Source of the DNA: Gymnodinialimonas sp. 202GB13-11
Lineage (GTDB): Bacteria > Pseudomonadota > Alphaproteobacteria > Rhodobacterales > Rhodobacteraceae
Reading direction: 5' to 3'
DNA length: 64,000 nt
NCBI RefSeq assembly: GCF_040932485.1
Contig: NZ_JBFRBH010000001.1
Span: 868,001 to 932,000 of the forward strand
Shown here piece by piece: positions 1-64,000 of the stretch. A program made the position numbers and the translations under genes. Below the pieces are notes generated by a model that did no database searches, was not told where the DNA came from, and saw nothing but the letters and a program-made list of their open reading frames with translations. Each line of letters opens with the position of its first letter. Within the stretch, counting starts at the first letter, position 1.

Positions 1-1
1 C

Positions 2-316
2 GGGGCTTTGCTGCCCACATCGCGGGACGATGGCGCGTGGCGCTGGGTGATGATTGCGGGGATGGTGACGGCACCTGCGCTTTACCTGCTGGCGACGGGC
101 GGCTGGCCTGAGATCACGGTGCCGGTCAGCACGCCGATGTTGTTGGTCGGCGGTTTTCTGGTGGGCATTGGCGTAACCTTTGGTGGCGGCTGCACCAGCG
201 GGCATGGCGTTTGCGGGATCGCGCGCTTCTCGGTCCGGTCGATCGTGGCGACCGGCGTGTTCATGGTGGCGTGTTTTGCGACGGTTTACGTCGTCCGGCA
301 CGTGGTAGGGGTGTAG
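2..316 (+). CDS. YeeE/YedE family membrane protein, first half, 5' end cut by window
   Basis: Integral membrane protein of the YeeE/YedE (sulphur transport, DUF395) family, which imports thiosulfate or related sulfur compounds in characterised members. The frame is open to the left edge and the only start inside is a TTG at 8, so the true start probably lies outside. At least two hydrophobic segments are visible. The family signature GGGCTSGHGVCG sits at about residues 59-70 counted from the TTG and carries two cysteines expected to handle the sulfur substrate. It is followed 3 bp later by a second YeeE/YedE half and then by a metallo-hydrolase, a gene order typical of sulfide or persulfide detoxification operons. 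The substrate cannot be read from the sequence. Confidence 0.85.
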   Translation, partial: GALLPTSRDDGAWRWVMIAGMVTAPALYLLATGGWPEITVPVSTPMLLVGGFLVGIGVTFGGGCTSGHGVCGIARFSVRSIVATGVFMVACFATVYVVRHVVGV

Positions 317-319
317 GTC

Positions 320-751
320 ATGCGGTTGGTTTTGATCTTCCCTATCGGCGCGCTGTTCGGCCTTGGCATTGTGATCTCCGGCATGGGAAACCCGGCCAAA
401 GTCGTGAATTTCTTCGATATCGCAGGCACATGGGACCCGAGCCTGATCTTTGTGATGGGCGGCGCGCTGGCGGTCACACTGGTGGGTTATCGCGTCGCCG
501 TCCCGCGCGAACGGCCGTTGTTTGATTCGAGCTTCCACCTGCCGATTGCGAAAAAGGTGGACCGGCGATTGATCCTCGGCGCGACCACCTTCGGTGTAGG
601 CTGGGGCATTGCCGGGTTCTGCCCCGGTGGCGCCCTGCCGGTCCTCGGTGCGTTCGATGCGTCGGTGTGGCTGTTCACGGGCGCGCTGATTGCGGGTATT
701 CTTGTGGCGAGGTTGGGTCCGGGCCTGCTGGCGCGGCGTGCATCTGCTTGA
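320..751 (+). CDS. YeeE/YedE family membrane protein, second half (DUF6691-like)
   Basis: A 143-residue membrane protein homologous to the C-terminal half of full-length YeeE transporters. It has the motif SGMGNPAKV at residues 20-28 and GFCPGGAL at 99-106, the latter with the conserved cysteine. About four hydrophobic segments are visible. It starts 3 bp after the stop of the preceding half, so the two are very likely co-translated and form one sulfur-compound transporter. Fused and split versions of this family both occur in proteobacteria. The next gene begins 10 bp after its stop behind a good GAGGAGGG ribosome site. Confidence 0.85.
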   Translation: MRLVLIFPIGALFGLGIVISGMGNPAKVVNFFDIAGTWDPSLIFVMGGALAVTLVGYRVAVPRERPLFDSSFHLPIAKKVDRRLILGATTFGVGWGIAGFCPGGALPVLGAFDASVWLFTGALIAGILVARLGPGLLARRASA

Positions 752-761
752 GGAGGGTGAG

Positions 762-1643
762 ATGGGTTATCCGGATGATATGAAAGTGCATCCCAAGGTG
801 ACGGGGTTTTTCGACGAGGCGACGAACACCATTTCTTACGTCGTGCAGGAGCCTGACGGCCCGGCCTGCGCTGTGATCGATACGGTCCTCGACATCGACT
901 ACGCGGCGGGACGGATCAGCTATGACAGCGCCGATGAGATCATCGCCTTCGTGCAAGAGAACGGGTTGCAGGTTGAATGGCTGATCGAGACCCATGTCCA
1001 CGCCGATCACCTTTCGGCTGCGCCCTATTTGCAGGAGAAACTGGGCGGCAAGATCGGCATCGGTGAGAAGATCACCGAGGTGCAGGAGGTCTTTGGCAAG
1101 GTCTTCAATGAGGGCACCGAATTTCAACGCGACGGCTCGCAATTCGATGCGCTGTTCAAGGACGGTGATACCTACGAAGTGGGCGCGATGACCTGTTTCG
1201 CCATGGCCACGCCCGGCCACACGCCCGCGTGCATGGTGCACGTGGCGGGTGATGCGGCGTTTGTCGGCGACACGTTGTTCATGCCGGATGGAGGTTCCGC
1301 CCGCTGCGATTTCCCGGGCGGCGATGCGGGGGAATTGTATGATTCCATTCAGAAAGTCCTCAGCATGCCCGATGCGATGCGACTGTTCATTTGCCACGAT
1401 TACGGGCCAGGCGGACGTGCGATTGCCTGGGAAACGACGGTGGCTGAGGAGCGTGAGCGCAACATCCACCTCGCGGGTGGCACGTCGCGAGAAGAGTTCA
1501 TCCGGGTGAGAGAAGAGCGGGATGCGACGCTGGCGATGCCCAAGCTGATTATCCCGTCGCTACAGGTGAATATGCGCGCAGGCGATATTCCGACGGATGG
1601 TGAAGGCCGCCCGGTTCTGAAGGTTCCGCTGAACGGATTGTGA
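762..1643 (+). CDS. Blh-like MBL-fold hydrolase (probable persulfide dioxygenase)
   Basis: Metallo-beta-lactamase-fold protein of 293 residues. The metal-binding motif HVHADH is at 78-83, the second histidine is in PGHT near 153, and the metal-bridging aspartate is in GDTLF near 170. The DFPGGD stretch near 183-188 resembles ETHE1/Blh sulfur dioxygenases, which oxidise glutathione persulfide to sulfite with an iron centre. The ATG at 762 was chosen over the upstream in-frame start at 690 because GAGGAGGG lies just before it and the upstream start would overlap the previous gene. Its position after two YeeE/YedE genes supports a role in sulfide or persulfide handling, as in the bigR-blh-yeeE arrangement. 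Other MBL hydrolase activities are not excluded. Confidence 0.8.
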   Translation: MGYPDDMKVHPKVTGFFDEATNTISYVVQEPDGPACAVIDTVLDIDYAAGRISYDSADEIIAFVQENGLQVEWLIETHVHADHLSAAPYLQEKLGGKIGIGEKITEVQEVFGKVFNEGTEFQRDGSQFDALFKDGDTYEVGAMTCFAMATPGHTPACMVHVAGDAAFVGDTLFMPDGGSARCDFPGGDAGELYDSIQKVLSMPDAMRLFICHDYGPGGRAIAWETTVAEERERNIHLAGGTSREEFIRVREERDATLAMPKLIIPSLQVNMRAGDIPTDGEGRPVLKVPLNGL

Positions 1644-1703
1644 GGGATGTCCGGGAGACGCTCGGCTGACGCCTTCGCCCCTCCCACCATCCCGTAGGCC
1701 GTG

Positions 1704-2486
1704 TCACGCGGCCAGATCAATCCAAACCGGAACGTGATCGGAGGGCTTTTCGCGCCCCCGAACGTCCTTTTCGATCCAGCAATCCTGCAGCAGGTCAGCG
1801 GCCTCAGGCGAGAGCAGGTGGTGATCGATGCGGATCCCATCGTTCCGGTCCCACGCCCCGGCTTGATAGTCCCAAAAGGAATACATGCCCGGTGCCTGAT
1901 TTCGCGCGCGGAAGGCTTCGGTCAGCCCAAGGCTGAGCAGGCGGCGAAAGGCGGCGCGGCTTTCGGGGCGGGCAAGAGCATCTTCCTGCCAGACTTCAGG
2001 GCGGGCGGCATCTTCATCCTGAGGGATGATGTTGTAGTCACCTGCCATGACGAAGGGGATTTCCTGGGTCATCATGTCGGCTGCATGGGCGTGGAGCCGA
2101 TCCATCCATGTCAGCTTATAGTCGTATTTCGGGCCGGGGACGGGATTTCCGTTGGGCAAATAAAGGCCGCAGAGGCGGACGGCATGGGTGTCCCCCATGA
2201 CGGTGGCCTCGATCCAGCGGGCCTGTTCGTCGCTATCGTCGCCGGGCAGACCGCGCGAAACATCTTCGAGGGGAAGTTTGGATAGGATGGCCACACCATT
2301 GAAGCCCTTTTGCCCATGGGTTTCGACGTTGTAGCCCTTGTCCTCAAACATCTCGCGGGGGAAGCCCTCGTCCACCGATTTGATCTCTTGCAGCAGGGCT
2401 ACATCCGGCTGCGCCTCATCTAGCCAATCGGTGAGCGCGCCGATGCGCGCCTTTACGCCATTGATGTTGAAGGTTGCGATCTTCAT
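1704..2486 (-). CDS. xthA: exodeoxyribonuclease III
   Basis: Magnesium-dependent AP endonuclease and 3'-5' exonuclease of base excision repair, 260 residues, the usual family length. Visible active-site elements are FNINGVKAR at 6-14 (metal-binding Asn7), LQEIK with Glu34, GDYNI (catalytic Asp and Asn), RIDHHLLS, and the C-terminal KPSDHVPVW with the catalytic Asp-His pair. The ATG at 2486 begins the canonical MKIATFNING and is preceded by GGGAGGGG. The in-frame start 51 bp upstream would add a tail not found in the family. It is convergent with the Blh-like gene and monocistronic as far as can be seen. Confidence 0.96.
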   Translation of the reverse strand: MKIATFNINGVKARIGALTDWLDEAQPDVALLQEIKSVDEGFPREMFEDKGYNVETHGQKGFNGVAILSKLPLEDVSRGLPGDDSDEQARWIEATVMGDTHAVRLCGLYLPNGNPVPGPKYDYKLTWMDRLHAHAADMMTQEIPFVMAGDYNIIPQDEDAARPEVWQEDALARPESRAAFRRLLSLGLTEAFRARNQAPGMYSFWDYQAGAWDRNDGIRIDHHLLSPEAADLLQDCWIEKDVRGREKPSDHVPVWIDLAA

Positions 2487-2634
2487 GGGCCCCTCCCGGT
2501 TTGGGGCCTTTGTGCCTGCTTGGCCGGGCAATGCCAAGCGGGGCCTTGCCGATCAATATTCCCCGCCCCATCTGGGTTTTGCTGCACTGCCGCATCAGGT
2601 AGGCAGGTGGAAACGATCAATGACGAGGTAAGAG

Positions 2635-2994
2635 ATGTTCAAGTTCCTGTTTGGTGGAAAGAAAGTTGCGGAAGAAGCTGTGCCGGAATCGGATCGGGAG
2701 CAGTTCAAGCGGCTGACCACGGACCTCAACGCCTTGATTGAGACGCTGCCGATCAAGCCGAAAATCACCTTCGATCCGGCGACCGGCCAAATTGATTTGG
2801 AAGAGCCCGAGCAATTTGCGGACGAAGCGCTTGCCTTGCCCGCGCCCGACGCGGAAGCGGCAGAGGCGGCGGCGAAAGTGACGGCGGCCGAGAAGATTTC
2901 GGAAGGTGACGCTGTTGCGTCTGCGCCGACGGCACCTGTGGGCGCACCTGTTGGGGCGACTTCCCCGCAAACGACCGCGTCGGACGCGCGTTAA
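2635..2994 (+). CDS. small acidic protein with Ala/Pro-rich tail
   Basis: A 119-residue protein of unknown function. It begins MFKFLFGGKK, a short hydrophobic-basic start that could touch the membrane. A predicted helical segment follows at about residues 20-60, then a low-complexity tail from about 70 rich in Ala, Glu, Pro and Thr. No catalytic motif is visible. The stop overlaps by 4 bp the stop of the convergent SpoIIAA-like gene. An AGGTAAGAG stretch before the ATG can serve as ribosome site. Confidence 0.6.
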   Translation: MFKFLFGGKKVAEEAVPESDREQFKRLTTDLNALIETLPIKPKITFDPATGQIDLEEPEQFADEALALPAPDAEAAEAAAKVTAAEKISEGDAVASAPTAPVGAPVGATSPQTTASDAR

Positions 2995-3377
2995 GCGGCC
3001 TCAGGCGCTGTGCTGAGCCATTCTCGTGCGCTTGCTTCGGTGTTGAAGCTCCGGATTTCGTAACCGGGGATCAGGGCGGATTCCAAGGCAGCTGCGTTGC
3101 GGAAGAACTGGTTATGGCTGACCAATGCGGCACGGTCGAGTTGATGGAGCATGGCCATCATCTGCGGCCAGTGGCGCAGTTCCACCCCGATGGCGCCAAG
3201 GGTCGGCCATTCCGCGCCTTCGTCGATCATCAGGACATCGCCATGGGCCATGCCCTCCATCTCGGTCGACATCTGTTGCAGGGCAACTTCCATCAGGGCC
3301 GCGTCGATCTGTCCGGCGATAGCGATGCGCAGGCTGTTGGGGCCTTCGCGGGTGACTTCGAATTTCGGGTCTGACAT
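2991..3377 (-). CDS. SpoIIAA-like (STAS-fold) protein
   Basis: A 128-residue cytoplasmic protein resembling the SpoIIAA-like/DUF3478 group. It has a short N-terminal strand, ITAL-type core (LRIAIAGQIDAALMEVALQQ at 16-35), a central aspartate/glutamate patch (MIDEGAEWP) and a C-terminal helix ending in a Trp-Leu pair (AREWL). STAS-fold proteins of this type usually bind small anionic ligands or partner proteins, but the partner is not evident here. A run of AAGAGGAGGAAAG precedes the ATG. It is convergent with the small acidic protein. Confidence 0.65.
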   Translation of the reverse strand: MSDPKFEVTREGPNSLRIAIAGQIDAALMEVALQQMSTEMEGMAHGDVLMIDEGAEWPTLGAIGVELRHWPQMMAMLHQLDRAALVSHNQFFRNAAALESALIPGYEIRSFNTEASAREWLSTAPEAA

Positions 3378-3455
3378 CTGCTTTCCTCCTCTTATGATTG
3401 AAGATAAGGGTAGCAGGTCTGCAGATCCGTTGCCTTGATGCGGGTCAAATGGCGA

Positions 3456-4670
3456 TCAGAAGAATGCCTGAAGCCCGGTTTGCGCCCGGCCCAGGATCAG
3501 GGCGTGCACGTCATGGGTGCCTTCGTAGGTATTGACCGTCTCAAGGTTCTGCGCGTGGCGCATGACGTGGTATTCGGCCATGATCCCGTTGCCGCCATGC
3601 ATGTCGCGGGCGGCCCGCGCGATGTCGAGCGCCTTGCCGCAATTGTTGCGTTTGATCAGGCTGATCATCTCAGGGGCGGCGGCGCCATCATCCATCAGAC
3701 GACCGACGCGCAGGGCGGCTTGCAGGCCGAGGGTGATCTCGGTTTGCATATCGGCGAGCTTCTTCTGGAACAGCTGGGTCTGGGCCAGAGGACGACCGAA
3801 CTGCGTGCGGTCGAGGCCGTATTGACGGGAGCGGTGCCAGCAGTCTTCGGCCGCGCCCATGGTACCCCAGGCGATGCCGTAGCGGGCACGGTTGAGGCAG
3901 CCGAAGGGGCCTTTGAGCCCTTCGACACCGGGTAGCAGTGCTTCTTCTCCGACCTCGACATTCTCCATGACGATCTCGCCGGTGACAGAGGCGCGCAGCG
4001 AGAGTTTGCCGCCGATTTTGGGGGCGGAGAGACCTTTCATACCTTTTTCGAGGATGAAGCCACGGATCTTGCCGCCATGCGCCTCGGACTTGGCCCAGAC
4101 TACAAACACATCGGCAATGGGGGCATTGGAGATCCACATCTTGGCGCCATTGAGGACATAGCCGCCGTCGGTCCTTTTCGCGGTGGTCTTCATGCCGGCG
4201 GGGTCGGAGCCCGCGTCGGGTTCCGTCAGGCCGAAACAGCCGATGAGCGTGCCCGCGGCGAGGCCAGGCAGGTATTTCTGGCGCTGTTCCTCGGACCCAT
4301 AGGCGTGGATGGGATACATCACGAGAGACGATTGCACCGACATCATGGAGCGATAACCACTGTCGACCCGTTCCACCTCGCGCGCGACGAGGCCATAGGT
4401 AACATAGCCCGCACCAAGACCGCCATATTCCTCGGGAATGGTGGTGCCCAAGAGGCCCATTTCGCCCATCTCGGCGAAGACTTCCGGCGTGACATGTTCG
4501 TCGAGATAGGCGTCGGTTACACGCGGCAACAGCTTTTCGGCCGCGAAGGTCGCAGCACTTTCCGCGACCATGCGCTCGTCTTCGGCCAGCTGTGCGTGCA
4601 GATGGAACGGGTCGGCCCAATCGAACGGGGCAAGCGAAGGTCCGGTGTGGCGCGTTTGACCGTCGGGCAT
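3456..4670 (-). CDS. gcdH: glutaryl-CoA dehydrogenase
   Basis: FAD-dependent acyl-CoA dehydrogenase of 404 residues that oxidises and decarboxylates glutaryl-CoA to crotonyl-CoA in lysine and tryptophan breakdown. Diagnostic features are [15 protein letters not shown] at about 105-120, the FAD/substrate signature [13 protein letters not shown] near 145-157, the second ACAD signature near GKMW/ISNAP, and the catalytic glutamate in NTYEGTHD near residue 380. The length and the MSVQSSLVM block distinguish GCDH from other ACADs. It is divergent from the nitronate monooxygenase operon across 123 bp, which must hold both promoters. Confidence 0.95.
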
Positions 4671-4793
4671 CTGGTGTCTCTCCTCGTGTCTCTGTGGACG
4701 GGAGTCTGGGGCTGGGGCGTGCGATTGGCAAGGGTGGTGCCTTGCCGCGCCCCCTTGGCCGGGCTAGCGTTTGCCACCCAGAGGGAGGCGGTC

Positions 4794-5765
4794 GTGGCTG
4801 GCAGAGAATTACCCAAGGTTTTGAGCGGTTTGCGTCTGCCGGTAGTGGGCAGCCCAATGTTCATCGTGTCCGGGCCGGAGTTGGTGATTGCGCAATGCTG
4901 CGCGGGAATCGTGGGGTCGTTTCCCGCTTTGAATGCCCGCGAAGCCGACGGAGAGCCCGTGATGCTGGAGGCCTGGCTGCAGCGGATCACCGAAACACTC
5001 GACGCCTGGAACCAAGCAAACCCCGACACGCCAGCGGCCCCCTATGCGGTCAATCAAATCGTGCACCGGTCCAATACGCGGCTGGAGCGGGACCTGGAGA
5101 TTTGCGCGAAGTGGAAGGTACCGATCTGGATCACATCGCTTGGCGCGAGGGTCGAGGTGAACGAGGCCGCGCATTCGTGTGGCGGGATCGCGTTGCACGA
5201 CGTCATAAACAACACCTTTGCCAAGAAGGCGATCGCCAAAGGCGCGGACGGTTTAATCGCCGTGGCGGCAGGGGCAGGGGGCCATGCCGGGCCACAATCG
5301 CCCTTTGCACTGGTACAGGAAATCCGGGAATGGTTCGACGGGCCACTCTTACTGAGCGGATCGATTGCCACCGGTGGCGCGGTTCTGGCCGCCCGCGCCA
5401 TGGGGGCCGATCTGGCCTATATCGGCTCGCCCTTCATCGCGACGGAAGAGGCCAATGCGGTCACGGATTACAAGCAGATGATCGTCGATGGCGGGGCGGA
5501 AGACATCGTGACATCTTCTTTGTTTACAGGGGTTTCGGGAAATTACCTCAAGCCGTCGATTGCGGCGGCGGGGATGGACCCGGACGCCTTGCCCAGTGCC
5601 GATGCCACGTCGATGAACTTTGGCGGTGGCTCGGCGAAACCGAAAGCCTGGAGCCAAATCTGGGGCTCGGGCCAAGGGATTGGCGCGGTGAAATCTGTGG
5701 AGCTGGTTGGCACACTGGTAGACCGGTTGGAGCGCGAATATCTGGCCGCACGGGAGGCATTATAG
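4794..5765 (+). CDS. nitronate monooxygenase family protein
   Basis: FMN-dependent TIM-barrel enzyme of 323 residues in the 2-nitropropane dioxygenase family. It shows the N-terminal LPVVGSPMF block, the glycine-rich FMN phosphate site VAAGAGGHAG in mid-protein, and a second phosphate-contact region around LLLSGSIATGGAVLAARAMGA (split between about 185 and 205). The GTG at 4794 is chosen because GGGAGG lies 5 bp upstream and the much longer open frame before it is antisense to gcdH. The physiological substrate may be a nitronate or an enoyl compound. It is the first gene of an operon with an ACAD, a kinase and a thioesterase: the ACAD start codon follows its stop directly. Confidence 0.88.
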   Translation: MAGRELPKVLSGLRLPVVGSPMFIVSGPELVIAQCCAGIVGSFPALNAREADGEPVMLEAWLQRITETLDAWNQANPDTPAAPYAVNQIVHRSNTRLERDLEICAKWKVPIWITSLGARVEVNEAAHSCGGIALHDVINNTFAKKAIAKGADGLIAVAAGAGGHAGPQSPFALVQEIREWFDGPLLLSGSIATGGAVLAARAMGADLAYIGSPFIATEEANAVTDYKQMIVDGGAEDIVTSSLFTGVSGNYLKPSIAAAGMDPDALPSADATSMNFGGGSAKPKAWSQIWGSGQGIGAVKSVELVGTLVDRLEREYLAAREAL

Positions 5766-7001
5766 ATGGATTTGGGTGTTTCAGAACGGGTGAAACCGCT
5801 GGTGGAAGCGGTCCGGCGCATGGTGCGTGACGAGATTGCGCCGCTGGATGCGGAATACCACGCGGAGGTGGGCAAACACCCCTCGGGCGACCGGTTCGCC
5901 ATGACGGACCGGCAGGTGGAAATCCTTGCGTCGTTGAAGGAAAAGGCGCGCGCGGAGGGGCTTTGGAACTTCTGGCTGACCGATAGCGAGAAGGGCTTCG
6001 GGCTTTCGACGGTTGAATACGCCTATCTGGCCGAAGAGATGGGCGCGGTGTCGATTGCGCCGGAAATCTTCAACTGCAACGCGCCCGATACGGGCAATAT
6101 GGAGGTGCTGGAGCGCTACGGCACGCAGGCGCAACGGGCCCGGTGGTTGCCGGATCTGATGGAGGGGCAAACCCGGTCGGCGTACTTGATGACAGAGCCG
6201 CAGGTGGCCTCATCCGACGCCACGCAAATTTCGCTTAAATGCGAAAAGCAGGGTGAAGATTACGTCCTAAACGGCGAGAAATACTGGGCAACCGGGGCAG
6301 GGGATCCGCGCTGTTCTCTTTATATCGTCATGGCCTGCACGGATCCCGACGGTCCGAAACATGCGCGCCATACGATGCTTTTGGTGCCGGCGGACAGCGC
6401 AGGGATCGAGAAACTGCGCCCGATGGAGGTGTTCGGCCACGATGACGCGCCGCACGGGCATATGCATATCCGCTTCACCGACGTCCGCGTGCCGGCCGAT
6501 GCGGTGGTTCTGGGCGAAGGACGAGGGTTCGAAGTGGCGCAAGGGCGGCTGGGGCCGGGGCGCATCCATCATTGCATGCGCGCCATCGGGCGGGCGGAAT
6601 ATGCCCTTGAATTGATGGTGAAACGCGGCCTGTCACGCGAGGCGTTCGGCAAGCGATTGGTCGATCTGGGTGCGAATTACGACATCATCGCCAATGCCCG
6701 GATGGAGATCGAGATGTGCCGTCTTCTGTGCCTGAAAGCGGCGTGGATGATGGACCATGCGGGCGTGCGGGCGGCGCAGCCATGGATTTCCAAGGTTAAG
6801 GTTGTGGCGCCTTTGATGGCGTTGAAGGTCGTGGATGAGGCGATGCAGATGTTCGGGGCCACGGGGTTGAGCCAGGACACGCCCTTGGCGCGCCTTTACT
6901 GCGACTTGCGCACGTTGCGGTTGGCGGATGGCCCCGACGCGGTGCACCGGCGGCAGGTTGCGCGGGCGGAGTTGCGCAAATATTCGAACGATGCGCCATG
7001 A
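5766..7001 (+). CDS. acyl-CoA dehydrogenase of the ACAD10/11 (LvaC-like) type
   Basis: A 411-residue flavoprotein with ACAD N-terminal, middle and C-terminal domains. YLMTEPQVASSDATQ near 140-155 is the FAD/substrate signature, and LADGPDAVHR near 382-391 lies where typical ACADs carry the catalytic glutamate. This ADGPD variant is characteristic of ACAD10/ACAD11. In those proteins a linked kinase domain phosphorylates 4-hydroxyacyl-CoA and the ACAD domain converts it. Here the kinase is the next gene, overlapping by 4 bp, which matches the split LvaA/LvaC arrangement of Pseudomonas levulinate catabolism. The substrate is inferred from that pairing, not seen. Confidence 0.88.
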   Translation: MDLGVSERVKPLVEAVRRMVRDEIAPLDAEYHAEVGKHPSGDRFAMTDRQVEILASLKEKARAEGLWNFWLTDSEKGFGLSTVEYAYLAEEMGAVSIAPEIFNCNAPDTGNMEVLERYGTQAQRARWLPDLMEGQTRSAYLMTEPQVASSDATQISLKCEKQGEDYVLNGEKYWATGAGDPRCSLYIVMACTDPDGPKHARHTMLLVPADSAGIEKLRPMEVFGHDDAPHGHMHIRFTDVRVPADAVVLGEGRGFEVAQGRLGPGRIHHCMRAIGRAEYALELMVKRGLSREAFGKRLVDLGANYDIIANARMEIEMCRLLCLKAAWMMDHAGVRAAQPWISKVKVVAPLMALKVVDEAMQMFGATGLSQDTPLARLYCDLRTLRLADGPDAVHRRQVARAELRKYSNDAP

Positions 7002-8005
7002 GCCTCGATCTTGCGCGGTTGGGGCCATGGCTGAACCTGAACCTCGGGCTGTACGGCCCTTTTGAGGCAACGAAATTTTCCGGTGGGCAGTCGAACCCGA
7101 CCTATTTGATCGAGGGCGTGGACCGGGCGGTTGTCCTGCGTCGCAAGCCACCGGGAAAGCTTCTGAAATCGGCCCATGCAGTGGACCGGGAATTCCGCGT
7201 ACAGAAGGCGTTGGCGGGCACGGACGTGCCGGTGGCACAGGTCTACACGCTCTGCGAGGACGACGCGGTTATTGGCTCGGCCTTCTACGTGATGGAACGG
7301 GTGGACGGGCGCGTGTTCGACGACCCGCGCCTGGGCGATGTGGATAAGTCCGAAAGGGCGCGCTTTATCAATGAGATGGGGCGCGTTCTTGCAGCTATTC
7401 ATAGCGTCGATCTTGAAGCCGCCGGGTTGGCGGATTACGGACCAAGCGGCAATTATTTTCGCCGTCAGATCGACCGTTGGACGGGGCAATACCGGGCCAG
7501 CGAGACCTACAGCATCAAGGCGATGGACGCGCTGATCGCGGCGCTGGATGCGGCCTGCCCGGACGACGATGGGCGGGTGACGTTGGTGCATGGCGACTAC
7601 CGGATCGACAATCTGATGTTTGACGCCCGAACCCCGGATGTGCGGGCAGTTCTGGATTGGGAACTCTCGACCCTGGGGCATCCGTTTGCGGATCTGGCCG
7701 CGGTCATCATGCAATGGCAGATGCCGCCCGGCGAACAGGGGCGTGGCCTGCGCGGTGTGGACCGCGCGGCGCAAGGACTTGTTTCCGATGAAGAATTCAT
7801 TGCCGCCTATTGCGAGCGGATGGGGATCAAAGGGATCAGGGATTTCGGGTTTTACGTCGCCTTTTGCTTCTTCCGCATGGGCGCAATCCTGCAAGGCGTG
7901 GCGAAACGGGCGTTGGACGGCAACGCGTCTGACCCCGAGCGGGGGCTGCGGTTGGGGGCATTTGTGCCGCTTTATGCGGAAGCGGGTTTGGAGGCGTTGG
8001 GATGA
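6998..8005 (+). CDS. APH-family phosphotransferase (LvaA / ACAD10-11 kinase domain type)
   Basis: A 335-residue kinase-fold protein. It has a glycine-rich N-terminal loop (SGGQSNPTYLI near 27-37), the catalytic-loop motif LVHGDYRIDNLMF near 196-208 with its Asp-Asn pair, and the metal-binding AVLDWELSTLGHP near 218-230. These are hallmarks of the ACAD10/11 N-terminal kinase domain and bacterial LvaA. Its start overlaps the stop of the dehydrogenase gene (ATGA), and its own stop overlaps the thioesterase start, implying translational coupling. Likely role: ATP-dependent phosphorylation of a 4-hydroxyacyl-CoA. No gene resembling the small LvaB subunit is seen beside it. It is not an antibiotic-resistance gene by context. 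Confidence 0.85.
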   Translation: MSLDLARLGPWLNLNLGLYGPFEATKFSGGQSNPTYLIEGVDRAVVLRRKPPGKLLKSAHAVDREFRVQKALAGTDVPVAQVYTLCEDDAVIGSAFYVMERVDGRVFDDPRLGDVDKSERARFINEMGRVLAAIHSVDLEAAGLADYGPSGNYFRRQIDRWTGQYRASETYSIKAMDALIAALDAACPDDDGRVTLVHGDYRIDNLMFDARTPDVRAVLDWELSTLGHPFADLAAVIMQWQMPPGEQGRGLRGVDRAAQGLVSDEEFIAAYCERMGIKGIRDFGFYVAFCFFRMGAILQGVAKRALDGNASDPERGLRLGAFVPLYAEAGLEALG

Positions 8006-8412
8006 GTGTGCCGCCGGAATTGAAAGAGCGATCCTATCCGCTCCAGCGACATTTGGGCTATCGCTTGATGTCTTGGTCCGAGGGGGAAGCAACAGTCGAA
8101 CAGCCGATGTTGACGCATTTGGAGAATAGACAAGGTTTGCCCCATGGCGGTGTCCACGCCACGCTACTGGACACGGCGATGGGATATGCCGGCTGCTTTA
8201 CCGGTGATCCGGACGCCAAGCAGATGGCGCTGACGCTTTCGCTCAACGTCAACTACCTGTCCCGGCCCTCAGAGGCATGCACACGGCTGATCGCCACGGC
8301 GCGCATGACGGGCGGCGGACGGTCGACATTCTTCGCGGAGGGCGAGGTGCGCGAGGAAACGGGCGAATTGATCGCCACAGGAACCGGCGTCTTTCGCTAT
8401 CGCAAGGGGTAG
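8002..8412 (+). CDS. PaaI-family hot-dog thioesterase
   Basis: A 136-residue hot-dog-fold acyl-CoA thioesterase. The active-site region is QGLPHGGVHATLLDTAMGYA near residues 47-66, with the HGG motif and the acidic residue on the central helix as in PaaI proteins. It is the last gene of the operon and overlaps the kinase stop by 4 bp. A plausible role is hydrolysing stalled CoA thioesters from the upstream pathway. The specific acyl group is unknown. The next gene lies on the other strand about 100 bp away. Confidence 0.88.
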   Translation: MSVPPELKERSYPLQRHLGYRLMSWSEGEATVEQPMLTHLENRQGLPHGGVHATLLDTAMGYAGCFTGDPDAKQMALTLSLNVNYLSRPSEACTRLIATARMTGGGRSTFFAEGEVREETGELIATGTGVFRYRKG

Positions 8413-8509
8413 GTGGCGTCGGCCAGGTCTCAACCGGGTGTCGGAAGAGGAGGTGGCGTAGGTGAGTTGTGCGCCAAAACCCTCTGAACAGGCGTGATTT
8501 TGTAGGCCT

Positions 8510-9709
8510 TCATGCCGCCTTGCGGGCAAGGTTCGAGACGAGATCGGGGATCGCCTTCTTGAACCGAAAAAACCCGTGGGTTGCGTGGGGCCAGGCGGCG
8601 ATGTCCCAGTCGCGGCAGATCTCCACCAGTGTTATCCCCGCACCGTCCAGCTGCTTGCGCAGGGACCGCAAGCTCGAAGCGGCAGGGCCGACCGGGGCGT
8701 AGGGGGCGACCACCTGCTCCAAACCTTCTGCCCGCGCCCAATCGACAATCTGCTCTGCCGACGCGGTGACGGGGCCCCTTGGTCCTAGACGATCTTGCCA
8801 CCGGGTCATCGCGTCTTCGGTGGCCTGGGTCACGAAATGGCTGACCTTTTCGCTGACCGGTCCGGGCGACCGACGATCAGGTGACAGAAGTGCAGCCGCC
8901 CCAACGGTCGGGTCGGTTACCGCGTCCAGCAAAAAGCCTGGCGCCAAGTCATCTTCGTGCAGGAGGAGGCCGGTGCGCAGACCGGCCTGCACCTCGCCGG
9001 ACGGGCGCAGGGGGCGGCGTTCGGGGTGGGGCGGACCGGAGAGTGGCTCGGCCTGCGTATTGAGGCGCCATTCGGGGTTGTGACGGCCTTCCGTGTATTT
9101 CGAAATGTTCGAGGACCGGGCGATGTAATGCTTGCCGGGCGTTTGTAGTCCCGCCACCCAGCGCCAGCTCAGCGTGTTGGAAGCCGGATCGCCGTCCAGC
9201 AAATGCCGCATGAAGAAATCCGCGCCCGCCTGCCACGGCAGACCAAGCGTGAAAATCCAGATGGAGGCGAACCACATCCGGGCGTGGTTGTGGAGATATC
9301 CCGTTTCGACCAGTTCCAGCGCCCAGGCATTGAATGCCTCGATCTCTGTCTCGCCCGCTTCGGCTGAGATGATTTTGGGGTCGTGTTCCAACCCACTGAC
9401 GAAATTCGCATAATCCGCCCAGACGCTTGGACGCATTTCCAACCAGCCTTTCCAGTATGTGCGCCAGCAGACCTCCTGAATGAACTTCTCAGCAGTGCTG
9501 AGTGAATACCGTCCCAGCACCGCTTCACAGACTTCTTCCTCGGTCAGCAGTCGGTGTCGCAGGTAGGGCGATAATTGGCTGACATGGGGATGGCCCTGAT
9601 CTGGAAGGTCGTAATTGCGGCCCGCCGCGTAGTCGCGACCCGATTTGGGCACGAAGGCAGACAGGCGGGACAACGCCTCAAGGCGCTTTGGTGGGAACAG
9701 TTCACTCAT
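8510..9709 (-). CDS. photolyase/cryptochrome-like FAD-binding protein with unusual domain order
   Basis: A 399-residue protein. Residues about 25-250 match the helical FAD-binding domain of DNA photolyases: LSPYLRHRLLTEEEVCEAVL, FIQEVCWRTYWKGWLE, the NHARMWFASIW block, and SWRWVAGLQTPGKHYIAR followed by NISKYTEG. The usual N-terminal Rossmann-like antenna domain is absent from the front. Instead, the C-terminal 110 residues (AEGLEQVVAPYAPVGP, RDWDIAAWPHATHGFF) resemble part of that alpha/beta domain, so the order appears inverted. The start at 9709 (MSELFPPKR) was chosen over an in-frame start 96 bp upstream because it lies closest to conserved sequence. Repair activity is uncertain. It is divergent from clpP. 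Confidence 0.75.
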   Translation of the reverse strand: MSELFPPKRLEALSRLSAFVPKSGRDYAAGRNYDLPDQGHPHVSQLSPYLRHRLLTEEEVCEAVLGRYSLSTAEKFIQEVCWRTYWKGWLEMRPSVWADYANFVSGLEHDPKIISAEAGETEIEAFNAWALELVETGYLHNHARMWFASIWIFTLGLPWQAGADFFMRHLLDGDPASNTLSWRWVAGLQTPGKHYIARSSNISKYTEGRHNPEWRLNTQAEPLSGPPHPERRPLRPSGEVQAGLRTGLLLHEDDLAPGFLLDAVTDPTVGAAALLSPDRRSPGPVSEKVSHFVTQATEDAMTRWQDRLGPRGPVTASAEQIVDWARAEGLEQVVAPYAPVGPAASSLRSLRKQLDGAGITLVEICRDWDIAAWPHATHGFFRFKKAIPDLVSNLARKAA

Positions 9710-9840
9710 GCCGAGGCGACATATTCCTAAGGCCGGGATAATCAACCGAGACGAATTCGACGGGACCTGCCCTTGCAGGCCCCCATGGGCAGACATAAGA
9801 CTCAAGGACCGTACCGCGATGAATTCGAGAGGCAGGCGCG

Positions 9841-10461
9841 ATGCAAGATCCCATTGAGACGTATAACAACCTTGTTCCCATGGTCGTGGAACAGACCAGC
9901 CGCGGCGAACGCGCCTATGATATTTTCAGCCGTCTGCTGAAAGAACGTATCATTTTCGTCAACGGCCCGATCCATGACGGCATGAGCCATCTGATTGTGG
10001 CGCAGCTTTTGCACCTTGAGGCGGAAAATCCGTCCAAGGAAATTAGCATGTATATCAACTCGCCCGGCGGCGTGGTGACGTCCGGCCTGTCGATCTACGA
10101 CACGATGCAATACATCAAACCGGCCGTGTCGACGCTGGTGGTCGGTCAGGCGGCGTCGATGGGCTCGATCCTGTCGGTCGGTGGCGCAAAAGACATGCGT
10201 TTCAGCCTGCCCAACAGCCGGATCATGGTCCACCAACCTTCCGGCGGTTACCAGGGCCAGGCGACCGACATCATGATCCACGCGCAAGAAACGCAGAAGA
10301 TCAAAGATAAATTGATCGGTATTTACGAAAAACACACCGGTCAGAAGTCAGAAGATATCTTTGAGGCGTTGGAGCGTGACAACTTCATGTCGCCGGAAGA
10401 AGCAAAGGCATGGGGTCATATCGACGAGATCGTTGAAAACCGGTCATCTGACGAAGGCTGA
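9841..10461 (+). CDS. clpP: ATP-dependent Clp protease proteolytic subunit
   Basis: Serine peptidase of 206 residues that forms the double-heptamer chamber of ClpXP/ClpAP. The catalytic serine is in [10 protein letters not shown] near residue 102, the histidine in MVHQPSGG near 127, and the aspartate in the later [10 protein letters not shown] region. The length and the N-terminal [21 protein letters not shown] block are typical. GAGGCAGG precedes the ATG. clpX follows after 153 bp in the same direction, the usual pairing, but the gap is long enough for a separate clpX promoter. Confidence 0.98.
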
Positions 10462-10614
10462 GGCCCTCGCGCACCCGTGACAAACGGGGCGTGATTGTTC
10501 CGGAATTTGCGATTGTGGCCCGGGCAGCGCTGTTCTAGGCTGGCGCAAACTCGGGTCCAGCACCGAACCTGAGGGGGCCATTCTGCCCCCGACGGACCGC
10601 ACAAGGTAGACGAG

Positions 10615-11880
10615 ATGGCAAGTAATTCCGGTAACGACTCCAAGAACACGCTGTACTGTTCGTTCTGTGGAAAAAGCCAGCACGAGGTCCGCAAATTGAT
10701 TGCCGGCCCGACCGTATTCATCTGCGATGAATGCGTTGAATTGTGCATGGACATCATCCGCGAAGAAACGAAATCCGCGGGTCTGAAATCTGAAGACGGT
10801 GTGCCATCGCCGAAAGAGATTTGTGGCGTGTTGGACGACTACGTCATCGGGCAGGCGCACGCGAAACGTGTTCTGTCGGTTGCCGTGCACAACCACTACA
10901 AGCGCCTGAACCATTCCGGCAAATCCGAGATCGAGCTGGCGAAATCAAACATCCTGCTGATCGGCCCGACCGGCTGCGGCAAAACGCTGCTGGCCCAAAC
11001 GCTGGCGCGCATTCTGGACGTGCCATTCACGATGGCCGACGCCACCACGCTGACCGAAGCGGGATATGTGGGTGAGGATGTTGAAAACATCATCCTCAAG
11101 CTGTTGCAGGCCTCGGAATACAACGTCGATCGCGCGCAGCGCGGCATCGTTTATATCGACGAGGTCGACAAGATCACACGCAAGTCGGACAACCCGTCGA
11201 TCACCCGCGATGTGTCGGGTGAGGGTGTGCAGCAGGCGCTGTTGAAGATCATGGAAGGCACCGTGGCCTCCGTTCCGCCGCAGGGTGGGCGCAAGCATCC
11301 GCAGCAGGAATTCCTGCAAGTCGATACGACGAACATTCTGTTCATCTGCGGCGGCGCATTCGCGGGTCTCGATAAGATCATCGCGCAGCGCGGCAAGGGC
11401 TCGGCCATGGGTTTTGGTGCCGACGTACGTGACCCGGAAAGCAAATCGGTCGGCGAGTACTTCAAGGACCTTGAGCCTGAGGATCTGCTGAAGTTCGGCC
11501 TGATCCCGGAATTCGTGGGCCGCTTGCCGGTCATTGCGACGCTGGAAGATCTGGACGAAGATGCGCTTGTCACGATCCTGACTCAGCCGAAGAACGCTCT
11601 GGTCAAGCAATACCAGCGCTTGTTCGAGCTGGAAGACGTTCAGCTGACCTTCACCGATGATGCGTTGAGCGCGATTGCCAAACGCGCCATCGAGCGCAAG
11701 ACGGGCGCACGCGGCCTTCGGTCGATCATGGAAGATATCCTGCTGGACACGATGTTCGATCTGCCCGGTGCGGAAGGTGTGGAAGAGGTTGTCGTTAACG
11801 ATGATGCCGTCACCTCAGACACCCAGCCAATGATGGTTTATTCCGACAAGGCCAAGGAAGAACCGGCGAGCGCGGGGTAA
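10615..11880 (+). CDS. clpX: ATP-dependent Clp protease ATPase subunit ClpX
   Basis: AAA+ unfoldase of 421 residues that feeds tagged substrates to ClpP. The N-terminal zinc-binding domain ([11 protein letters not shown] then CDECVELC, residues about 15-45) is intact. Walker A GPTGCGKT lies near 120, Walker [11 protein letters not shown] near 180, and the ClpP-contacting IGF-type loop falls in the later AAA+ region. The leader contains a GC-rich hairpin (10574-10591, GGGGGC arms) just before the AGGTAGACGAG ribosome site. The next gene starts at the base after the clpX stop. Confidence 0.98.
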
Positions 11881-12417
11881 ATGCGCGGGCCGCTGTCCGA
11901 CACCTTCGAGGCGCTTATTAAGATACCGGCCACCCTGATCCTACTGGGTGGTCTTTTCTATGGCGTCTATTGGTATCTGGCCATTCACCTGCCTGACGAG
12001 CGTCGCGCGCGCGATGATCCGGTCTACGCAGATCAGGTCTTCGCCGGCGTGCTGGATTACGATGCGGTTCTTGCGAGCAGGGCCTGGCATAGGCGTGGGG
12101 CAGAGGCATGGGATTGCACTTATGCGGTTGTTTCATTGCCCGAAGATGCGTCTTCGGAACCACCAACCTCCGATGCAGAGGCGTGGTTTCTGCGCTACGG
12201 AGGGTCCTGGCTGGAAACGCCCATGCCGCCATTGGCGGACCGGACCCGAGATGCCGTTGCGTTCTGCGCGCGCTATTTCGACGATGTATTGAACACCCGA
12301 CTGGCGTACGCCCTGACGGAAGGCGGGTCATGGCACATTATCGGCTCGGTCGGGGAAACCGTTCACATCTATTCTGCCCCACAGCGCATAGCGGCACGCA
12401 TCCGCTACGGAGATTAA
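11881..12417 (+). CDS. membrane-anchored protein of unknown function
   Basis: A 178-residue protein with one hydrophobic segment near residues 13-33 that would anchor it in the inner membrane. The remainder is a soluble, tryptophan- and aspartate-rich domain, probably periplasmic. No catalytic motif is recognised. The ATG abuts the clpX stop (TAAATG), so it is probably translated from the clpX mRNA. This suggests co-expression, not a shown partnership. Its stop overlaps by 4 bp the stop of the convergent gene. Confidence 0.65.
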   Translation: MRGPLSDTFEALIKIPATLILLGGLFYGVYWYLAIHLPDERRARDDPVYADQVFAGVLDYDAVLASRAWHRRGAEAWDCTYAVVSLPEDASSEPPTSDAEAWFLRYGGSWLETPMPPLADRTRDAVAFCARYFDDVLNTRLAYALTEGGSWHIIGSVGETVHIYSAPQRIAARIRYGD

Positions 12418-13415
12418 CGCAGCCAGAGCTTCTCGCGCTTGAGCGTGTTGCGGATCGCCTGTTCCCGCCGCGGCAGGTTGGCGCGATCAAACAGCGCGCG
12501 GGCTTTCTGGCCTTTGCCTTGGTAGATCATCCGCTTCATCGGATCGTAATTCTTGAGCACCTTCTTTATCTTGTTAGGGGCCGAGACCTCTTCCAGCACA
12601 TCGACAACGCGCTGTTCTTCTCGGGCATAGAGAAGCGGCAAAACGCGATAATGGCAGGTGGTTTGACCATCGAGCCAGCCACGCTCCAACGCGTCACGCC
12701 CCCCTCCGAGCGAATGGATCACTAGGGGCAGGGCGACCTGATCCAGCCACGGATCAAGGACCTGGCACACGATCTCTTCAGGGCCATTGTCACGGATCGT
12801 CGTCGCGTATTCTGTGAAGCGCTGACCGAAGGCGTGCGGGCATTTGTAGTAGAAGAAGCCTGCGTTGAAGTAGAGGTAACGGCGCCAGTATTCCTCAGGC
12901 TGACTTGTGTCGAGCGAGCTTTCGAAATCGAGGCCGAATTTGTCGTATAGCGACTTCCAGGTCTGTGTGTAGCCCGGCCCATAGAGTTCGATCTTGGGCC
13001 ATGTCCCTTCGACCCGCAGGCTGGCGGATGGTTTGTCGAAGTCGAAGGGCACTTTCGTTAGATCGTCCATGACCAAAGTGTCAGTATCAAAGAACACGAA
13101 CGGCGCGCCCTTTGGCAGCGCGCTGAGCGCTTCGATCTTGTTTCCATACGGATAATATTCGCCGAAGTACTTGTTCTCGAACGAGATAATCTCGGCCCCC
13201 AGTTCTTCGAGCAATGCGCGAACGCTGTTGTCGCCCATGCGTGGGTCTTTTGACCAGCGCTCGTTGGGTTCCGGTTCAGCGACAAAAAGACGGCCCGGAA
13301 ACTTGGCATTGGCTGCGCGGAACGATGCGGCGAACAACGCTGCCTCATACTGAAGCCGGCCGTTCTGACCAACGATCATGACATTGAATGGGGGCGTCTT
13401 TGGCTTTTTCGCCAT
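12414..13415 (-). CDS. conserved hypothetical protein, possible GT-A-fold glycosyltransferase
   Basis: A 333-residue protein without signal peptide. The N-terminus (NVMIVGQNGRLQYEAALFAASFRAA) and the acidic motif FVFFDTDTLVMDD near residues 103-115 resemble the nucleotide-sugar and metal-binding DxD region of GT-A glycosyltransferases. The tail after 280 is strongly basic. No sugar-specific motif is clear, and no polysaccharide genes stand beside it. The assignment is therefore tentative and based on one motif and fold expectation. Confidence 0.6.
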   Translation of the reverse strand: MAKKPKTPPFNVMIVGQNGRLQYEAALFAASFRAANAKFPGRLFVAEPEPNERWSKDPRMGDNSVRALLEELGAEIISFENKYFGEYYPYGNKIEALSALPKGAPFVFFDTDTLVMDDLTKVPFDFDKPSASLRVEGTWPKIELYGPGYTQTWKSLYDKFGLDFESSLDTSQPEEYWRRYLYFNAGFFYYKCPHAFGQRFTEYATTIRDNGPEEIVCQVLDPWLDQVALPLVIHSLGGGRDALERGWLDGQTTCHYRVLPLLYAREEQRVVDVLEEVSAPNKIKKVLKNYDPMKRMIYQGKGQKARALFDRANLPRREQAIRNTLKREKLWLR

Positions 13416-13481
13416 TTGGCTCGTCCGCTGCTCGTTATTTTTCCCGACTATAGCGGTATCGCGGGCAGCGTTCCAATGGGT

Positions 13482-15911
13482 TTACTCGGCCAAAGCGGGC
13501 GCGACGTCCCGTAAACGATGGCCAGAGGGATCAAATGGCGCTTCTGGCAGAATCCGCGCCTCGTGCGGTTGGCCCAGAATGGCGACGTGAAGCGTATCGC
13601 CGGGCGCAGCACTTTCGGCCTTGATGTAGGCCAGTGCAAGCGACTGGTTCGCGCTGTATCCGTATGCCCCGGATGACACCTGACCAATGGGCGTGCCATC
13701 GGGCAGAAAGATCGGCTCTCCGCCACTCGCGTCCGCTGTCTTTGCGTCGATTGAGAGCAGCACCATCGTTTCGCGCGGAACGTTGTCTTTGATCTTTATC
13801 CAGCTGTCTTTGTTCAGGAATTCCTTGTCGGCTTTGATCAGGCCATCCAACCCGCTTTCCTGTGGCCAGTATTCGGGCGAGTAGTCGCGTCCCCAGGAGC
13901 CATAGCCTTTCTCAAGCCGCAACGACATCAGCGCGCGGCTTCCGACGGGGCCTGCACCTACGCCTTTCCCTGCGTCCAGAAGGGCGGTGTAAAGGGCAAC
14001 TTGATCGACCTCCGCACAGTGCAACTCCCACCCCAGATCGCCGGTGAAGGACACGCGGATCGCTAGGCAGTCGACGCCGGCAACGGTGATGCGTTGCGAG
14101 CGAAAGAACGGAAAGGCCTCATTCGATAGGTCGGCGTTTGTCAGGCGCGACAGGAGGGCGCGCGATTGCGGTCCTGCGACGTTGAAGCCGCAGGTGGCCT
14201 CCGTCAGGCTCTCGAATATAGTGCCATCGGGCAGGGGGATCGCCTTGAAGAACCGTTGGTGGAACCGCTCCGCTGCTCCGCCGCCGAGGATCCAGAACTC
14301 ATCGTCTGCCGTACGTGTAACCGTGAAATCTCCTGCCACGCCGCCACGTTTACCGATCAGCGGCGTAAGGCAGGACCGGCCCACCGTCTTTGGCATCTTG
14401 TTCGGTAACAGCGCGTTCAGCCAATCCTCGGCGCCTGCGCCGTTCACGCGGTATTTCGCGAAGTTTGAAATGTCGATGATACCGGCCATGTCGCGCAACA
14501 TCCGGGCTTCGCGACCCACAACATCCCACCACGGCTGACGGGCGAAACCGGCGCTGTCCTCCACGTTTTCATCAAAGAAAGCAGGATGTTCCCAGCCGTA
14601 GTTCAAGCCGAATTTCGCGCCCATATCGGCCTGGATCCGGTAGGCGGGGCGGGTGCGAACGGGGCGACCGGCTTCGCGCTCTTCGCCGGGGAAATGGATT
14701 TTGAAGCGGTGGGCATATTGGTCTTCGACACGGGCTTTGGTGAAGGCTTTGCCGGCCCAGTGGCCGTACCGCGCGAGGTCCCAGCCGAACAAATCGAGCG
14801 ATGGTTCGCCTTCGACCATCCATTCGGCGGCCAGTTTGCCAAGGCCTCCGTTCTGGGAAAAGCCCGGGATGATCCCATTGCAGCAGAAATAGCCCGTCAG
14901 CTCCGGCACGGGGCCGAACAAGGCCGATGAGTCCGGCGACCAGATCATAGGGCCGTTGATGACACGCTTGATGCCTGCAGTGCCGACCACCGGCACGCGG
15001 TCAATGGCGCGCATCATGTTGTCTTCGATGCGCTCCAGATCGTCGGCAAACAGCTCGTGCCCAAAGCCCTGCGGTGTGCCGTCTTCTGCCCAGAACCGCA
15101 TGTCGCGCTCATATGCACCGACCAGCAGGCCCTGACCCTCTTGCCGGAGATAGTATTCTCCGTCCCGGTCGGCGACGGATGGCAGGCGCCGATCCATCGA
15201 CGCGATTTCGGCGATAGTCTCGGTGACGAAATATTGGTGCTCGGTGGGGATGAGAGGCAGTTCGATCCCGGCCATGGCAGCGACTTCACGTCCCCACAGG
15301 CCCGCGGCGTTCACCACCCAAGGGGTGCGGATGTCGCCCTTCTCTGTGCGGACAATCCATGTACCGTCTGGCTGTGCCTCGGTTCCGGTGACGGGACAGA
15401 AGCGGACAATCTCCGCCCCGCGCTGTCGTGCACCCAGCGCATAGGCGTTGGTGACACCAGACGGGTCTACGTTACCGCCGTCGGGTTCGAACATGATGCA
15501 GCGAATGCCATCGTAGTCGACCAGCGGATGCAGACGCTCGGCCTCATCCCGGCTGACCTCGTGGAAGTTCATTCCATAGCGGCGCGCCTTGGCCTCTTGC
15601 AGGCGAAGCTGATGCTCACGGTCCTCAGACTGCGCCAAGTACAGCGAGCCCGGCTGAAACACCCCACAGCTTTGCCCGGTTTCCTTCTCCAACTCCTTGT
15701 AAAGGTTCATGGTATAGTGCTGGAGTCGCGAGATATTCGTGCTGTCGTGCAGCCCATGGATGTTGGCCGCCGCATGCCAGGTGGAGCCGGACGTCAACTC
15801 ATCCCGTTCCAAGAGGACAACATCGGTCCAGCCTGCCTTTGCCAGATGATAAAGGATCGAGCAGCCGACTACGCCGCCTCCGATGACAACGGCTTGGGCG
15901 TGGGTTCGCAT
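13482..15911 (-). CDS. FAD-dependent dimethylglycine/sarcosine dehydrogenase-like protein with GcvT domain
   Basis: An 809-residue two-part enzyme. The N-terminal 420 residues form a DAO-type oxidoreductase with the dinucleotide motif VVIGGGVVGCSILYHLAKAG at 8-27. STWHAAA near 43-49 contains the histidine that carries covalent FAD in dimethylglycine dehydrogenase. The C-terminal half (about 430-800) is a GcvT/aminomethyltransferase-like domain that binds tetrahydrofolate. Such enzymes demethylate N-methylated glycines and pass the one-carbon unit to folate. The exact substrate among dimethylglycine, sarcosine or related compounds cannot be set from sequence. It is transcribed away from tRNA-Tyr, which lies upstream on the same strand. 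Confidence 0.85.
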   Translation of the reverse strand: MRTHAQAVVIGGGVVGCSILYHLAKAGWTDVVLLERDELTSGSTWHAAANIHGLHDSTNISRLQHYTMNLYKELEKETGQSCGVFQPGSLYLAQSEDREHQLRLQEAKARRYGMNFHEVSRDEAERLHPLVDYDGIRCIMFEPDGGNVDPSGVTNAYALGARQRGAEIVRFCPVTGTEAQPDGTWIVRTEKGDIRTPWVVNAAGLWGREVAAMAGIELPLIPTEHQYFVTETIAEIASMDRRLPSVADRDGEYYLRQEGQGLLVGAYERDMRFWAEDGTPQGFGHELFADDLERIEDNMMRAIDRVPVVGTAGIKRVINGPMIWSPDSSALFGPVPELTGYFCCNGIIPGFSQNGGLGKLAAEWMVEGEPSLDLFGWDLARYGHWAGKAFTKARVEDQYAHRFKIHFPGEEREAGRPVRTRPAYRIQADMGAKFGLNYGWEHPAFFDENVEDSAGFARQPWWDVVGREARMLRDMAGIIDISNFAKYRVNGAGAEDWLNALLPNKMPKTVGRSCLTPLIGKRGGVAGDFTVTRTADDEFWILGGGAAERFHQRFFKAIPLPDGTIFESLTEATCGFNVAGPQSRALLSRLTNADLSNEAFPFFRSQRITVAGVDCLAIRVSFTGDLGWELHCAEVDQVALYTALLDAGKGVGAGPVGSRALMSLRLEKGYGSWGRDYSPEYWPQESGLDGLIKADKEFLNKDSWIKIKDNVPRETMVLLSIDAKTADASGGEPIFLPDGTPIGQVSSGAYGYSANQSLALAYIKAESAAPGDTLHVAILGQPHEARILPEAPFDPSGHRLRDVAPALAE

Positions 15912-16042
15912 GGTTTCAGTCCTTTCCGATCCAGTGCGGAAAGCGTGCGATGGCCTTGTGCGCGATTCTGGTCAGAGGGCGACAGCAGGAGGGTGGTTTT
16001 CGTCGGGGGTGCGCATGTGCTGCGGCGTTTGCCTCTCGGGGC

Positions 16043-16094
16043 CGATTTCTCTGAAATCGACCCTGTCGGCCGCACATCTTTTTCCAAGATGTGC
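16043..16094 (-). other. two hairpins immediately 3' of tRNA-Tyr
   Basis: Between tRNA-Tyr and the flavoprotein gene the minus strand carries a perfect 9-bp stem with a 5-nt loop (16072-16080 pairing with 16086-16094), starting 2 nt after the encoded CCA. A second shorter hairpin follows (arms within 16043-16059). Neither is followed by a T-run, so they are not standard intrinsic terminators. They may be tRNA 3' trailer structures guiding processing. Nothing else is recognised in 15912-16096. Confidence 0.45.
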
Positions 16095-16096
16095 GT

Positions 16097-16180
16097 TGGT
16101 GGGTGACCCTGGAATCGAACCAGGCGTGAGTCGCCTCGAGGGAGTTACAGTCCCCTGCCACACCTTGCGGCCTGTCACCC
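16097..16180 (-). tRNA. tRNA-Tyr (GUA)
   Basis: Read on the minus strand, the 7-bp acceptor arms GGGTGAC and GTCACCC pair perfectly, with discriminator A and an encoded CCA. The anticodon loop CTGTAAC gives anticodon GTA (tyrosine). There is a long class II variable arm and a T-arm CCTGG-TTCGATT-CCAGG. The D-arm is normal. The gene is complete and stands alone. The stretch to the next gene on the plus side (16181-16287) holds only the rlmB leader. Confidence 0.97.
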
Positions 16181-16287
16181 ATTCCGACGCAAAGCGCGAA
16201 ACGTGGAGGCGAAATATCCACGCCCGCGCGGGGGGTCAAGCGGGAATGCGGCTTTGCACCCGCCGTTGCGCCCGGTATGGGAGGGTC

Positions 16288-17067
16288 ATGGCAAAAAAAC
16301 CGACATGGGTGATCGAGAAAGAGCGTGGCAAGCGCGCGGCCGCGGCGGAAACGCTTTGGTTGTTCGGCCTGCACGCGGTGCGCGATGCGTTGGCGAATCC
16401 CGAACGTGAGGTGCTGCGGCTCGTCGTCAGCAAAAATGCGGGCGACAAGCTGGCGGAGACAATTGCCGCGCGCGGGATCACGCCCGAAATCGCCGATCCG
16501 CGAAAGTTCCCGGTTCCGCTTGATCCGGGCTCGGTCCATCAGGGTGCCGCGGTGGAGGTGAAGCCGCTGGATTGGGGCGATTGGCGCGCACTGGCGCGTG
16601 GGCAGGGGGAGCGTGCGGTTGTCGTCATGCTCGACCGTGTCAGCGATCCGCATAATGTAGGCGCTATTCTGCGTTCAGCCGAGGTGTTCGGGGCTACTGC
16701 TGTCTTGGCTCCCGCGCGGCACTCAGCCCCTGAAACTGGCGCCTTGGCCAAGACGGCCAGTGGTGCATTGGAGCGCATGCCATACGCGCGGATCGGTAAT
16801 CTGGGCGACGCGATGGAGGCCCTTAAAGCCGACGGATTCTGGATGGTTGGCCTTGCGGAAGAGGGCGCGCAGGACATCAACGAGGTTGCCAAGACCCATG
16901 CAGACGGCCATGTGGCGCTAGTGATGGGGGCGGAAGGCCCCGGTCTGCGGGAGCGCACACGAGATTTGTGCGACGTATTGGCCAAAATTCCCTTCGCCCG
17001 CGATTTTGGATCGCTCAACGTCTCAAACGCGGCTGCAGTTGCCCTATATGCCCTGACAAAGGGGTAA
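16288..17067 (+). CDS. rlmB: 23S rRNA (guanosine-2'-O-)-methyltransferase RlmB
   Basis: SPOUT-class methyltransferase of 259 residues, expected to methylate G2251 of 23S rRNA. Residues about 25-95 form the substrate-binding domain (LFGLHAVRDALANPEREV). The catalytic domain shows the three SpoU motifs: DPHNVGAILRSAEVFGA, VMGAEGPGLRE, and FGSLNVSNAAAVALYAL. The ATG at 16288 (MAKKPTWVIEK) was chosen because the open frame continuing upstream runs through tRNA-Tyr. Other TrmH-family members are possible, but motif order and length fit RlmB. Confidence 0.93.
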   Translation: MAKKPTWVIEKERGKRAAAAETLWLFGLHAVRDALANPEREVLRLVVSKNAGDKLAETIAARGITPEIADPRKFPVPLDPGSVHQGAAVEVKPLDWGDWRALARGQGERAVVVMLDRVSDPHNVGAILRSAEVFGATAVLAPARHSAPETGALAKTASGALERMPYARIGNLGDAMEALKADGFWMVGLAEEGAQDINEVAKTHADGHVALVMGAEGPGLRERTRDLCDVLAKIPFARDFGSLNVSNAAAVALYALTKG

Positions 17068-17070
17068 CGG

Positions 17071-17385
17071 ATGCCACAGAACACGAAGATCGCGACCTGT
17101 TCGTATTGCGGACGGCGTCAGACGCTGAATTTCACCGCGCGCGAAGGGCATGAGCTCGCGTGCGGTGCCTGCGGTGCGCCATTGCACGAGATGAAATGGC
17201 TCAAGCCGCGTGAGAAGCGCGGCGACGTGAAACGCTCACCACAACGGCCAGCACCGCACGGGTTTGGCCTGCCGGAGCGGGAGTTGAAGAGCCGCCGGAA
17301 GAAAAAGCGGAAGCCCAAGTGGAAGCGCATGGTGAAGGATGTCTTCGAGGAAGCCTTTGACGTCATCGAAGATATTTTCGACTGA
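17071..17385 (+). CDS. small zinc-ribbon protein with basic region
   Basis: A 104-residue protein. Two CxxC pairs, CSYC at about 10-13 and CGAC at about 32-35, form a likely zinc ribbon. A proline- and lysine/arginine-rich middle (SRRKKKRKPKWKRM) and an acidic end (VFEEAFDVIEDIFD) follow. It begins 3 bp after the rlmB stop and is probably co-transcribed, suggesting an RNA- or ribosome-related role, but this is inference from position and charge only. Confidence 0.7.
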   Translation: MPQNTKIATCSYCGRRQTLNFTAREGHELACGACGAPLHEMKWLKPREKRGDVKRSPQRPAPHGFGLPERELKSRRKKKRKPKWKRMVKDVFEEAFDVIEDIFD

Positions 17386-17476
17386 CAAGACTTCACGAAC
17401 GCGCCAACCCGGGTTCCTTTTCGCGCCGCCATGGGCATGTTGCCAAGCGAACGACATCGACCACGGAAACAAGCAC

Positions 17477-17938
17477 ATGATTACACGCCGAACGACCCTT
17501 TCGCTGCTGGCCGCATCGACCGCGGTCCTTGCCACACGCCCTGCTTTCGCGATGGAGCCGCCGGTTTACGCCGAGGACGGGATTGCCATTGATGGGGCTG
17601 ATCCGGTCGCCTTCTTTTCCCTGGCGGAGGATGACGACCCGGTGATTGGCTCAGCCGAACATGCACTGGAGTGGAACGGCGCGACCTGGCATTTCGCGAG
17701 CGCCGAAAACCGTGCGCTGTTCGAAGCAGATCCGGAGGCCTATGCGCCCGCCTTTGGCGGCTACTGCGCCTTTGCCGCTGCGCGGGGCTATGTGGCCAGC
17801 ACGGTGCCCGAGGCTTGGTCAGTTGTGGATGGGCGCCTCTTCTTGAATTACAGCCTGCGAATCCGCCGCCGCTGGTTGCGCGAAATCCCCGATGCGATTG
17901 CGCAAGGGGATGCGAATTGGCCAGCGTTGCTTGGCTAA
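17477..17938 (+). CDS. YHS domain-containing protein with twin-arginine signal
   Basis: A 153-residue exported protein. The N-terminus MITRRTTLSLLAASTAVLA with an Ala-x-Ala cleavage site near 25 looks like a Tat signal. The mature part contains a YHS-type domain (GADPVAFFSL, FASAENRALFEADPEAYAP, FGGYCAFAAARG) that in relatives binds metal or copper-linked cofactors. The ATG at 17477 is used because the open frame upstream overlaps the zinc-ribbon gene. Function is unknown. A terminator-containing intergenic region follows. Confidence 0.8.
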   Translation: MITRRTTLSLLAASTAVLATRPAFAMEPPVYAEDGIAIDGADPVAFFSLAEDDDPVIGSAEHALEWNGATWHFASAENRALFEADPEAYAPAFGGYCAFAAARGYVASTVPEAWSVVDGRLFLNYSLRIRRRWLREIPDAIAQGDANWPALLG

Positions 17939-18005
17939 AACGGGCGTGTTCACGTTTTTGTAGTGCCCCTTTTCCGGGCATGTTTGCGACCCCATATCAT
18001 TAACA

Positions 18006-18033
18006 GGCGTCGCGGGTCGGAACCCCGCGCGCC
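18006..18033 (+). other. GC-rich hairpin in intergenic region
   Basis: Arms GGCG-T-CGCGGG and CCCGCG-CGCC fold into a stable hairpin of about ten base pairs with one bulged T and a small loop. It lies 26 nt before the first arm of an intrinsic terminator, 68 bp after the YHS stop. It superficially resembles a tRNA T-arm, but the loop lacks the TTC motif. It could be part of a 3' UTR or a small RNA ending at the terminator. Confidence 0.4.
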
Positions 18034-18058
18034 CATCACTGTCCCTCGTTCCGAAACT

Positions 18059-18093
18059 GCGCCCGCCGGTTCTCCGATGCGGGCGCCTTTTTT
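18059..18093 (+). terminator. intrinsic terminator
   Basis: A perfect 8-bp GCGCCCGC/GCGGGCGC stem (18059-18066 with 18079-18086) is extended by an inner CGG-TTCT-CCG stem and followed by six Ts. It ends transcription from the YHS gene, or from a small RNA between 17939 and 18093, before the CoA-binding protein gene. Confidence 0.85.
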
Positions 18094-18111
18094 GTTTGGT
18101 ATGAGGGTCGT

Positions 18112-18585
18112 ATGACGACGACTCCTTCAGATGATCTGCTGCGCGAAGTGCTGCGAAACTCAAAGAGTTTTGCGTGTGTCGGCGTGTCGCCAAACCCGGT
18201 GCGCCCTTCGCATTACGTGGCGCGATACCTGAATTTGAAGGGCTACAAAGTGGTCCCGGTCAATCCGGGCCATACAGAAAAAACGCTTTTCGGTCAGCAG
18301 GTTCGGGCAAGCCTTTCGGACATTCCTGACCCTTTCGACGTTGTCGACATCTTCCGGCGTCCGGAGGCTGTGCCAGACATCGTGGATGAGGCTTTGGCCT
18401 TGCCCGTGCGCCCGAAAGTAATCTGGATGCAGATCGGTGTGACCCATGCGGAGGCTGCGGCCAAAGCGGAAGCCGAAGGGCTGGTCGTGATCCAGAACCG
18501 GTGCCCCAAGATCGAATATCAGCGCCTGTTTGGAGAGCTTCGGATGGGCGGGTTCGCCACCGGTATCATTTCATCAAAGCTGTGA
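18112..18585 (+). CDS. CoA-binding protein (YccU-like)
   Basis: A 157-residue Rossmann-fold protein of the CoA_binding family. Motifs are FACVGVSPNPVRPSHYVARYL at about 20-40 (nucleotide-binding loop), VVPVNPGH near 47-54, VVDIFRRPEAVP near 75-86 and VIQNRCPKIEY near 125-135. Members bind CoA or related nucleotides, but the cellular role of YccU proteins is unsettled. The start lies shortly after a terminator, so it has its own promoter. Confidence 0.88.
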   Translation: MTTTPSDDLLREVLRNSKSFACVGVSPNPVRPSHYVARYLNLKGYKVVPVNPGHTEKTLFGQQVRASLSDIPDPFDVVDIFRRPEAVPDIVDEALALPVRPKVIWMQIGVTHAEAAAKAEAEGLVVIQNRCPKIEYQRLFGELRMGGFATGIISSKL

Positions 18586-18615
18586 GCGCTACGCCGAAAT
18601 GCGTGTAACGATCCT

Positions 18616-18646
18616 GTAGTGATTGCGTAGTTATTCTGTAGTTACC
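18616..18646. repeat. three GTAGT repeats at 11-bp spacing
   Basis: GTAGT occurs at 18616, 18627 and 18638, in the larger pattern TGTAGTGATT, CGTAGTTATT, TGTAGTTACC, one helical turn apart. GTAAC just upstream and GTTAC at the end give partial inverted symmetry. It lies between two convergent genes, so an operator role is not obvious. Confidence 0.3.
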
Positions 18647-18703
18647 GTTTTCTGCACGGTTGGGGGTGAAGGGCGTCCTTCTGGTGCGCAAACGAACAGA
18701 CAG

Positions 18704-19153
18704 TCACATACCGCGCAGCTCAGCGCGGACCCGCATCAGGATCTCACCCAAGCGGTTCAGACCGGTCCCATCCTGCCCACCGCCCCAATAGTAATCCATC
18801 GGTGCATTCTCGACGATACGCGCGTCACCGGTGCTGAACAAAAGTGCGCGCGGTTCAGCATGGGTGCGAAATTTGCGGGAGACGGCGGCGTACATGATTT
18901 CATCCTTAACCTCCTCCCAATCCGGCCTGAGCGGGATCGCACGCGTCATGCCGAGCGACTTGGCGTCCTTTGGTTTGGAAGCGGAACGAATGCGTTCGCG
19001 GTAATCGGCGTCGTGGAATTTCATGGCCTGAAAGTAGTGTTCGACCGTGCGCCAATAGACGCCCTCCATCTCTACGCCGTATGGCGCAAAGTTGGAGAAT
19101 TCCGCGTATGGATCGGTCTGGGCGTAGAAGTAGATTGTGCCGGGCTCAGCCAC
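18704..19153 (-). CDS. NADAR family protein (YbiA-like N-glycosidase)
   Basis: A 149-residue protein of the NADAR family, whose characterised members cleave N-glycosidic bonds in riboflavin-pathway intermediates or remove ADP-ribose. Conserved stretches are [25 protein letters not shown] near 19-43 (pieces FSNFAP and TVEHYFQA) and [20 protein letters not shown] near 120-139 with the WGGG..G.N motif. Its start overlaps the end of hisE by 8 bp, so it is translated from the hisF-hisE transcript. Physical coupling to histidine synthesis, which also handles N-glycosidic ribose phosphates, is notable. Confidence 0.88.
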
Positions 19154-19454
19154 GGCTGGCCTTTTCCGCGAGGCCGGATTGGGCGGTGCGGCGGGCGAGC
19201 TCGGCTTCGATGTCGGCCAGGCTCACGTCGCGGGCGGCGCACATGACGAGTAGGTGGTAGAGCGCATCCGCCGCCTCACCCGTTAATGCGGCCTTGTCGC
19301 CTTTCACGGCCTCGATAATCGCCTCAACCGCCTCTTCGCCAAACTTCTCGGCGCATTTTTCCGGGCCTTTGGCCAGCAGCTTGGCGGTCCAAGAACTGTC
19401 TGGGTCAGCGGATTTGCGGGCCTCAATCGTGGCGGCGAGATCGCGAATGCTCAT
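19146..19454 (-). CDS. hisE: phosphoribosyl-ATP diphosphatase
   Basis: All-alpha NTP-PPase of 102 residues catalysing the second step of histidine biosynthesis, PR-ATP to PR-AMP. The metal-binding motif [17 protein letters not shown] (about 33-49) followed by [12 protein letters not shown] (about 58-70) is the MazG-like E-x-x-E...E-x-x-D arrangement. It overlaps hisF by 4 bp (ATGA), and its 3' end overlaps the NADAR gene. HisI activity is not encoded in this window. Confidence 0.95.
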
Positions 19455-20212
19455 GTCAGCCTCATGGGGATACCGGCGGCGGCCATGTGGGCCTTGGCCT
19501 CACCGATTGTGTAGGTGCCGAAGTGGAAGATGGAGGCGGCGAGCACGGCGGAGGCGCCGCCTTCGGTGACGCCCTCGACAAGGTGGTCGAGGGTGCCGAC
19601 GCCGCCCGAGGCGATAACGGGGACGTTGACCGCATCAGAGACCGCGCGCGTCAGCGGCAGGTTGAAGCCCGATTTGGTGCCGTCGCGGTCCATGGAGGTC
19701 AGAAGGATTTCGCCTGCGCCTTTGGCGACGACTGTTTTGGCGAATTCCACGGCGTCGATGCCGGTGGGCTTGCGCCCGCCGTGGGTGAAGATCTCCCACT
19801 TTCCGGGCGCTACAGTCTTCGCGTCGATGGCGCAGACGATGCATTGGGAGCCGAACTTGTCGGCGGCGCGCGCAATGCAATCGGGATCGGCCACGGCGGC
19901 GGAGTTGAACGACACCTTGTCGGCTCCAGCGAGCAACAGGTTGCGCACATCGTCCACGGTGCGCACGCCGCCGCCGATCGTCAGCGGCATGAAACACTGC
20001 TCAGCCGTGCGGGTGGCGAGGTCGTACATCGTGCCACGGTTTTCGTGCGTCGCTTTGATGTCGAGGAAACACAGCTCATCCGCGCCGGCGGCATCATAGG
20101 CGCGGGCCTGTTCCACCGGGTCGCCTGCGTCGATCAAGTCGACGAAGTTGACGCCCTTGACGGTGCGGCCTTCGGCCACGTCGAGGCAGGGGATGATGCG
20201 GGTTTTCAACAT
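19451..20212 (-). CDS. hisF: imidazole glycerol phosphate synthase cyclase subunit
   Basis: TIM-barrel cyclase of 253 residues that with HisH forms imidazole glycerol phosphate and AICAR from PRFAR and ammonia. Catalytic Asp11 lies in [18 protein letters not shown], and the second acid is in VCAIDAKT near 130. Phosphate-binding glycine motifs IGGGVRT and IASGGVG are present. The ATG at 20212 gives the standard [11 protein letters not shown] start. It is the first gene of the hisF-hisE-NADAR set. Confidence 0.97.
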
Positions 20213-20317
20213 GGTGGCGGGTTTAGGCCGAAAGTGCTGCGCACGAAAGGGTGAATGGGCTTTTGCGCATTCGCGGTGGAAAGTGGCCCGACGATTTCCT
20301 TAGAAGAAGAGACAACC

Positions 20318-20764
20318 ATGAAACGCATGATGAGCCTGATGGGTGCCCTTGTGATCGCAACTTCCCCCGCCTTTGCCGACGATTATGCCGAACGCAGCAG
20401 CCCCGATGATGTGGCCACGACGATGGACCGTTTGGTGGCAGCCGTCGAAGGGGCAGGGGCCACGGTGTTTGCGCGGGTGAACCATGGTGGTGGCGCAGCC
20501 TCCGTCGATATGGAGTTGGTCGATGCGGAGTTGCTGGTCTTCGGCAACCCGATGCTCGGGACGCCCGCCTTGCAGGATGACATTCGCGCGGGGCTACATC
20601 TGCCGTTGCGGGTGTTGGTCTACGGCGATGGCGACGGTAGCGTGATCACTTGGGAGACGCCCGAGTCGATGTTCGACGATCTGGAGGTTGCGGACGACGC
20701 GCCGTATCTGGAGCGGATGAACGGCGCGCTTGGCAATCTGACGGCGGCGGCGGCGGGCGAATGA
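20318..20764 (+). CDS. exported DUF302 protein
   Basis: A 148-residue protein with a signal peptide (MKRMMSLMGALVIATSPAFA, cleavage near residue 20) and a DUF302 domain (FARVNHGGGAASVDMEL, LVFGNPMLGTPALQ, LPLRVLVYGDGDGSVITW). The domain is a small alpha/beta fold of unknown function. The ATG at 20318 is preferred to the start 63 bp upstream because it gives the signal peptide and follows AGAAGAGA. It sits between hisF and hisA on the opposite strand. Confidence 0.82.
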   Translation: MKRMMSLMGALVIATSPAFADDYAERSSPDDVATTMDRLVAAVEGAGATVFARVNHGGGAASVDMELVDAELLVFGNPMLGTPALQDDIRAGLHLPLRVLVYGDGDGSVITWETPESMFDDLEVADDAPYLERMNGALGNLTAAAAGE

Positions 20765-20765
20765 C

Positions 20766-20984
20766 CTAGCTGTCGTCCCCGCCTCGGTCGAAAAAACGAA
20801 CCAGAAGCCAGGTCAGGCCAACAAGGCAGGTCAGCCCGCCGAGGCCAAGCAGGATTTGAGACAAGATGTAGTTGGCGATGCCGCGACCGATATTGGGGTC
20901 GTTGCTCGGGCCTTGTGCCATCCATGCGATGCAGAAGATCGCGATGCCTGCGATGATCGTAATGATTGGGCCGCTGAGTTTCAT
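20766..20984 (-). CDS. small two-TM membrane protein
   Basis: A 72-residue protein with two hydrophobic segments (about 5-22 and 40-62) separated by a polar loop (QGPSNDPNIGRG). The C-terminus is charged (RFFDRGGDDS). The ATG at 20984 follows GCGGAGCG and is preferred over an in-frame start 33 bp upstream. No family function is known. Its stop lies 2 bp from the DUF302 gene stop (convergent). Confidence 0.6.
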   Translation of the reverse strand: MKLSGPIITIIAGIAIFCIAWMAQGPSNDPNIGRGIANYILSQILLGLGGLTCLVGLTWLLVRFFDRGGDDS

Positions 20985-21107
20985 ATGACGCTCCGCTTGA
21001 TTGCGATGGATTGGCAAGCTGCATGAGCCTACCGCGTTAGGGTCGTTTTTGTAGTCTTGCCGCCGCCAGCCGATAGCGCCTGTGCTGTGTTTGGGGTCGT
21101 AATGCCA

Positions 21108-21479
21108 CTATTTGGCCGGGGAGCGTCGTCGCGTTAGCACCTCCCATACTCCGGCCACGATCAGCAAAAGTGCTCCGTATAGGATGCCGAGCCCGTAGGT
21201 CAGCAAAGACAGCGAAGTAAGCGTTGTGGCGGCTGATCCGGTCATCGGGAGGCAGTCACATTGCCCGAATCCATAGAGGACATTTCCTGAGCAGTCTGCG
21301 GTGATGGCGACGATGACGGCGAAGCAAAGGGTTAGTACGGCGGCGCAAAGTAGCCCGCTGATCCTCAGGATTGTTGCAAGCAAGGATGAGGCGCTGTTGC
21401 CTGCCCAAGCGACAAACATGGTGCAGGCGGCCCATGTGGGCACCAGGATTACCAGCACCGCCATCAGGAGATCACTCAT
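21108..21479 (-). CDS. membrane protein of unknown function, four hydrophobic segments
   Basis: A 123-residue protein with four predicted membrane segments, near 2-25, 32-62, 80-90 and 95-112. A cysteine-bearing loop (ADCSGNVLYGFGQCDCLPM) probably lies in the periplasm, and the C-terminus is basic (RRRSPAK). An in-frame GTG 9 bp upstream is the alternative start. It lies between hisA and hisF on the same strand. Nothing is recognised in 21480-21634. Confidence 0.6.
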   Translation of the reverse strand: MSDLLMAVLVILVPTWAACTMFVAWAGNSASSLLATILRISGLLCAAVLTLCFAVIVAITADCSGNVLYGFGQCDCLPMTGSAATTLTSLSLLTYGLGILYGALLLIVAGVWEVLTRRRSPAK

Positions 21480-21634
21480 ATCTGGCACAGCCGGTCCCTG
21501 AGACCGGAGACAGACCTGACAGGAAAATAGGAAGAAATTCGACCATTTAACCCTCCGCCCACATCCTTTTCAGATCGGGGCAGAGGCGCGTTATTGCGAC
21601 CTACGGGATTCCTTACCGTCGGCTTTGGGGCTGT

Positions 21635-22351
21635 TCAGGCGAGGGCGGCCAGAGCCTCGGCCAGATCAAGGGCGCCGTCATAGAGCGCGCGGCCGGAGAT
21701 TGCGCCGGAGATAACGCCCGTTTCCTTCAGAGCGTGCAAATCAGACAGGGACGAGACGCCGCCCGAGGCAATTACGGGGATAGAGGTCGCGCGGGCGAGG
21801 TCCGCGGTGGCTTGCACGTTGGGCCCGCCCATGGCGCCGTCGCGGTCGATATCGGTGTAGATGATGGCAGCGACGCCCGCATCCTCAAAGGCTTGGGCGA
21901 GGTCGGTGACCATCACGTCGGTCTCCTCCGCCCATCCTTTGGTTGCCACACGGCCTTTGCGGGCGTCGATGCCCACGGCGATCTTGCCGGGGAAGGCCTT
22001 CGCGGCCTCGCGGACGAGGTCTGGGTTTTCCACCGCCACTGTGCCGAGGATCACACGCGCGATGCCTTTGGTCAGCCACATCTCGATCGTGGCCATGTCG
22101 CGTATGCCGCCGCCAAGCTGCGTGGGAACGTCCGTCGCGGCCAAGATGGCTTCAACCGCCGCGCCGTTGACCGGCTCCCCCGCGAAGGCGCCATTCAGAT
22201 CTACCAGATGCAGCCATTCACATCCTGCGTCCTGAAACGCCTTCGCCTGTGCGGCGGGATCGGTGTTGAAAACGGTCGCTTCCGACATCTCGCCCCGCAA
22301 AAGGCGCACGGCGTTGCCGTCTTTCAAGTCGATGGCGGGGTAGAGGATCAT
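21635..22351 (-). CDS. hisA: phosphoribosylformimino-AICAR-P isomerase (ProFAR isomerase)
   Basis: TIM-barrel isomerase of 238 residues for the fourth step of histidine synthesis. The canonical start [20 protein letters not shown] has the catalytic Asp8. VGIDARKG near 127-134 carries the second acid, and IASGGVSSL near 198 is a phosphate-binding loop. The ATG at 22351 was chosen because it gives the family N-terminus and the upstream extension has none. A DUF2147 gene diverges from it. Confidence 0.97.
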
Positions 22352-22489
22352 GGGCTTTGTCCAGTTGGTGGCGTCGACCGGCTTTTGTCGCAGAGACGGC
22401 GTACCTGCAAGCCCGCATGGCCGCAACGTCATGCTTGCCACCTGCGGTTGCAGTCGAAATGATCGCGCGCAGAGGAGACAAGGGAGACA

Positions 22490-22885
22490 ATGGATATGAA
22501 AAAGACGCTTCTAGGCGCCGTTCTGGCGCTTGTCGGCATGGCGGGCGCGGCGGCGGCGGACCCGGCGCATGGGGTCTGGCAGACCGAGGTGGATGACGGG
22601 GCCTATGCCTACGTCACGCTTGGGGCTTGCGGTGGTGCTGTGTGCGGCACGATCAGCCGGACGTTCGACAATACTGGCGAATATCAGAGCCCGAACCTGG
22701 GCCGTCAGATCGTGATCGACATGGTTCCGCAGGGCGGGGGTGAATATGAGGGCTCCGTCTGGCGCCCGTCGAATGACCGCATCTACATCGGACGCATGAA
22801 TGTCAGCGGCAACCAGCTGACGCTGCGTGGCTGTGTGGCCGGTGGCCTCATCTGTGCCCGCCAGACCTGGGTGCGCATCCAGTAA
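22490..22885 (+). CDS. exported DUF2147 protein
   Basis: A 131-residue secreted protein with a signal peptide of about 23 residues and a DUF2147 domain. The domain begins [17 protein letters not shown] and includes the paired cysteines GACGGAVCG and the C-terminal [14 protein letters not shown]. Function is unknown, and relatives are small periplasmic beta-barrel-like proteins. A second ATG 6 bp downstream (22496) has better spacing from AGGGAG and may be the true start. A bidirectional terminator follows. Confidence 0.82.
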
Positions 22886-22903
22886 GCAGCTGATTTAGAA
22901 ATG

Positions 22904-22935
22904 AAAAGGGGCGTGCCAGTGGCGCGCCCCTTTCG
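22904..22935. terminator. bidirectional intrinsic terminator
   Basis: A ten-pair GGGGCGTGCC/GGCGCGCCCC stem (one G-T pair) with an AGT loop spans 22908-22930. It is flanked by AAAA on the left and TTT on the right, so it can stop transcription of the DUF2147 gene and of the convergent lipoprotein gene. Confidence 0.75.
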
Positions 22936-22953
22936 TGTTGATATGCAGCAGAT

Positions 22954-23379
22954 CTATGATCCGCCGAAGGGTTGCCAACGGGTCAGCTGGATCGTACCGC
23001 CGGAGCGCACGGCATTGCGGACTTGGGACTGCGACGCGCAGGACAGGACATGGCCTGCATTCTGCGTGCGAGCCGAAACGCAGATGCCGTCGCGGCCATT
23101 ATCCACTTCGCCTGAATAGATCGGATATCCGAAGCCGGGGATCGGGTTCGGTTCAGGCACCAGACGGCAGACAGTGCGCAAGCCGTTCGAATCGTTCGAG
23201 AATTGGGTCATGGCAAGGATGCGACCATATTCATCAGGCACGTAGACTTCCAAATCGAAGACGTAGTTGCCGGTAAAGCAGTTCGCCGCCGTGTAGTTCT
23301 CTGGATAGACGGTGGTGGTTGTGGGGGTACAGGCCGACAGGCCAACAAGCGCCAGAACGGCGACGAGCATACGGATCAA
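22954..23379 (-). CDS. small lipoprotein of unknown function
   Basis: A 141-residue protein with a lipoprotein signal. The lipobox LSAC gives a predicted lipidated cysteine at residue 17 (MIRMLVAVLALVGLSAC). The mature part has four more cysteines (NCFTG, TVCRLV, GICVS, LSCAS) that could form two disulfides. No known domain is recognised. It lies downstream of hisH on the same strand with a gap of about 140 bp, and is followed by the shared terminator. Confidence 0.72.
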   Translation of the reverse strand: MIRMLVAVLALVGLSACTPTTTTVYPENYTAANCFTGNYVFDLEVYVPDEYGRILAMTQFSNDSNGLRTVCRLVPEPNPIPGFGYPIYSGEVDNGRDGICVSARTQNAGHVLSCASQSQVRNAVRSGGTIQLTRWQPFGGS

Positions 23380-23517
23380 AGGATTCTCCTCCGGGGTTAA
23401 GCGTGATCACGGATGCGTGAAGGATACGCATTCCCTTGGGTAAGGCCACATGATTCAACAGCTTTTTCGCCGGACGCTGCGGGTGTTGCAGGCGCTACCT
23501 AGCGGAAAAGACAAGTG

Positions 23518-24156
23518 TCAGGGTCGCCATTGCAGGAAATTTGCGATCATCCGCAGGCCTGCGCTTTGGCTTTTTTCCGGGTGGAACTGCGTGCCGACCA
23601 TGGTGTCGCGGCCCACGATGGCGGTGACATCGCCGCCGTAATCGACATGGGCGAGCAAGTGTGATGGCGTCGAGACGCGCATGGCGTAGGAGTGCACGAA
23701 ATAGGCGTGATCGCCCGTGGAAATGCCTTCCAGAACAGGGTGTTGCTGGTCGATGTTCAAGTCGTTCCAGCCCATATGCGGAATCTTCAGGGAGGGGTCC
23801 GAGGGCGTGATCCGGTCAACGACGCCGTCGATCCAGCCGAAACCTGCGACTTCCTCGTATTCAAGGCCAAGACGGGCCATCATTTGCATACCGACACAGA
23901 TGCCAAAGAACGGCACACCGCGCGCCTCGACCGCTTCAAGTAGGGCGGCCTCAAGCCCATCAATCTCTCTAAGCCCCTGACGGCAGGCTGGAAAAGCGCC
24001 GTCACCGGGCAGAACGATGCGGTCTGCACGGGCCACGACGTCCGGGTCGGCGGTCACGATCAGATCGCCTGCACCAACCTCGGCTGCCATGCGCTGAAAG
24101 GCTTTTTCAGCGGAGTGCAGATTGCCTGCGTCGTAGTCGATCAGAACGGTGGTCAC
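23518..24156 (-). CDS. hisH: imidazole glycerol phosphate synthase glutaminase subunit
   Basis: Class I glutamine amidotransferase of 212 residues supplying ammonia to HisF. The nucleophile elbow is [16 protein letters not shown] near 79-94 with the catalytic cysteine. [10 protein letters not shown] near 190-199 carries the catalytic His and Glu. It overlaps hisB by 4 bp. HisF is encoded about 3.3 kb further along the same strand, so the two subunits are not in one tight operon. Confidence 0.97.
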
Positions 24157-24740
24157 AGGCTGCCCTTGGTGGAAGGGATAGCGTCCGCCTTGCGCGGGTC
24201 GGTTTCCAGCGCATCACGCAAGCTGCGGGCGACCGCTTTGAAGGCGGCCTCGGCAATGTGGTGGCTGTTGAAGCCCGCCGCTTGGGTGATGTGGAGCGTG
24301 ATGCCGCCGTGCGTCGCAAACGCCTGGAAGAATTCGCGCACAAGTTCGGTGTCGAACGTGCCGATCTTCTGGGTGGGCATTTCAACCTCCCACATCAGAT
24401 AGGGGCGGCCCGACAAATCCAGCGCACAGGCGACGCGGGCGTCGTCCATCGGCAGGGTGCATTCGCCGTAGCGGCGGATACCACGTTTGTCGCCCATGGC
24501 TTGCGTCAGGGCCTGACCCAGAGCGATGCCCACATCTTCCACGCTGTGGTGGTCGTCGATGTGCAAATCGCCCGAGCAGCGCACGACCATGTCGATCAGC
24601 GCGTGACGTGCCAGTTGGTCGAGCATGTGGTCAAAGAACCCGACGCCAGTCTGGTTGTCATAAGTGCCGGTACCGTCGAGGTTGATCTCGACCGAGATGT
24701 CGGTTTCCGCAGTTTTGCGGCTGATTTGGGCGGTGCGCAT
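24153..24740 (-). CDS. hisB: imidazoleglycerol-phosphate dehydratase
   Basis: Manganese enzyme of 195 residues, monofunctional, without the phosphatase domain found in enterics. It carries the duplicated metal motifs [17 protein letters not shown] near 68-84 and [19 protein letters not shown] near 155-173, plus [15 protein letters not shown] near 37-51. It heads the hisB-hisH pair. The ATG at 24740 follows an AAGGACC stretch. Confidence 0.97.
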
Positions 24741-24899
24741 GGTTTTGGTCCTTTAACCGTCGCCCGCCTTATAAAAAGGGACCGTGGCATCGCCAAGGCA
24801 CAGTGGGCCCTTTTCCAGAAAACGCGGCCCAATGGACGCAAAACGCCCAAACACAGCGACCCCAAAAGGGGATAACCAGTTGATTTTATGAGAAGACTT

Positions 24900-24974
24900 T
24901 GGAGCGGGTGATGAGATTCGAACTCACGACCCTTACCTTGGCAAGGTAATGCTCTACCCCTGAGCTACACCCGC
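24900..24974 (-). tRNA. tRNA-Gly (GCC)
   Basis: On the minus strand the acceptor GCGGGTG pairs with CACCCGC, followed by discriminator T and an encoded CCA. The anticodon stem TTACC/GGTAA has loop TTGCCAA giving anticodon GCC (glycine). D-arm and T-arm (GTGAG-TTCGAAT-CTCAT) are normal. The flanks 24741-24899 and 24975-25126 contain no further recognisable gene, only leaders of hisB and the OmpA-fusion gene. Confidence 0.97.
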
Positions 24975-25126
24975 TCACTAAGTGTGCGGGCGTCTTATAA
25001 ACGTTTTCCGGGGGGCGCAAGGGGGAATTTCCTACCATTGTGCGAAGAGGGCGATCACGCCAGAGTGAGCGCAGCGCGAGGTCTGTTTTTGCCGCCGCAT
25101 ACTCGATGTTTGTTTAAGGACTTAGA

Positions 25127-26566
25127 ATGAAATCCCCTTTGTTTTGCGGCGCGGCGGTATTGCTGTGCCTTGGTGCCGCCCTTCCCGGGCTGGCACAGAC
25201 CGATCCCCTTGTCATTACCGATAGCCGCGGTGTTGAAGTGACTTTCCCGCTTGGTGCGGCATCCTTTGCGGATCGCGTCGAAGGATATGCGCCGGGTGGC
25301 ACCATACCCGAGGCCTCCGCGACGGATCCGCGATCTGCCCTGGGCCTGCCCGATTTTGTGCGCAACGATGGCACGACGCATACCACGCTTGGCTGCGGCG
25401 GCGTTGCGACATGGAGCTTCAGCGACAACGCGCTGGTTGATGTTGACGGGCCTGACTTGTGGATTTTCGAAGTGGGCCCGGATGTGGAAGGGACTGAAGT
25501 GGAGGTCAGCGCCGATGGCGTGACCTGGATTTCGCTCGGCCGGATCGAGGGTGCGACCTCGGGTCTGGACCTTGCCGGGCGGGTCGCGCCACAGCAACAG
25601 TTGCGGTTTGTGCGGCTGACCGATGACGGTGTTCAATGCTCGGGGCGTACCCCGGGGGCCGATATTGATGCGATTGGCGCGATCGGAGCAGTTGAGCGGA
25701 TTGATACCGGTTTGCCCTCTGGCGGGGCGGGTGGCAGCGTCGCCTACGACGATACGCGTGGCGGGCAGGTGCAGTTCCCGGCAGGCGATATCTCCTTCGC
25801 TGACGCGGTGGTCAGCTACGCGCCAGGCGGTGGAATCGAGCCGGGCTGGGATGATCCGAGCCTAGGCCTGCACGCGCCTGATTACATCGATACTGGCGTG
25901 GCACGGGCCACGACCCTGGGCTGTGGTGGGCAGGTTGTGTACCAATTCATCGACAACACACTGCTGGATGTTCCGGGACCTGACCTTTTCATTTTCGAGG
26001 TTGGACCCGATGTGGAAGGCACTTCGCTCGCGATTTCCGGTGATGGAACGAACTGGGTCGAGATCGGAGCCATCCAAGGCGCGACTGCGGCCATCGACAT
26101 CGCGCCATTTATCCGGCCCGGGGACACGTTCCAGTTTGTGCGGCTCGTGGATGATGGCGTGCAGTGTTCGGGCCGTTACCCGGGGGCGGATATTGATGCG
26201 GTTGGCGCGATTGGTTCGGCCACGCGGCTGGTACTGGATGCGAACCTGCTGTTCGATTTTGACAGCGCAACCCTGCGCCCGGCCGCCACGCAAGCGGTCG
26301 CAGAGATTGCCGCGGCGATCCGCGCAGGCGGTATCACGCGGGTGATCGTGGACGGCCACACCGATGCTCAGGGTACAGATGCCTACAACGTTGATCTGAG
26401 CCGCGCGCGTGCCGAGGCGGTGATGCAGGCGCTGCTGGCCGCCGGTGTCTCACCTCAAATCGCGACAGCCCGCGCGTTCGGTGAAGCGCGTCCCGTGGCC
26501 GACAACACGACGGAGAGCGGTCGGCAGGCCAATCGCCGCGTGGAGGTCTTGTTGATCGGGCGATGA
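25127..26566 (+). CDS. OmpA-family protein with two tandem extracellular-type domains
   Basis: A 479-residue exported protein. After a signal peptide (cleavage near LAQ at 24) it carries two copies of a roughly 160-residue domain, at about 37-190 and 205-365. Each contains an LGCGG motif, an IFEVGPDVEGT motif, a discoidin-like S.DG..W turn, and a calcium-site-like GADIDA.GAIG near 176 and 353. The last 105 residues are an OmpA/MotB domain (LLFDFDSATLRP, VDGHTDAQGTDAYN, LSRARAEAV, NRRVEVLL) that binds peptidoglycan. It probably anchors a surface-facing duplicated domain to the cell wall. It is followed by a secreted gene on the same strand. Confidence 0.85.
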   Translation: MKSPLFCGAAVLLCLGAALPGLAQTDPLVITDSRGVEVTFPLGAASFADRVEGYAPGGTIPEASATDPRSALGLPDFVRNDGTTHTTLGCGGVATWSFSDNALVDVDGPDLWIFEVGPDVEGTEVEVSADGVTWISLGRIEGATSGLDLAGRVAPQQQLRFVRLTDDGVQCSGRTPGADIDAIGAIGAVERIDTGLPSGGAGGSVAYDDTRGGQVQFPAGDISFADAVVSYAPGGGIEPGWDDPSLGLHAPDYIDTGVARATTLGCGGQVVYQFIDNTLLDVPGPDLFIFEVGPDVEGTSLAISGDGTNWVEIGAIQGATAAIDIAPFIRPGDTFQFVRLVDDGVQCSGRYPGADIDAVGAIGSATRLVLDANLLFDFDSATLRPAATQAVAEIAAAIRAGGITRVIVDGHTDAQGTDAYNVDLSRARAEAVMQALLAAGVSPQIATARAFGEARPVADNTTESGRQANRRVEVLLIGR

Positions 26567-26667
26567 GGTGTCGGGGGCTTTTGAGCTGTTCGCGACATTG
26601 CCGTCGGGATTGACCGCGCCCCCATCTTCGAAAATCATTTTGTCACTAACGGAAAGGAATTCCCTTC

Positions 26668-27624
26668 ATGACTCTTCTAAGGACTGCTGGTTTCGCCGCG
26701 TGCGTTACCCTTTTGTCTGGCCCTGCTTTCGCGCAGACCGATGCGCTGACGCTGTCGAGCCTGACGGTTACGCGCTACGACACGATGCCCAATATTGATC
26801 CTGATCTGGCCTCGCCCTGCTGTGCTTTGCACACCTATGAATCAGGCGAGGCGGAGGATTTCATCTACATCGACGCGAACTTCGCCGTTGCATGGAGCGA
26901 CGAATTGGAGCGCGTTCAGGTCCGCGCGAGTGATATTGGCCTGCAATTGGACAACGAGACCGAGGCGCGCAGCGCATGGGGTCGGTTCAATTTCTTCCCT
27001 GAGGTTGAGCGTGGCGGCAACAGCCTGAATGCGCGGCGCCCGCGGGATTGGCCGGAAGAGAATGCCGGTGGACATCTGGACCTGGTGTTCAGCGTGCCCA
27101 CAGGTGCCACAAGCGCCACGCTGGTGATCGGCGAAGGCGAAGAAACGATGCGCATCCCGGTCGATCTAAACGTGCCGGTCTCGGAAGTGCCCGAACCGTC
27201 CAGCTTCTTTGATGTTGCCATCAGCGGTATTTCGGCCTCACCCGAACTGGTGACGGAAGACCGTATTGGCCGCACGAATATTCCCGGCCGGATCGTGCCG
27301 CGACTGGGCGAAATTGTGCGGGTCGATATCTCGGTCACGGCGCTGCAGAACATCAACGTGGATGCAGAGCCGGGCGAAAATGCCTCGTTCTTCACCAACA
27401 CGGACTTCGCTTTGATCGGCCCCGCTGGCTACCCGCTTTTGCCGCTTGGGCGGTCGGTGTCGGGTTCGGTCCGCAATCGCTATTCCAACTCGATCAGCTG
27501 GGATGGAGAAGGCGCGTCGAACCCTGTTTCCGTCACCCTGTTCTTCCTCGGTGCTGGGACGGCAGGGGATTACGAGTTGTTCTTCTTCAACGAGACGGTT
27601 GGGAAAGTGACTTTGGCAGAATAA
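26668..27624 (+). CDS. secreted protein of unknown function
   Basis: A 318-residue exported protein with a signal peptide ending near AFAQ at residue 23. The mature sequence is rich in beta-strand patterns and aspartates, with a conserved-looking CCALHTYESGEAEDF near 51-65. No known domain is recognised. It lies 101 bp after the OmpA fusion gene in the same direction behind GGAAAGGA and ends before a good terminator. A shared surface role with its neighbour is possible but unproven. Confidence 0.7.
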   Translation: MTLLRTAGFAACVTLLSGPAFAQTDALTLSSLTVTRYDTMPNIDPDLASPCCALHTYESGEAEDFIYIDANFAVAWSDELERVQVRASDIGLQLDNETEARSAWGRFNFFPEVERGGNSLNARRPRDWPEENAGGHLDLVFSVPTGATSATLVIGEGEETMRIPVDLNVPVSEVPEPSSFFDVAISGISASPELVTEDRIGRTNIPGRIVPRLGEIVRVDISVTALQNINVDAEPGENASFFTNTDFALIGPAGYPLLPLGRSVSGSVRNRYSNSISWDGEGASNPVSVTLFFLGAGTAGDYELFFFNETVGKVTLAE

Positions 27625-27649
27625 CGCCTCGGTCGACCTAGAATGAACG

Positions 27650-27677
27650 GGCCCTCGGCGATGCTGGGGGCCTTTTT
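27650..27677 (+). terminator. intrinsic terminator
   Basis: Stem GGCCCTC (27650-27656) pairs with GGGGGCC (27666-27672, one T-G pair) around a 9-nt loop and is followed by five Ts. It terminates the secreted protein gene upstream. Confidence 0.8.
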
Positions 27678-27691
27678 CGTGTATGGCGGCG

Positions 27692-28516
27692 CTAGCGTTC
27701 GTAGGTCAGCACGGATCCGTCGGAGAGCGCGAAATCCTCGGTATGGACCACGACCGTGTTCTTGAGCGCCAAGAGGATGCCGTAGGCGCCGGGCTCATCA
27801 ACGCTGTCTGCGAAGGTGCCTTGGCCAAGGATCATCGGGATTTGGTGGCACGGGCTTTTGAGGATCGAGACGGGCAGGCCATCGGCCGAGGCGTGAATCG
27901 TGCGGTGGATATGGCCGCAGATCAGGTGTTTGACATGCGGGGCCGCGTGCAGGCGCGACAGCAGGTCATCGGCATTGGCCAGACCAATCGCATCCATTGC
28001 CCAGAAGCCCACGGGGCAGGGTGGGTGGTGGCACATGACAACGACGCTTTTGCCGTCTGACGCGGCGCGGGCCAATTCCCCGTCAAGCCAGGCCAGCCGT
28101 GTGGCGCAGAGATAGCCGTCATGCTCTAACGGGGCCTGCCCGTCGTAATCATGGGTGTCGAGGATCAGCAGTCGCAGGGGGCCGAGGTCGAGCGCGGATT
28201 GCACGAAGCCATTTCGGTCCAGCGCATCGGGAAAGACTGCATGCAGATTGTCGCGCAGGTCGTGGTTGCCCATGGTCACGGTGATCGGAATGGGACAATC
28301 AGCCAAGGCGGGCGCGAGGCGGGCATATTCCGCGGGCGTGCCGTTATGGGTCAGGTCCCCCAACAAGATCAGGTGCCGGGCATCGGGGTGCCGCGCGAGC
28401 GCATGAGCCAGCCCTTCGCGGAACCGGTCGAGGGGGTCGAGGTCGATGATCGTCTCGCCCTCGGGGACGATGTGCAGATCGGTGAAGATCAGGGCTTTGT
28501 CGAAATGCTCTCCCAT
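27692..28516 (-). CDS. calcineurin-like metallophosphoesterase (CpdA-like)
   Basis: A 274-residue binuclear metallophosphoesterase of the class III cyclic nucleotide phosphodiesterase type. All five motifs are visible: FTDLHI near 12-17, GDLTHNG near 53-59, GNHDLRD near 84-90, MCHHPP near 160-165 and GHIHR near 200-204. The ATG at 28516 (MGEHFDKALIFTDLH) is preferred over a TTG 18 bp upstream. cAMP is a possible substrate, but other phosphodiesters cannot be excluded. It stands alone. Confidence 0.85.
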   Translation of the reverse strand: MGEHFDKALIFTDLHIVPEGETIIDLDPLDRFREGLAHALARHPDARHLILLGDLTHNGTPAEYARLAPALADCPIPITVTMGNHDLRDNLHAVFPDALDRNGFVQSALDLGPLRLLILDTHDYDGQAPLEHDGYLCATRLAWLDGELARAASDGKSVVVMCHHPPCPVGFWAMDAIGLANADDLLSRLHAAPHVKHLICGHIHRTIHASADGLPVSILKSPCHQIPMILGQGTFADSVDEPGAYGILLALKNTVVVHTEDFALSDGSVLTYER

Positions 28517-28561
28517 ATCGGGACGGTGCCGCAAGGGGCGCGGCGGGGCAAGACCCGAGCT

Positions 28562-29275
28562 TTAGCCCGCGCTGATGTCCACGTCGTCGATCGCGTAGAA
28601 TTCATCGGATGTAGGCTCGGTCGAGTTGGAGCCGACGCCAAAGGTGATCGTCTCGCCGGGGTCTTCGACCGTGATTGTGTAAGTCGCGCGGCTGTCATGG
28701 CCGTGGGAGCCGGAACCCATGGGATCGTTGGTATATTGCTGATCCACGGTCACGGAAATGCCGGGCACTGCGGGGGCAGAGGTGGTGATGTTGCCGTGGT
28801 TGTCGGCATAGATCGCAACCGCTTGGCCGTTCACGAAAACGGTCGCAGGCGCGCCGGAGAGGTCATCAACGCCAATCAGGTCGAATGTGATGGTCGCGTT
28901 GGTGGCCCCGGAGGGTATGGCGGCGGACGTTGTGGCCAGCACGCCCGGCCCCAGTTGCAGAACATTTCCAAAGCCTGCGAGGTTGACCATCTGGCCGCCG
29001 GACCAACCGGCGGAGCCTGAAGAAAAGGTGTCAGAGAAGATGGAGCTGAGATTGCTGAAGGGCGAAGCGCCGACCTGCACATTGGCGAGGCTGTTGGCGA
29101 TGTCACCTGTCAGGTTCTCAATCCCGCTGGACAGCACCGCCATGGTGGCAAGGCCAAGCCCGACAAGTCCACCGGTCAGGAGAACCCAATCGACGGTGAC
29201 AGCACCGCTTTCATCCGTGGCAAATTCCGCAAACATCGTCCGCGCGCTTAGCTCCGCAACACGCCCCTGCAACAT
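28562..29275 (-). CDS. Flp/Tad pilin-like protein with C-terminal beta domain
   Basis: A 237-residue protein. The N-terminus has a short charged leader, DESGAVTVDWVLLTGGLVGLG near 21-41 (split as ESGAVTVDWVLL then GGLVGLG), and a long hydrophobic helix, like Flp-type and TadE-type pilins. Flp pilins are normally only about 60 residues. Here about 170 residues follow, serine/glycine-rich and probably all-beta (SGGQMVNLAGFG, ITFDLIGVDDLSG, YTITVEDPGETITFGVG), resembling carbohydrate-binding or autotransported adhesin modules. An alternative ATG lies at 29236. No other Tad genes are in the window. Confidence 0.7.
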   Translation of the reverse strand: MLQGRVAELSARTMFAEFATDESGAVTVDWVLLTGGLVGLGLATMAVLSSGIENLTGDIANSLANVQVGASPFSNLSSIFSDTFSSGSAGWSGGQMVNLAGFGNVLQLGPGVLATTSAAIPSGATNATITFDLIGVDDLSGAPATVFVNGQAVAIYADNHGNITTSAPAVPGISVTVDQQYTNDPMGSGSHGHDSRATYTITVEDPGETITFGVGSNSTEPTSDEFYAIDDVDISAG

Positions 29276-29312
29276 AGTAAACAGGGAGAGTTGGGCGGAA
29301 ATATGACCGTCT

Positions 29313-29837
29313 TTACGGCCAGTTGGCCGGTATCGGGTTGGATGTGAGGCTTTGCCACAGGTATTCGTTGCCGGGCTGGGCCGCGATCACACGGGTGGTG
29401 AAATTGCCGTAGAGGCCTTCGGGCGCGGGCAGGGACCAATCGCGGATCGCCCCGCGCGGGAAGGTAACACGGTCGCCTTGGCTCCAATTGCCGAGGTTGA
29501 AGGGCTGGTTGTTTAGGAAGCCTTCAAAACTGCCATCGGGCAATTGGCGGAAATTGCCGACCCAGATGATCTCGTTACCGAGGTCTTCGGGGAAGGTCTG
29601 GAAGGCGACCTTGAGGGAGCCGGTCTGCGCGATGCCGTTTTCATCGAGGACTTCGGTCAGAAAGCCGGGCAGGGAGCGCTGCGCCTCCAAGATCGCGGCG
29701 TTCATGGTCGGATCGGTTCCTTCGAAGAATTCGAGGCCGTCTGGGGCGGCAACGGGAGGATCGACCTTTTGGGCAGTTGCGGGGCTGGCGAGGAGGAGGA
29801 GCGCAAGGGCGAGGCGGAGAAGCGGCATTATTTCCAA
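29313..29837 (-). CDS. exported DUF2314 protein, paralogue 3 of 3
   Basis: A 174-residue protein with signal peptide (cleavage near ATAQ at 23) and a DUF2314 (YegJ-like) domain: MNAAILEAQRSLPGF, EIIWVGNF, FEGFLNNQPFNLGNWSQGD, VTFPRGAIRDWSL. It overlaps the next paralogue by 10 bp and is the last gene of a tandem trio on the minus strand. An internal ATG four codons in is an alternative start. Function of the domain is unknown. Confidence 0.75.
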   Translation of the reverse strand: MEIMPLLRLALALLLLASPATAQKVDPPVAAPDGLEFFEGTDPTMNAAILEAQRSLPGFLTEVLDENGIAQTGSLKVAFQTFPEDLGNEIIWVGNFRQLPDGSFEGFLNNQPFNLGNWSQGDRVTFPRGAIRDWSLPAPEGLYGNFTTRVIAAQPGNEYLWQSLTSNPIPANWP

Positions 29838-30316
29838 TCCGGTGGCAGGATGTCGGGCATCAGGGTGGCGAGGAATTCGGGATTATCTTGGGCAATCGCC
29901 TGCGCGCGGGCGCTTATGTAGCCCCAATGGCGGCCATCGGGCGCGACAAAGCCCCAATCGGCTAGGGCCACCTCGCTGACCGTGATGGGCGTGCCTGCGG
30001 GCAGGTTGGGGTTGGTGGCGGAGCCGGTAATGAGGAGGCCGCGGAATTGGCCATCGGCGTCGCGGCTGATCTGGTTCACCCAGAGGAATTCGGCGTTGGG
30101 GGAATTGGGTGGGGAGCGGACGGCAAACAAAAGCTGCGCGTTCGGGTGGCCGGTGCCGTCCGTGTCGAAGGCTTGATCCATGAAGGTTGGAAGAGTGGCG
30201 TCCAGCAGACGGTAGATCATGTCTATGGGGGTTTCGCCGGGCAGAAGTTCAGCCGCTTGCGAGTGGGCCTGCACGGTCGCGTTGAACAGGAGAAGGGCAA
30301 GAAGCAGCGCGCGCAT
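29828..30316 (-). CDS. exported DUF2314 protein, paralogue 2 of 3
   Basis: A 162-residue protein with signal peptide (about 20 residues) and the same DUF2314 pattern as its neighbours: DATLPTFMDQAF, EFLWVNQISRDADGQFRG, LPAGTPITVSEVALADWGFV and a GYISARAQA end block. It starts 4 bp after the stop of paralogue 1. It is diverged from its neighbours in the middle but keeps the D-W motif before the final strand. Confidence 0.72.
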   Translation of the reverse strand: MRALLLALLLFNATVQAHSQAAELLPGETPIDMIYRLLDATLPTFMDQAFDTDGTGHPNAQLLFAVRSPPNSPNAEFLWVNQISRDADGQFRGLLITGSATNPNLPAGTPITVSEVALADWGFVAPDGRHWGYISARAQAIAQDNPEFLATLMPDILPPDWK

Positions 30317-30320
30317 GGGG

Positions 30321-30839
30321 TCAGTTCCAGTCAGCCGGGATGGGGTCTGGCATCAAGGATATCATAACGCCGCCGCCATCGGGGGCGGTTTCTGCGAAGC
30401 GTCGGCTTTGGAATGCGCCGTAGAAGCGGCCTTCGGTCTGCGGGGTGACAAGTTGCCAATCCCAGATTTGGTCGGTGGTGAAGGAGTAGGTTTCCCCGAA
30501 GAGGTGGGAGTGGTGGGAGAGGGAGTTGTGGACGACGGTGCCTTCGTAACGCCCGTCGCCGAGGTCGCGGATGCCACGCATCGGCTCGATGGAGCCGTTG
30601 GGGCAGTCGGGGGTGAGGGTTCCGGGGAGATGGACGGAGAGGGTGAGGTGCTCGGGGGCGGTGCCGTCGGTGAAGGCGTTGCGGACGACGGCAGGGAAGG
30701 TCTCGCGGGCCGGGCCGGGGTCGTAGAGGGAGATGGCGGGTGGGGAAGATTGGCAACGGGGCTGTGCCGAGAGCGGTGCTGCTGCGAGGAGGGCCTGCGC
30801 GGCGAACAGCGCAGATCCGAGGAGGAGGGCGAGACGCAC
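30321..30839 (-). CDS. exported DUF2314-like protein, paralogue 1 of 3
   Basis: A 172-residue protein with signal peptide (about 24 residues) and the same domain layout as the next two genes: ETFPAVVRNAFTDG, DGRYEGTVVHN, ETYSFTTDQIWDWQLV and RFYGAFQSRRF. It is the most divergent of the three. It starts 2 bp after the LysE gene stop, so the LysE gene and the trio may be one transcript. Cysteines near 28 and 77 could form a disulfide. Confidence 0.68.
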   Translation of the reverse strand: MRLALLLGSALFAAQALLAAAPLSAQPRCQSSPPAISLYDPGPARETFPAVVRNAFTDGTAPEHLTLSVHLPGTLTPDCPNGSIEPMRGIRDLGDGRYEGTVVHNSLSHHSHLFGETYSFTTDQIWDWQLVTPQTEGRFYGAFQSRRFAETAPDGGGVMISLMPDPIPADWN

Positions 30840-30841
30840 CC

Positions 30842-31471
30842 CTAGCGCTCCAACCTCGCGATGTGACCAGCGGCGGCAAGCATGGCGGTGCCGCCGAGGC
30901 GGTCGACCCAGCGGCTGGCGGTGTCGCCCTGCATCCGCTCAGCCCCGAGGGCGGCGAGTGCGCCATAGGCCCATATGATGCAGAAATCGAGAAACGCGCA
31001 TGTTGCGGCGAGCAGGAGGAATTGCGGCAGCACGTCCATCGTCGGGTCGATGAACTGCGGAAAGAGCGCACCGTAGAACAAGATTGCCTTGGGCGAGGTC
31101 CCGGCCACTACGAAGCCTTGACGGAGTTGGCCGAACGGAGTCAGGCCGCGTGTAGCGGGCAGGTCATGGCTGGGCGCGGTGCCGTTGAAAGAGCGGCGGA
31201 TCATGGAAAAGCCGAGCCAGGCCAAATAGGCTACGCCTGCGACCTTGATGATTGAGAACAGGATCGCCGATTGCGACAGGATCAGGCCGAGGCCTGCAAC
31301 GGCGGCGATCATCTGGATCATGTTGGCCGAGATGTCGCCTAGTGCGGTCAGCCCCGCGCGGCCCGCGCCGTATTTCGCGCCGTGGACAAGGCTGAGCGTG
31401 ACGGAGGGGCCGGGCGTGACCAGCACGACGGCCACGAGGGCGAGGAAAGCGAGGTAGGTTTGCGTTTCCAT
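30842..31471 (-). CDS. LysE/RhtB family translocator
   Basis: Six-segment amino-acid or small-metabolite exporter of 209 residues. The N-terminus METQTYLAFLALVAVVLVTPGPSV contains the family TPGP motif near 19-22. GFSMIRRSF and a conserved GTSPKAILFYGALFPQF block lie in the middle. The ATG at 31471 is chosen because it gives the standard start 2 bp after the pyruvate carboxylase gene. It is probably part of the pyc transcript. The exported compound is unknown. Confidence 0.88.
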   Translation of the reverse strand: METQTYLAFLALVAVVLVTPGPSVTLSLVHGAKYGAGRAGLTALGDISANMIQMIAAVAGLGLILSQSAILFSIIKVAGVAYLAWLGFSMIRRSFNGTAPSHDLPATRGLTPFGQLRQGFVVAGTSPKAILFYGALFPQFIDPTMDVLPQFLLLAATCAFLDFCIIWAYGALAALGAERMQGDTASRWVDRLGGTAMLAAAGHIARLER

Positions 31472-31475
31472 GGGG

Positions 31476-34400
31476 TTACTCCAGCTCCACCAGTAGATCC
31501 TTCGCGTCGATCTGGCCACCCGGGGTGACGTGAACCGCCTTGATCACGGCGTCCTTTTCGGCGTGCAGACCCGTCTCCATCTTCATCGCTTCGATGGTCA
31601 GCAGCAGCGTGCCTGCGGCGACCTTTTGGCCCGCTTGGACGCCGACGCTGGCCACCACGCCCGGCATCGGTGCGCCGATATGGTTGGCGTTTCCGGCCTC
31701 GGCCTTTGGCCGCGCGGCCTTGCCGCCGCCTGCGATGCGGTTGGGGACGCGGACGGTGCGGGGTTGGCCGTTGAGCTCGAAGAACACGCGGACCTCGCCT
31801 TCGTCGTTGGTCTCGCCCACAGCGACGAGGCGGATGACGAGGGTGACGCCGGGGTCGATCTCGGCCTCGATTTCTTCGCCCTGGTCCATGCCGTAGAAGA
31901 AGGTCTTGGTGGGCAGGGTGCGGACGGGGCCGTATTCGGCGTGGCGGGTGGCGTAGTCGGTGAAGACCTTAGGATACATCAGGTATCCGTTGAGGTCTTC
32001 GTCGTCGATGTCGACGCCAAGCTGCGCGGCGAGGTCCTTGCGCGTGGCCTCGATATCCACGGGGTCGAGGTGCTTGCCGGGGCGCTCGAGGTTGGGCTTC
32101 TCGCCCTTCAGCGCCTTCTTGACGATGGCCTTGGGGAAGCCGTTGGGGGGCTGACCCAGATCACCCTTGAGCATCCCGATGACGGAGTCAGGGAAGGAGA
32201 CTTCGGTGTTCGGGTCTTCGACCTGTGCGCGGTCGAGGCCTTGGGAGACCATCATCAGGGCCATGTCGCCCACGACCTTGGACGATGGCGTGACCTTCAC
32301 GATATCGCCGAACATCTGGTTCACGTCGGCGTACATCTGCGCCACTTCGTGCCAGCGTTCCTCCAGCCCCATGGAGCGGGCCTGCGCCTTGAGGTTGGTG
32401 AACTGGCCGCCGGGCATTTCGTGCAGGTAGACCTCTGAGGCAGGGGCCTGCATGCCGGATTCAAACGCCGCGTAGTGGAAGCGGACTGCTTCCCAATAGT
32501 CCGAGATCTGGCGGATCGCGCCGATGTCGAGGCCGGTGTCACGCTCGGTGAAGCGGAGGGATTCAACGATGGTGCCGAGGGTAGCCTGAGACGTGTTGCC
32601 CGAGAGCGCGTCCATCGCGCAATCGACGGCGTCCACGCCGGCCTCGGACGCGCGCAGGATGGTGCCGCAGGCGGAGCCAGCGGTGTCGTGGGTGTGGAAG
32701 TGGATCGGCAGGTCCACGGCATCTTTGAGGGCGGGGATCAGGACCTCCGCCGCGGCGGGGCGCAGGAGGCCTGCCATGTCTTTCAGGCCGAGGACGTGGG
32801 CGCCTGCCTTTTCCAGCTCCTTCGCCATGTCGACGTAATATTTCACGTCATACTTGGCGCGGTCGGGGTCGAGGATGTTGCCGGTGTAGCAGATCGTGCC
32901 TTCGACGATCTTGCCGGTCTCGCCCACGGCATCCATGGCGACGCGCATGTTTTCGACCCAGTTGAGGCTGTCGAAGATGCGGAAGACGTCGACGCCGCTT
33001 TCGGCCGCCTGTTTGGCGAAGCCTTGGACGACGTTGTCGGGGTAGTTCGTGTAGCCCACGCCGTTCGAGGCGCGCAGAAGCATCTGCGTCATGATGTTGG
33101 GCATCTTCGCGCGGATGTCGCGCAGGCGCTGCCAGGGGCATTCCTGCAGGAAGCGGTAGGCCACGTCGAAGGTGGCCCCGCCCCAGCATTCGACGGAGAA
33201 AAGCTGGCTCAGGTTTTCAGCGTAGGCGGGCGCGACCTTGATCATGTCGAGGGACCGCATGCGGGTCGCGAGGAGGCTTTGGTGCCCGTCGCGCATGGTG
33301 GTGTCGGTGATGAGCAGTTGTTTCTGCGCCTTCATCCACTTGGCGACAGCCTCGGGGCCTTTTTCGTCCAGCAGGTTGCGCGTGCCGGGGGGCGGTGCGT
33401 CGTAGGAGACCTGTGGCGCGCGGGCGGGCTTGATGTCGGCGGGCGGCATCGGGCGGCCTTGGGTTTCGGGGTGGCCGTTGACGGTGATGTCGGCGACGTA
33501 GCGCAGGATCTTGGTGGCCCGGTCACGGCGGGGGCGGAAATCGAAAAGCTCCGGCGTCTCGTCGATGAACTTGGTGTGGTACTGGTAATTCAGGAACGTC
33601 GGGTGCTTCAGGAGGTTTTCCACGAAGGCGATATTGGTCGACACGCCGCGGATACGGAATTCGCGCAAGGCGCGGTCCATGCGCGCGATGGCAGCGTCGG
33701 GGGTGGGGGCCCAAGCGGTGACCTTTTCCAGCAGGCTGTCGTAATAGCGCGTGATGACCGCGCCGGAATAAGCGGTGCCGCCATCAAGCCGGATGCCCAT
33801 GCCCGTGGCGCCGCGATAGGCGGTGATGCGGCCATAGTCGGGGATGAAATTGTTGGCGGGGTCCTCGGTCGTCACACGGCACTGGATCGCGTGGCCGTCG
33901 AGTTTCACGTCGTATTGCGAGGCGACGCCGGTGGCGCCCGCGAGCATCTTGCCCTCGGCAATGAGGATCTGCGCGCGGACGATGTCGATGCCGGTGACTT
34001 CCTCGGTCACGGTGTGTTCGACCTGTACGCGGGGGTTCACTTCGATGAAGTAGAAATTGCCCGTGTCCATATCCATCAGGAATTCGACGGTGCCCGCGCA
34101 TTCGTAGTTCACATGTTCGCAGATCTTCTTGCCCAAGAGGCAGATCTCGTTGCGTTGCATGTCCGTGAGGTAGGGGGCGGGCGCGCGTTCCACGACCTTC
34201 TGGTTGCGGCGCTGGACCGAGCAGTCGCGTTCATAAAGGTGGTAGATATTGCCGTGGCTGTCGCCGAGGATTTGAACCTCCACATGGCGGGCGCGGAGGA
34301 TCATCTTTTCGAGATAGCCCTCGCCGTTGCCAAAGGCGGCTTCAGCCTCGCGGCGGCCCTCCAGCACCTTTTCCTCAAGCTCGTCCTCGCTGGCGATGGG

Positions 34401-34916
34401 CCGCATCCCGCGCCCGCCGCCGCCCCAGGAGGCTTTGAGCATCAAGGGATAACCGATCTCAGCCGCTTCCTTCTTGATCGCGGCCATATCGTCGCCAAGC
34501 ACTTCGGTCGCCGGGATGACCGGCACGCCCGCCTCAATCGCCACACGGCGGGCTGAGGCCTTGTCGCCCAAGGCGCGCATCGTCTCGGCCTTTGGGCCGA
34601 TGAAAGTGATGCCGTTTTCAAAGCAGGCATCGACGAAATCGGGGTTCTCAGACAGCAGACCATAGCCCGGATGGATGGCATCTGCGCCGCATTGCTTGGC
34701 GACGCGGATGATTTCCTCGATGGAGAGGTAGGCCGCGACCGGGCCGAGGCCCTCGCCGATCTTGTAGGCTTCGTCGGCCTTGAAGCGATGCAGGCTGAGT
34801 TTGTCTTCCTCCGCGTAGACAGCGACGGTGCGTTTGCCCAATTCATTGGCGGCGCGCATCACGCGGATCGCGATTTCACCGCGGTTTGCAACGAGGATTT
34901 TCTGGAATTCAGCCAT
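31476..34916 (-). CDS. pyc: pyruvate carboxylase
   Basis: A 1146-residue biotin enzyme that carboxylates pyruvate to oxaloacetate for anaplerosis, the usual single-chain length. The biotin carboxylase domain covers about 1-460 (GYPLMLKASWGGGGRGMR, HVEVQILGD). The carboxyltransferase barrel runs about 530-810 (TTMRDGHQSLLATRMR, ECWGGATFDVAYRF) and the biotin carrier domain about 1075-1146, with the biotinylated lysine in EAMKMET near residue 1112. Biotinylation by a separate ligase is required. The open frame of nearly 700 codons on the other strand is a codon-bias shadow. Confidence 0.98.
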   Translation of the reverse strand: MAEFQKILVANRGEIAIRVMRAANELGKRTVAVYAEEDKLSLHRFKADEAYKIGEGLGPVAAYLSIEEIIRVAKQCGADAIHPGYGLLSENPDFVDACFENGITFIGPKAETMRALGDKASARRVAIEAGVPVIPATEVLGDDMAAIKKEAAEIGYPLMLKASWGGGGRGMRPIASEDELEEKVLEGRREAEAAFGNGEGYLEKMILRARHVEVQILGDSHGNIYHLYERDCSVQRRNQKVVERAPAPYLTDMQRNEICLLGKKICEHVNYECAGTVEFLMDMDTGNFYFIEVNPRVQVEHTVTEEVTGIDIVRAQILIAEGKMLAGATGVASQYDVKLDGHAIQCRVTTEDPANNFIPDYGRITAYRGATGMGIRLDGGTAYSGAVITRYYDSLLEKVTAWAPTPDAAIARMDRALREFRIRGVSTNIAFVENLLKHPTFLNYQYHTKFIDETPELFDFRPRRDRATKILRYVADITVNGHPETQGRPMPPADIKPARAPQVSYDAPPPGTRNLLDEKGPEAVAKWMKAQKQLLITDTTMRDGHQSLLATRMRSLDMIKVAPAYAENLSQLFSVECWGGATFDVAYRFLQECPWQRLRDIRAKMPNIMTQMLLRASNGVGYTNYPDNVVQGFAKQAAESGVDVFRIFDSLNWVENMRVAMDAVGETGKIVEGTICYTGNILDPDRAKYDVKYYVDMAKELEKAGAHVLGLKDMAGLLRPAAAEVLIPALKDAVDLPIHFHTHDTAGSACGTILRASEAGVDAVDCAMDALSGNTSQATLGTIVESLRFTERDTGLDIGAIRQISDYWEAVRFHYAAFESGMQAPASEVYLHEMPGGQFTNLKAQARSMGLEERWHEVAQMYADVNQMFGDIVKVTPSSKVVGDMALMMVSQGLDRAQVEDPNTEVSFPDSVIGMLKGDLGQPPNGFPKAIVKKALKGEKPNLERPGKHLDPVDIEATRKDLAAQLGVDIDDEDLNGYLMYPKVFTDYATRHAEYGPVRTLPTKTFFYGMDQGEEIEAEIDPGVTLVIRLVAVGETNDEGEVRVFFELNGQPRTVRVPNRIAGGGKAARPKAEAGNANHIGAPMPGVVASVGVQAGQKVAAGTLLLTIEAMKMETGLHAEKDAVIKAVHVTPGGQIDAKDLLVELE

Positions 34917-35115
34917 GGGTGCACGTCCCTCAAGTAGCGAAGCGATAGGGCGGTCGGTGTGCCCCTTCGCAGTTGCAGCAAATCTGTAAGGGGCGTGTGA
35001 CCCGAGGGCAAGCGAGACGGTGCTGTTAGCGTTCGCAACAGCACAGCGTGAAACGAATTTCTAACGATTTGACGTTACTTCACACCGATAGCCACAAAGG
35101 CGAGGAGCTTTGCGC

Positions 35116-35556
35116 ATGCATCGCGTCATCTACCGAAGCCGCGCCACGCGGTACTTTTCAGCGCAAGGCATCGAGGCGTTGAGCGCAACATGCCGACGCA
35201 ACAATGCCGGGCTTGAGCTGACGGGCATTCTTGTGTTCCACGAAGGGCGCTTCTTTCAGGTATTGGAAGGGGAAGATACCGCGCTGTTGTCCGTGATGCA
35301 GGCTATCACGAAAGACGCGCGGCATACGCAGCTGGAATTGCTGGAACATGGCCCGGTTGAGCGGCGCGCGTTTCAGAGCTGGCGGATGGGTTACGCCATG
35401 CCAGAGGGGCTTGAAAGGCCGCCACTTGCTGCCTTTTCAATCAGGGATCTGCTGTCGCCGGACAGCCAGTATCGGGGGCGGGATGCCAGCGTCCGCGATC
35501 ACGTGCGGCTTTTCTTGTCCAGTTTGCAGAAGCTTCCCAGCCGAGCAACCGGTTAG
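35116..35556 (+). CDS. BLUF-domain blue-light sensor
   Basis: A 146-residue single-domain flavin photoreceptor. It starts MHRVIYRSRATRYF with the key tyrosine in YRS. NNAGLELTGILVFHEGRFFQVLEG (pieces at about 33-41 and 46-56) carries the flavin-contacting Asn and the glutamine of the FFQVLEG motif. The SWRMG stretch near 93-97 supplies the Trp/Met of the light-sensitive loop. About 45 residues follow the domain, with no output domain, so it must signal through a partner. ATG at 35116 is preferred to a TTG 6 bp upstream: GAGGAG lies 8 bp before it. It is divergent from pyc and its stop overlaps the next convergent gene by 4 bp. Confidence 0.92.
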   Translation: MHRVIYRSRATRYFSAQGIEALSATCRRNNAGLELTGILVFHEGRFFQVLEGEDTALLSVMQAITKDARHTQLELLEHGPVERRAFQSWRMGYAMPEGLERPPLAAFSIRDLLSPDSQYRGRDASVRDHVRLFLSSLQKLPSRATG

Positions 35557-35930
35557 GGGCGTGCCGCGCGCAATCGGAAAGGTTGCGTCATTTGCCAGCG
35601 GATCAGGTAGTTTTCGTCAAACACGTGATATGCCACGCCGTGATGGCGGCTGACGGTTTCGATCTGGTATTCGTACTGGCTCTCGATTCCGTCTGTATCG
35701 ACCAAGACCACCATCGGCTCTAACCCGGCCTCAATTGCATTGAAGGTCGCTTGATGGACGCTGTCATAGGCGCCACGGGTCTGATCCAAGCCAACCTCGA
35801 TGGCATGCGTATCCGTTATGCAATCCACCCTAACGTGGGAGGAGATGGCATGCAGATCGTAGGGGACCCGCTGTTCGGGTTCGCCCCCCAATAGGGCGCA
35901 TAGGATCAGAATGGCATCGGCCTCGGTCAT
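35553..35930 (-). CDS. conserved small protein, possibly nuclease-fold, under a CtrA-type box
   Basis: A 125-residue protein of unknown function. The stretch HVRVDCITDTHAIEVGL near 32-48 followed by a central strand pair (MVVLVDTDG) is reminiscent of PD-(D/E)xK nuclease-like cores, but the usual lysine after the E-x-x position is replaced by Gly-Leu, so activity is doubtful. Its stop overlaps the BLUF gene stop. A perfect TTAA-N7-TTAA site lies 32-46 bp before its start. Confidence 0.6.
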   Translation of the reverse strand: MTEADAILILCALLGGEPEQRVPYDLHAISSHVRVDCITDTHAIEVGLDQTRGAYDSVHQATFNAIEAGLEPMVVLVDTDGIESQYEYQIETVSRHHGVAYHVFDENYLIRWQMTQPFRLRAARP

Positions 35931-35961
35931 GAGAACGATATAGGAACATTCTGTTAGGATG

Positions 35962-35976
35962 TTAACCCTTCGTTAA
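35962..35976 (-). promoter_or_regulatory. CtrA-type binding site
   Basis: TTAACCCTTCGTTAA is an exact TTAA-N7-TTAA match to the alphaproteobacterial CtrA consensus, also matching the longer TTAAC-N5-GTTAA form. It lies upstream of the gene starting at 35930, where a CtrA activator site would sit, and a third TTAA follows at 35985. CtrA is not in this window. No other exact match was found in the window. Confidence 0.6.
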
Positions 35977-36018
35977 GACATTGGTTAACGGATCCTGGCG
36001 CACTCTGCTGTTTTCCAA

Positions 36019-37167
36019 TCAGCGCTCCGTAACCAACCGGTCCTGCAAATCAGCGAGGCTGCGGGCCCCGATCTGCGCCATGTTGCTTTCCATGTCCTTA
36101 ACCAGAATATCATGCCAATGGGCAGGCCCTTCGCGCCCCAGCGCGCCAAGCGCATAGTGCCAGGCGCGGCCCATCATCACGAAATCCGCGCCTAGTGCGA
36201 TGGCCCGGATCACGTCGAGCCCGCCTTCAATGCCAGAGTCGAAGATCAGGGGGAGTGTGGTGGCCGATCGCATCTCTGGCAGAGCATCGGCCGCGCCGGG
36301 AGCGCCATCAAATTGGCGGCCTGCATGGTTGGACACCCAGATCGCATCGATGCCCTCGGCCTCTGCCCGTTTGGCAACCTCCGGCTCTGTCACGCCTTTC
36401 AGGATGAACGCACCATCCCACCGGTCGCGTAATGCGGCGACATAGTCCCAGTCCGGCGCCGCCCGCAGAAGGTAGCCGACATGTGCGGTTGAGGGCAGGG
36501 GGCCCTTTTCCAGCAGGTCTTCGGCATAACTGTCCATCAGGCGCATGCGCGGCATGCCGCTGGCCTGAATGCCAAGGGCCCAGGCCGGGCATAGCGCCAC
36601 TTGCGCCAGCAGACGCGGCGTTAGGCGGGGCGGTTGCACCAGTCCGCCGCGTGTTTGCCGTTCGCGGCGTGAGGCGGCAGGGACATCCACAGTGAGCACA
36701 AGCGTATGAAACCCGGCTGCCTTGGCGCGGCTCAGCATATCATCGCGGATCTCGGGCGCTTTCGGGGGATACATTTGGAACCAACCCTGATCGGCGACCT
36801 TGGGGCCAATGGTTTCCGGCACAACCGTCGCAACCGTGGACAGACCATAGGGGATGCCAGCGCGCGCGGCATGGCGGGCCAAAAGTAGCTCGGCCTCCGG
36901 CCATATCAGGCCGGACATGCCAACAGGTGCTATACCAAAGGGAACGGGGTAATCGCGGCCCAGAAAACGCGTAGAAAGTGAGGGCGCTACCTCCCCCAGA
37001 AGCGCTGCGGGCTGCAGCAGGATCGCATCCAATGCGGTCCGATTGCGCCGCGCCGTGGCCTCAGCACCCGTTGCAGAATCCAGATATTCCCACACGAAAT
37101 GCGGGATGCGACGGCGCCCGCGCGCCTTAAGGTCGCTGAGCGCGGGGTATCGGCTGTGCAGATCCAT
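36019..37167 (-). CDS. FMN-dependent alpha-hydroxy-acid dehydrogenase (lactate dehydrogenase-like)
   Basis: A 382-residue FMN barrel enzyme of the LldD/glycolate oxidase family. The N-terminal FVWEYLDSATGAEATARRN block (about 24-42), the PFGIAPVGMSGLIWPEAE FMN site, the active-site SNHAGRQFDG with the catalytic histidine near 282, and the phosphate loop DSGIEGGLDVIRAIALGAD near 308-326 are all present. L-lactate is the most likely substrate class, but mandelate- or glycolate-type activity cannot be excluded. It stands alone between the small CtrA-box gene and uvrD. Confidence 0.9.
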   Translation of the reverse strand: MDLHSRYPALSDLKARGRRRIPHFVWEYLDSATGAEATARRNRTALDAILLQPAALLGEVAPSLSTRFLGRDYPVPFGIAPVGMSGLIWPEAELLLARHAARAGIPYGLSTVATVVPETIGPKVADQGWFQMYPPKAPEIRDDMLSRAKAAGFHTLVLTVDVPAASRRERQTRGGLVQPPRLTPRLLAQVALCPAWALGIQASGMPRMRLMDSYAEDLLEKGPLPSTAHVGYLLRAAPDWDYVAALRDRWDGAFILKGVTEPEVAKRAEAEGIDAIWVSNHAGRQFDGAPGAADALPEMRSATTLPLIFDSGIEGGLDVIRAIALGADFVMMGRAWHYALGALGREGPAHWHDILVKDMESNMAQIGARSLADLQDRLVTER

Positions 37168-37309
37168 CCCGTCTGAATACCGCCAAACCCCTGCAACTCA
37201 ATCGAATTTGTCTCAAATTGCGCGCGCGCCCTCTTTGTTCCCCGAAAATGCCAGGGGAGCGTGAGGGGGCTGGCCCCCTCGCACCGGGCATCGGCCCTGG
37301 ACGCGGACA

Positions 37310-37324
37310 GAACAATCTGCGAAC
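37310..37324. promoter_or_regulatory. LexA (SOS) box upstream of uvrD
   Basis: GAAC-AATCTGC-GAAC, reading GTTC-N7-GTTC on the other strand, exactly matches the LexA operator reported for Rhodobacter and other alphaproteobacteria. It lies 42 bp before the uvrD start. A -10-like TAAAAT at 37332 places the box over the -35 region, as expected for repression. This supports DNA-damage induction of the helicase. Confidence 0.7.
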
Positions 37325-37365
37325 AAACCTTTAAAATCATGTCCGCCCGCTTTATCCTTCCGCCC

Positions 37366-39813
37366 ATGAGCAGTTTTGACGATTCCGACGCGTTCGAGGC
37401 CGCCGCTGGCGCCTCGCTTGCCGCCCGCGCCATGGCCGCGCGCCCGATGCCTTATATGGATGGGCTGAACCCCGCGCAGCGGGAGGCTGTCGAGCAACTC
37501 GACGGTCCGGTTTTGATGCTGGCTGGCGCCGGTACAGGTAAGACCCGTGCCCTGACGGCGCGGATCGCGCATCTGTTGAGCACCGGCAACGCGCGCCCAA
37601 ATGATATTCTGGCGGTGACATTCACCAACAAAGCCGCGCGCGAGATGAAGAACCGTGTGGGGCAGCTGTTGGGTCAACCGGCGGAAGGGATGCCTTGGCT
37701 GGGCACGTTTCACGCGATCTGTGTGAAGTTACTACGTCGGCATGCGGAATTGGTGGATCTGAAATCGAACTTCACGATCCTCGACACCGATGATCAGAAC
37801 CGACTGCTGAAACAACTCATCATTGCCGCCGAGATTGACGAGAAGCGCTGGCCGGCGCGCGCTTTGGGCAGCATCATCGACGGTTGGAAAAACCGCGCGC
37901 TGCTACCCGAAAAGGTGCCGGCGGCGGATCATGGCGCGTTCAACCACCGGGGCGTGGAGCTCTATGAGCAATACCAGACCCGCCTACGCGAGTTGAATGC
38001 CTGCGATTTCGGCGATCTGCTGTTGCACATGATCCGGATTTTCCAGGAGAACGAAGATCTGCTTCAGCAATATCAGCGCTGGTTCCGCTACATTCTGGTG
38101 GACGAGTATCAGGATACCAACGTCGCGCAGTATTTGTGGCTGCGCCTTCTGGCGGCAGGGCATCAGAACATCTGCTGTGTCGGCGATGATGACCAGTCAA
38201 TCTACGGCTGGCGCGGGGCCGAGGTGGGCAACATCCTGCGGTTCGAGAAGGATTTTCCGGGTGCCAAGGTCGTGCGGCTGGAGCAGAATTACCGCTCGAC
38301 GGGGCATATTCTGGCGGCGGCTTCGGGTGTGATCGAAGGCAATAAGGGGCGTCTCGGCAAGACGCTTTGGACCGATGGCGAGGACGGCGAAAAGGTTCGT
38401 CTGATCGGTCATTGGGACGGTGATGAAGAAGCCCGCTGGGTGGGCGAAGAGATCGAGGCGATGGGGCAGGGCACGCGGGGGATGGACCCGATTGGGCCGA
38501 ACTCGATAGCCATTCTCGTTCGCGCCTCGCATCAGATGCGGGCGTTTGAGGATCGCTTCCTGACCATCGGCTTGCCCTACCGTGTGATCGGTGGGCCGCG
38601 TTTTTATGAGCGGATGGAGATCCGCGATGCGATGGCCTATTTCCGCGTGGTCGTGAGCCCTGATGATGATCTGGCGTTCGAGCGGATTGTGAACACGCCC
38701 AAGCGGGGGTTGGGCGACAAGGCGCAGCAGACCATTCAGAAGATGGCACGCTCCAACGGGGTGAGCCTGCTGGAGGGCGCGCGGCTGTGTGTTGAGACAA
38801 AGGCGATTGGCGGCAAGGGTGGCAAGGCCTTGGGCGAGTTGGTCGAGGGGATCGGGCGCTGGCGGCAAATGCTGACCGGGCCTTTGCGGCAGGTGGGGCC
38901 TGCCGACGATCTGATTCAGGAAGAGAATGCCCCAAGCGGGGTCAGCCATATCGAGCTGGCCGAGATCATCCTCGACGAGAGCGGCTACACTGCCCATTGG
39001 CAGAACGACAAGACGCCGGAAGCGCCGGGGCGGTTGGAAAACCTCAAGGAATTGGTCAAGGCGCTGGAATCGTTTGATAACCTGCAAGGGTTTCTGGAGC
39101 ATGTCAGCCTGATCATGGACAACGAATCCGACGATCGGGAGCCGAAGGTCACGATCATGACGCTGCACGCAGCCAAGGGTCTGGAGTTTCCAGCGGTGTT
39201 CCTGCCGGGCTGGGAAGACGGGCTATTCCCCAGCCAGCGGAGCATGGATGAGAGCGGGTTGACCGGCCTCGAAGAAGAGCGGCGGTTGGCTTACGTGGGG
39301 ATTACGCGCGCGGAAGAGGTCTGCACGATCAGTTTCGCGGGCAACCGGCGGGTCTATGGGCAATGGCAGAGCCAGTTGCCCTCGCGCTTCATCGACGAAT
39401 TGCCGGAAGAGCATGTGGAGGTTCTGACGCCGCCGGGGCTTTACGGGCATCAGGGGTCGGTTTCGGCCAGTGCGTCGCCGATTGAACAGACGATGGCGGG
39501 CAGCAACCTGCATGACCGGGCCTCAAAGGCGGATGTCTATAACTCCCCGGGCTGGCGGCGTTTGCAGGCCAATCAAGGGCAACGCCCGATGCGGCAGCCG
39601 TCTGAGGCCAAGAACATGACGATTGACGCGGATGCGGTCAGCGCGTTCACCATCGGCGACCGGGTGTTTCACCAGAAATTTGGCTATGGCGAAGTGATGA
39701 GTGTGGAGGGCGACAAGCTGGGGATCGAGTTTGACAAGGCGGGCTCCAAGCACGTCGTGGGCCGGTTCCTTGTGGCCGCTGGCAGCGAAGGCGGTGGGGA
39801 CGTACCGTTTTGA
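37366..39813 (+). CDS. uvrD: UvrD/PcrA-type DNA helicase
   Basis: Superfamily 1A 3'-5' helicase of 815 residues used in excision and mismatch repair. Walker A LAGAGTGKT near 47-55, the Q-motif before it (LNPAQREAV), Walker B VDEYQDTN near 245, DDQSIYGWRGAE near 273, motif IV-VI (TLHAAKGLEF, ERRLAYVGITRA) and a C-terminal DRVFHQKFGYGEV Tudor-like end are visible. The ATG at 37366 (MSSFDDSDAFEA) was chosen: the upstream in-frame GTG would place an SOS box inside the gene. Another ATG at 37339 is possible. No Shine-Dalgarno is obvious. Confidence 0.95.
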   Translation: MSSFDDSDAFEAAAGASLAARAMAARPMPYMDGLNPAQREAVEQLDGPVLMLAGAGTGKTRALTARIAHLLSTGNARPNDILAVTFTNKAAREMKNRVGQLLGQPAEGMPWLGTFHAICVKLLRRHAELVDLKSNFTILDTDDQNRLLKQLIIAAEIDEKRWPARALGSIIDGWKNRALLPEKVPAADHGAFNHRGVELYEQYQTRLRELNACDFGDLLLHMIRIFQENEDLLQQYQRWFRYILVDEYQDTNVAQYLWLRLLAAGHQNICCVGDDDQSIYGWRGAEVGNILRFEKDFPGAKVVRLEQNYRSTGHILAAASGVIEGNKGRLGKTLWTDGEDGEKVRLIGHWDGDEEARWVGEEIEAMGQGTRGMDPIGPNSIAILVRASHQMRAFEDRFLTIGLPYRVIGGPRFYERMEIRDAMAYFRVVVSPDDDLAFERIVNTPKRGLGDKAQQTIQKMARSNGVSLLEGARLCVETKAIGGKGGKALGELVEGIGRWRQMLTGPLRQVGPADDLIQEENAPSGVSHIELAEIILDESGYTAHWQNDKTPEAPGRLENLKELVKALESFDNLQGFLEHVSLIMDNESDDREPKVTIMTLHAAKGLEFPAVFLPGWEDGLFPSQRSMDESGLTGLEEERRLAYVGITRAEEVCTISFAGNRRVYGQWQSQLPSRFIDELPEEHVEVLTPPGLYGHQGSVSASASPIEQTMAGSNLHDRASKADVYNSPGWRRLQANQGQRPMRQPSEAKNMTIDADAVSAFTIGDRVFHQKFGYGEVMSVEGDKLGIEFDKAGSKHVVGRFLVAAGSEGGGDVPF

Positions 39814-39907
39814 GGTGCGTCTGACTGCGGGATAACCCGCTATCGACATTTTGCCCTCAACCCTTAGGTTTTCGCGGAACCGCCCCTTCGCGAAAAAGGA
39901 TGACGTC

Positions 39908-40474
39908 ATGCCGGCCCGCTTCATTGCCCCCTCCCTCTTGGCCATTGGCCTATGCGCTACACCTGCCGCCGCGCAGGAGTTTCTGAGCCGGGCGGAGGTT
40001 GAGGCCGTGATGCAGGATTTCGCGTTCTGCTATCATCCGAGCGACCGGTTCTCCTGTGCCTGGGCAGAGGTGTATTCGGAATTCGGCGAGGATCATGTGA
40101 TCCTGCATACGGCGTCCGCGGTGTGGGAAGAGCCGCTGGAGGTGCAGCGCTATCGCTTGAACTGGGTCGATAACGCCTTGTGCATTCCCTATGAAGATCA
40201 GGGGCTTGAGGCGGCTTGGGAGGCCGAGGGCTATCGGTTTGCCTTCGATCTGTCGGGGCTGACGGCCTTGGATGATGAGGTTTTGCCAGAGCGGATCGAA
40301 CGCCTGCGCGAAGCTTCGCCGCGTGAATTCTGCTTCCGCTACACGGTTGATGATGCCGGGCCGGATGCTCTGTTCCAGCACGTGTTCCGCGACGGTGTGG
40401 TTGATGAAGCTCTTGATCCAATTGCGCTGATCCCGCTGTTTTCCAGCGGTGTGGCGATTGCGCCGTCTGGTTAA
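39908..40474 (+). CDS. exported protein of unknown function
   Basis: A 188-residue protein with a signal peptide (cleavage near AAAQ at 23). The mature part has three cysteines (FCYHP, FSCAW, LCIPY) and many acidic residues, with no recognised domain. The ATG at 39908 follows AAAAAGGA and gives the signal peptide; the open frame upstream of it does not. It is convergent with a LysE gene, overlapping stops by 4 bp. Confidence 0.7.
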   Translation: MPARFIAPSLLAIGLCATPAAAQEFLSRAEVEAVMQDFAFCYHPSDRFSCAWAEVYSEFGEDHVILHTASAVWEEPLEVQRYRLNWVDNALCIPYEDQGLEAAWEAEGYRFAFDLSGLTALDDEVLPERIERLREASPREFCFRYTVDDAGPDALFQHVFRDGVVDEALDPIALIPLFSSGVAIAPSG

Positions 40475-41076
40475 CCTTCGGACGGCAGCAGCATCGGGTA
40501 GAGCGACAGGACCAACAGGGCGGCCATTGTCCAGTTGAATGCTTGCAGACGGCCCGGGCCGTCCAGCCAGCGGCGGATTTGCGTGCCGCCCCATGCCCAC
40601 GTGAAGACGGAGGGCAGGTTCACCAATCCGAAGACCAAAGCCACCAGTACGGCACCGATCCATCCACCATCGTCGGGCGCATAAGTCGTCTGCGCATAGA
40701 TCGACATGTAGATCGCCTTCGGGTTCACCCATTGAAAACCCGCCGCTTGCAGAAAGGTAAGCGGCTTGGCGTCGTGATCGGCGTCTTTGGGCGGGGCGGC
40801 GTTGGCGACTTTCCACGCCAGCCAAAGCAGATAGGCGACGGAGATGACGGTAAGGGCAGTGCGCAACCACGGGATGACCTCAAACACCTGCACTAACCCA
40901 AGGCCGAGGATCAGGGTCATGGCCGCGTGGCCCATCGAGACGCCCAACATATGCGGCAGCGTGCGGGACAGGCCGAAATTCACGCCCGAGGCCATCAACA
41001 TGATGTTGTTGGGCCCCGGTGTGATGGAGGAGGCGAAGGCAAACAGGACGAGGCCGTAGAGAAGTTCGTATGACAT
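40471..41076 (-). CDS. LysE family amino-acid exporter
   Basis: A 201-residue exporter with five or six hydrophobic segments. The signature SSITPGPNNIMLMASGVNFG near 16-35 (TPGPNN) and the FQWVNPKAIYMSIYA block near 115-129 place it in the LysE/RhtB family. It is divergent from an Lrp/AsnC regulator across 72 bp, the usual arrangement for a regulator controlling an amino-acid exporter. Confidence 0.9.
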   Translation of the reverse strand: MSYELLYGLVLFAFASSITPGPNNIMLMASGVNFGLSRTLPHMLGVSMGHAAMTLILGLGLVQVFEVIPWLRTALTVISVAYLLWLAWKVANAAPPKDADHDAKPLTFLQAAGFQWVNPKAIYMSIYAQTTYAPDDGGWIGAVLVALVFGLVNLPSVFTWAWGGTQIRRWLDGPGRLQAFNWTMAALLVLSLYPMLLPSEG

Positions 41077-41148
41077 GGCGCAACATTAGGTGCGTGTGGG
41101 GGCAATGAAATTGCGAAGTTGTCGACCTTGCGGTATAGTTTGCAACAA

Positions 41149-41601
41149 ATGGCGAAGATTGATGAAAAAGACCACCAGATATTGCGAGAGCTTGCGCGCG
41201 ACGGCCGGATCTCGAATCTCGATCTGGCGGAGCGCGTGGCGCTTTCACCATCGGCCACCTTGCGCCGGGTACAGGCGCTTGAGGCGGCGGGCGTGATCAG
41301 CGGTTATCGCGCCGTGCTGGACCAATCCAAGCTGGGGATCGGTTTTATCGCTTACATTACAGTAGGTTTGGGGACGCACACCAAGGCGTCACAGGCCGCG
41401 TTCGAGGCCGCGATTGCCCGCTCTGACGAGGTGCGGGAGTGTCACAACATTACCGGCACGGTCGAATATCTGCTGCGGGTCGAGGTGGCCGACCTGCCCA
41501 CCTACAAGCAATTTCATACCGATGTGTTGGGGGCGCTGCCGCAGGTGGCGACGATCACGACTTTTGTGGTGATGGGGTCGCCAAAAGACACTCGGGCATA
41601 A
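41149..41601 (+). CDS. Lrp/AsnC family transcriptional regulator
   Basis: A 150-residue regulator. An AsnC-type winged helix at about 1-60 (KIDEKDHQILRELARDGRIS, LAERVALSPSATLRRVQAL) is followed by the RAM ligand-binding domain (about 70-145, VRECHNITGTVEYLLRVEV). The ATG at 41149 gives the standard MAKIDEKD start. It probably responds to an amino acid and controls the divergent LysE exporter. The hairpin array downstream is on the other strand and ends 12 bp from its stop. Confidence 0.93.
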   Translation: MAKIDEKDHQILRELARDGRISNLDLAERVALSPSATLRRVQALEAAGVISGYRAVLDQSKLGIGFIAYITVGLGTHTKASQAAFEAAIARSDEVRECHNITGTVEYLLRVEVADLPTYKQFHTDVLGALPQVATITTFVVMGSPKDTRA

Positions 41602-41612
41602 AGCTCAGGGCA

Positions 41613-41655
41613 TAAAAAAACGGCGATGATCCAAGGGAGGAGAGGATCATCGCCG
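41613..41655 (-). terminator. intrinsic terminator formed by the last anti-SD hairpin
   Basis: The last hairpin in transcription order has a perfect 12-bp stem (41621-41632 with 41644-41655) with loop TCTCCTCCCTT and is followed on the minus strand by a run of seven Ts (41614-41620). It therefore serves both as an anti-SD hairpin and as terminator of the DUF1127 transcript. Confidence 0.85.
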
Positions 41656-41869
41656 CATATCTTGGCCCCTTCCAAGGGAGGAGAGGAAGGCGCCTATGGC
41701 ATCGCTCCAAAGGGAGGAGGAGGAGCTTTGCCGGTCGTCACGGTCCCGATTTGGGAGGAGAGGGACCGATCTTCAAGACCCGTTGCCGAGCCTTTTGTTG
41801 GTGCGGACATGCCCAAGGGAGGAGAGGGCTGCCCGCCATTCCATGCACCAAGGGAGGAGCGGCGCATGG
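41613..41869 (-). ncRNA. six-hairpin anti-Shine-Dalgarno RNA array (cuckoo/CcsR type)
   Basis: Read on the minus strand, just after the DUF1127 gene, six consecutive hairpins each expose a loop containing CTCCTCCC, complementary to Shine-Dalgarno GGGAGGAG. Plus-strand arms are: 41841-41849/41861-41869; 41803-41814/41826-41836; 41741-41747/41762-41768; 41698-41708/41722-41732; 41664-41673/41685-41694; 41621-41632/41644-41655. Stem sequences differ while the loops stay constant, which shows selection for a displayed loop. Rhodobacter sphaeroides has four such CcsR sRNAs behind a DUF1127 gene, induced by RpoH sigma factors under oxidative and heat stress and processed from one transcript. A 34-nt gap after the second hairpin hints at pairs of hairpins as units. 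Confidence 0.85.
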
Positions 41870-41884
41870 TATTCTGTGAGTGCC

Positions 41885-42106
41885 TCAGGCGTTCTTGCCG
41901 TAGGCGGCTTCCAGCGCGATGCGACGGACCATCGAAGGGTTGATGCCCAGGTCAGCCATTTCGCGTGCCGAAAGCTCATTCAGTTCGTTGAGCGTGTTGC
42001 GGTACACGCGCCAGTTGCGATAGGCCTCAACCGCATCGGTGCGGAGGGCTGCAAAGCGGGCGGCCAGCGATTCAGATGCTGCGCGGTTGCTCGTTACATA
42101 TGCCAT
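41885..42106 (-). CDS. DUF1127 small protein (CcaF1-like)
   Basis: A 73-residue basic/helical protein whose C-terminal half, LNELNELSAREMADLGINPS followed by MVRRIALEAAYG, is the DUF1127 motif. In R. sphaeroides the DUF1127 protein CcaF1 is co-transcribed with CcsR RNAs and takes part in RNA binding or maturation. This gene has the same position, 15 nt before the first anti-SD hairpin on the same strand. The start ATG at 42106 has a GAGAGAGTAG leader. Confidence 0.9.
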   Translation of the reverse strand: MAYVTSNRAASESLAARFAALRTDAVEAYRNWRVYRNTLNELNELSAREMADLGINPSMVRRIALEAAYGKNA

Positions 42107-42131
42107 TTTACTACTCTCTCATCGGTCTACT

Positions 42132-42160
42132 GCGGTCCGGACCCCTTGTCCTTGGACCGC
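42132..42160 (-). other. leader hairpin of the DUF1127 transcript
   Basis: GCGGTCC (42132-42138) pairs with GGACCGC (42154-42160) around a loop that contains AAGGACAAGGGG on the minus strand. This purine-rich loop is partly complementary to the pyrimidine loops of the downstream hairpins, so an intramolecular contact is conceivable. Confidence 0.35.
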
Positions 42161-42193
42161 GTTGGTGATTGGGTCGTTGCCCTGTCCCGATTG

Positions 42194-42221
42194 AATTTAG
42201 GCCAATGCTGCGATTGCACAA
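42194..42221 (-). promoter_or_regulatory. candidate promoter of DUF1127/hairpin-RNA transcript
   Basis: On the minus strand TTGTGC (42216-42221) and TAAATT (42194-42199) are separated by 16 bp, about 90 bp before the DUF1127 start. In Rhodobacter this transcript depends on RpoHI/RpoHII. Whether this site is sigma-70- or RpoH-type cannot be decided by eye. Confidence 0.3.
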
Positions 42222-42281
42222 TAACCGATGCGGAAATGCTGCTATGCAGCAGGCGCATGACACATTTCTGTTACATTACGT

Positions 42282-43502
42282 ATGGTTAACAGCATGGTAA
42301 TTGCAGGCGGAGCCTTCGCAGACCGGCAGTTTCGATTGTTCTTCGGCGGTGTTTTCTTTGCCGTTCAGGCGATCTGGATCCAGCGTGTCACGTTGGGCTG
42401 GCTGGCTTGGGAGCGCACGGGCTCGGCCAGGGTGGTTGGATTGGTCGCGGCGCTGAGCCTGCTTCCCACGTTGTTTGCGGGGCCATTCTTCGGAGTGCTT
42501 GCGGACCGGGTCGAAATCAAGCGTGCAGCACTCGTGACCAACGGTTTGATGGCGCTGGTGTTGGCGGTGCTGGCGATGATTGCAGGGCAGGTGGGCCCGG
42601 TGGGCCTTGGGGCGGCGGCCTTGGCGATTGGGATCATCTCTGCCGCGCACCATCCGATCCGTATGTCCCTGGGGCCACGCCTTGTTGAGGCCGAGATGGT
42701 GCAACATGTCGTCTCGGCCACCGCGTTGAACTTCAACATCGCGCGTCTGGTCGCGCCGGTGTTCGCCGGTTGGATCATCGCCACGGCGGGCGGGGGAACG
42801 GCCCTTTGGATTGCAGCGGTCTGTTATCTGCCGATGTTGGCGGTTCTTCCTGTTCTGCGGCCAAGGGCATTGCAGCCGCGCGCGCCGTCGCCGTTCCTGA
42901 CGGATCTGCGCGACGGGATTGGCTATGCCGTCAGGACTCCGCTCATCCGGCAGGCTTTGTTGATCACGTTGGTCTTTGCCACGGTCGCACGCGGCGCTTT
43001 GGAGGTTTTGCCCGTGCTGGCCGATGGCGGGTTCGGGCGTGGGGCGGCGGGCCTTGGCTTTCTGACAGGCGCGGCGGGGGCGGGGGCGTTGGCCTCGGCT
43101 GTGATGAAGGCGGCAGGCGTAGGGGCCGTTGGCGCGCGTATTCCGTTGGCGGTGTGGGCGGCCGCGATGGCCGGGCAGGGGGCGGTGATCGCCATGGGGC
43201 TGGCGCCGAGCTGGCCCTTGGCCTTGGCGGCGACCGCGCTGACTGGGTTCTGCGCGACGTGGTGCGGGGTCAGCCTGCAATCCGCCATTCAAACGGACTT
43301 GCCCGACGGGTTGAGGGGCCGTGTGATGAGCCTTTGGGTTGTCGTGGGCTTCGGCACGGTAGCTATCGGCTCACTCGGGATCGGCGCGTTGGCCGACGCC
43401 ACGGATGTGGGCAACGCGCTGGCCGTCGCAGGGGCCTTGGGGGCTGCGGCAATGGGGGCCGTCGCCGTGGGGGTGCGCGCCCGGGCAAATCACCCTATGT
43501 GA
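42282..43502 (+). CDS. MFS transporter
   Basis: Major facilitator protein of 406 residues with about 11-12 hydrophobic segments. The A-motif-like GVLADRVEIKRAALVTNG near 68-85 follows segment 2, and several helices are unusually alanine/glycine-rich. It most resembles the ENTS/MFS_3 type of exporter. An internal ATG 12 bp downstream (42294) is an alternative start. The substrate is unknown. Its 5' end faces the DUF1127 promoter region. Confidence 0.85.
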   Translation: MVNSMVIAGGAFADRQFRLFFGGVFFAVQAIWIQRVTLGWLAWERTGSARVVGLVAALSLLPTLFAGPFFGVLADRVEIKRAALVTNGLMALVLAVLAMIAGQVGPVGLGAAALAIGIISAAHHPIRMSLGPRLVEAEMVQHVVSATALNFNIARLVAPVFAGWIIATAGGGTALWIAAVCYLPMLAVLPVLRPRALQPRAPSPFLTDLRDGIGYAVRTPLIRQALLITLVFATVARGALEVLPVLADGGFGRGAAGLGFLTGAAGAGALASAVMKAAGVGAVGARIPLAVWAAAMAGQGAVIAMGLAPSWPLALAATALTGFCATWCGVSLQSAIQTDLPDGLRGRVMSLWVVVGFGTVAIGSLGIGALADATDVGNALAVAGALGAAAMGAVAVGVRARANHPM

Positions 43503-43533
43503 AGGGAAACGCCTCTGCCCGGAGTCCCCTGAC

Positions 43534-44616
43534 ATGTCCCAGACCCGCGAAACGATCCTTGATGCCTTGCGCGCAGTGGCCCTGCCCGATGGTGGTGACC
43601 TTGTCAGCCGCGATATGGTGCGTGCCGTGCAGGTGCAGGGGGCAAAGGTCAGTTTCATCATCGAGGCCGCCACGCCAGAGGCCGCGCAGGCCATGGGCCC
43701 GGTGCGCGATGCAGCCCAGGCGCTGGTGGAGCGGATGGATGGCGTTGAGAGTGCGATGGTTGCCCTGACAGCGCCAGCACCGGCCAAGGCCGCGGAACCA
43801 AGCACGCCCCCGCCAAGCCTGAAGGTGGGCGGGCATATGAAACCGCAGGAAGGGCCGATGAAGCCATCCGGTGTAAAGCGGATCATCGGGATCGGCTCGG
43901 GCAAGGGCGGAGTTGGCAAATCCACGGTCTCCACGAACCTGGCGGTGGCTTTGGCGCGGCAGGGGCGCAAGGTCGGGCTGCTGGACGCGGATATCTACGG
44001 GCCGAGCGTGCCGCGCATGATGGGTGTAAACAAGCGCCCGGCCTCGCCCGATGGCAAAACGATCATTCCGTTGCAGGGGCATGGCGTGACGCTGATGTCC
44101 ATCGGCTTCATGCTGCCCGAAGAGAAGGCCGTGGTGTGGCGGGGCCCGATGTTGATGGGCGCATTGCAACAGATGCTGACGCAGGTGGAATGGGGCGAGT
44201 TGGATGTCCTGTTGGTCGACCTGCCGCCCGGTACCGGTGATGTCGCGATGACGCTGTGCCAGAAGTCAGACGTGACAGGGGCCATCATCGTATCGACCCC
44301 GCAGGATGTGGCGCTTTTGGACGCGAAGAAGGCGCTCGACATGTTCAACACGCTCAAGACGCCCATTCTGGGCCTGATCGAGAATATGGGCGCGTTCCAT
44401 TGCCCCAATTGCGGGCATGAAGCGCATATCTTCGGGCAGGGTGGGGTGATGAGTGCGGCGGCTGAGGCCGGGTTGCCCTTCCTCGGCACGTTGCCGATTG
44501 ATCTGGAGACCCGCGTGGCGGGCGATGCCGGTGTGCCGATTGCGTCGGGTGATAGCCCGATGGCGGAGGCCTATGCCGCCCTCGCGCGGCGCTTCATTGA
44601 CGGTGGGATGGCCTGA
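43534..44616 (+). CDS. Mrp/NBP35-family Fe-S carrier ATPase
   Basis: P-loop ATPase of 360 residues that carries and delivers iron-sulfur clusters. An N-terminal MIP18/DUF59-like domain covers about 1-85. After a proline-rich linker comes the deviant Walker A GIGSGKGGVGKST near 119-131, then LLVDLPPGTGD, and the CxxC in AFHCPNCGHE near 288-297 that holds the bridging cluster. The ATG at 43534 gives the MSQTRETIL start. It runs toward the dcw cluster but is separated from mraZ by 579 bp. Confidence 0.93.
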   Translation: MSQTRETILDALRAVALPDGGDLVSRDMVRAVQVQGAKVSFIIEAATPEAAQAMGPVRDAAQALVERMDGVESAMVALTAPAPAKAAEPSTPPPSLKVGGHMKPQEGPMKPSGVKRIIGIGSGKGGVGKSTVSTNLAVALARQGRKVGLLDADIYGPSVPRMMGVNKRPASPDGKTIIPLQGHGVTLMSIGFMLPEEKAVVWRGPMLMGALQQMLTQVEWGELDVLLVDLPPGTGDVAMTLCQKSDVTGAIIVSTPQDVALLDAKKALDMFNTLKTPILGLIENMGAFHCPNCGHEAHIFGQGGVMSAAAEAGLPFLGTLPIDLETRVAGDAGVPIASGDSPMAEAYAALARRFIDGGMA

Positions 44617-44630
44617 CACCGGGTCACCCA

Positions 44631-44650
44631 CAGGTGAAACGAATCACCTG
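44631..44650 (+). other. small hairpin after mrp
   Basis: CAGGTG and CACCTG arms (44631-44636, 44645-44650) around an 8-nt loop lie 15 bp after the mrp stop without a T-run. It may protect the mRNA 3' end. It is too weak to call a terminator. Confidence 0.3.
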
Positions 44651-44743
44651 AAACCAGAACAAACCGGGACCATTTGAATGGCCCCGGGATTTTCTGGGAA
44701 AAAACTTCCACATTCCTCCACTTTCTTCCGTCACCGCCCGTGG

Positions 44744-44788
44744 GCCCCATATCGTGGGATTGTCCTCCATTTGGACACAATATGGGGC
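44744..44788. repeat. long imperfect inverted repeat upstream of the dcw cluster
   Basis: GCCCCATAT (44744-44752) and ATATGGGGC (44780-44788) are perfect 9-bp arms. Inside them ATTGTCC faces GGACACAAT with a two-base bulge. The whole 45-bp element could fold into a cruciform-like hairpin. It lies between mrp and the MraZ boxes. It has no T-run, so an operator or RNA structure are both possible. Confidence 0.5.
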
Positions 44789-44828
44789 GTCTAGAGGTGT
44801 GCGCTCGACACAAGATGCAGTGCTGGAG

Positions 44829-44883
44829 TGGGGTCAAAATCAATAGATTGGGGCAAAGTGGAGTAAAAAGGTGTTGATTGGGA
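44829..44883 (+). promoter_or_regulatory. MraZ-type operator boxes on a 10-bp register
   Basis: TGGGG at 44829, TGGGG at 44849, TGGAG at 44859, AGGTG at 44869 and TGGGA at 44879 lie on one 10-bp grid with A/T-rich 5-nt spacers. MraZ of other bacteria binds direct TGGGN repeats separated by 5 nt upstream of mraZ, so autoregulation of the dcw cluster is likely. The last box continues into the inverted repeat TGGGA-N5-TCCCA. The site is 313 bp before the mraZ start, which implies a long leader or a missed promoter nearer the gene. Confidence 0.65.
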
Positions 44884-45075
44884 GAGTGTCCCATGAGACA
44901 AACAGTCATCGGCAGAACGAGACAACAACGGGTCGCAAAGACCTGAACCAAAAACAAAAATAGGCAGGTTCATACAGGCATCTCATTACGCCGAACAAAG
45001 AGATCCGGCGCGCAGGCGAGCAGACATCCCCCCAGGTAGTTTGCGCAGTCGGACACCCCAGAAATGGGACGAGGG

Positions 45076-45110
45076 CGGCGGTTGAGGAGTGGCAGCTTCC
45101 TCAACCGCCG
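45076..45110 (+). other. perfect 13-bp hairpin in the mraZ leader
   Basis: CGGCGGTTGAGGA (45076-45088) pairs perfectly with TCCTCAACCGCCG (45098-45110) around a 9-nt loop and is followed only by TTTCC. It sits 86 bp before the mraZ start, downstream of the MraZ boxes. It looks like an attenuator-type or RNA-protecting structure. The rest of 44884-45075 shows nothing recognisable. Confidence 0.6.
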
Positions 45111-45195
45111 TTTCCATTTCCGGGCAACGAAATACGGCCAGACTTTGGCCAAATTGTGGCGCGAAGACGCGCCCGGGACATGAGGCAGCAAGCAC

Positions 45196-45726
45196 GTGGA
45201 CGCGCGCTTTACAGGAACAAGCACCGTCAAGGTTGACGGGAAGGGCCGGGTCTCGCTCCCGGCCAAGTTCCGTCGCGCGTTGCAGGCCGCGGATGCCGCC
45301 TGCGGCCCCGGCGATGCGCCGCGCCTCTACATTGCTTACGGCAATCCCGCTTATGATTATGTCGAGTGCCTCTCGGGCGATGCATACGACGATCTCGATG
45401 CACGTATTCAGGCCATGCCCGAGGGCGAGGCTGAGCGCGAAGTCCTTGAAATCCTCTTCTATTCGCTCTGCGATGAGATCGTGGTCGACGATGCGGGCCG
45501 CTTCGTGCTTCCCGGTGCGGCGCGCGAAAAGCTGGCGCTGGACGGCGAGGCCGTGTTCCAGGGTAAGGGCACCAAGTTCCACATCCTCAAGCCTGCCGAC
45601 AGCGAGGCATCGAAGGACAAGCTGGCGGCGATGCTGTCCAAGCTTGGTGAGGGCAAGGAGTTCTTCAACCCCGTCTCCCTTGCGAACCCGCCCAAATCCA
45701 CCCCGGTGAATGACGATGACGCATGA
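45196..45726 (+). CDS. mraZ: transcriptional regulator MraZ
   Basis: AbrB-fold DNA-binding protein of 176 residues, first gene of the dcw cluster. Two tandem SpoVT/AbrB-type units are visible: [19 protein letters not shown] near 8-26 and [20 protein letters not shown] near 93-112. A short proline-rich tail ends NDDDA. A GTG start follows GAGG at a spacing of about 9. It likely represses its own operon through the upstream TGGGN boxes. It overlaps rsmH by 4 bp. Confidence 0.95.
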
Positions 45727-46694
45727 CCGACGCCCCACATATTCCCGTTCTTCTTGGCGCAATCCTGGAGCACGTGGGCCCGATTACTGGCGTTTGGTTG
45801 GACGGAACCTTCGGCGCTGGTGGATACGCCCGTGGATTGCTGGATAGGGGGGCGGATCTGGTGATTGGGGTGGATCGCGATCCTTTGGCCTTCGAAATGG
45901 CAGGTGTTTGGGCCGGGACCTACGGGGACCGGCTTCGGCTTGTCCAAGGCACCTTCTCTGATCTCGATGAATTGGCGGGTGAGCCGCTGGACGGTGTGAC
46001 GCTTGATCTGGGCGTATCGTCGATGCAGCTGGACTTGGCTGAGCGTGGCTTTTCCTTTATGCGCGACGGTCCGCTGGACATGCGGATGGGGCAGACGGGT
46101 GTGTCTGCTGAGGATGTTGTGAATGAGGCGTCCGAGGCGCTGCTGGCCGATATCCTGTTCCACTACGGCGAAGAACGCGCGGCGCGCCGGATCGCCAAGG
46201 CGATTGTGGCAGAGCGGTTAAAGCATCGCATTAGCTCCACCCTGCAACTTTCTGAGATTGTTGAGAAGTGTCTACCGCGCAAGAAGCCTGGTCAGAGCCA
46301 TCCGGCGACGCGTAGTTTTCAGGCCATCCGCATTGCGGTGAACGATGAATACGGACAATTGGCGCAAGGCCTGATGGCCGCTGAGCGTGCGTTGAAGCCC
46401 GGTGGCAAGCTGGCCGTTGTGACGTTCCATTCCTCAGAAGATCGGATCGTGAAGCGTTTCATGACAGAGCGCTCCAGCACCGGTGGCGGCGGCTCTCGCT
46501 ATGCGCCTGAGGCCGATGCCAAGGTGCCGGCCTTCACGCTAACGCCGCGCAAGGCGATCCCGCCGAGCGATGCGGAAATCGCGCAGAACCCACGCGCTCG
46601 CTCGGCCAAGTTGCGCATCGCCACGCGCACTGATGCGCCTGCTCAAGACATCGACCCAAGCCAGCTTGGCCTGCCCGACGTGAGGTTGAACTGA
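45723..46694 (+). CDS. rsmH: 16S rRNA (cytosine(1402)-N(4))-methyltransferase
   Basis: SAM-dependent methyltransferase of 323 residues (MraW/RsmH) acting on C1402 of 16S rRNA. The SAM motif [14 protein letters not shown] near 25-38, the [19 protein letters not shown] block near 95-113 and the [13 protein letters not shown] region near 203-215 are characteristic. It overlaps mraZ (ATGA) and ftsL by 1 bp. Confidence 0.97.
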
Positions 46695-47053
46695 TGCGCC
46701 TGACCACCCTCATCGCTGCGATTGTCGTGATTGGCCTGGGCTATTGGGCTTACCACCAGACAATCCAGACCCAGATGGCGGACCGCCAAGTGGACCGTTT
46801 GCAGCGCCAGATTGCGGCGGAGCACGAGCGTTTGGGCGTTCTGCGCGCCGAATGGGCCTACCTGAACCGGCCCGACCGCTTGCGCGAGCTTGCTATGTTC
46901 AATTTTGAGCGCCTTGGCCTGCTGCCACTGGCGCCCGACCAGTTCGGCGATGTGGCGCAAATCCCGTTCCCGCCGCCGGAGCCGGAAGAGGTCGCCCCGG
47001 AGCTTCTGCAAGGAACATCTTCGCTACCGGAAGGGGAGATTGAGCCACTATGA
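46694..47053 (+). CDS. ftsL: cell division protein FtsL
   Basis: Bitopic divisome protein of 119 residues with one membrane segment (LTTLIAAIVVIGLGYWAY near 3-20) followed by a periplasmic coiled-coil region (about 25-70, LQRQIAAEHERLGVLRAEWAYL) and an acidic tail. It pairs with FtsB and FtsQ, and activates FtsWI. Assignment rests on topology, length and position between rsmH and ftsI; FtsL sequences are poorly conserved. Confidence 0.88.
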   Translation: MRLTTLIAAIVVIGLGYWAYHQTIQTQMADRQVDRLQRQIAAEHERLGVLRAEWAYLNRPDRLRELAMFNFERLGLLPLAPDQFGDVAQIPFPPPEPEEVAPELLQGTSSLPEGEIEPL

Positions 47054-48831
47054 GCCTTCGTATCCCTCTGCGCCCATTGACCCGCATCCTCGATGCCCGT
47101 GCGCGCGGCGAAAACCCAGATAACGTTGAAAAAGAGAACCTGCGCCTGCGCCACGAGGCGCAGCGTGATAAATTGCGGGTAAGGGCCGAAAGCCGCCTGT
47201 TGCTGGTGGCGGCCTGCTTCGTGATGGCGTTTGGAGCGGTGGGTTACAAGATGGCCGCGCTCGCCACCGCTGTGCCGACTGAGCCGCGCATCATCAGCCA
47301 GGGTCCGACAATCCTGAACACACGCGCCGACATCACGGACCGCCATGGGCGTCTGTTGGCTACGAACTTTGCCACCAATGCGCTTTATGCGCATCCGCAG
47401 GATATCATCTATCCGCGTCGCGCTGCGGACGGTCTGGCCGAAATCTTCCCTGAGATGGATGCAGAAGATCTGTATCGCCGCTTCACGGGCGAAAGCCGCT
47501 TCATCTGGCTGCGACGTTATATTTCACCCGAGCAAGAGCAGCAGGTGCATGACATCGGCTCGCCCGGTTTGCTGTTTGGACCGCGTGAAATGCGGCTTTA
47601 CCCCAACGGCTCCATTGCGGCGCACGTACTGGGCGGCGCAAGCTTTGGCGAAGAGGCTGTCAACGCCGCTGAGGTGATCGGGATCGCCGGGGTCGAGGCT
47701 CATTTCGATGAGGAATTGCGTGACCCGAGCCGGGTTGATCCGCTGATGCTGTCGCTCGATCTGACGGTGCAGGCGACGGTCGAGGAAGTGTTGGCCGGCG
47801 GCATGGCCCTGATGAACGCGCGCGGTGCTGCTGCGGTGCTGATGGATGTGCACACCGGTGAAGTTATCTCGATGGCCAGCCTGCCTGATTTCGACCCCAA
47901 CGCGCGGCCCCGCCCGCTGTTGGAAGGCGACCAGGCGGATAGCCCGTTGTTCAATCGTGCCGTGCAAGGCGTTTACGAATTGGGAAGCGTTTTCAAGACG
48001 TTCACCATCGCGCAAGCACTGGAGCTGAACCTGTTCAGCCCCTATGACATGATCGACACGACCGGCCCGCTCCGGATGGCCGGTTTTGCGATCCGCGACT
48101 TCTCGAATTACGGGCCTGAGCAATCGGTGGCCGATGTTCTGATCCATTCGTCCAACATTGGCACGGCCCGCATCGCACGGGTGATTGGCGCGTCCCGGCA
48201 GGAGAACTTCCTCGCCTCGCTGAACCTGTTGGAGCCGACGACCGTGGAGCTTGTCGAGGCACCGTCCGGCCGTCCGCTGACGCCGCCGCGTTGGGGCGAA
48301 TTGGCAACCATGACCATCAGCTATGGTCACGGGATTTCGACCAGTCCGTTGCATCTGGCGGCCGCCTATTCCACCATCGTGAATGGCGGGACGGAAATCA
48401 TCCCGACATTAGAACGCCGAGAGGAGCCGCAGAACGGCGAACGCATCATCTCGGAGGCGACGAGCGTTGCGATGAACGCACTGTTGCGCGCGATCGTGAC
48501 GGACGGCACGGCCAGCTTCGGCGAGGTTGAAGGGTATCATGTGGGCGGCAAGACGGGCACGGCCGACATGCCACGCCCCAATGGCGGCTATTACGAGGAC
48601 CGCAACCTGAACACCTTCGCCAGCGCCTTCCCGATGAATGACCCGCAATATGTGCTGATCGTGACCTTGCAGGAGGCCGCGGAACTGAGCGGCCCGCAAC
48701 CGCGCCGCACCGCCGGATGGACGGCAGTTCCCGTCGCCGCAGAAATCATCCGCCGCACCGCCCCGCTTCTGGGTTTGCGGCCTGACATTGAACATCCCCT
48801 TGGTTTGCAGCTATCCAACTCCTCAAACTGA
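47050..48831 (+). CDS. ftsI: division-specific penicillin-binding protein FtsI (PBP3)
   Basis: Class B PBP transpeptidase of 593 residues that cross-links septal peptidoglycan. A cytoplasmic N-terminus of about 50 residues is followed by a membrane segment near 55-75 and a dimerisation domain (ADITDRHGRLLATN). The transpeptidase carries SxxK as GSVFK near residue 313, SxN as HSSN near 367 and KTG as GGKTGTADMP near 501. It overlaps ftsL by 4 bp. Confidence 0.97.
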   Translation: MSLRIPLRPLTRILDARARGENPDNVEKENLRLRHEAQRDKLRVRAESRLLLVAACFVMAFGAVGYKMAALATAVPTEPRIISQGPTILNTRADITDRHGRLLATNFATNALYAHPQDIIYPRRAADGLAEIFPEMDAEDLYRRFTGESRFIWLRRYISPEQEQQVHDIGSPGLLFGPREMRLYPNGSIAAHVLGGASFGEEAVNAAEVIGIAGVEAHFDEELRDPSRVDPLMLSLDLTVQATVEEVLAGGMALMNARGAAAVLMDVHTGEVISMASLPDFDPNARPRPLLEGDQADSPLFNRAVQGVYELGSVFKTFTIAQALELNLFSPYDMIDTTGPLRMAGFAIRDFSNYGPEQSVADVLIHSSNIGTARIARVIGASRQENFLASLNLLEPTTVELVEAPSGRPLTPPRWGELATMTISYGHGISTSPLHLAAAYSTIVNGGTEIIPTLERREEPQNGERIISEATSVAMNALLRAIVTDGTASFGEVEGYHVGGKTGTADMPRPNGGYYEDRNLNTFASAFPMNDPQYVLIVTLQEAAELSGPQPRRTAGWTAVPVAAEIIRRTAPLLGLRPDIEHPLGLQLSNSSN

Positions 48832-48845
48832 GGGGGGCTGAGCAG

Positions 48846-50318
48846 GTGGCCGCAAAACGACTTTCTGATTTGGGCCTGACACCGCGTGGTGACGATGTTG
48901 CCGTTACGGGTGTTGCTCTTGACTCCCGCAATGTCGAAAAAGGCAATCTTTTCGCGGCTTTGCCCGGCACACGTGTCCACGGTGGCGAATTTATCCAATA
49001 TGCGCTGCGCATGGGCGCGGGCGCAGTTCTGACCGACCGGGCTGGGGCTGAGATTGCCAAGGCAGAACTAGACGCGTCTGATGCGGCCCTGGTTGTGGTG
49101 GAAGACCCGGCAGGTGCCTTGGCCCATGCGGCAGCCTTGTATTTCGGTGGTCAGCCGGACTGCATGGTTGCGGTGACGGGAACCAACGGAAAGACGTCTG
49201 TCGCGAGCTTCACGCGCCAGATCTGGGAAGCGCTGGGGCGTGAGGCTGTGAATATTGGAACCACTGGCGTTGAGGGCGCATTTGCGGCGCCCGGTATCCA
49301 CACCACGCCGGAGCCAGTGACCCTGCATAAGGTTTTGGCAGACATGGCGGCTGGCGGTGTGACCCATGCGGCGATGGAGGCGTCTTCCCATGGGCTCGAC
49401 CAAAGGCGCATGGATGGCGTGCGGCTGGCGGCGGCGGCGTTCACGAACCTGACGCAGGATCACCTCGACTATCACGGCGATATGGAGACGTATTTCCAAG
49501 CCAAGCTGCGGTTGTTCAACGATCTTTTGCCCGAGGATGGCGTGGCGGTTGTGAACATGGACGACACATACGGCCCGCGCGTGGCTGAGGCCTGCGCAGC
49601 GCGTGGCGTCGAGGTTCTGGGTGTTGGCCAATACTCGGAGGCTGCGCTGAAGATCACCGGGCGTCGGATTGATGAGACCGGGCAGGATGTGCTGTTCCGC
49701 TGGCAGGGGGAGGCGCGGCAGACAAGGCTGGACCTGATCGGTGCGTTCCAAGCGATGAATGTGTTGACGGCGGCGGGGCTGGTTATTGCTGGCGGCGAGG
49801 CCCCGGATGATGTGTTCGCTGTGCTGCCGAAGTTGGAAGGTGTCCGGGGCCGGATGCAATTGGCCGCGCGGCGCAGCCATGGTGCGCCGATCTACGTCGA
49901 TTACTCCCACACGCCGGATTCGCTTGAGGTCGCTTTGAAGGCCTTGCGCCCGCATGTTCTGGGCCGCCTGATCGTTGTGTTTGGGGCCGGTGGGGATCGC
50001 GACAAGGGCAAGCGCCCGTTGATGGGTAAGGCCGCGGCGGAGAATGCGGATGTGTGCATCGTGACGGATGACAATCCGCGCAGCGAAGAGCCGGGGATCA
50101 TTCGCATGGAAGTGCTTTCGGGCTGCCCCGAGGCAAATGAAGTCGGTGACCGCGCGGAGGCGATCTTGCGCGGGGTGGATATGTTGGAGCCGGGCGACGC
50201 GCTTCTGATCGCGGGCAAGGGGCATGAAACCGGCCAACAGGTGGGCGATGTGGTCTATCCTTTTGATGATGTTGAACAAGCCTCGGTCGCAGTGGCTGCG
50301 CTGGAGGGGTTGGTATGA
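48846..50318 (+). CDS. murE: UDP-MurNAc-L-Ala-D-Glu: meso-diaminopimelate ligase
   Basis: Mur ligase of 490 residues adding the third stem-peptide residue in the cytoplasm. The ATP site TGTNGKTSVASF is near 110, and the DNPR motif (TDDNPRSEEPG near 405-415) indicates meso-diaminopimelate. The N-terminal domain has the DSRNV UDP-binding site. It starts with GTG behind GAGGGGGG and overlaps murF by 4 bp. Confidence 0.97.
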   Translation: MAAKRLSDLGLTPRGDDVAVTGVALDSRNVEKGNLFAALPGTRVHGGEFIQYALRMGAGAVLTDRAGAEIAKAELDASDAALVVVEDPAGALAHAAALYFGGQPDCMVAVTGTNGKTSVASFTRQIWEALGREAVNIGTTGVEGAFAAPGIHTTPEPVTLHKVLADMAAGGVTHAAMEASSHGLDQRRMDGVRLAAAAFTNLTQDHLDYHGDMETYFQAKLRLFNDLLPEDGVAVVNMDDTYGPRVAEACAARGVEVLGVGQYSEAALKITGRRIDETGQDVLFRWQGEARQTRLDLIGAFQAMNVLTAAGLVIAGGEAPDDVFAVLPKLEGVRGRMQLAARRSHGAPIYVDYSHTPDSLEVALKALRPHVLGRLIVVFGAGGDRDKGKRPLMGKAAAENADVCIVTDDNPRSEEPGIIRMEVLSGCPEANEVGDRAEAILRGVDMLEPGDALLIAGKGHETGQQVGDVVYPFDDVEQASVAVAALEGLV

Positions 50319-51718
50319 GCCTTTGGACGGCAGCTGAGGCCGCAGCGGCAACCGGCGGCGCGGTCGCCTCGGACTGGGTGGCGGACGGCGTTTCCATCGA
50401 CACGCGCACATTGCAGCCGGGGGATCTGTTCGTCGCATTGGAGGCGGCGCGTGATGGGCACGAATTTGTCATGCAGGCGCTCGAGAACGGCGCGGCGGCG
50501 GCGATGGTTTCCCATGTGCCGAACGGTGTGGACCCGGAAAAGTGCCTGATCGTCGGCGAGGTGCTGCCAGCATTGGAACGGCTCGGCATCGCCGCGCGCG
50601 CGCGGACAGAGGCGAAGGTGATCGCCATCACCGGTTCGGTTGGCAAGACCACGGCCAAGGAGATGCTGCGCAAGGCTTTGGAAGGGCAGGGAAATATCCA
50701 CGCCGCCGTGGCCAGCTACAATAACCATTGGGGTGTGCCGCTGACGCTAGCGCGGATGCCGGTGGACACGGATTATGCGATCATCGAGATCGGCATGAAC
50801 CATGCCGGTGAGATTGCGCCGCTGACCAAGATGGCGCGGCCGCACGTGGCGATGATCACGACAATTGCGCCTGCACATTTGGAGAACCTCGGCTCGATGG
50901 AGGCGATTGCAGCAGAGAAGGGCGCGATATTCGAAGGGTTGGAGCCGGGTGGGATTGCGGTGGTGCCGCTTGATGCGGACACCCGCGACATTCTTTTGGC
51001 CGCGGGGCAGGCCCACGCGGCGGAGGTTGTCACCTTCGGTGAGACGGACGGCGCAGACCTGCAACTGAGCGACGTGATTGTCTCGGACGAGTCCACGATC
51101 ATGCGGGTGGCCACGCCGGACGGTGCGCGATTGGCGAAGCTGTCGGTGGCTGGTCGGCACTATGCCAGTAACGCGGTCGGCGTCATGCTGACGGTTGCGG
51201 CAGCAGGGGCGGATTTGACGCAAGCCACCATGGCCTTGTCGCAATGGCAGCCCGTGGAGGGGCGCGGGCAGCGCGAGCGCATCACGTTGAGCCGCACGGA
51301 CGACATTGCAATCGAGCTGATAGACGATGCATTCAACGCCAACCCAACGTCGCTTGCGGCAGGGCTAGAGGTTTTGGCCGGGATCGAGCCGACGCGTGGT
51401 GGACGGCGCATTGCTGTTTTGGGCGATATGCTGGAACTGGGCGATGACGCAGTGTCGATGCACGCCGAGGTGGCCGAACTGCCCGCGATTGAAGACGTGG
51501 AGCAAGTTCATACATGCGGGCCGCTGATGTCACATCTGCACGGCGCATTGCCGGGCGCAAAACAAGGCCTGCACACGGAAACAGCAGACGAGATGTGCCA
51601 ACAGATCGTGCGCGAATTGCGCCCTGGAGACGTGGTTCTGGTTAAGGGATCCAAGGGATCGAAGGTGTCCCGCGTGGTTGACGCGCTGCGCAAACTCGGG
51701 CAATCGGTTGAGGCGTGA
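50315..51718 (+). CDS. murF: UDP-MurNAc-tripeptide: D-Ala-D-Ala ligase
   Basis: Mur ligase of 467 residues adding D-Ala-D-Ala to complete the pentapeptide. The ATP-binding loop AITGSVGKTTAKEML is near 109-123, EIGMNHAGEI near 154-163, and DDAFNANPTSLAAGLEVL near 335-352 is MurF-typical. It overlaps murE by 4 bp and is followed by mraY after 18 bp. Confidence 0.97.
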   Translation: MSLWTAAEAAAATGGAVASDWVADGVSIDTRTLQPGDLFVALEAARDGHEFVMQALENGAAAAMVSHVPNGVDPEKCLIVGEVLPALERLGIAARARTEAKVIAITGSVGKTTAKEMLRKALEGQGNIHAAVASYNNHWGVPLTLARMPVDTDYAIIEIGMNHAGEIAPLTKMARPHVAMITTIAPAHLENLGSMEAIAAEKGAIFEGLEPGGIAVVPLDADTRDILLAAGQAHAAEVVTFGETDGADLQLSDVIVSDESTIMRVATPDGARLAKLSVAGRHYASNAVGVMLTVAAAGADLTQATMALSQWQPVEGRGQRERITLSRTDDIAIELIDDAFNANPTSLAAGLEVLAGIEPTRGGRRIAVLGDMLELGDDAVSMHAEVAELPAIEDVEQVHTCGPLMSHLHGALPGAKQGLHTETADEMCQQIVRELRPGDVVLVKGSKGSKVSRVVDALRKLGQSVEA

Positions 51719-51736
51719 GAGGTGAGGAACCGCTAG

Positions 51737-52822
51737 ATGTTGTATTGGCTGAGTGACCTTTCGGACGGCGGTGGTTTCTTCAACCTGTTTCGCTACATCA
51801 CCTTCCGCGCGGGCGGTGCTTTCTTCACCGCATTGGTCTTCGGCTTCATTTTCGGGCGTCCGCTGATCAACATGCTACGCCGCAAATATCAGCACGGCCA
51901 GCCGATCCGTGAAGACGGCCCTGCCAGCCATCTTGAGACGAAGGCCGGGACGCCGACGATGGGCGGGCTATTGATCTTGGCGGCTTTGACCCTGTCGACG
52001 CTGCTTTGGGCGCGGATGGATAATCCCTATGTCTGGCTGGTTTTGGGCGTTACGGTGTGTTTCGGTCTGATTGGCTTTGCGGACGATTGGGCGAAGGTCA
52101 GCCGGAATACGACCGCCGGTGTGTCGGGCAAAATCCGCCTGGCTGCGGGCTTTGCGGTGGCTTGTGCTGCGGCTTTGGTTGCCGCGCAGCTGCACCCGGT
52201 GGAGCTTTCCAACCATCTCGCCTTTCCAGTGTTCAAGGATGTGCTTCTGAACATGGGGTGGCTGTTCATCCCGTTCGCGATGATCGTGATTGTCGGCTCC
52301 GCCAATGCGGTGAACCTGACCGATGGGCTTGACGGCCTGGCAATCATGCCGGTGATGATCGCGGCAGGCACGCTTGGGGTCATTGCCTATGCCGTGGGTC
52401 GAGTCGATTTCACTGAGTATCTAGATGTGCATTACGTGCCGGGAACCGGGGAATTACTGATTTTCACCGCTGGTCTAATCGGCGGCGGCCTTGGTTTCCT
52501 TTGGTACAACGCGCCACCTGCGGCCGTGTTCATGGGTGATACTGGCTCGCTCGCTTTGGGCGGGGCCTTGGGCGCCATTGCAGTAGCCACGAAGCATGAG
52601 ATCGTGTTGGCCATCGTCGGCGGATTGTTCGTGGCCGAAGCTGTATCAGTCATCATTCAGGTGGCCTATTTCAAAGCCACCGGAAAGCGCGTGTTCCTGA
52701 TGGCGCCGATCCACCATCACTATGAAAAGCGCGGATGGGCCGAGCCGCAGATCGTGATCCGGTTTTGGATCATCTCGCTGATCCTGGCGCTGATTGGCTT
52801 GGCGACGCTGAAATTGCGGTGA
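51737..52822 (+). CDS. mraY: phospho-MurNAc-pentapeptide transferase
   Basis: Ten-segment membrane enzyme of 361 residues that makes lipid [11 protein letters not shown] near 114-123 and [10 protein letters not shown] near 193-202 supply the catalytic aspartates. [15 protein letters not shown] near 265-279 and [15 protein letters not shown] near 324-338 are MraY signatures. Intact and full length. Confidence 0.98.
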
Positions 52823-52868
52823 GCGCGGCATCTTCGGCGAATGCACGGCACTGAAGGGCGAAGGTCGC

Positions 52869-53150
52869 ATGGCGCTTTTCGATAAATGGGTGCGGGCCGA
52901 GGTTCAGGGTCGCCGCGTAGAATGCCTGAACACTTGGTTCAATGGAGCGGCTATTTTTGTTGATGGCGTTGAGGTCGCGCGCAACATGGGCAAGCTGGCT
53001 TTAGACGAAACGCAGCCCTTTGTAGAGGCGCAGGTGGATGATTTGCACATCGAAATGCATATCCTGTCGATCCTCTTCACCCAGATAGAGGTGCGCGTGA
53101 ACGGGCAGTACGTGGCGGGTGACCGCCTGATCAAGGAGAGCGGCCAATGA
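52869..53150 (+). CDS. small conserved protein between mraY and murD
   Basis: A 93-residue protein without signal peptide or membrane segment, of unknown function. The sequence is predicted mainly beta ([31 protein letters not shown]), a compact fold with two repeated (I)xVDG/V-NG turns. Its end overlaps murD by 4 bp, so it is translated with the wall-synthesis genes. A link to mraY or murD is inferred from position only. Confidence 0.72.
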
Positions 53151-54547
53151 TCCCTGTTTTGGGCTTTGATGGGACCAAGGTTCTGGTTCTGGGATTGGGC
53201 CGCTCGGGCTTGGCAGCGGCGCGCGCCTTGCGGGCCGGCGGGGCAGAGGCCCTGTGTTGGGATGATGGTGAAGCGGGCCGGGCCCGTGCCGAGGAAGAGG
53301 GGTTTGTGCTGCGCGACCCGATGAAGGGCGGCGCGTTTGAAGATGTTGCCTGTTTGATAACGTCTCCTGGCATCCCGCATCTCTACCCCGCACCACACCG
53401 CGCGATTGCGGCGGCTTATGCGGCGGGAGTGCCTGTCGACAATGACATCGGGCTTTTCTTTCGCTCTCTCGCGACACCGGAATGGGACCGGATGGAAAGC
53501 CCCCCGAAGGTTGTGGCCGTCACTGGATCGAACGGGAAATCCACGACGTCCGCATTGATTGCGCATGTGCTCGACGCTGCAGGGACGGAGGTGCAACTGG
53601 CCGGGAATATCGGGCGCGGAGTGTTGGATATTGATCCGCCGGCGGATGGCGGGGTGGTGGTTTTAGAACTCTCTTCCTACCAGACTGAGCTTGCTCGTGC
53701 GCTGACCCCGGACATCGCTGTGTTCACCAATCTCAGTCCCGATCATCTGGATCGCCATGGCGGGATGGGCGGCTACTTTGCGGCCAAGCGGAGGTTGTTC
53801 GCAGAAGGCGGTCCGGAACGCGCGATTATCGGTGTGGACGAGGCAGAGGGGGCTTATCTGGCCGGGCAATTGAGCGAAGGGCCAAGCGACCCGCGCGTGA
53901 TCCGGGTGCGTTCGGGCAAGATCGGTGATGCGTCGGGTTGGGAGCTTTCGACGCGCAAGGGCTGGCTGAGCGAAGTGCGCAAAGGGAGGCAGGTCGCGTC
54001 GCTTGATCTGCGCGGTGTGCCGGGGCTCCCGGGCGCACACAACCACCAGAATGCCGCCTGCGCCTACGGCGTGGCGCGCGCCTTGGGCATTGCGCCGCGC
54101 GTGATCGAGGATGCGTTCCAGACGTTCGAGGGCTTGCCGCATCGGTCGCAGCGGGTGGCAGAGATCGGCGGCGTTGCCTTCGTGAACGACAGCAAGGCCA
54201 CGAACGTGGATGCGGCGGCGAAAGCCTTGGGTGCGTTCAAACGCATTCGCTGGATCTGCGGCGGCTTGGAGAAGGAAGGCGGCCTTGATGGGCTATGGGA
54301 AGCGGCAAACGCAGTGACCAAAGCTTATGTGATCGGGCGCGAGGCAGAGGCCTTTGCCATGCGTCTTGGGGACATCCCGAGCGAAGTTTGCGGGGATATG
54401 GCCACGGCCGTGGCGCGGGCGGCGGAAGAGGCGGAAGAAGGCGAGACCGTTCTCCTGGCTCCAGCAGCCGCAAGTTTCGATCAATACGATAGCTTTGAGG
54501 CGCGGGGCACAGATTTCATCGCACAGGTTGAGGCGCTGAAGCGTTAA
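53147..54547 (+). CDS. murD: UDP-MurNAc-L-Ala: D-glutamate ligase
   Basis: Mur ligase of 466 residues adding D-Glu. The N-terminal [19 protein letters not shown] site is near 11-26, the ATP loop [16 protein letters not shown] is near 122-137, and [10 protein letters not shown] and [12 protein letters not shown] follow. FVNDSKATN near 346 is MurD-typical. Its last 32 bp overlap, on the opposite strand, a small membrane-protein gene. Confidence 0.97.
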
Positions 54548-54908
54548 GGGCGCGAAATTGCCAGCCTGCGAGAAGCGTCACCAGAAGCGCGTCAGCGGCG
54601 AGTAAGACACTGCCTGTAACTGTGGCGGTTGCGCCGAGCGCGAGCACCCCCAGCAGCGCGACCACATAGGCGGCAAGGCCCACTAGGTTCACGCGTGTCC
54701 ACCACGCGATGGTCGCACGTCCGGCGGCCCACATCAGCATGAGCATGTGCACGATCAGCGCCCCACCGAGGACCTGATACGTTGTGCCGTGGATCAGCCC
54801 AATGGTTTCGGCCAACGGCGCAGACATCAATACACCCGCAAGCCCTGTCACCAGAGAGGCCAGTGCATTTGCGCGGAGCGCGCGGGGCAGGGTGGGTGGT
54901 CGTGTCAT
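54516..54908 (-). CDS. four-segment membrane protein opposing the dcw cluster
   Basis: A 130-residue protein with four hydrophobic segments (about 15-33, 45-65, 75-92, 97-117) and short loops. No family function is recognised. The ATG at 54908 is chosen over one 63 bp upstream because the added N-terminus is polar. Its 3' end overlaps the murD 3' end by 32 bp, so transcripts would be antisense there. It is the only minus-strand gene within the dcw cluster. Confidence 0.6.
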
Positions 54909-55117
54909 TGCATCAAGGTGCCGGGCGGCGTGTTCGGTTGCAAGGGGCGGGCGCCTTGATGCGCGCAACACGAGACAATCAACGTCACATCAATATGGGG
55001 GTTTGTCCCTATGTCGCGCACGGCGCTGCTTGGGCGATACCCTTCCCAAGCCGGCTGCGCCCCTTCACCCCTTGCTACCCGGCATTGATCTTTAACCCTC
55101 CTGAAAGGAGGCCCATT

Positions 55118-55495
55118 ATGAAAACGATCTTCTCTGTCCTGGCTCTTTCTCTTTTGCCCATTGCAGCGCCTGTCGCTGCCGAAAGCCCACCGGTTCCGGG
55201 TATTCCGGTGCAAGGTTTGTTCAACGATCCGTTCAATCCATTGCCGTTTTTCGAGCCGATCAGCCGTACCCGGATCGAGGTCTATGTGACCGACGAGGCG
55301 ACGACATGCCCTCGTATTTGGAACGCCCTCGATTGTCCTGTGGTGGTTCACGCCGATGGCACGCGTGAGGGTATGGTGATCCGCAACTACACGCATAATG
55401 GTGCCGGGCCGGTGATTGTGGAGCGGATCGAGTACCCCAGCAGCGTGTTGGCCACAGACGCTTGGCCATTGCACTTCGTGGTCGTGAGGGAGTGA
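55118..55495 (+). CDS. secreted small protein 1 of 3 between murD and ftsW
   Basis: A 125-residue protein with a signal peptide (cleavage near VAAE at 22). The mature part is short and mostly beta (ISRTRIEVYVTDEATTCPR, VVVHADGTREGMVIRNYTH, VIVERIEYPS) with two cysteines (TTCPR, LDCPV). GAAAGGAGG precedes the ATG. No domain is known. The next gene begins 4 bp later. Confidence 0.68.
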   Translation: MKTIFSVLALSLLPIAAPVAAESPPVPGIPVQGLFNDPFNPLPFFEPISRTRIEVYVTDEATTCPRIWNALDCPVVVHADGTREGMVIRNYTHNGAGPVIVERIEYPSSVLATDAWPLHFVVVRE

Positions 55496-55499
55496 TCCG

Positions 55500-55847
55500 A
55501 TGAAACATGTGTTCCTTATCGCGGCTCTCGTTGCGTCCGGTCCGGCGCTTGCAAATACGTACCTCGATACCATCGTTGACGGCTTGCCGCCGGTGGTCGC
55601 CGAGACCCCCATGGTTGTTGAGGTTTTGGCGGAACCCGGCGGCTGCATGGTTCACCCATTGGCTGATCTGGCTGAATGCTACCGCGTGCGTATGCCGGAC
55701 GGCAGCACTCAGGATCATTTTATCGAAGGCTTTGATGGAAACGGCCCCGCTCGGCTTCATGTGAACCGCCTCACCTATGATTGGTCGCAAAACACGCTCA
55801 GCCATCCGGTTGTGCCGGGGTTTTCACTGATTGAAAGACTCGACTGA
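55500..55847 (+). CDS. secreted small protein 2 of 3 between murD and ftsW
   Basis: A 115-residue protein with signal peptide (cleavage near ALAN at 19) and two cysteines in the mature part (GGCMVH, AECYRV). It begins 4 bp after protein 1, so the two are co-translated. No known domain, and no clear similarity to protein 1. Confidence 0.66.
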   Translation: MKHVFLIAALVASGPALANTYLDTIVDGLPPVVAETPMVVEVLAEPGGCMVHPLADLAECYRVRMPDGSTQDHFIEGFDGNGPARLHVNRLTYDWSQNTLSHPVVPGFSLIERLD

Positions 55848-55916
55848 CGCCAAAGCCGCGCCGAATTTTTTCAGCGGCGCGGTCAACCAAATACTTTTTT
55901 TTGAAAGATATCTCCA

Positions 55917-56261
55917 ATGACCAAAGCATTTTCCATTCTCGCCCTGACCTTTGCCGTGCCGCTGTGCACAGCGGTACCAGCCATTGCCTGCTTCTCAGAT
56001 CATTGTCCGACCCAAGAGGTTCAGTCCCAAGACGCAAATCGGTCCGGGTTATTCCCAGGCGGCGCAACCGCCCGTTGGGTGCAGGAATATTGGACGCTTG
56101 AGGAAGGCCATTTGTCTGCGGCCTCGGCACCTGGCGACGTTCCGGCAGGGTCACAGCAGGTGGTCAATCCGTCCACTGGCGTCATCCAGAGCACGATCGG
56201 AGACCCGCTTCATATCAGCCACTCCCCGAATGCTGTGCATGCCGTGATGCTTACCCGGTAA
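55917..56261 (+). CDS. secreted small protein 3 of 3 between murD and ftsW
   Basis: A 114-residue protein with signal peptide (cleavage near AIAC at about 24, possibly a lipoprotein-like cysteine) and a cysteine in FSDHC. The remainder is low in hydrophobicity and probably extended. It begins 69 bp after protein 2 and ends 124 bp before ftsW. A small hairpin (CCCGGG arms, 56320-56335) lies in that gap. Confidence 0.6.
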   Translation: MTKAFSILALTFAVPLCTAVPAIACFSDHCPTQEVQSQDANRSGLFPGGATARWVQEYWTLEEGHLSAASAPGDVPAGSQQVVNPSTGVIQSTIGDPLHISHSPNAVHAVMLTR

Positions 56262-56385
56262 GCCTGTCACACTTTCCCTAGCCAGCCCTGCAATTTCAGG
56301 CTAAACTAAGCGGATAGACCCGGGAAAACCCGGGCTTGAGCAGAACACGCGGTGGCAAACATCGCATCGGCAAGGCAGGCGATCC

Positions 56386-57558
56386 ATGACTGAAATGGCG
56401 CACGGCACGGTTATCGTGCACACGGGCGACGCGGTTATTCCGCGGTGGTGGAGCACGATTGATCGGGTGACACTCGGTTGTATCTTCGGGCTTTTCGCGA
56501 TTGGCATACTGTTGGGCTTTGCAGCCTCGCCGCCTCTGGCTGAACGCAATGGGCACGAGCCATTTTACTACGTCATCCGCCAAGCTATGTTCGGCGGCCT
56601 CGCGCTAAGCGTGATGGTGCTGGTGTCCATGATGACGCCAACAACCGTGCGGCGTTGGGGTGTCGTGGGATTTTTTGCAGCAATCGCTGCGGTCGCTTTG
56701 CTTCCGGTATTCGGCACCGACTACGGAATGGGCGCAACCCGTTGGTATTCGTTGGGCTTTGCGTCCTTGCAGCCTTCCGAATTCCTCAAGCCGATGTTTG
56801 TGGTCTTCACCGCGTGGATGATGGCGGCCAGCCAGGAAGTTGCGGGGCCGCCGGGCAAAAGCGTTTCGCTTTTTGTGACCATAATGATCGTCGGCTTCCT
56901 TGCGCTGCAGCCCGATTTCGGGCAGGCGGCGCTGATCATCTTTGCCTGGGGCGTGATCTACTTCGTTGCTGGCGCGCCCATGCTAATCCTTATGATCCTT
57001 GCCGGTGTCGTCGTCGGCGTGGGCGTGTTGGCCTATAACTCATCTGAGCACTTCCAACGCCGCATTGACGGATTCCTGAGCGATGAAGTGGGTGAGAACA
57101 CGCAGCTTGGCTTTGCCACCGACGCGATCCGCGAGGGTGGGCTGTTTGGCACCGGTCTTGGCGAAGGCTCCGTCAAATGGACCCTTCCGGATGCACATAC
57201 CGACTTCATCATTGCCGTGGCGGCCGAAGAATACGGTTTCGTGCTCGTCGCTGTGATCATAGCCCTGTTCCTGACGATTGCGCTGCGCAGCTATTTCCGC
57301 CTGATGAAAGAACGTGATCCTTTCGCGCGCCTTGCAGGCACCGGGCTTGTCAGCCTTCTGGCCTTGCAGGCCTTCATCAACATGGGCGTGGCCGTACGGC
57401 TTTTGCCCGCGAAAGGCATGACCCTGCCGTTCGTCAGCTACGGCGGCTCGTCCCTGATTGCGACAGGCATCGCGGTCGGTATGCTGCTGGTGTTCACGCG
57501 GACACGTCCGCAGGGCGATATTGCAGATCATCTTCTGACACGATCAGGACGGGCATGA
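56386..57558 (+). CDS. ftsW: SEDS glycosyltransferase FtsW
   Basis: Polytopic SEDS-family septal peptidoglycan polymerase of 390 residues working with FtsI. About ten membrane segments are seen. The [20 protein letters not shown] block near 117-136 (RWYSLG, QPSEF), the catalytic-aspartate region QPDFGQAAL near 186 and [20 protein letters not shown] near 336-355 are SEDS signatures. It overlaps murG by 4 bp. Confidence 0.95.
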
Positions 57559-58649
57559 CGCAAAAGCACCTCATCATCGCTGCGGGCGGTACTGGCGGGC
57601 ATATGTTCCCGGCTCAGGCCTTGTCTGAAGTGATGCTGAGGAAGGGCTGGCGCGTGACGCTTTCTACGGATGCGCGCGGGGCGCGCTATGTCGGCGGGTT
57701 TTCCCACGCGGTCGAGGTCCGTCAGGTGGCAAGCGCTACATTTGCACGGGGCGGTGTGCTGGCCAAGCTGGCTGTTCCCTTTCGTATCTTCGGTGGCGTG
57801 CTCGGCGCGACGTTCCGGATGTGGCGCGAAAAGCCCGATGTTGTGGTGGGATTTGGCGGCTATCCCACGATCCCGGCGATGGCGGCGGCGGTTTTGACGC
57901 GGCGACCCCGAATGTTGCATGAGCAAAACGGTGTCCTCGGACGCGTGAACCGCATTTTCGCCAAACGCGTGGCCCATGTGGCCTGTGGCACTTGGCCAAC
58001 CGAAATGCCCGAAGGCGCAGATGCGCGCGACACGGGAAACCCGGTGCGAGCGGCGATTGTAGAGCGGGCAGGGGCGCCTTACACGCCCCCCGGTGATTGG
58101 CCGATGAGCCTGCTTGTATTTGGCGGAAGCCAGGGCGCGCGCATCCTGTCCGATGTTGTCCCCGCCGCGGTCGCGCTTTTGCCTGAGGATATTCGCCATC
58201 ACCTGCGCGTCAGCCAGCAGGCCCGCGAAGAAGATGTGGAGCGTGTGCGCACCGCCTATGATGAGATGGGCTTGCGCGCCGAGGTTGAGACATTCCTGCA
58301 CGATATGCCGACCCGCCTTGCCGAGGCGCAGCTGGTGATTTGCCGCTCCGGCGCGTCGTCTGTTGCCGATATTTGCGTTGTCGGTCGCCCGGCGATCTAT
58401 GTGCCGCTGGCCATCGCCGTTCGCGATGAACAGACCGCCAATGCCCGTGGCCCTGTCGATGCCGGTGCCGCCGTGCTGATGCCCGAAAGCCAAATGACGC
58501 CTGAAGCCCTGGCCGAAGTTATCAAATCCATTTTGACCCAGCCTGAGGCCGCCACCCAAATGGCTATTGCGGCCCTTTCGGTTGGGAAGCCTGATGCCAC
58601 CGAAAGGCTGGTTGCACTCGTAGAAAATCTGGTCGAAGAGCGCGCCTGA
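57555..58649 (+). CDS. murG: UDP-GlcNAc: lipid I N-acetylglucosaminyltransferase
   Basis: GT28 family enzyme of 364 residues producing lipid II at the inner membrane face. The lipid-I/donor G-loop [14 protein letters not shown] near 10-23, the second loop [17 protein letters not shown] near 186-202 and the [21 protein letters not shown] donor site near 262-282 are intact. It overlaps ftsW by 4 bp. A very long open frame on the other strand here is a codon-bias shadow. Confidence 0.97.
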
Positions 58650-58667
58650 GCAACAAGGAATATCCCA

Positions 58668-60092
58668 ATGAACGCCGCCGCCACGAAACTGCCCACACAA
58701 CTTGGCCCGATCCACTTTGTCGGTATTGGCGGGATCGGCATGTCGGGGATTGCCGAAGTTCTTTTGAACCATGGCTACCAGGTGCAGGGCAGCGACCTGA
58801 AGCCATCGAAGATCACGGAGCGACTGCGGGACCTGGGTGCGCAGATCTTTATCGGGCAAAAGGCCGAAAACCTTGAAAACGCAGAGGTCGTCGTGATCTC
58901 CAGCGCGATTAAACCAGGCAATCCGGAGCTTGATGCGGCGCGCTTGGCTGGCCTGCCAGTGGTGCGGCGGGCCGAGATGCTGGCCGAGTTGATGCGCCTG
59001 CGGTCGAACATTGCTGTCGCAGGGACGCACGGGAAAACCACCACGACAACCCTTGTGGCAACGCTGCTGGACCACGGCGGAGTTGACCCGACGGTGATCA
59101 ACGGCGGCATCATCCATGCCTATGGCTCCAACGCGCGGGTGGGGCAGGGCGACTGGATGGTGGTTGAGGCCGACGAAAGCGACGGCACCTTCAATCGCTT
59201 GCCCGCGACGATTGCCATCGTCACCAACATCGACCCCGAACACATGGAACACTGGGGGACGGAGGAGAATCTTCATCAGGGATTCCTCGATTTCGTCTCT
59301 AACATCCCCTTCTACGGCGTGGCCGTCTGCTGCACCGATGACCCCGACGTGCAAACGCTGGTAGGCCGCATCACCGACCGCCGCGTTGTAACCTTCGGCT
59401 TCAACGCACAGGCCGACGTGCGTGCCATGAACCTGACCTATCAGGGCGGCGTAGCGCATTTCGACATTTCGCTGGCCGCAGATGACATGGTGATTGAGAA
59501 TTGCCGCTTGCCGATGCCGGGAAATCACAATGTCTCCAACGCCTTGGCTGCCGTTGCTGTTGCACGTCATCTGGGCATGAAAGCCGATGAAATCCGTGAG
59601 GCTTTGGCAGGCTTCAAAGGCGTGAACCGACGCTTTACGAAAGTGGGCGAGGTTGGTGGGGTCACCGTGATCGACGATTACGGCCATCACCCGGTTGAGA
59701 TTGCCGCGGTGCTGAAAGCCGCCCGCCAAGCGAGCGAAGGCCGCGTAATCGCTGTTCACCAACCGCACCGCTACAGCCGTCTGCATTCGCTGTTCGAGGA
59801 TTTTTGCGGTTGCTTCAGCGAAGCAGACGTAGTGGCCATCGCCGAAGTCTATGCCGCTGGAGAGGACCCGATTGAGGGCGCCAGCCGTGACGATCTTGTC
59901 GCCGGCATGATCCGCCACGGGCATCGCCATGCTCGTGCCATAATCGACGAAGATGATCTGGAACGACTCGTGCGCGAGCAGGCACGCCCCGGTGACATGG
60001 TGGTGTGTCTTGGTGCGGGCACCATTTCGGCCTGGGCCAATGGCCTGCCGGAGCGGTTGAAGGACTTGGATAAGAAAGTGGTTGGCGTATGA
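58668..60092 (+). CDS. murC: UDP-MurNAc: L-alanine ligase
   Basis: Mur ligase of 474 residues starting the pentapeptide. The [22 protein letters not shown] site is near 18-36, the ATP loop [18 protein letters not shown] near 115-132, and [14 protein letters not shown] near 165-178. [19 protein letters not shown] near 286-304 and [10 protein letters not shown] near 345 are MurC-typical. Confidence 0.97.
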
Positions 60093-60126
60093 CAGCGAAC
60101 GCGTCCGTTTGCGGAGGTTTGATGTG

Positions 60127-60453
60127 ATGCCCGGTGTCGGCTGGATCACAATTCTGACCGTGCTTCCGGGCCTTCTGGCTTTCGGACTGTCGCGCAGGTT
60201 CGGCGCGCGCGCCGGCTGGATTGTTGTCGGGTGCGTCGCCCTTCTGAATTTGCCCAACGTCATCGGCCATGTTTCGCTGCTGATCGGAACGCCGGAAACG
60301 TCTGGATCGGCGTTCGAAATGCCCGGCGATGCCACCATCGGGGCAGGTGGCTACCTGATGCTAGGGACGTTCTTGTTCGTCTTTGCAACACTGGTCTCGG
60401 CCATCCTCGGAGCCGTTTTCGGCGCCCGGGGCAGGCAGGAGGCCGTAGAATGA
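60127..60453 (+). CDS. small membrane protein A of the murC-murB insert
   Basis: A 108-residue protein with three hydrophobic segments (about 4-22, 28-50 and 76-100). The ATG at 60127 is chosen because an in-frame start upstream overlaps murC; a GTG at 60124 is possible. No domain is recognised. It overlaps the next gene by 4 bp. Confidence 0.68.
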   Translation: MPGVGWITILTVLPGLLAFGLSRRFGARAGWIVVGCVALLNLPNVIGHVSLLIGTPETSGSAFEMPGDATIGAGGYLMLGTFLFVFATLVSAILGAVFGARGRQEAVE

Positions 60454-60692
60454 GCCTCGCGTTAATCCTCGCCAGCTTCTGGATCGTCGCTTCTGCGTTC
60501 ACAGCGATGCTGCCTTATCGAATGCAGTTTCCGCCCGGTATCGCGCTGCTGATCCTGTCCGTTCCACTGCTTGTCTTCATTGGTATCAGCCACGGCTTTA
60601 TCTGGGTGGCGCTGTTTTTGTTCGCCGTGGGTTCGATGTTCCGCAATCCGCTGATTTACTTCGCAAAACGTCTGACAAGGCGGACAGTTTGA
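60450..60692 (+). CDS. DUF2484-family small membrane protein, copy 1
   Basis: An 80-residue protein with three hydrophobic segments and the DUF2484 pattern: SLALILASFWIVASAF start, LPYR near 20-23, a central LLILSVPLLVFIG segment, and a basic end with FRNPLIYFAKR. It overlaps neighbours on both sides by 1-4 bp. DUF2484 genes are found next to murB in this family; function is unknown. Confidence 0.78.
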   Translation: MSLALILASFWIVASAFTAMLPYRMQFPPGIALLILSVPLLVFIGISHGFIWVALFLFAVGSMFRNPLIYFAKRLTRRTV

Positions 60693-60961
60693 TGCCCGTT
60701 TCGCTGATCCTTGCATGCATCTGGGCGTTGATCGCTTGTGCCGCCGGCATGGGGCCGCGTCGCTTTCATATCCCGGCGGCCTGGGTCCTTATCCTGACAG
60801 GCATCCCGCTTCTGGGATTCGTCACCTATCAGACAGGTCCATTCTGGGGCATCGTCTTGCTCCTGGCGGGTGCCTCGGTCCTCCGCTGGCCGCTGATCCG
60901 GCACGGTCAGCGCATCCGCCGTGCTTTGTACGCTGCGCAGGCGGAGGACGAAGCAGGCTGA
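60692..60961 (+). CDS. DUF2484-family small membrane protein, copy 2
   Basis: An 89-residue paralogue of the preceding gene: [24 protein letters not shown] start, a [20 protein letters not shown] middle and a [11 protein letters not shown] end aligning with FRNPLIYFAKR. It overlaps the previous stop by one base, and the next ATG overlaps its stop by one base. Confidence 0.78.
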
Positions 60962-61242
60962 TGGATACCCTTGTTCTCTACATTGGATTCGCAATCCTTG
61001 CAGGCATGGCAGCTGGTTACATGACCGCGCGACTTGGCACACGGCGCATGGTTCTGGCTTTATGGTCTGCCAGTGCGTTGACGATTGCGGCCGCGATCCT
61101 TTGGTCCGATGCTCATGGCGGCAATGTGGATGCTATCCTGGTGGTTTACGGGATGTTGGTTCCGTTTGCCGGTTGCGCAATTGTTGCAGGGGCCTTGGGC
61201 TTGGCAGTGCGATCTGTCGTGACGCGGGCTGGCACGGAATGA
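60961..61242 (+). CDS. small membrane protein B of the murC-murB insert
   Basis: A 93-residue protein with three hydrophobic segments (about 3-20, 32-46 and 60-82) starting [20 protein letters not shown]. It does not show the DUF2484 pattern. It overlaps the previous stop by one base and the murB start by 4 bp, placing four tiny membrane genes in one translationally coupled run. Confidence 0.7.
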
Positions 61243-62171
61243 GCCACGACATTCCGGACGTGCGCGGCCGCCTGACGCCGAATCGTGATCTGTCTGGCTT
61301 GACCTGGCTCCGCGTGGGCGGTCCAGCCGAATGGTTATTTCAACCCGCAGATGTCGAAGATCTCGCCGACTTCCTTGCGGCGCTTCCCCCTGAAATGCCT
61401 GTGTTTCCAATGGGGGTTGGGTCAAACCTCATCGTGCGCGATGGCGGATTGCCCGGCGTGACGATCAAGCTGGGGCGACCGTTCATGGATGTCGCAGTCG
61501 ATGGCAACAAAGTCACGTCGGGGGCAGCGGCCCTTGACGCGCGGGTTGCGAAGGCCGCGGCTGATGCGGGCGTTGACCTGACGTTTCTCCGCACCATTCC
61601 GGGCTCGCTTGGCGGCGCACTCAAGATGAATGCGGGCTGTTATGGCAGCTACGTCGCCGATCACTTCGTCTCGGCCGAAGCGGTTCTGCGGGATGGATCA
61701 CGGGTCACGCTCAAAAGCAGCGATATTGCCTTCGACTACCGTCAAACGGACATACCGGACGGGGCCGTTGTGACCTCAGTCACACTTGAGGGTCCAATGG
61801 CTGAACCCGAAGCGCTTCATGCACGCATGGATGAACAACTCGCAAAGCGCGACGCGACCCAACCCACAAAGGAGCTGACGGCAGGCTCCACGTTCCGAAA
61901 CCCGGCAGGTTTCAGCTCAACCGGCAAGGCCGATGATACACACGAGCTCAAGGCGTGGAAGGTCATCGACAACGCCGGAATGCGCGGTGCGACGCGGGGC
62001 GGGGCCGAAATGTCTGAAATGCATTCCAACTTCCTGATCAACAAGGGTGGCGCAACTGCCGCAGATTTGGAGGGATTGGGCGAAGAAGTCAGAAAAAGGG
62101 TTTCCGAAACCCAAGGCATCGATTTACAGTGGGAGATCATGCGGGTGGGGGTTCCTACCGGCAATTCATAA
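61239..62171 (+). CDS. murB: UDP-N-acetylenolpyruvoylglucosamine reductase
   Basis: FAD enzyme of 310 residues making UDP-MurNAc. The [13 protein letters not shown] start of the FAD domain is near 22-34, then [17 protein letters not shown] near 58-74, [14 protein letters not shown] near 125-138 and the catalytic serine region [17 protein letters not shown] near 212-228. Type I/II assignment is not attempted. The ATG at 61239 overlaps the previous stop. Confidence 0.96.
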
Positions 62172-62248
62172 TAGCAAGGGTCCGCGAAAATCGCGGGCAT
62201 AACCGACCCGGCAGGCACGTATCTGACGGGCAGTTTGAGGACCAGGCG

Positions 62249-63199
62249 GTGGCAGGGCAGAGCAGCCTCCCCTCCCGCGTCGTCGTTTTGATGGGTGGCC
62301 CCTCCGCTGAACGCGAGGTGTCGCTGAGCACCGGACAAGGGTGCGCCGAAGCGCTACGCGGCGAAGGTTTTGACGTGATCGAACTCGATCCCGGTGCCTT
62401 TGGCTCGGGTGAAGACCTGTGCGCATCGCTTCGGGCGGCCAAGCCCGATGTTGTTTTCAACGCGCTGCATGGTCGCTGGGGCGAAGATGGCAGCGTGCAG
62501 GGCCTGCTCGAATGGATGCGCCTGCCTTACACGCATTCCGGTGTGTTGGCCTCGGCTCTCGCCATGGACAAGACCCGCGCCAAGGACGTCTACCGCCGCC
62601 ACGGCCTTCCCGTCGCGAATTCCGTGATCGCACCGCGTGACCGCGTGCGCACCGAGCATGTGATGGATGCGCCTTACGTGGTGAAGCCCAACAATGAAGG
62701 CTCCTCTGTTGGCGTCTATCTGGTGCATGAGGCTGCAAACGGCCCGCCGCAACTGGATGACCAAATGCCCGAAGAGGTGCTGGTAGAGCAGTTCGCCCCG
62801 GGCCGTGAGCTGACCTGTTCCGTCCTCGGCGATGGCCCGAACGATCCCGGCGCGCTGACCGTGACCGATATTATCACGGACGGTTGGTACGACTACGACG
62901 CGAAGTACAAACCCGGCGGCTCCCGCCACGAAGTGCCCGCGAATGTGCCGTCACAGATTTTCGATGCCTGCATGGATATGGCAGCCCGCGCCCACACTGC
63001 GCTTGGCTGTCGCGGTGTTAGCCGCACGGATTTCCGTTGGGATGAGACCAAAGGCCTCGATGGCCTGATCGTCTTGGAAACGAACACACAGCCCGGCATG
63101 ACGCCCACCTCGCTGACGCCGGAGCAGGCCGAGGCGAAAGGCATGTCGTTCGGCGCGCTGTGCCGTTGGTTGGTGGAGGATGCGTCATGCGATCGTTGA
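62249..63199 (+). CDS. ddl: D-alanine: D-alanine ligase
   Basis: ATP-grasp ligase of 316 residues making D-Ala-D-Ala for MurF. VVVLMGGPSAEREVSLSTG near 12-30, HGRWGEDGSVQGLLE near 74-88, VKPNNEGSSVGVYLV near 148-162 and the C-terminal ETNTQPGMTPTSLTPEQA near 281-298 are the family motifs. The GTG at 62249 was chosen because GAGG lies 8 bp upstream and earlier in-frame codons overlap murB. It overlaps ftsQ by 13 bp. Confidence 0.96.
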   Translation: MAGQSSLPSRVVVLMGGPSAEREVSLSTGQGCAEALRGEGFDVIELDPGAFGSGEDLCASLRAAKPDVVFNALHGRWGEDGSVQGLLEWMRLPYTHSGVLASALAMDKTRAKDVYRRHGLPVANSVIAPRDRVRTEHVMDAPYVVKPNNEGSSVGVYLVHEAANGPPQLDDQMPEEVLVEQFAPGRELTCSVLGDGPNDPGALTVTDIITDGWYDYDAKYKPGGSRHEVPANVPSQIFDACMDMAARAHTALGCRGVSRTDFRWDETKGLDGLIVLETNTQPGMTPTSLTPEQAEAKGMSFGALCRWLVEDASCDR

Positions 63200-64000
63200 T
63201 TGCCCGCAAATCGTCTGTTCCCGCACAGCCTGTGGCACCGCATGATCCGGCCCCGTCGCGGCTCAGCTACCGGGTGCAGCGCCTTTGGCTGACGCCCGTT
63301 TTCCGCAAGGCGTTGAATATCGGTGTTCCGCTGTTCCTGCTGTTCGCCGCGATCAGCTGGTATCTGAGCGATGAAGAGCGTGTCGCAAGCCTGTTCGACG
63401 CCGCCTATGAGATCCGGCGCGAGGTCGAAAACCGCCCCGAATTTCGCGTTAACGTTCTGGGCATTGATGGCGCCAGTGAGGACGTCACCGAAGAGGTACG
63501 CGCAGCTCTTGCGATTGATTTGCCGATCTCTTCTTTCGATCTCGACCTTGAGGAACTGCGCGGACGGCTTGAGGCTCTGCCCGCCGTGCGTACAGCGGAT
63601 CTGCGCATTCAGACCGGTGGCTATCTAGCCGTCCGTATTGATGAACGCCGCCCTGCCGCACTTTGGTTGACCCATGAAGGCCTGTCGATCATCGACCATG
63701 AGGGCCATTTTATCGCCGGGTTCGGCCAGCGCGAACTGGATGGGCCTTTGCCTTTGCTGGCAGGTGAGGGCGCGGACCTCGCTGTCCCCGAAGCATTGGA
63801 ACTGATCGAAGCGGCCCTTCCGCTCGGCGACCGTGTGCACGGATTGGTGCGCATGGGCGAGCGGCGGTGGGACGTTGTTCTAACAAATGACACCCGCATC
63901 ATGCTGCCTGAAACTGGCGCACGCGGGGCGTTCGACCGGGTGCTGGCCCTGCATGACGTGGGTGAGATCCTCTCACGCGATCTGACGGCTGTTGATTTGC
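63187..64000 (+). CDS. ftsQ: cell division protein FtsQ, 3' end cut by window
   Basis: At least 271 residues are visible. A cytoplasmic basic N-terminus, one membrane segment near 44-63 (ALNIGVPLFLLFAAISWYL) and a POTRA-type region near 75-150 (VLGIDGASEDVTEEVRAAL) precede the beta domain (VRIDERRPAALW, DHEGHFIAGFG). FtsQ links FtsL/FtsB and FtsI in the divisome. The frame is open to the end of the window. Confidence 0.92.
   Translation, partial: MRSLIARKSSVPAQPVAPHDPAPSRLSYRVQRLWLTPVFRKALNIGVPLFLLFAAISWYLSDEERVASLFDAAYEIRREVENRPEFRVNVLGIDGASEDVTEEVRAALAIDLPISSFDLDLEELRGRLEALPAVRTADLRIQTGGYLAVRIDERRPAALWLTHEGLSIIDHEGHFIAGFGQRELDGPLPLLAGEGADLAVPEALELIEAALPLGDRVHGLVRMGERRWDVVLTNDTRIMLPETGARGAFDRVLALHDVGEILSRDLTAVDL

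Follow-up and report, generated by a model that had tools for sequence, protein, structure and literature searches.

A DUF1127 gene followed by an array of anti-Shine-Dalgarno hairpins in Gymnodinialimonas, and the distribution of its counterparts and promoter boxes in the Rhodobacteraceae

On the minus strand of Gymnodinialimonas sp. 202GB13-11, a 73-aa DUF1127 gene is followed by a run of hairpins whose loops carry the complement of a strong Shine-Dalgarno (SD) site, the whole extending from 42106 to 41614 of the window (the 64,000-nucleotide stretch of DNA analysed here). The structure of the array, its covariation in the genus, its linkage to the DUF1127 gene, its neighbourhood, the range of array sizes in the family and the conserved boxes upstream are all observed. 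The reading that we favour, with a probability of roughly 0.65, is that of a stress operon: the loops would block ribosome-binding sites, and RNA and an RNA-binding protein would be co-produced under the control of a VtlR/LsrB-type regulator.

The hairpin array in the window and its conservation in the genus

The stop codon of the DUF1127 gene lies 15 nt from the first hairpin, and gene and array consist of the following parts.

41885..42106, minus strand: DUF1127 gene, 73 aa, CcaF1-like (PF06568, E 5.3e-13)
41841..41869, minus strand: anti-SD hairpin 1 (folding, congener alignment)
41803..41836, minus strand: anti-SD hairpin 2, interrupted stem (folding, congener alignment)
41769-41802, minus strand: 34-nt gap between hairpins 2 and 3, holding the seventh hairpin
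41775..41794, minus strand: seventh hairpin, without the motif, loop GCAA, inside the 34-nt gap (folding, congener alignment)
41741..41768, minus strand: anti-SD hairpin 3 (folding, congener alignment)
41698..41732, minus strand: anti-SD hairpin 4, interrupted two-part stem, loop with CCTCCTCCC (folding, congener alignment)
41664..41694, minus strand: anti-SD hairpin 5 (folding, congener alignment)
41614..41656, minus strand: anti-SD hairpin 6, which with seven T forms the terminator (sequence, folding)

A preliminary description of this DNA had proposed six minus-strand hairpins 3' of the DUF1127 gene, with stems all different in sequence and the last one doubling as the terminator, and all of this was borne out. 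The array RNA has a minimum free energy of -124.3 kcal/mol, compared with -90.65 (sd 4.69) for 200 shuffles (z -7.17), and the loop 8-mers of the six hairpins are computed to be unpaired with mean probabilities of 0.87-1.00. Hairpin 6 runs into its seven T with a loop longer than 8, the limit of a simple terminator scan, which therefore missed it. The 8-mer CTCCTCCC has six minus-strand copies at 41635-41859, all in hairpin loops; the whole window has eight, where 2.58 (sd 1.63) are expected and none of 100 shuffles reached eight. The proposal that every loop carries the anti-SD sequence holds for this 8-mer and for CUCCUCCC, each present in six of six anti-SD loops, but not for the strict 9-mer CCUCCUCCC, which is found in one (hairpin 4). 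Similarly, the 34-nt gap that had been taken to separate processing units is real but is not an open linker, because it is folded into the seventh hairpin.

The DUF1127 gene with its array was present in 13 of 13 genus genomes looked at, our own included. The covariation statistics come from an alignment of seven well-aligning congeners that we picked. In it the paired cells amount to 93.4%, and double changes affect 16 of 61 pairs (3/500 shuffles get there) and 35 cells (0/500); paired cells and covariation score were likewise matched by none of 500 shuffles. Of the five measures, only further pair types stayed within the shuffles (139/500). Sliding the 3' partners lowered pairing to 36-47%, a comparison tilted towards the real structure because that structure came from the same alignment. 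The seventh hairpin is weaker, with 83.3% of cells paired and one of six pairs double-changed among the seven congeners. An alignment of all 13 congeners, which misaligns at the extra hairpins of some species, gave 56 RNAalifold pairs, 26 of them with a double change. Upstream of the array, a possible hairpin in the 5' UTR of the DUF1127 gene (42130-42165, minus strand) has CAAGGG in its loop, the complement of the CCCTTG at the loop ends; across the upstream regions of the 13 congeners it is kept in the closest ones only.

Related systems and array sizes in the family

On gene content and neighbourhood, as read from the sequence, the locus is filed as an operon of the ccaF1-CcsR kind. A search of the whole window at Rfam gathering scores returned tRNA only. 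Below those scores the array matched ar14 (RF02344) with 53.3 bits (E 9e-9; gathering score 58.8), CcsR1 (RF02791) with 28.0 bits (E 1.2e-4; gathering score 65.3) and ar7 with 33.1 bits (E 1.2e-4). We therefore do not regard it as a member of Rfam CcsR1 or ar14, as its scores lie under both cut-offs. The suggestion of a CcsR/cuckoo-like array behind a CcaF1-like gene nevertheless stands, on these two sub-gathering scores and on a neighbourhood like that of Rhodobacter sphaeroides, and in the covariance-model check that had been proposed the array did not score down at the level of shuffled sequence.

In the accessible text of the papers on them, cuckoo RNAs are described as 2-4 adjacent hairpins with variable stems and the loop CCUCCUCCC (PMC4504443, PMC3927594). 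The array shares with them adjacent hairpins in which variable stems bear a conserved anti-SD loop. It is no cuckoo RNA by that description, having six anti-SD hairpins plus one other and the 9-mer in one loop of six. NfeR1 and the other alpha-r14 sRNAs of rhizobia (RF02344) resemble it in their ultraconserved anti-SD loops on variable stems and in an upstream LsrB-type box, TGCA-N6-GCAT, but they have three hairpins, a transcript without a DUF1127 gene and a sigma-70 promoter in rhizobia, and the window stays at 53.3 bits under the ar14 cut-off of 58.8.

The ccaF1-CcsR1-4 operon of R. sphaeroides (CIN1 locus) likewise has a DUF1127 gene, then anti-SD hairpins and a terminator. One sampled genome (G051) is probably R. 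sphaeroides, judging from its sequence: its DUF1127 protein has 71 aa, the length given for CcaF1, and it has the top CcsR1 score among the 295 genera surveyed. Over 70 aa the window's DUF1127 protein has 47% identity with that of this probable R. sphaeroides locus (L297, G051:C4:686000-700000). The window, L297 and L298 agree in the side and orientation of Mrp and MraZ, and the predicted RpoH-like promoter with the same double box (see below) recurs in G051. The window has an MFS gene between DUF1127 and Mrp, and an Lrp gene then follows; neither neighbour was found at L297. The window also has six single hairpins and a motif-less one instead of regular double-hairpin units, and a CcsR1 score of 28.0 bits against the cut-off of 65.3. 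The array at L297 consists, by our count, of seven double units with 14 anti-SD hairpins in all, more than the eight expected from the four CcsR RNAs of the R. sphaeroides literature; five of the units are near-identical. Two further observations concern this neighbourhood and gene family. The window has a leader before mraZ (44617-45195; mraZ, 45196-45726), the position from which R. sphaeroides produces the sRNA UpsM. Elsewhere (G007:C6:20602-22676), four DUF1127 matches stand within about 2 kb with CcsR1-like matches among them, and the entire unit may have been duplicated in tandem there.

The array had been called an expanded version of the CcsR architecture. This was not supported, because six hairpins had been set against four RNAs, and the CcsR1 model itself comprises two hairpins. 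Nor does the array appear expanded within the family. A pattern of three exact 8-mer loops spaced 22-52 nt apart, run on one genome per genus for 295 genera, matched in 107 genera (10 when read backwards), of which 106 yielded an array; the one left out (L025, in G120) matched the pattern and has a tblastn DUF1127 match there, and gave no array under the stem rule. Under a lax stem rule (cut-off 11) the 106 arrays have 3-26 hairpins with a median of 8; 97 of them exceed four hairpins and 89 reach six. Under a stricter one (cut-off 15) the range is 2-24 and the median 7, with 93 arrays above four hairpins and 80 reaching six. Six hairpins are thus no record. The low end of these sizes is missing because the sample was chosen for at least three exact loops. 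A DUF1127 gene was found at 103 of the 106 arrays, and L020, L061 and L062 are arrays without an upstream DUF1127 gene. The CcsR1 model at E <=0.001 matched in 243 of 295 genera, only 10 above the cut-off, and in one of 14 control genomes, under the cut-off. Class-wide, four of 385 genomes matched the three-loop pattern, two being family members (our own genome and G294); the matches in the two genomes outside the family (G311, G425) look like short direct repeats. Shorter or variant arrays were missed because the pattern is strict. Our literature search, which left the 2015 cuckoo family paper aside, turned up no title on arrays longer than 2-4 hairpins.

Sizes are given at both cut-offs because the lax one is weak: 60% of chimeras of one hairpin's 5' flank and another's 3' flank pass it, while at >=15 the figures are 27% for chimeras and 86% for real hairpins (173 of 924 hairpins). 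At cut-off 15 the window itself has four hairpins, hairpins 2 and 4 narrowly failing. The sets of 924 hairpins (114 arrays) and 111 upstream regions include L011-L018, some of which are repeat genomes of the genus and which do not enter the counts of 106 genera and 103 regions. CTCCTCCC is present in 887 of the 924 hairpins. At the eight positions next to the loop, pairing with the hairpin's own partner is 0.93, a value inflated because stems were picked for pairing, and pairing with another hairpin's 3' arm is 0.51; in a scrambled control given the same optimisation the mean stem score was 23.0 for real and 12.6 for chimeric stems (173/924 hairpins). Copies of CTCCTCCC outside arrays also pass cut-off 11 in 18 of 28 cases. 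In the largest array (L122), most of the length is a 140-base unit repeated 6.5 times with a 97% match, and 28 of 114 arrays have at least two hairpins with an identical 9-nt arm, both of which point to growth by tandem duplication.

Our own genome also has two clusters of short CTCCTCCCGNNCGGGA repeats (L009:1037-1160, C1:2526334-2526443; L010:968-1050, C1:3056665-3056735), placed after a Clp-type ATPase gene and before a lysA-like gene (names from translations). They were considered as similar arrays and set aside, as CTCCTCCC there lies in the stem of the CTCCTCCCGNNCGGGA repeats, a different architecture.

Promoter boxes shared by the protein gene and the RNA

Two blocks are common to the upstream regions of the 13 congeners, with the family forms TGCATRGCAGCATTG (box A) and ATTGTGCANNNGCAGCATT (site B). 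In the window the following elements precede the DUF1127 gene.

42234..42248, minus strand: box A, TGCATAGCAGCATTT, VtlR-like (12/15 identical to the reverse complement of the published VtlR box)
42204..42222, minus strand: site B, ATTGTGCAATCGCAGCATT, with TGCA-N6-GCAT, as in the LsrB box of the NfeR1 promoter (sequence match)
42193..42203, minus strand: -10 region GGCCTAAATTC of a predicted RpoH-like promoter whose TTG lies within site B (RpoHI/RpoHII rules; start site inferred)

A paper on Brucella melitensis gives, in its accessible part, the VtlR box CAATGCAGCCATGCA at the regulator's targets, three DUF1127 genes and the sRNA AbcR2. Box A differs from the reverse complement of that box, TGCATGGCTGCATTG, by one base in 35 of 103 regions, by two in 50 and by three in 14, the window among them. 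Matches of at least 12/15 thus number 99 among the 103 regions, whereas dinucleotide shuffles reach that level in 19 of 515 cases; in the wider set 106 of 111 regions do so, and the reversed box scores 11 at most there. Only 15 of 103 regions have GCAT-N3-TG-N3-T to the letter, the form reported for VtlR in Agrobacterium in the part of the paper at hand (PMC7486931). The form TGCA-N6-GCAT, which by the accessible account is that of the LsrB box at the NfeR1 promoter (PMC10746234), is found in site B of 87 of the 103 regions, compared with 2.1 in shuffles, and the distance between the starts of box A and site B is 27-28 nt in 85 of 86 regions. A single box alone is not specific: in our own genome the 14-base box A core TGCATRGCWGCATT has one exact match, but with two mismatches allowed it is found 73 times, and the reversed core 21 times.

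Site B holds a TTG, with CCTA-like bases downstream at the distance of a -10 element; in the window this TTG and CCTAAATT lie at a distance that would fit an RpoHI/RpoHII promoter. In R. sphaeroides, according to the available text, RpoH promoters conserve TTG at -35, and those of RpoHII stand out by a C at -14 and a T at -13 (PMC3441632). If the site-B TTG is the -35 element, box A would lie near -63 to -49, close to the LsrB motif placed at -61 to -49 in the abcR1 promoter by the part of the source available (PMC8844928).

The exact double box served as an independent bait. It occurs in 153 of 295 family genera, twice in G048, G094, G168 and G253 and once in each of the others, and no reversed-pattern match was seen. 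At 30 loci taken from the 153 genomes with a match, an anti-SD hairpin lies <=650 nt downstream in 30 of 30, compared with none of 90 random other-strand places; at least two hairpins are present in 29 and at least three in 27. A DUF1127 gene stands between double box and hairpins in 27 of these loci and is absent from three. In G253, G048 and G094, one double box precedes a stand-alone RNA with two or three anti-SD hairpins (L329, L332, L335) and the other a DUF1127 gene without hairpins (L330, L333, L336); in G168 the second double box precedes a DUF1127 gene and one hairpin (L337). L331, L334 and L338 are arrays behind a double box without DUF1127. That the double box stands ahead of protein and RNA even when they are apart is the strongest sign here that both are one unit. 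In the VtlR/LsrB regulon of Brucella, Agrobacterium and Sinorhizobium, as far as the accessible accounts go, a LysR regulator acts through boxes of the same form on DUF1127 genes and on anti-SD sRNAs (AbcR, NfeR1), but these genes and sRNAs are described there as separate, whereas here they usually appear to form one transcript.

Candidate targets, mechanism and competing readings

Our own genome has 26 occurrences of GGGAGGAG 2-10 nt before an ATG, two of which are one and the same site; the reversed sequence gives 10. The candidates include glpK, rodA, sucC, pdhA, pufC and a UgpC-like ABC ATPase gene, and many of the 26 are not gene starts, falling at short or internal frames. For pdhA, loci were taken from 30 of 93 matching genomes, and in 15 of the 30 the 17 nt examined hold at least 7 bases complementary to the family loop, compared with none of 22 nearby ORFs. 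The wider start rule used here gives 18 of 30 with at least 6 complementary bases; an earlier, narrower one placed 15 starts, 10 of them with at least 6. A few starts look misplaced, and the complement was that of the 12-mer of the commonest family loop, which is longer than the window 8-mer. We take this as support and not as proof, because the control is small and strong SD sites look alike anyway; the signal may only reflect strong SD sites. CcsR has been linked to the pyruvate dehydrogenase complex in R. sphaeroides, which the pdhA candidate fits, and the direct CcsR target named in print is the FlhR mRNA.

From these data and from the systems described above we infer transcription, the identity of the regulator, the sigma factor, processing and targets as follows. 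The DUF1127 gene and the hairpin array would be transcribed as a single RNA and correspond to ccaF1-CcsR. The two tandem boxes would be the binding sites of a LysR activator of VtlR/LsrB type, and RNA polymerase with an RpoH-type sigma factor would start at the promoter overlapping the second. RNase E, helped by the DUF1127 protein, would then cut the 3' part into short stable hairpin RNAs; RNase E processing with the help of the DUF1127 protein CcaF1 has been reported in R. sphaeroides. The CUCCUCCC loops would pair with ribosome-binding sites of the GGGAGGAG type by analogy with NfeR1, which, in the accessible part of the work on it, has three redundant anti-SD loops, silences the start region of ntrB via eight paired bases, loses this effect in loop mutants and depends on LsrB to be transcribed. 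In this way the loops may lower the translation of mRNAs of central carbon metabolism and related ones, with pdhA, sucC, glpK and pufC as candidates. Hairpin number would change in evolution through tandem duplication, and if the loops are interchangeable, that number would set dosage.

Many copies of one loop could also titrate an RNA-binding protein, whether the DUF1127 protein or another. CsrB and RsmZ RNAs titrate CsrA. Nearly all hairpins carry the same loop motif on diverse stems (887/924), copy number varies between arrays, the array has a constant DUF1127 partner or a promoter type shared with one, and CcaF1 is stated to bind RNA in the part of the literature available, all as a protein sponge would predict. 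We consider a sponge unlikely, as the loop is the complement of strong SD sites and NfeR1, by the accessible account, base-pairs through such loops and is without effect once they are mutated. Far less probable is that the array merely shields or ends the DUF1127 mRNA, as exonuclease-blocking 3' hairpins and a terminator without any role in trans. Its position in the 3' UTR with a terminator at the end is what such a role would require, but it is the loop sequence that is conserved and not the stems, and arrays also occur behind the double box without a DUF1127 gene, at three of the 30 bait loci and at L329, L331, L332, L334, L335 and L338.

The boxes themselves might belong to another LysR-type or an unrelated regulator, or be only an extended RpoH promoter, a reading that we find doubtful and that is compatible with the rest of the stress-operon explanation. 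vtlR adjoins trxB in Brucella; a search of the trxB neighbourhood found no VtlR/LsrB gene, and an Lrp-type gene, not a LysR gene, stands there. The rarity of the literal Agrobacterium form (15/103 regions) points the same way, as do the R. sphaeroides papers, which in the text available give only an RpoHI/RpoHII promoter at ccaF1-CcsR; in a literature search with most subscription papers outside its scope we found no paper tying ccaF1/CcsR to a LysR regulator. Against this, the published 15-mer is matched at 14 positions in 35 of 103 regions and at 13 in 50 more, the NfeR1 form of site B is present in 87 of 103, the core promoter does not include box A, and the VtlR/LsrB targets published, as accessible, are likewise DUF1127 genes on the one hand and anti-SD sRNAs on the other. 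The title of a paper, calling a VtlR/LsrB-type regulator highly conserved among alphaproteobacteria, suggests that an ortholog exists.

For the family as a whole we lean, by somewhat better than even odds, towards a single arrangement in the Rhodobacteraceae: one LysR regulator of the VtlR/LsrB type would control a DUF1127 RNA-binding protein and an anti-SD RNA via a tandem-box promoter, the two being usually fused and sometimes split, and the RNA would be an array of 3-26 loops, tuned in copy number by tandem duplication, that sets the dosage of a general translation brake. The ccaF1-CcsR stress operon is thereby placed in a wider frame, its VtlR/LsrB-like promoter signature being present in no fewer than 153 of the 295 genera sampled. 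Specialists are likely to find most to test in the variation of array size and in the common promoter signature. Whether DUF1127 protein and anti-SD RNA act as partners, and under which regulator, can be tested directly with a laboratory strain, and the wide spread of loop numbers offers a natural dosage series.
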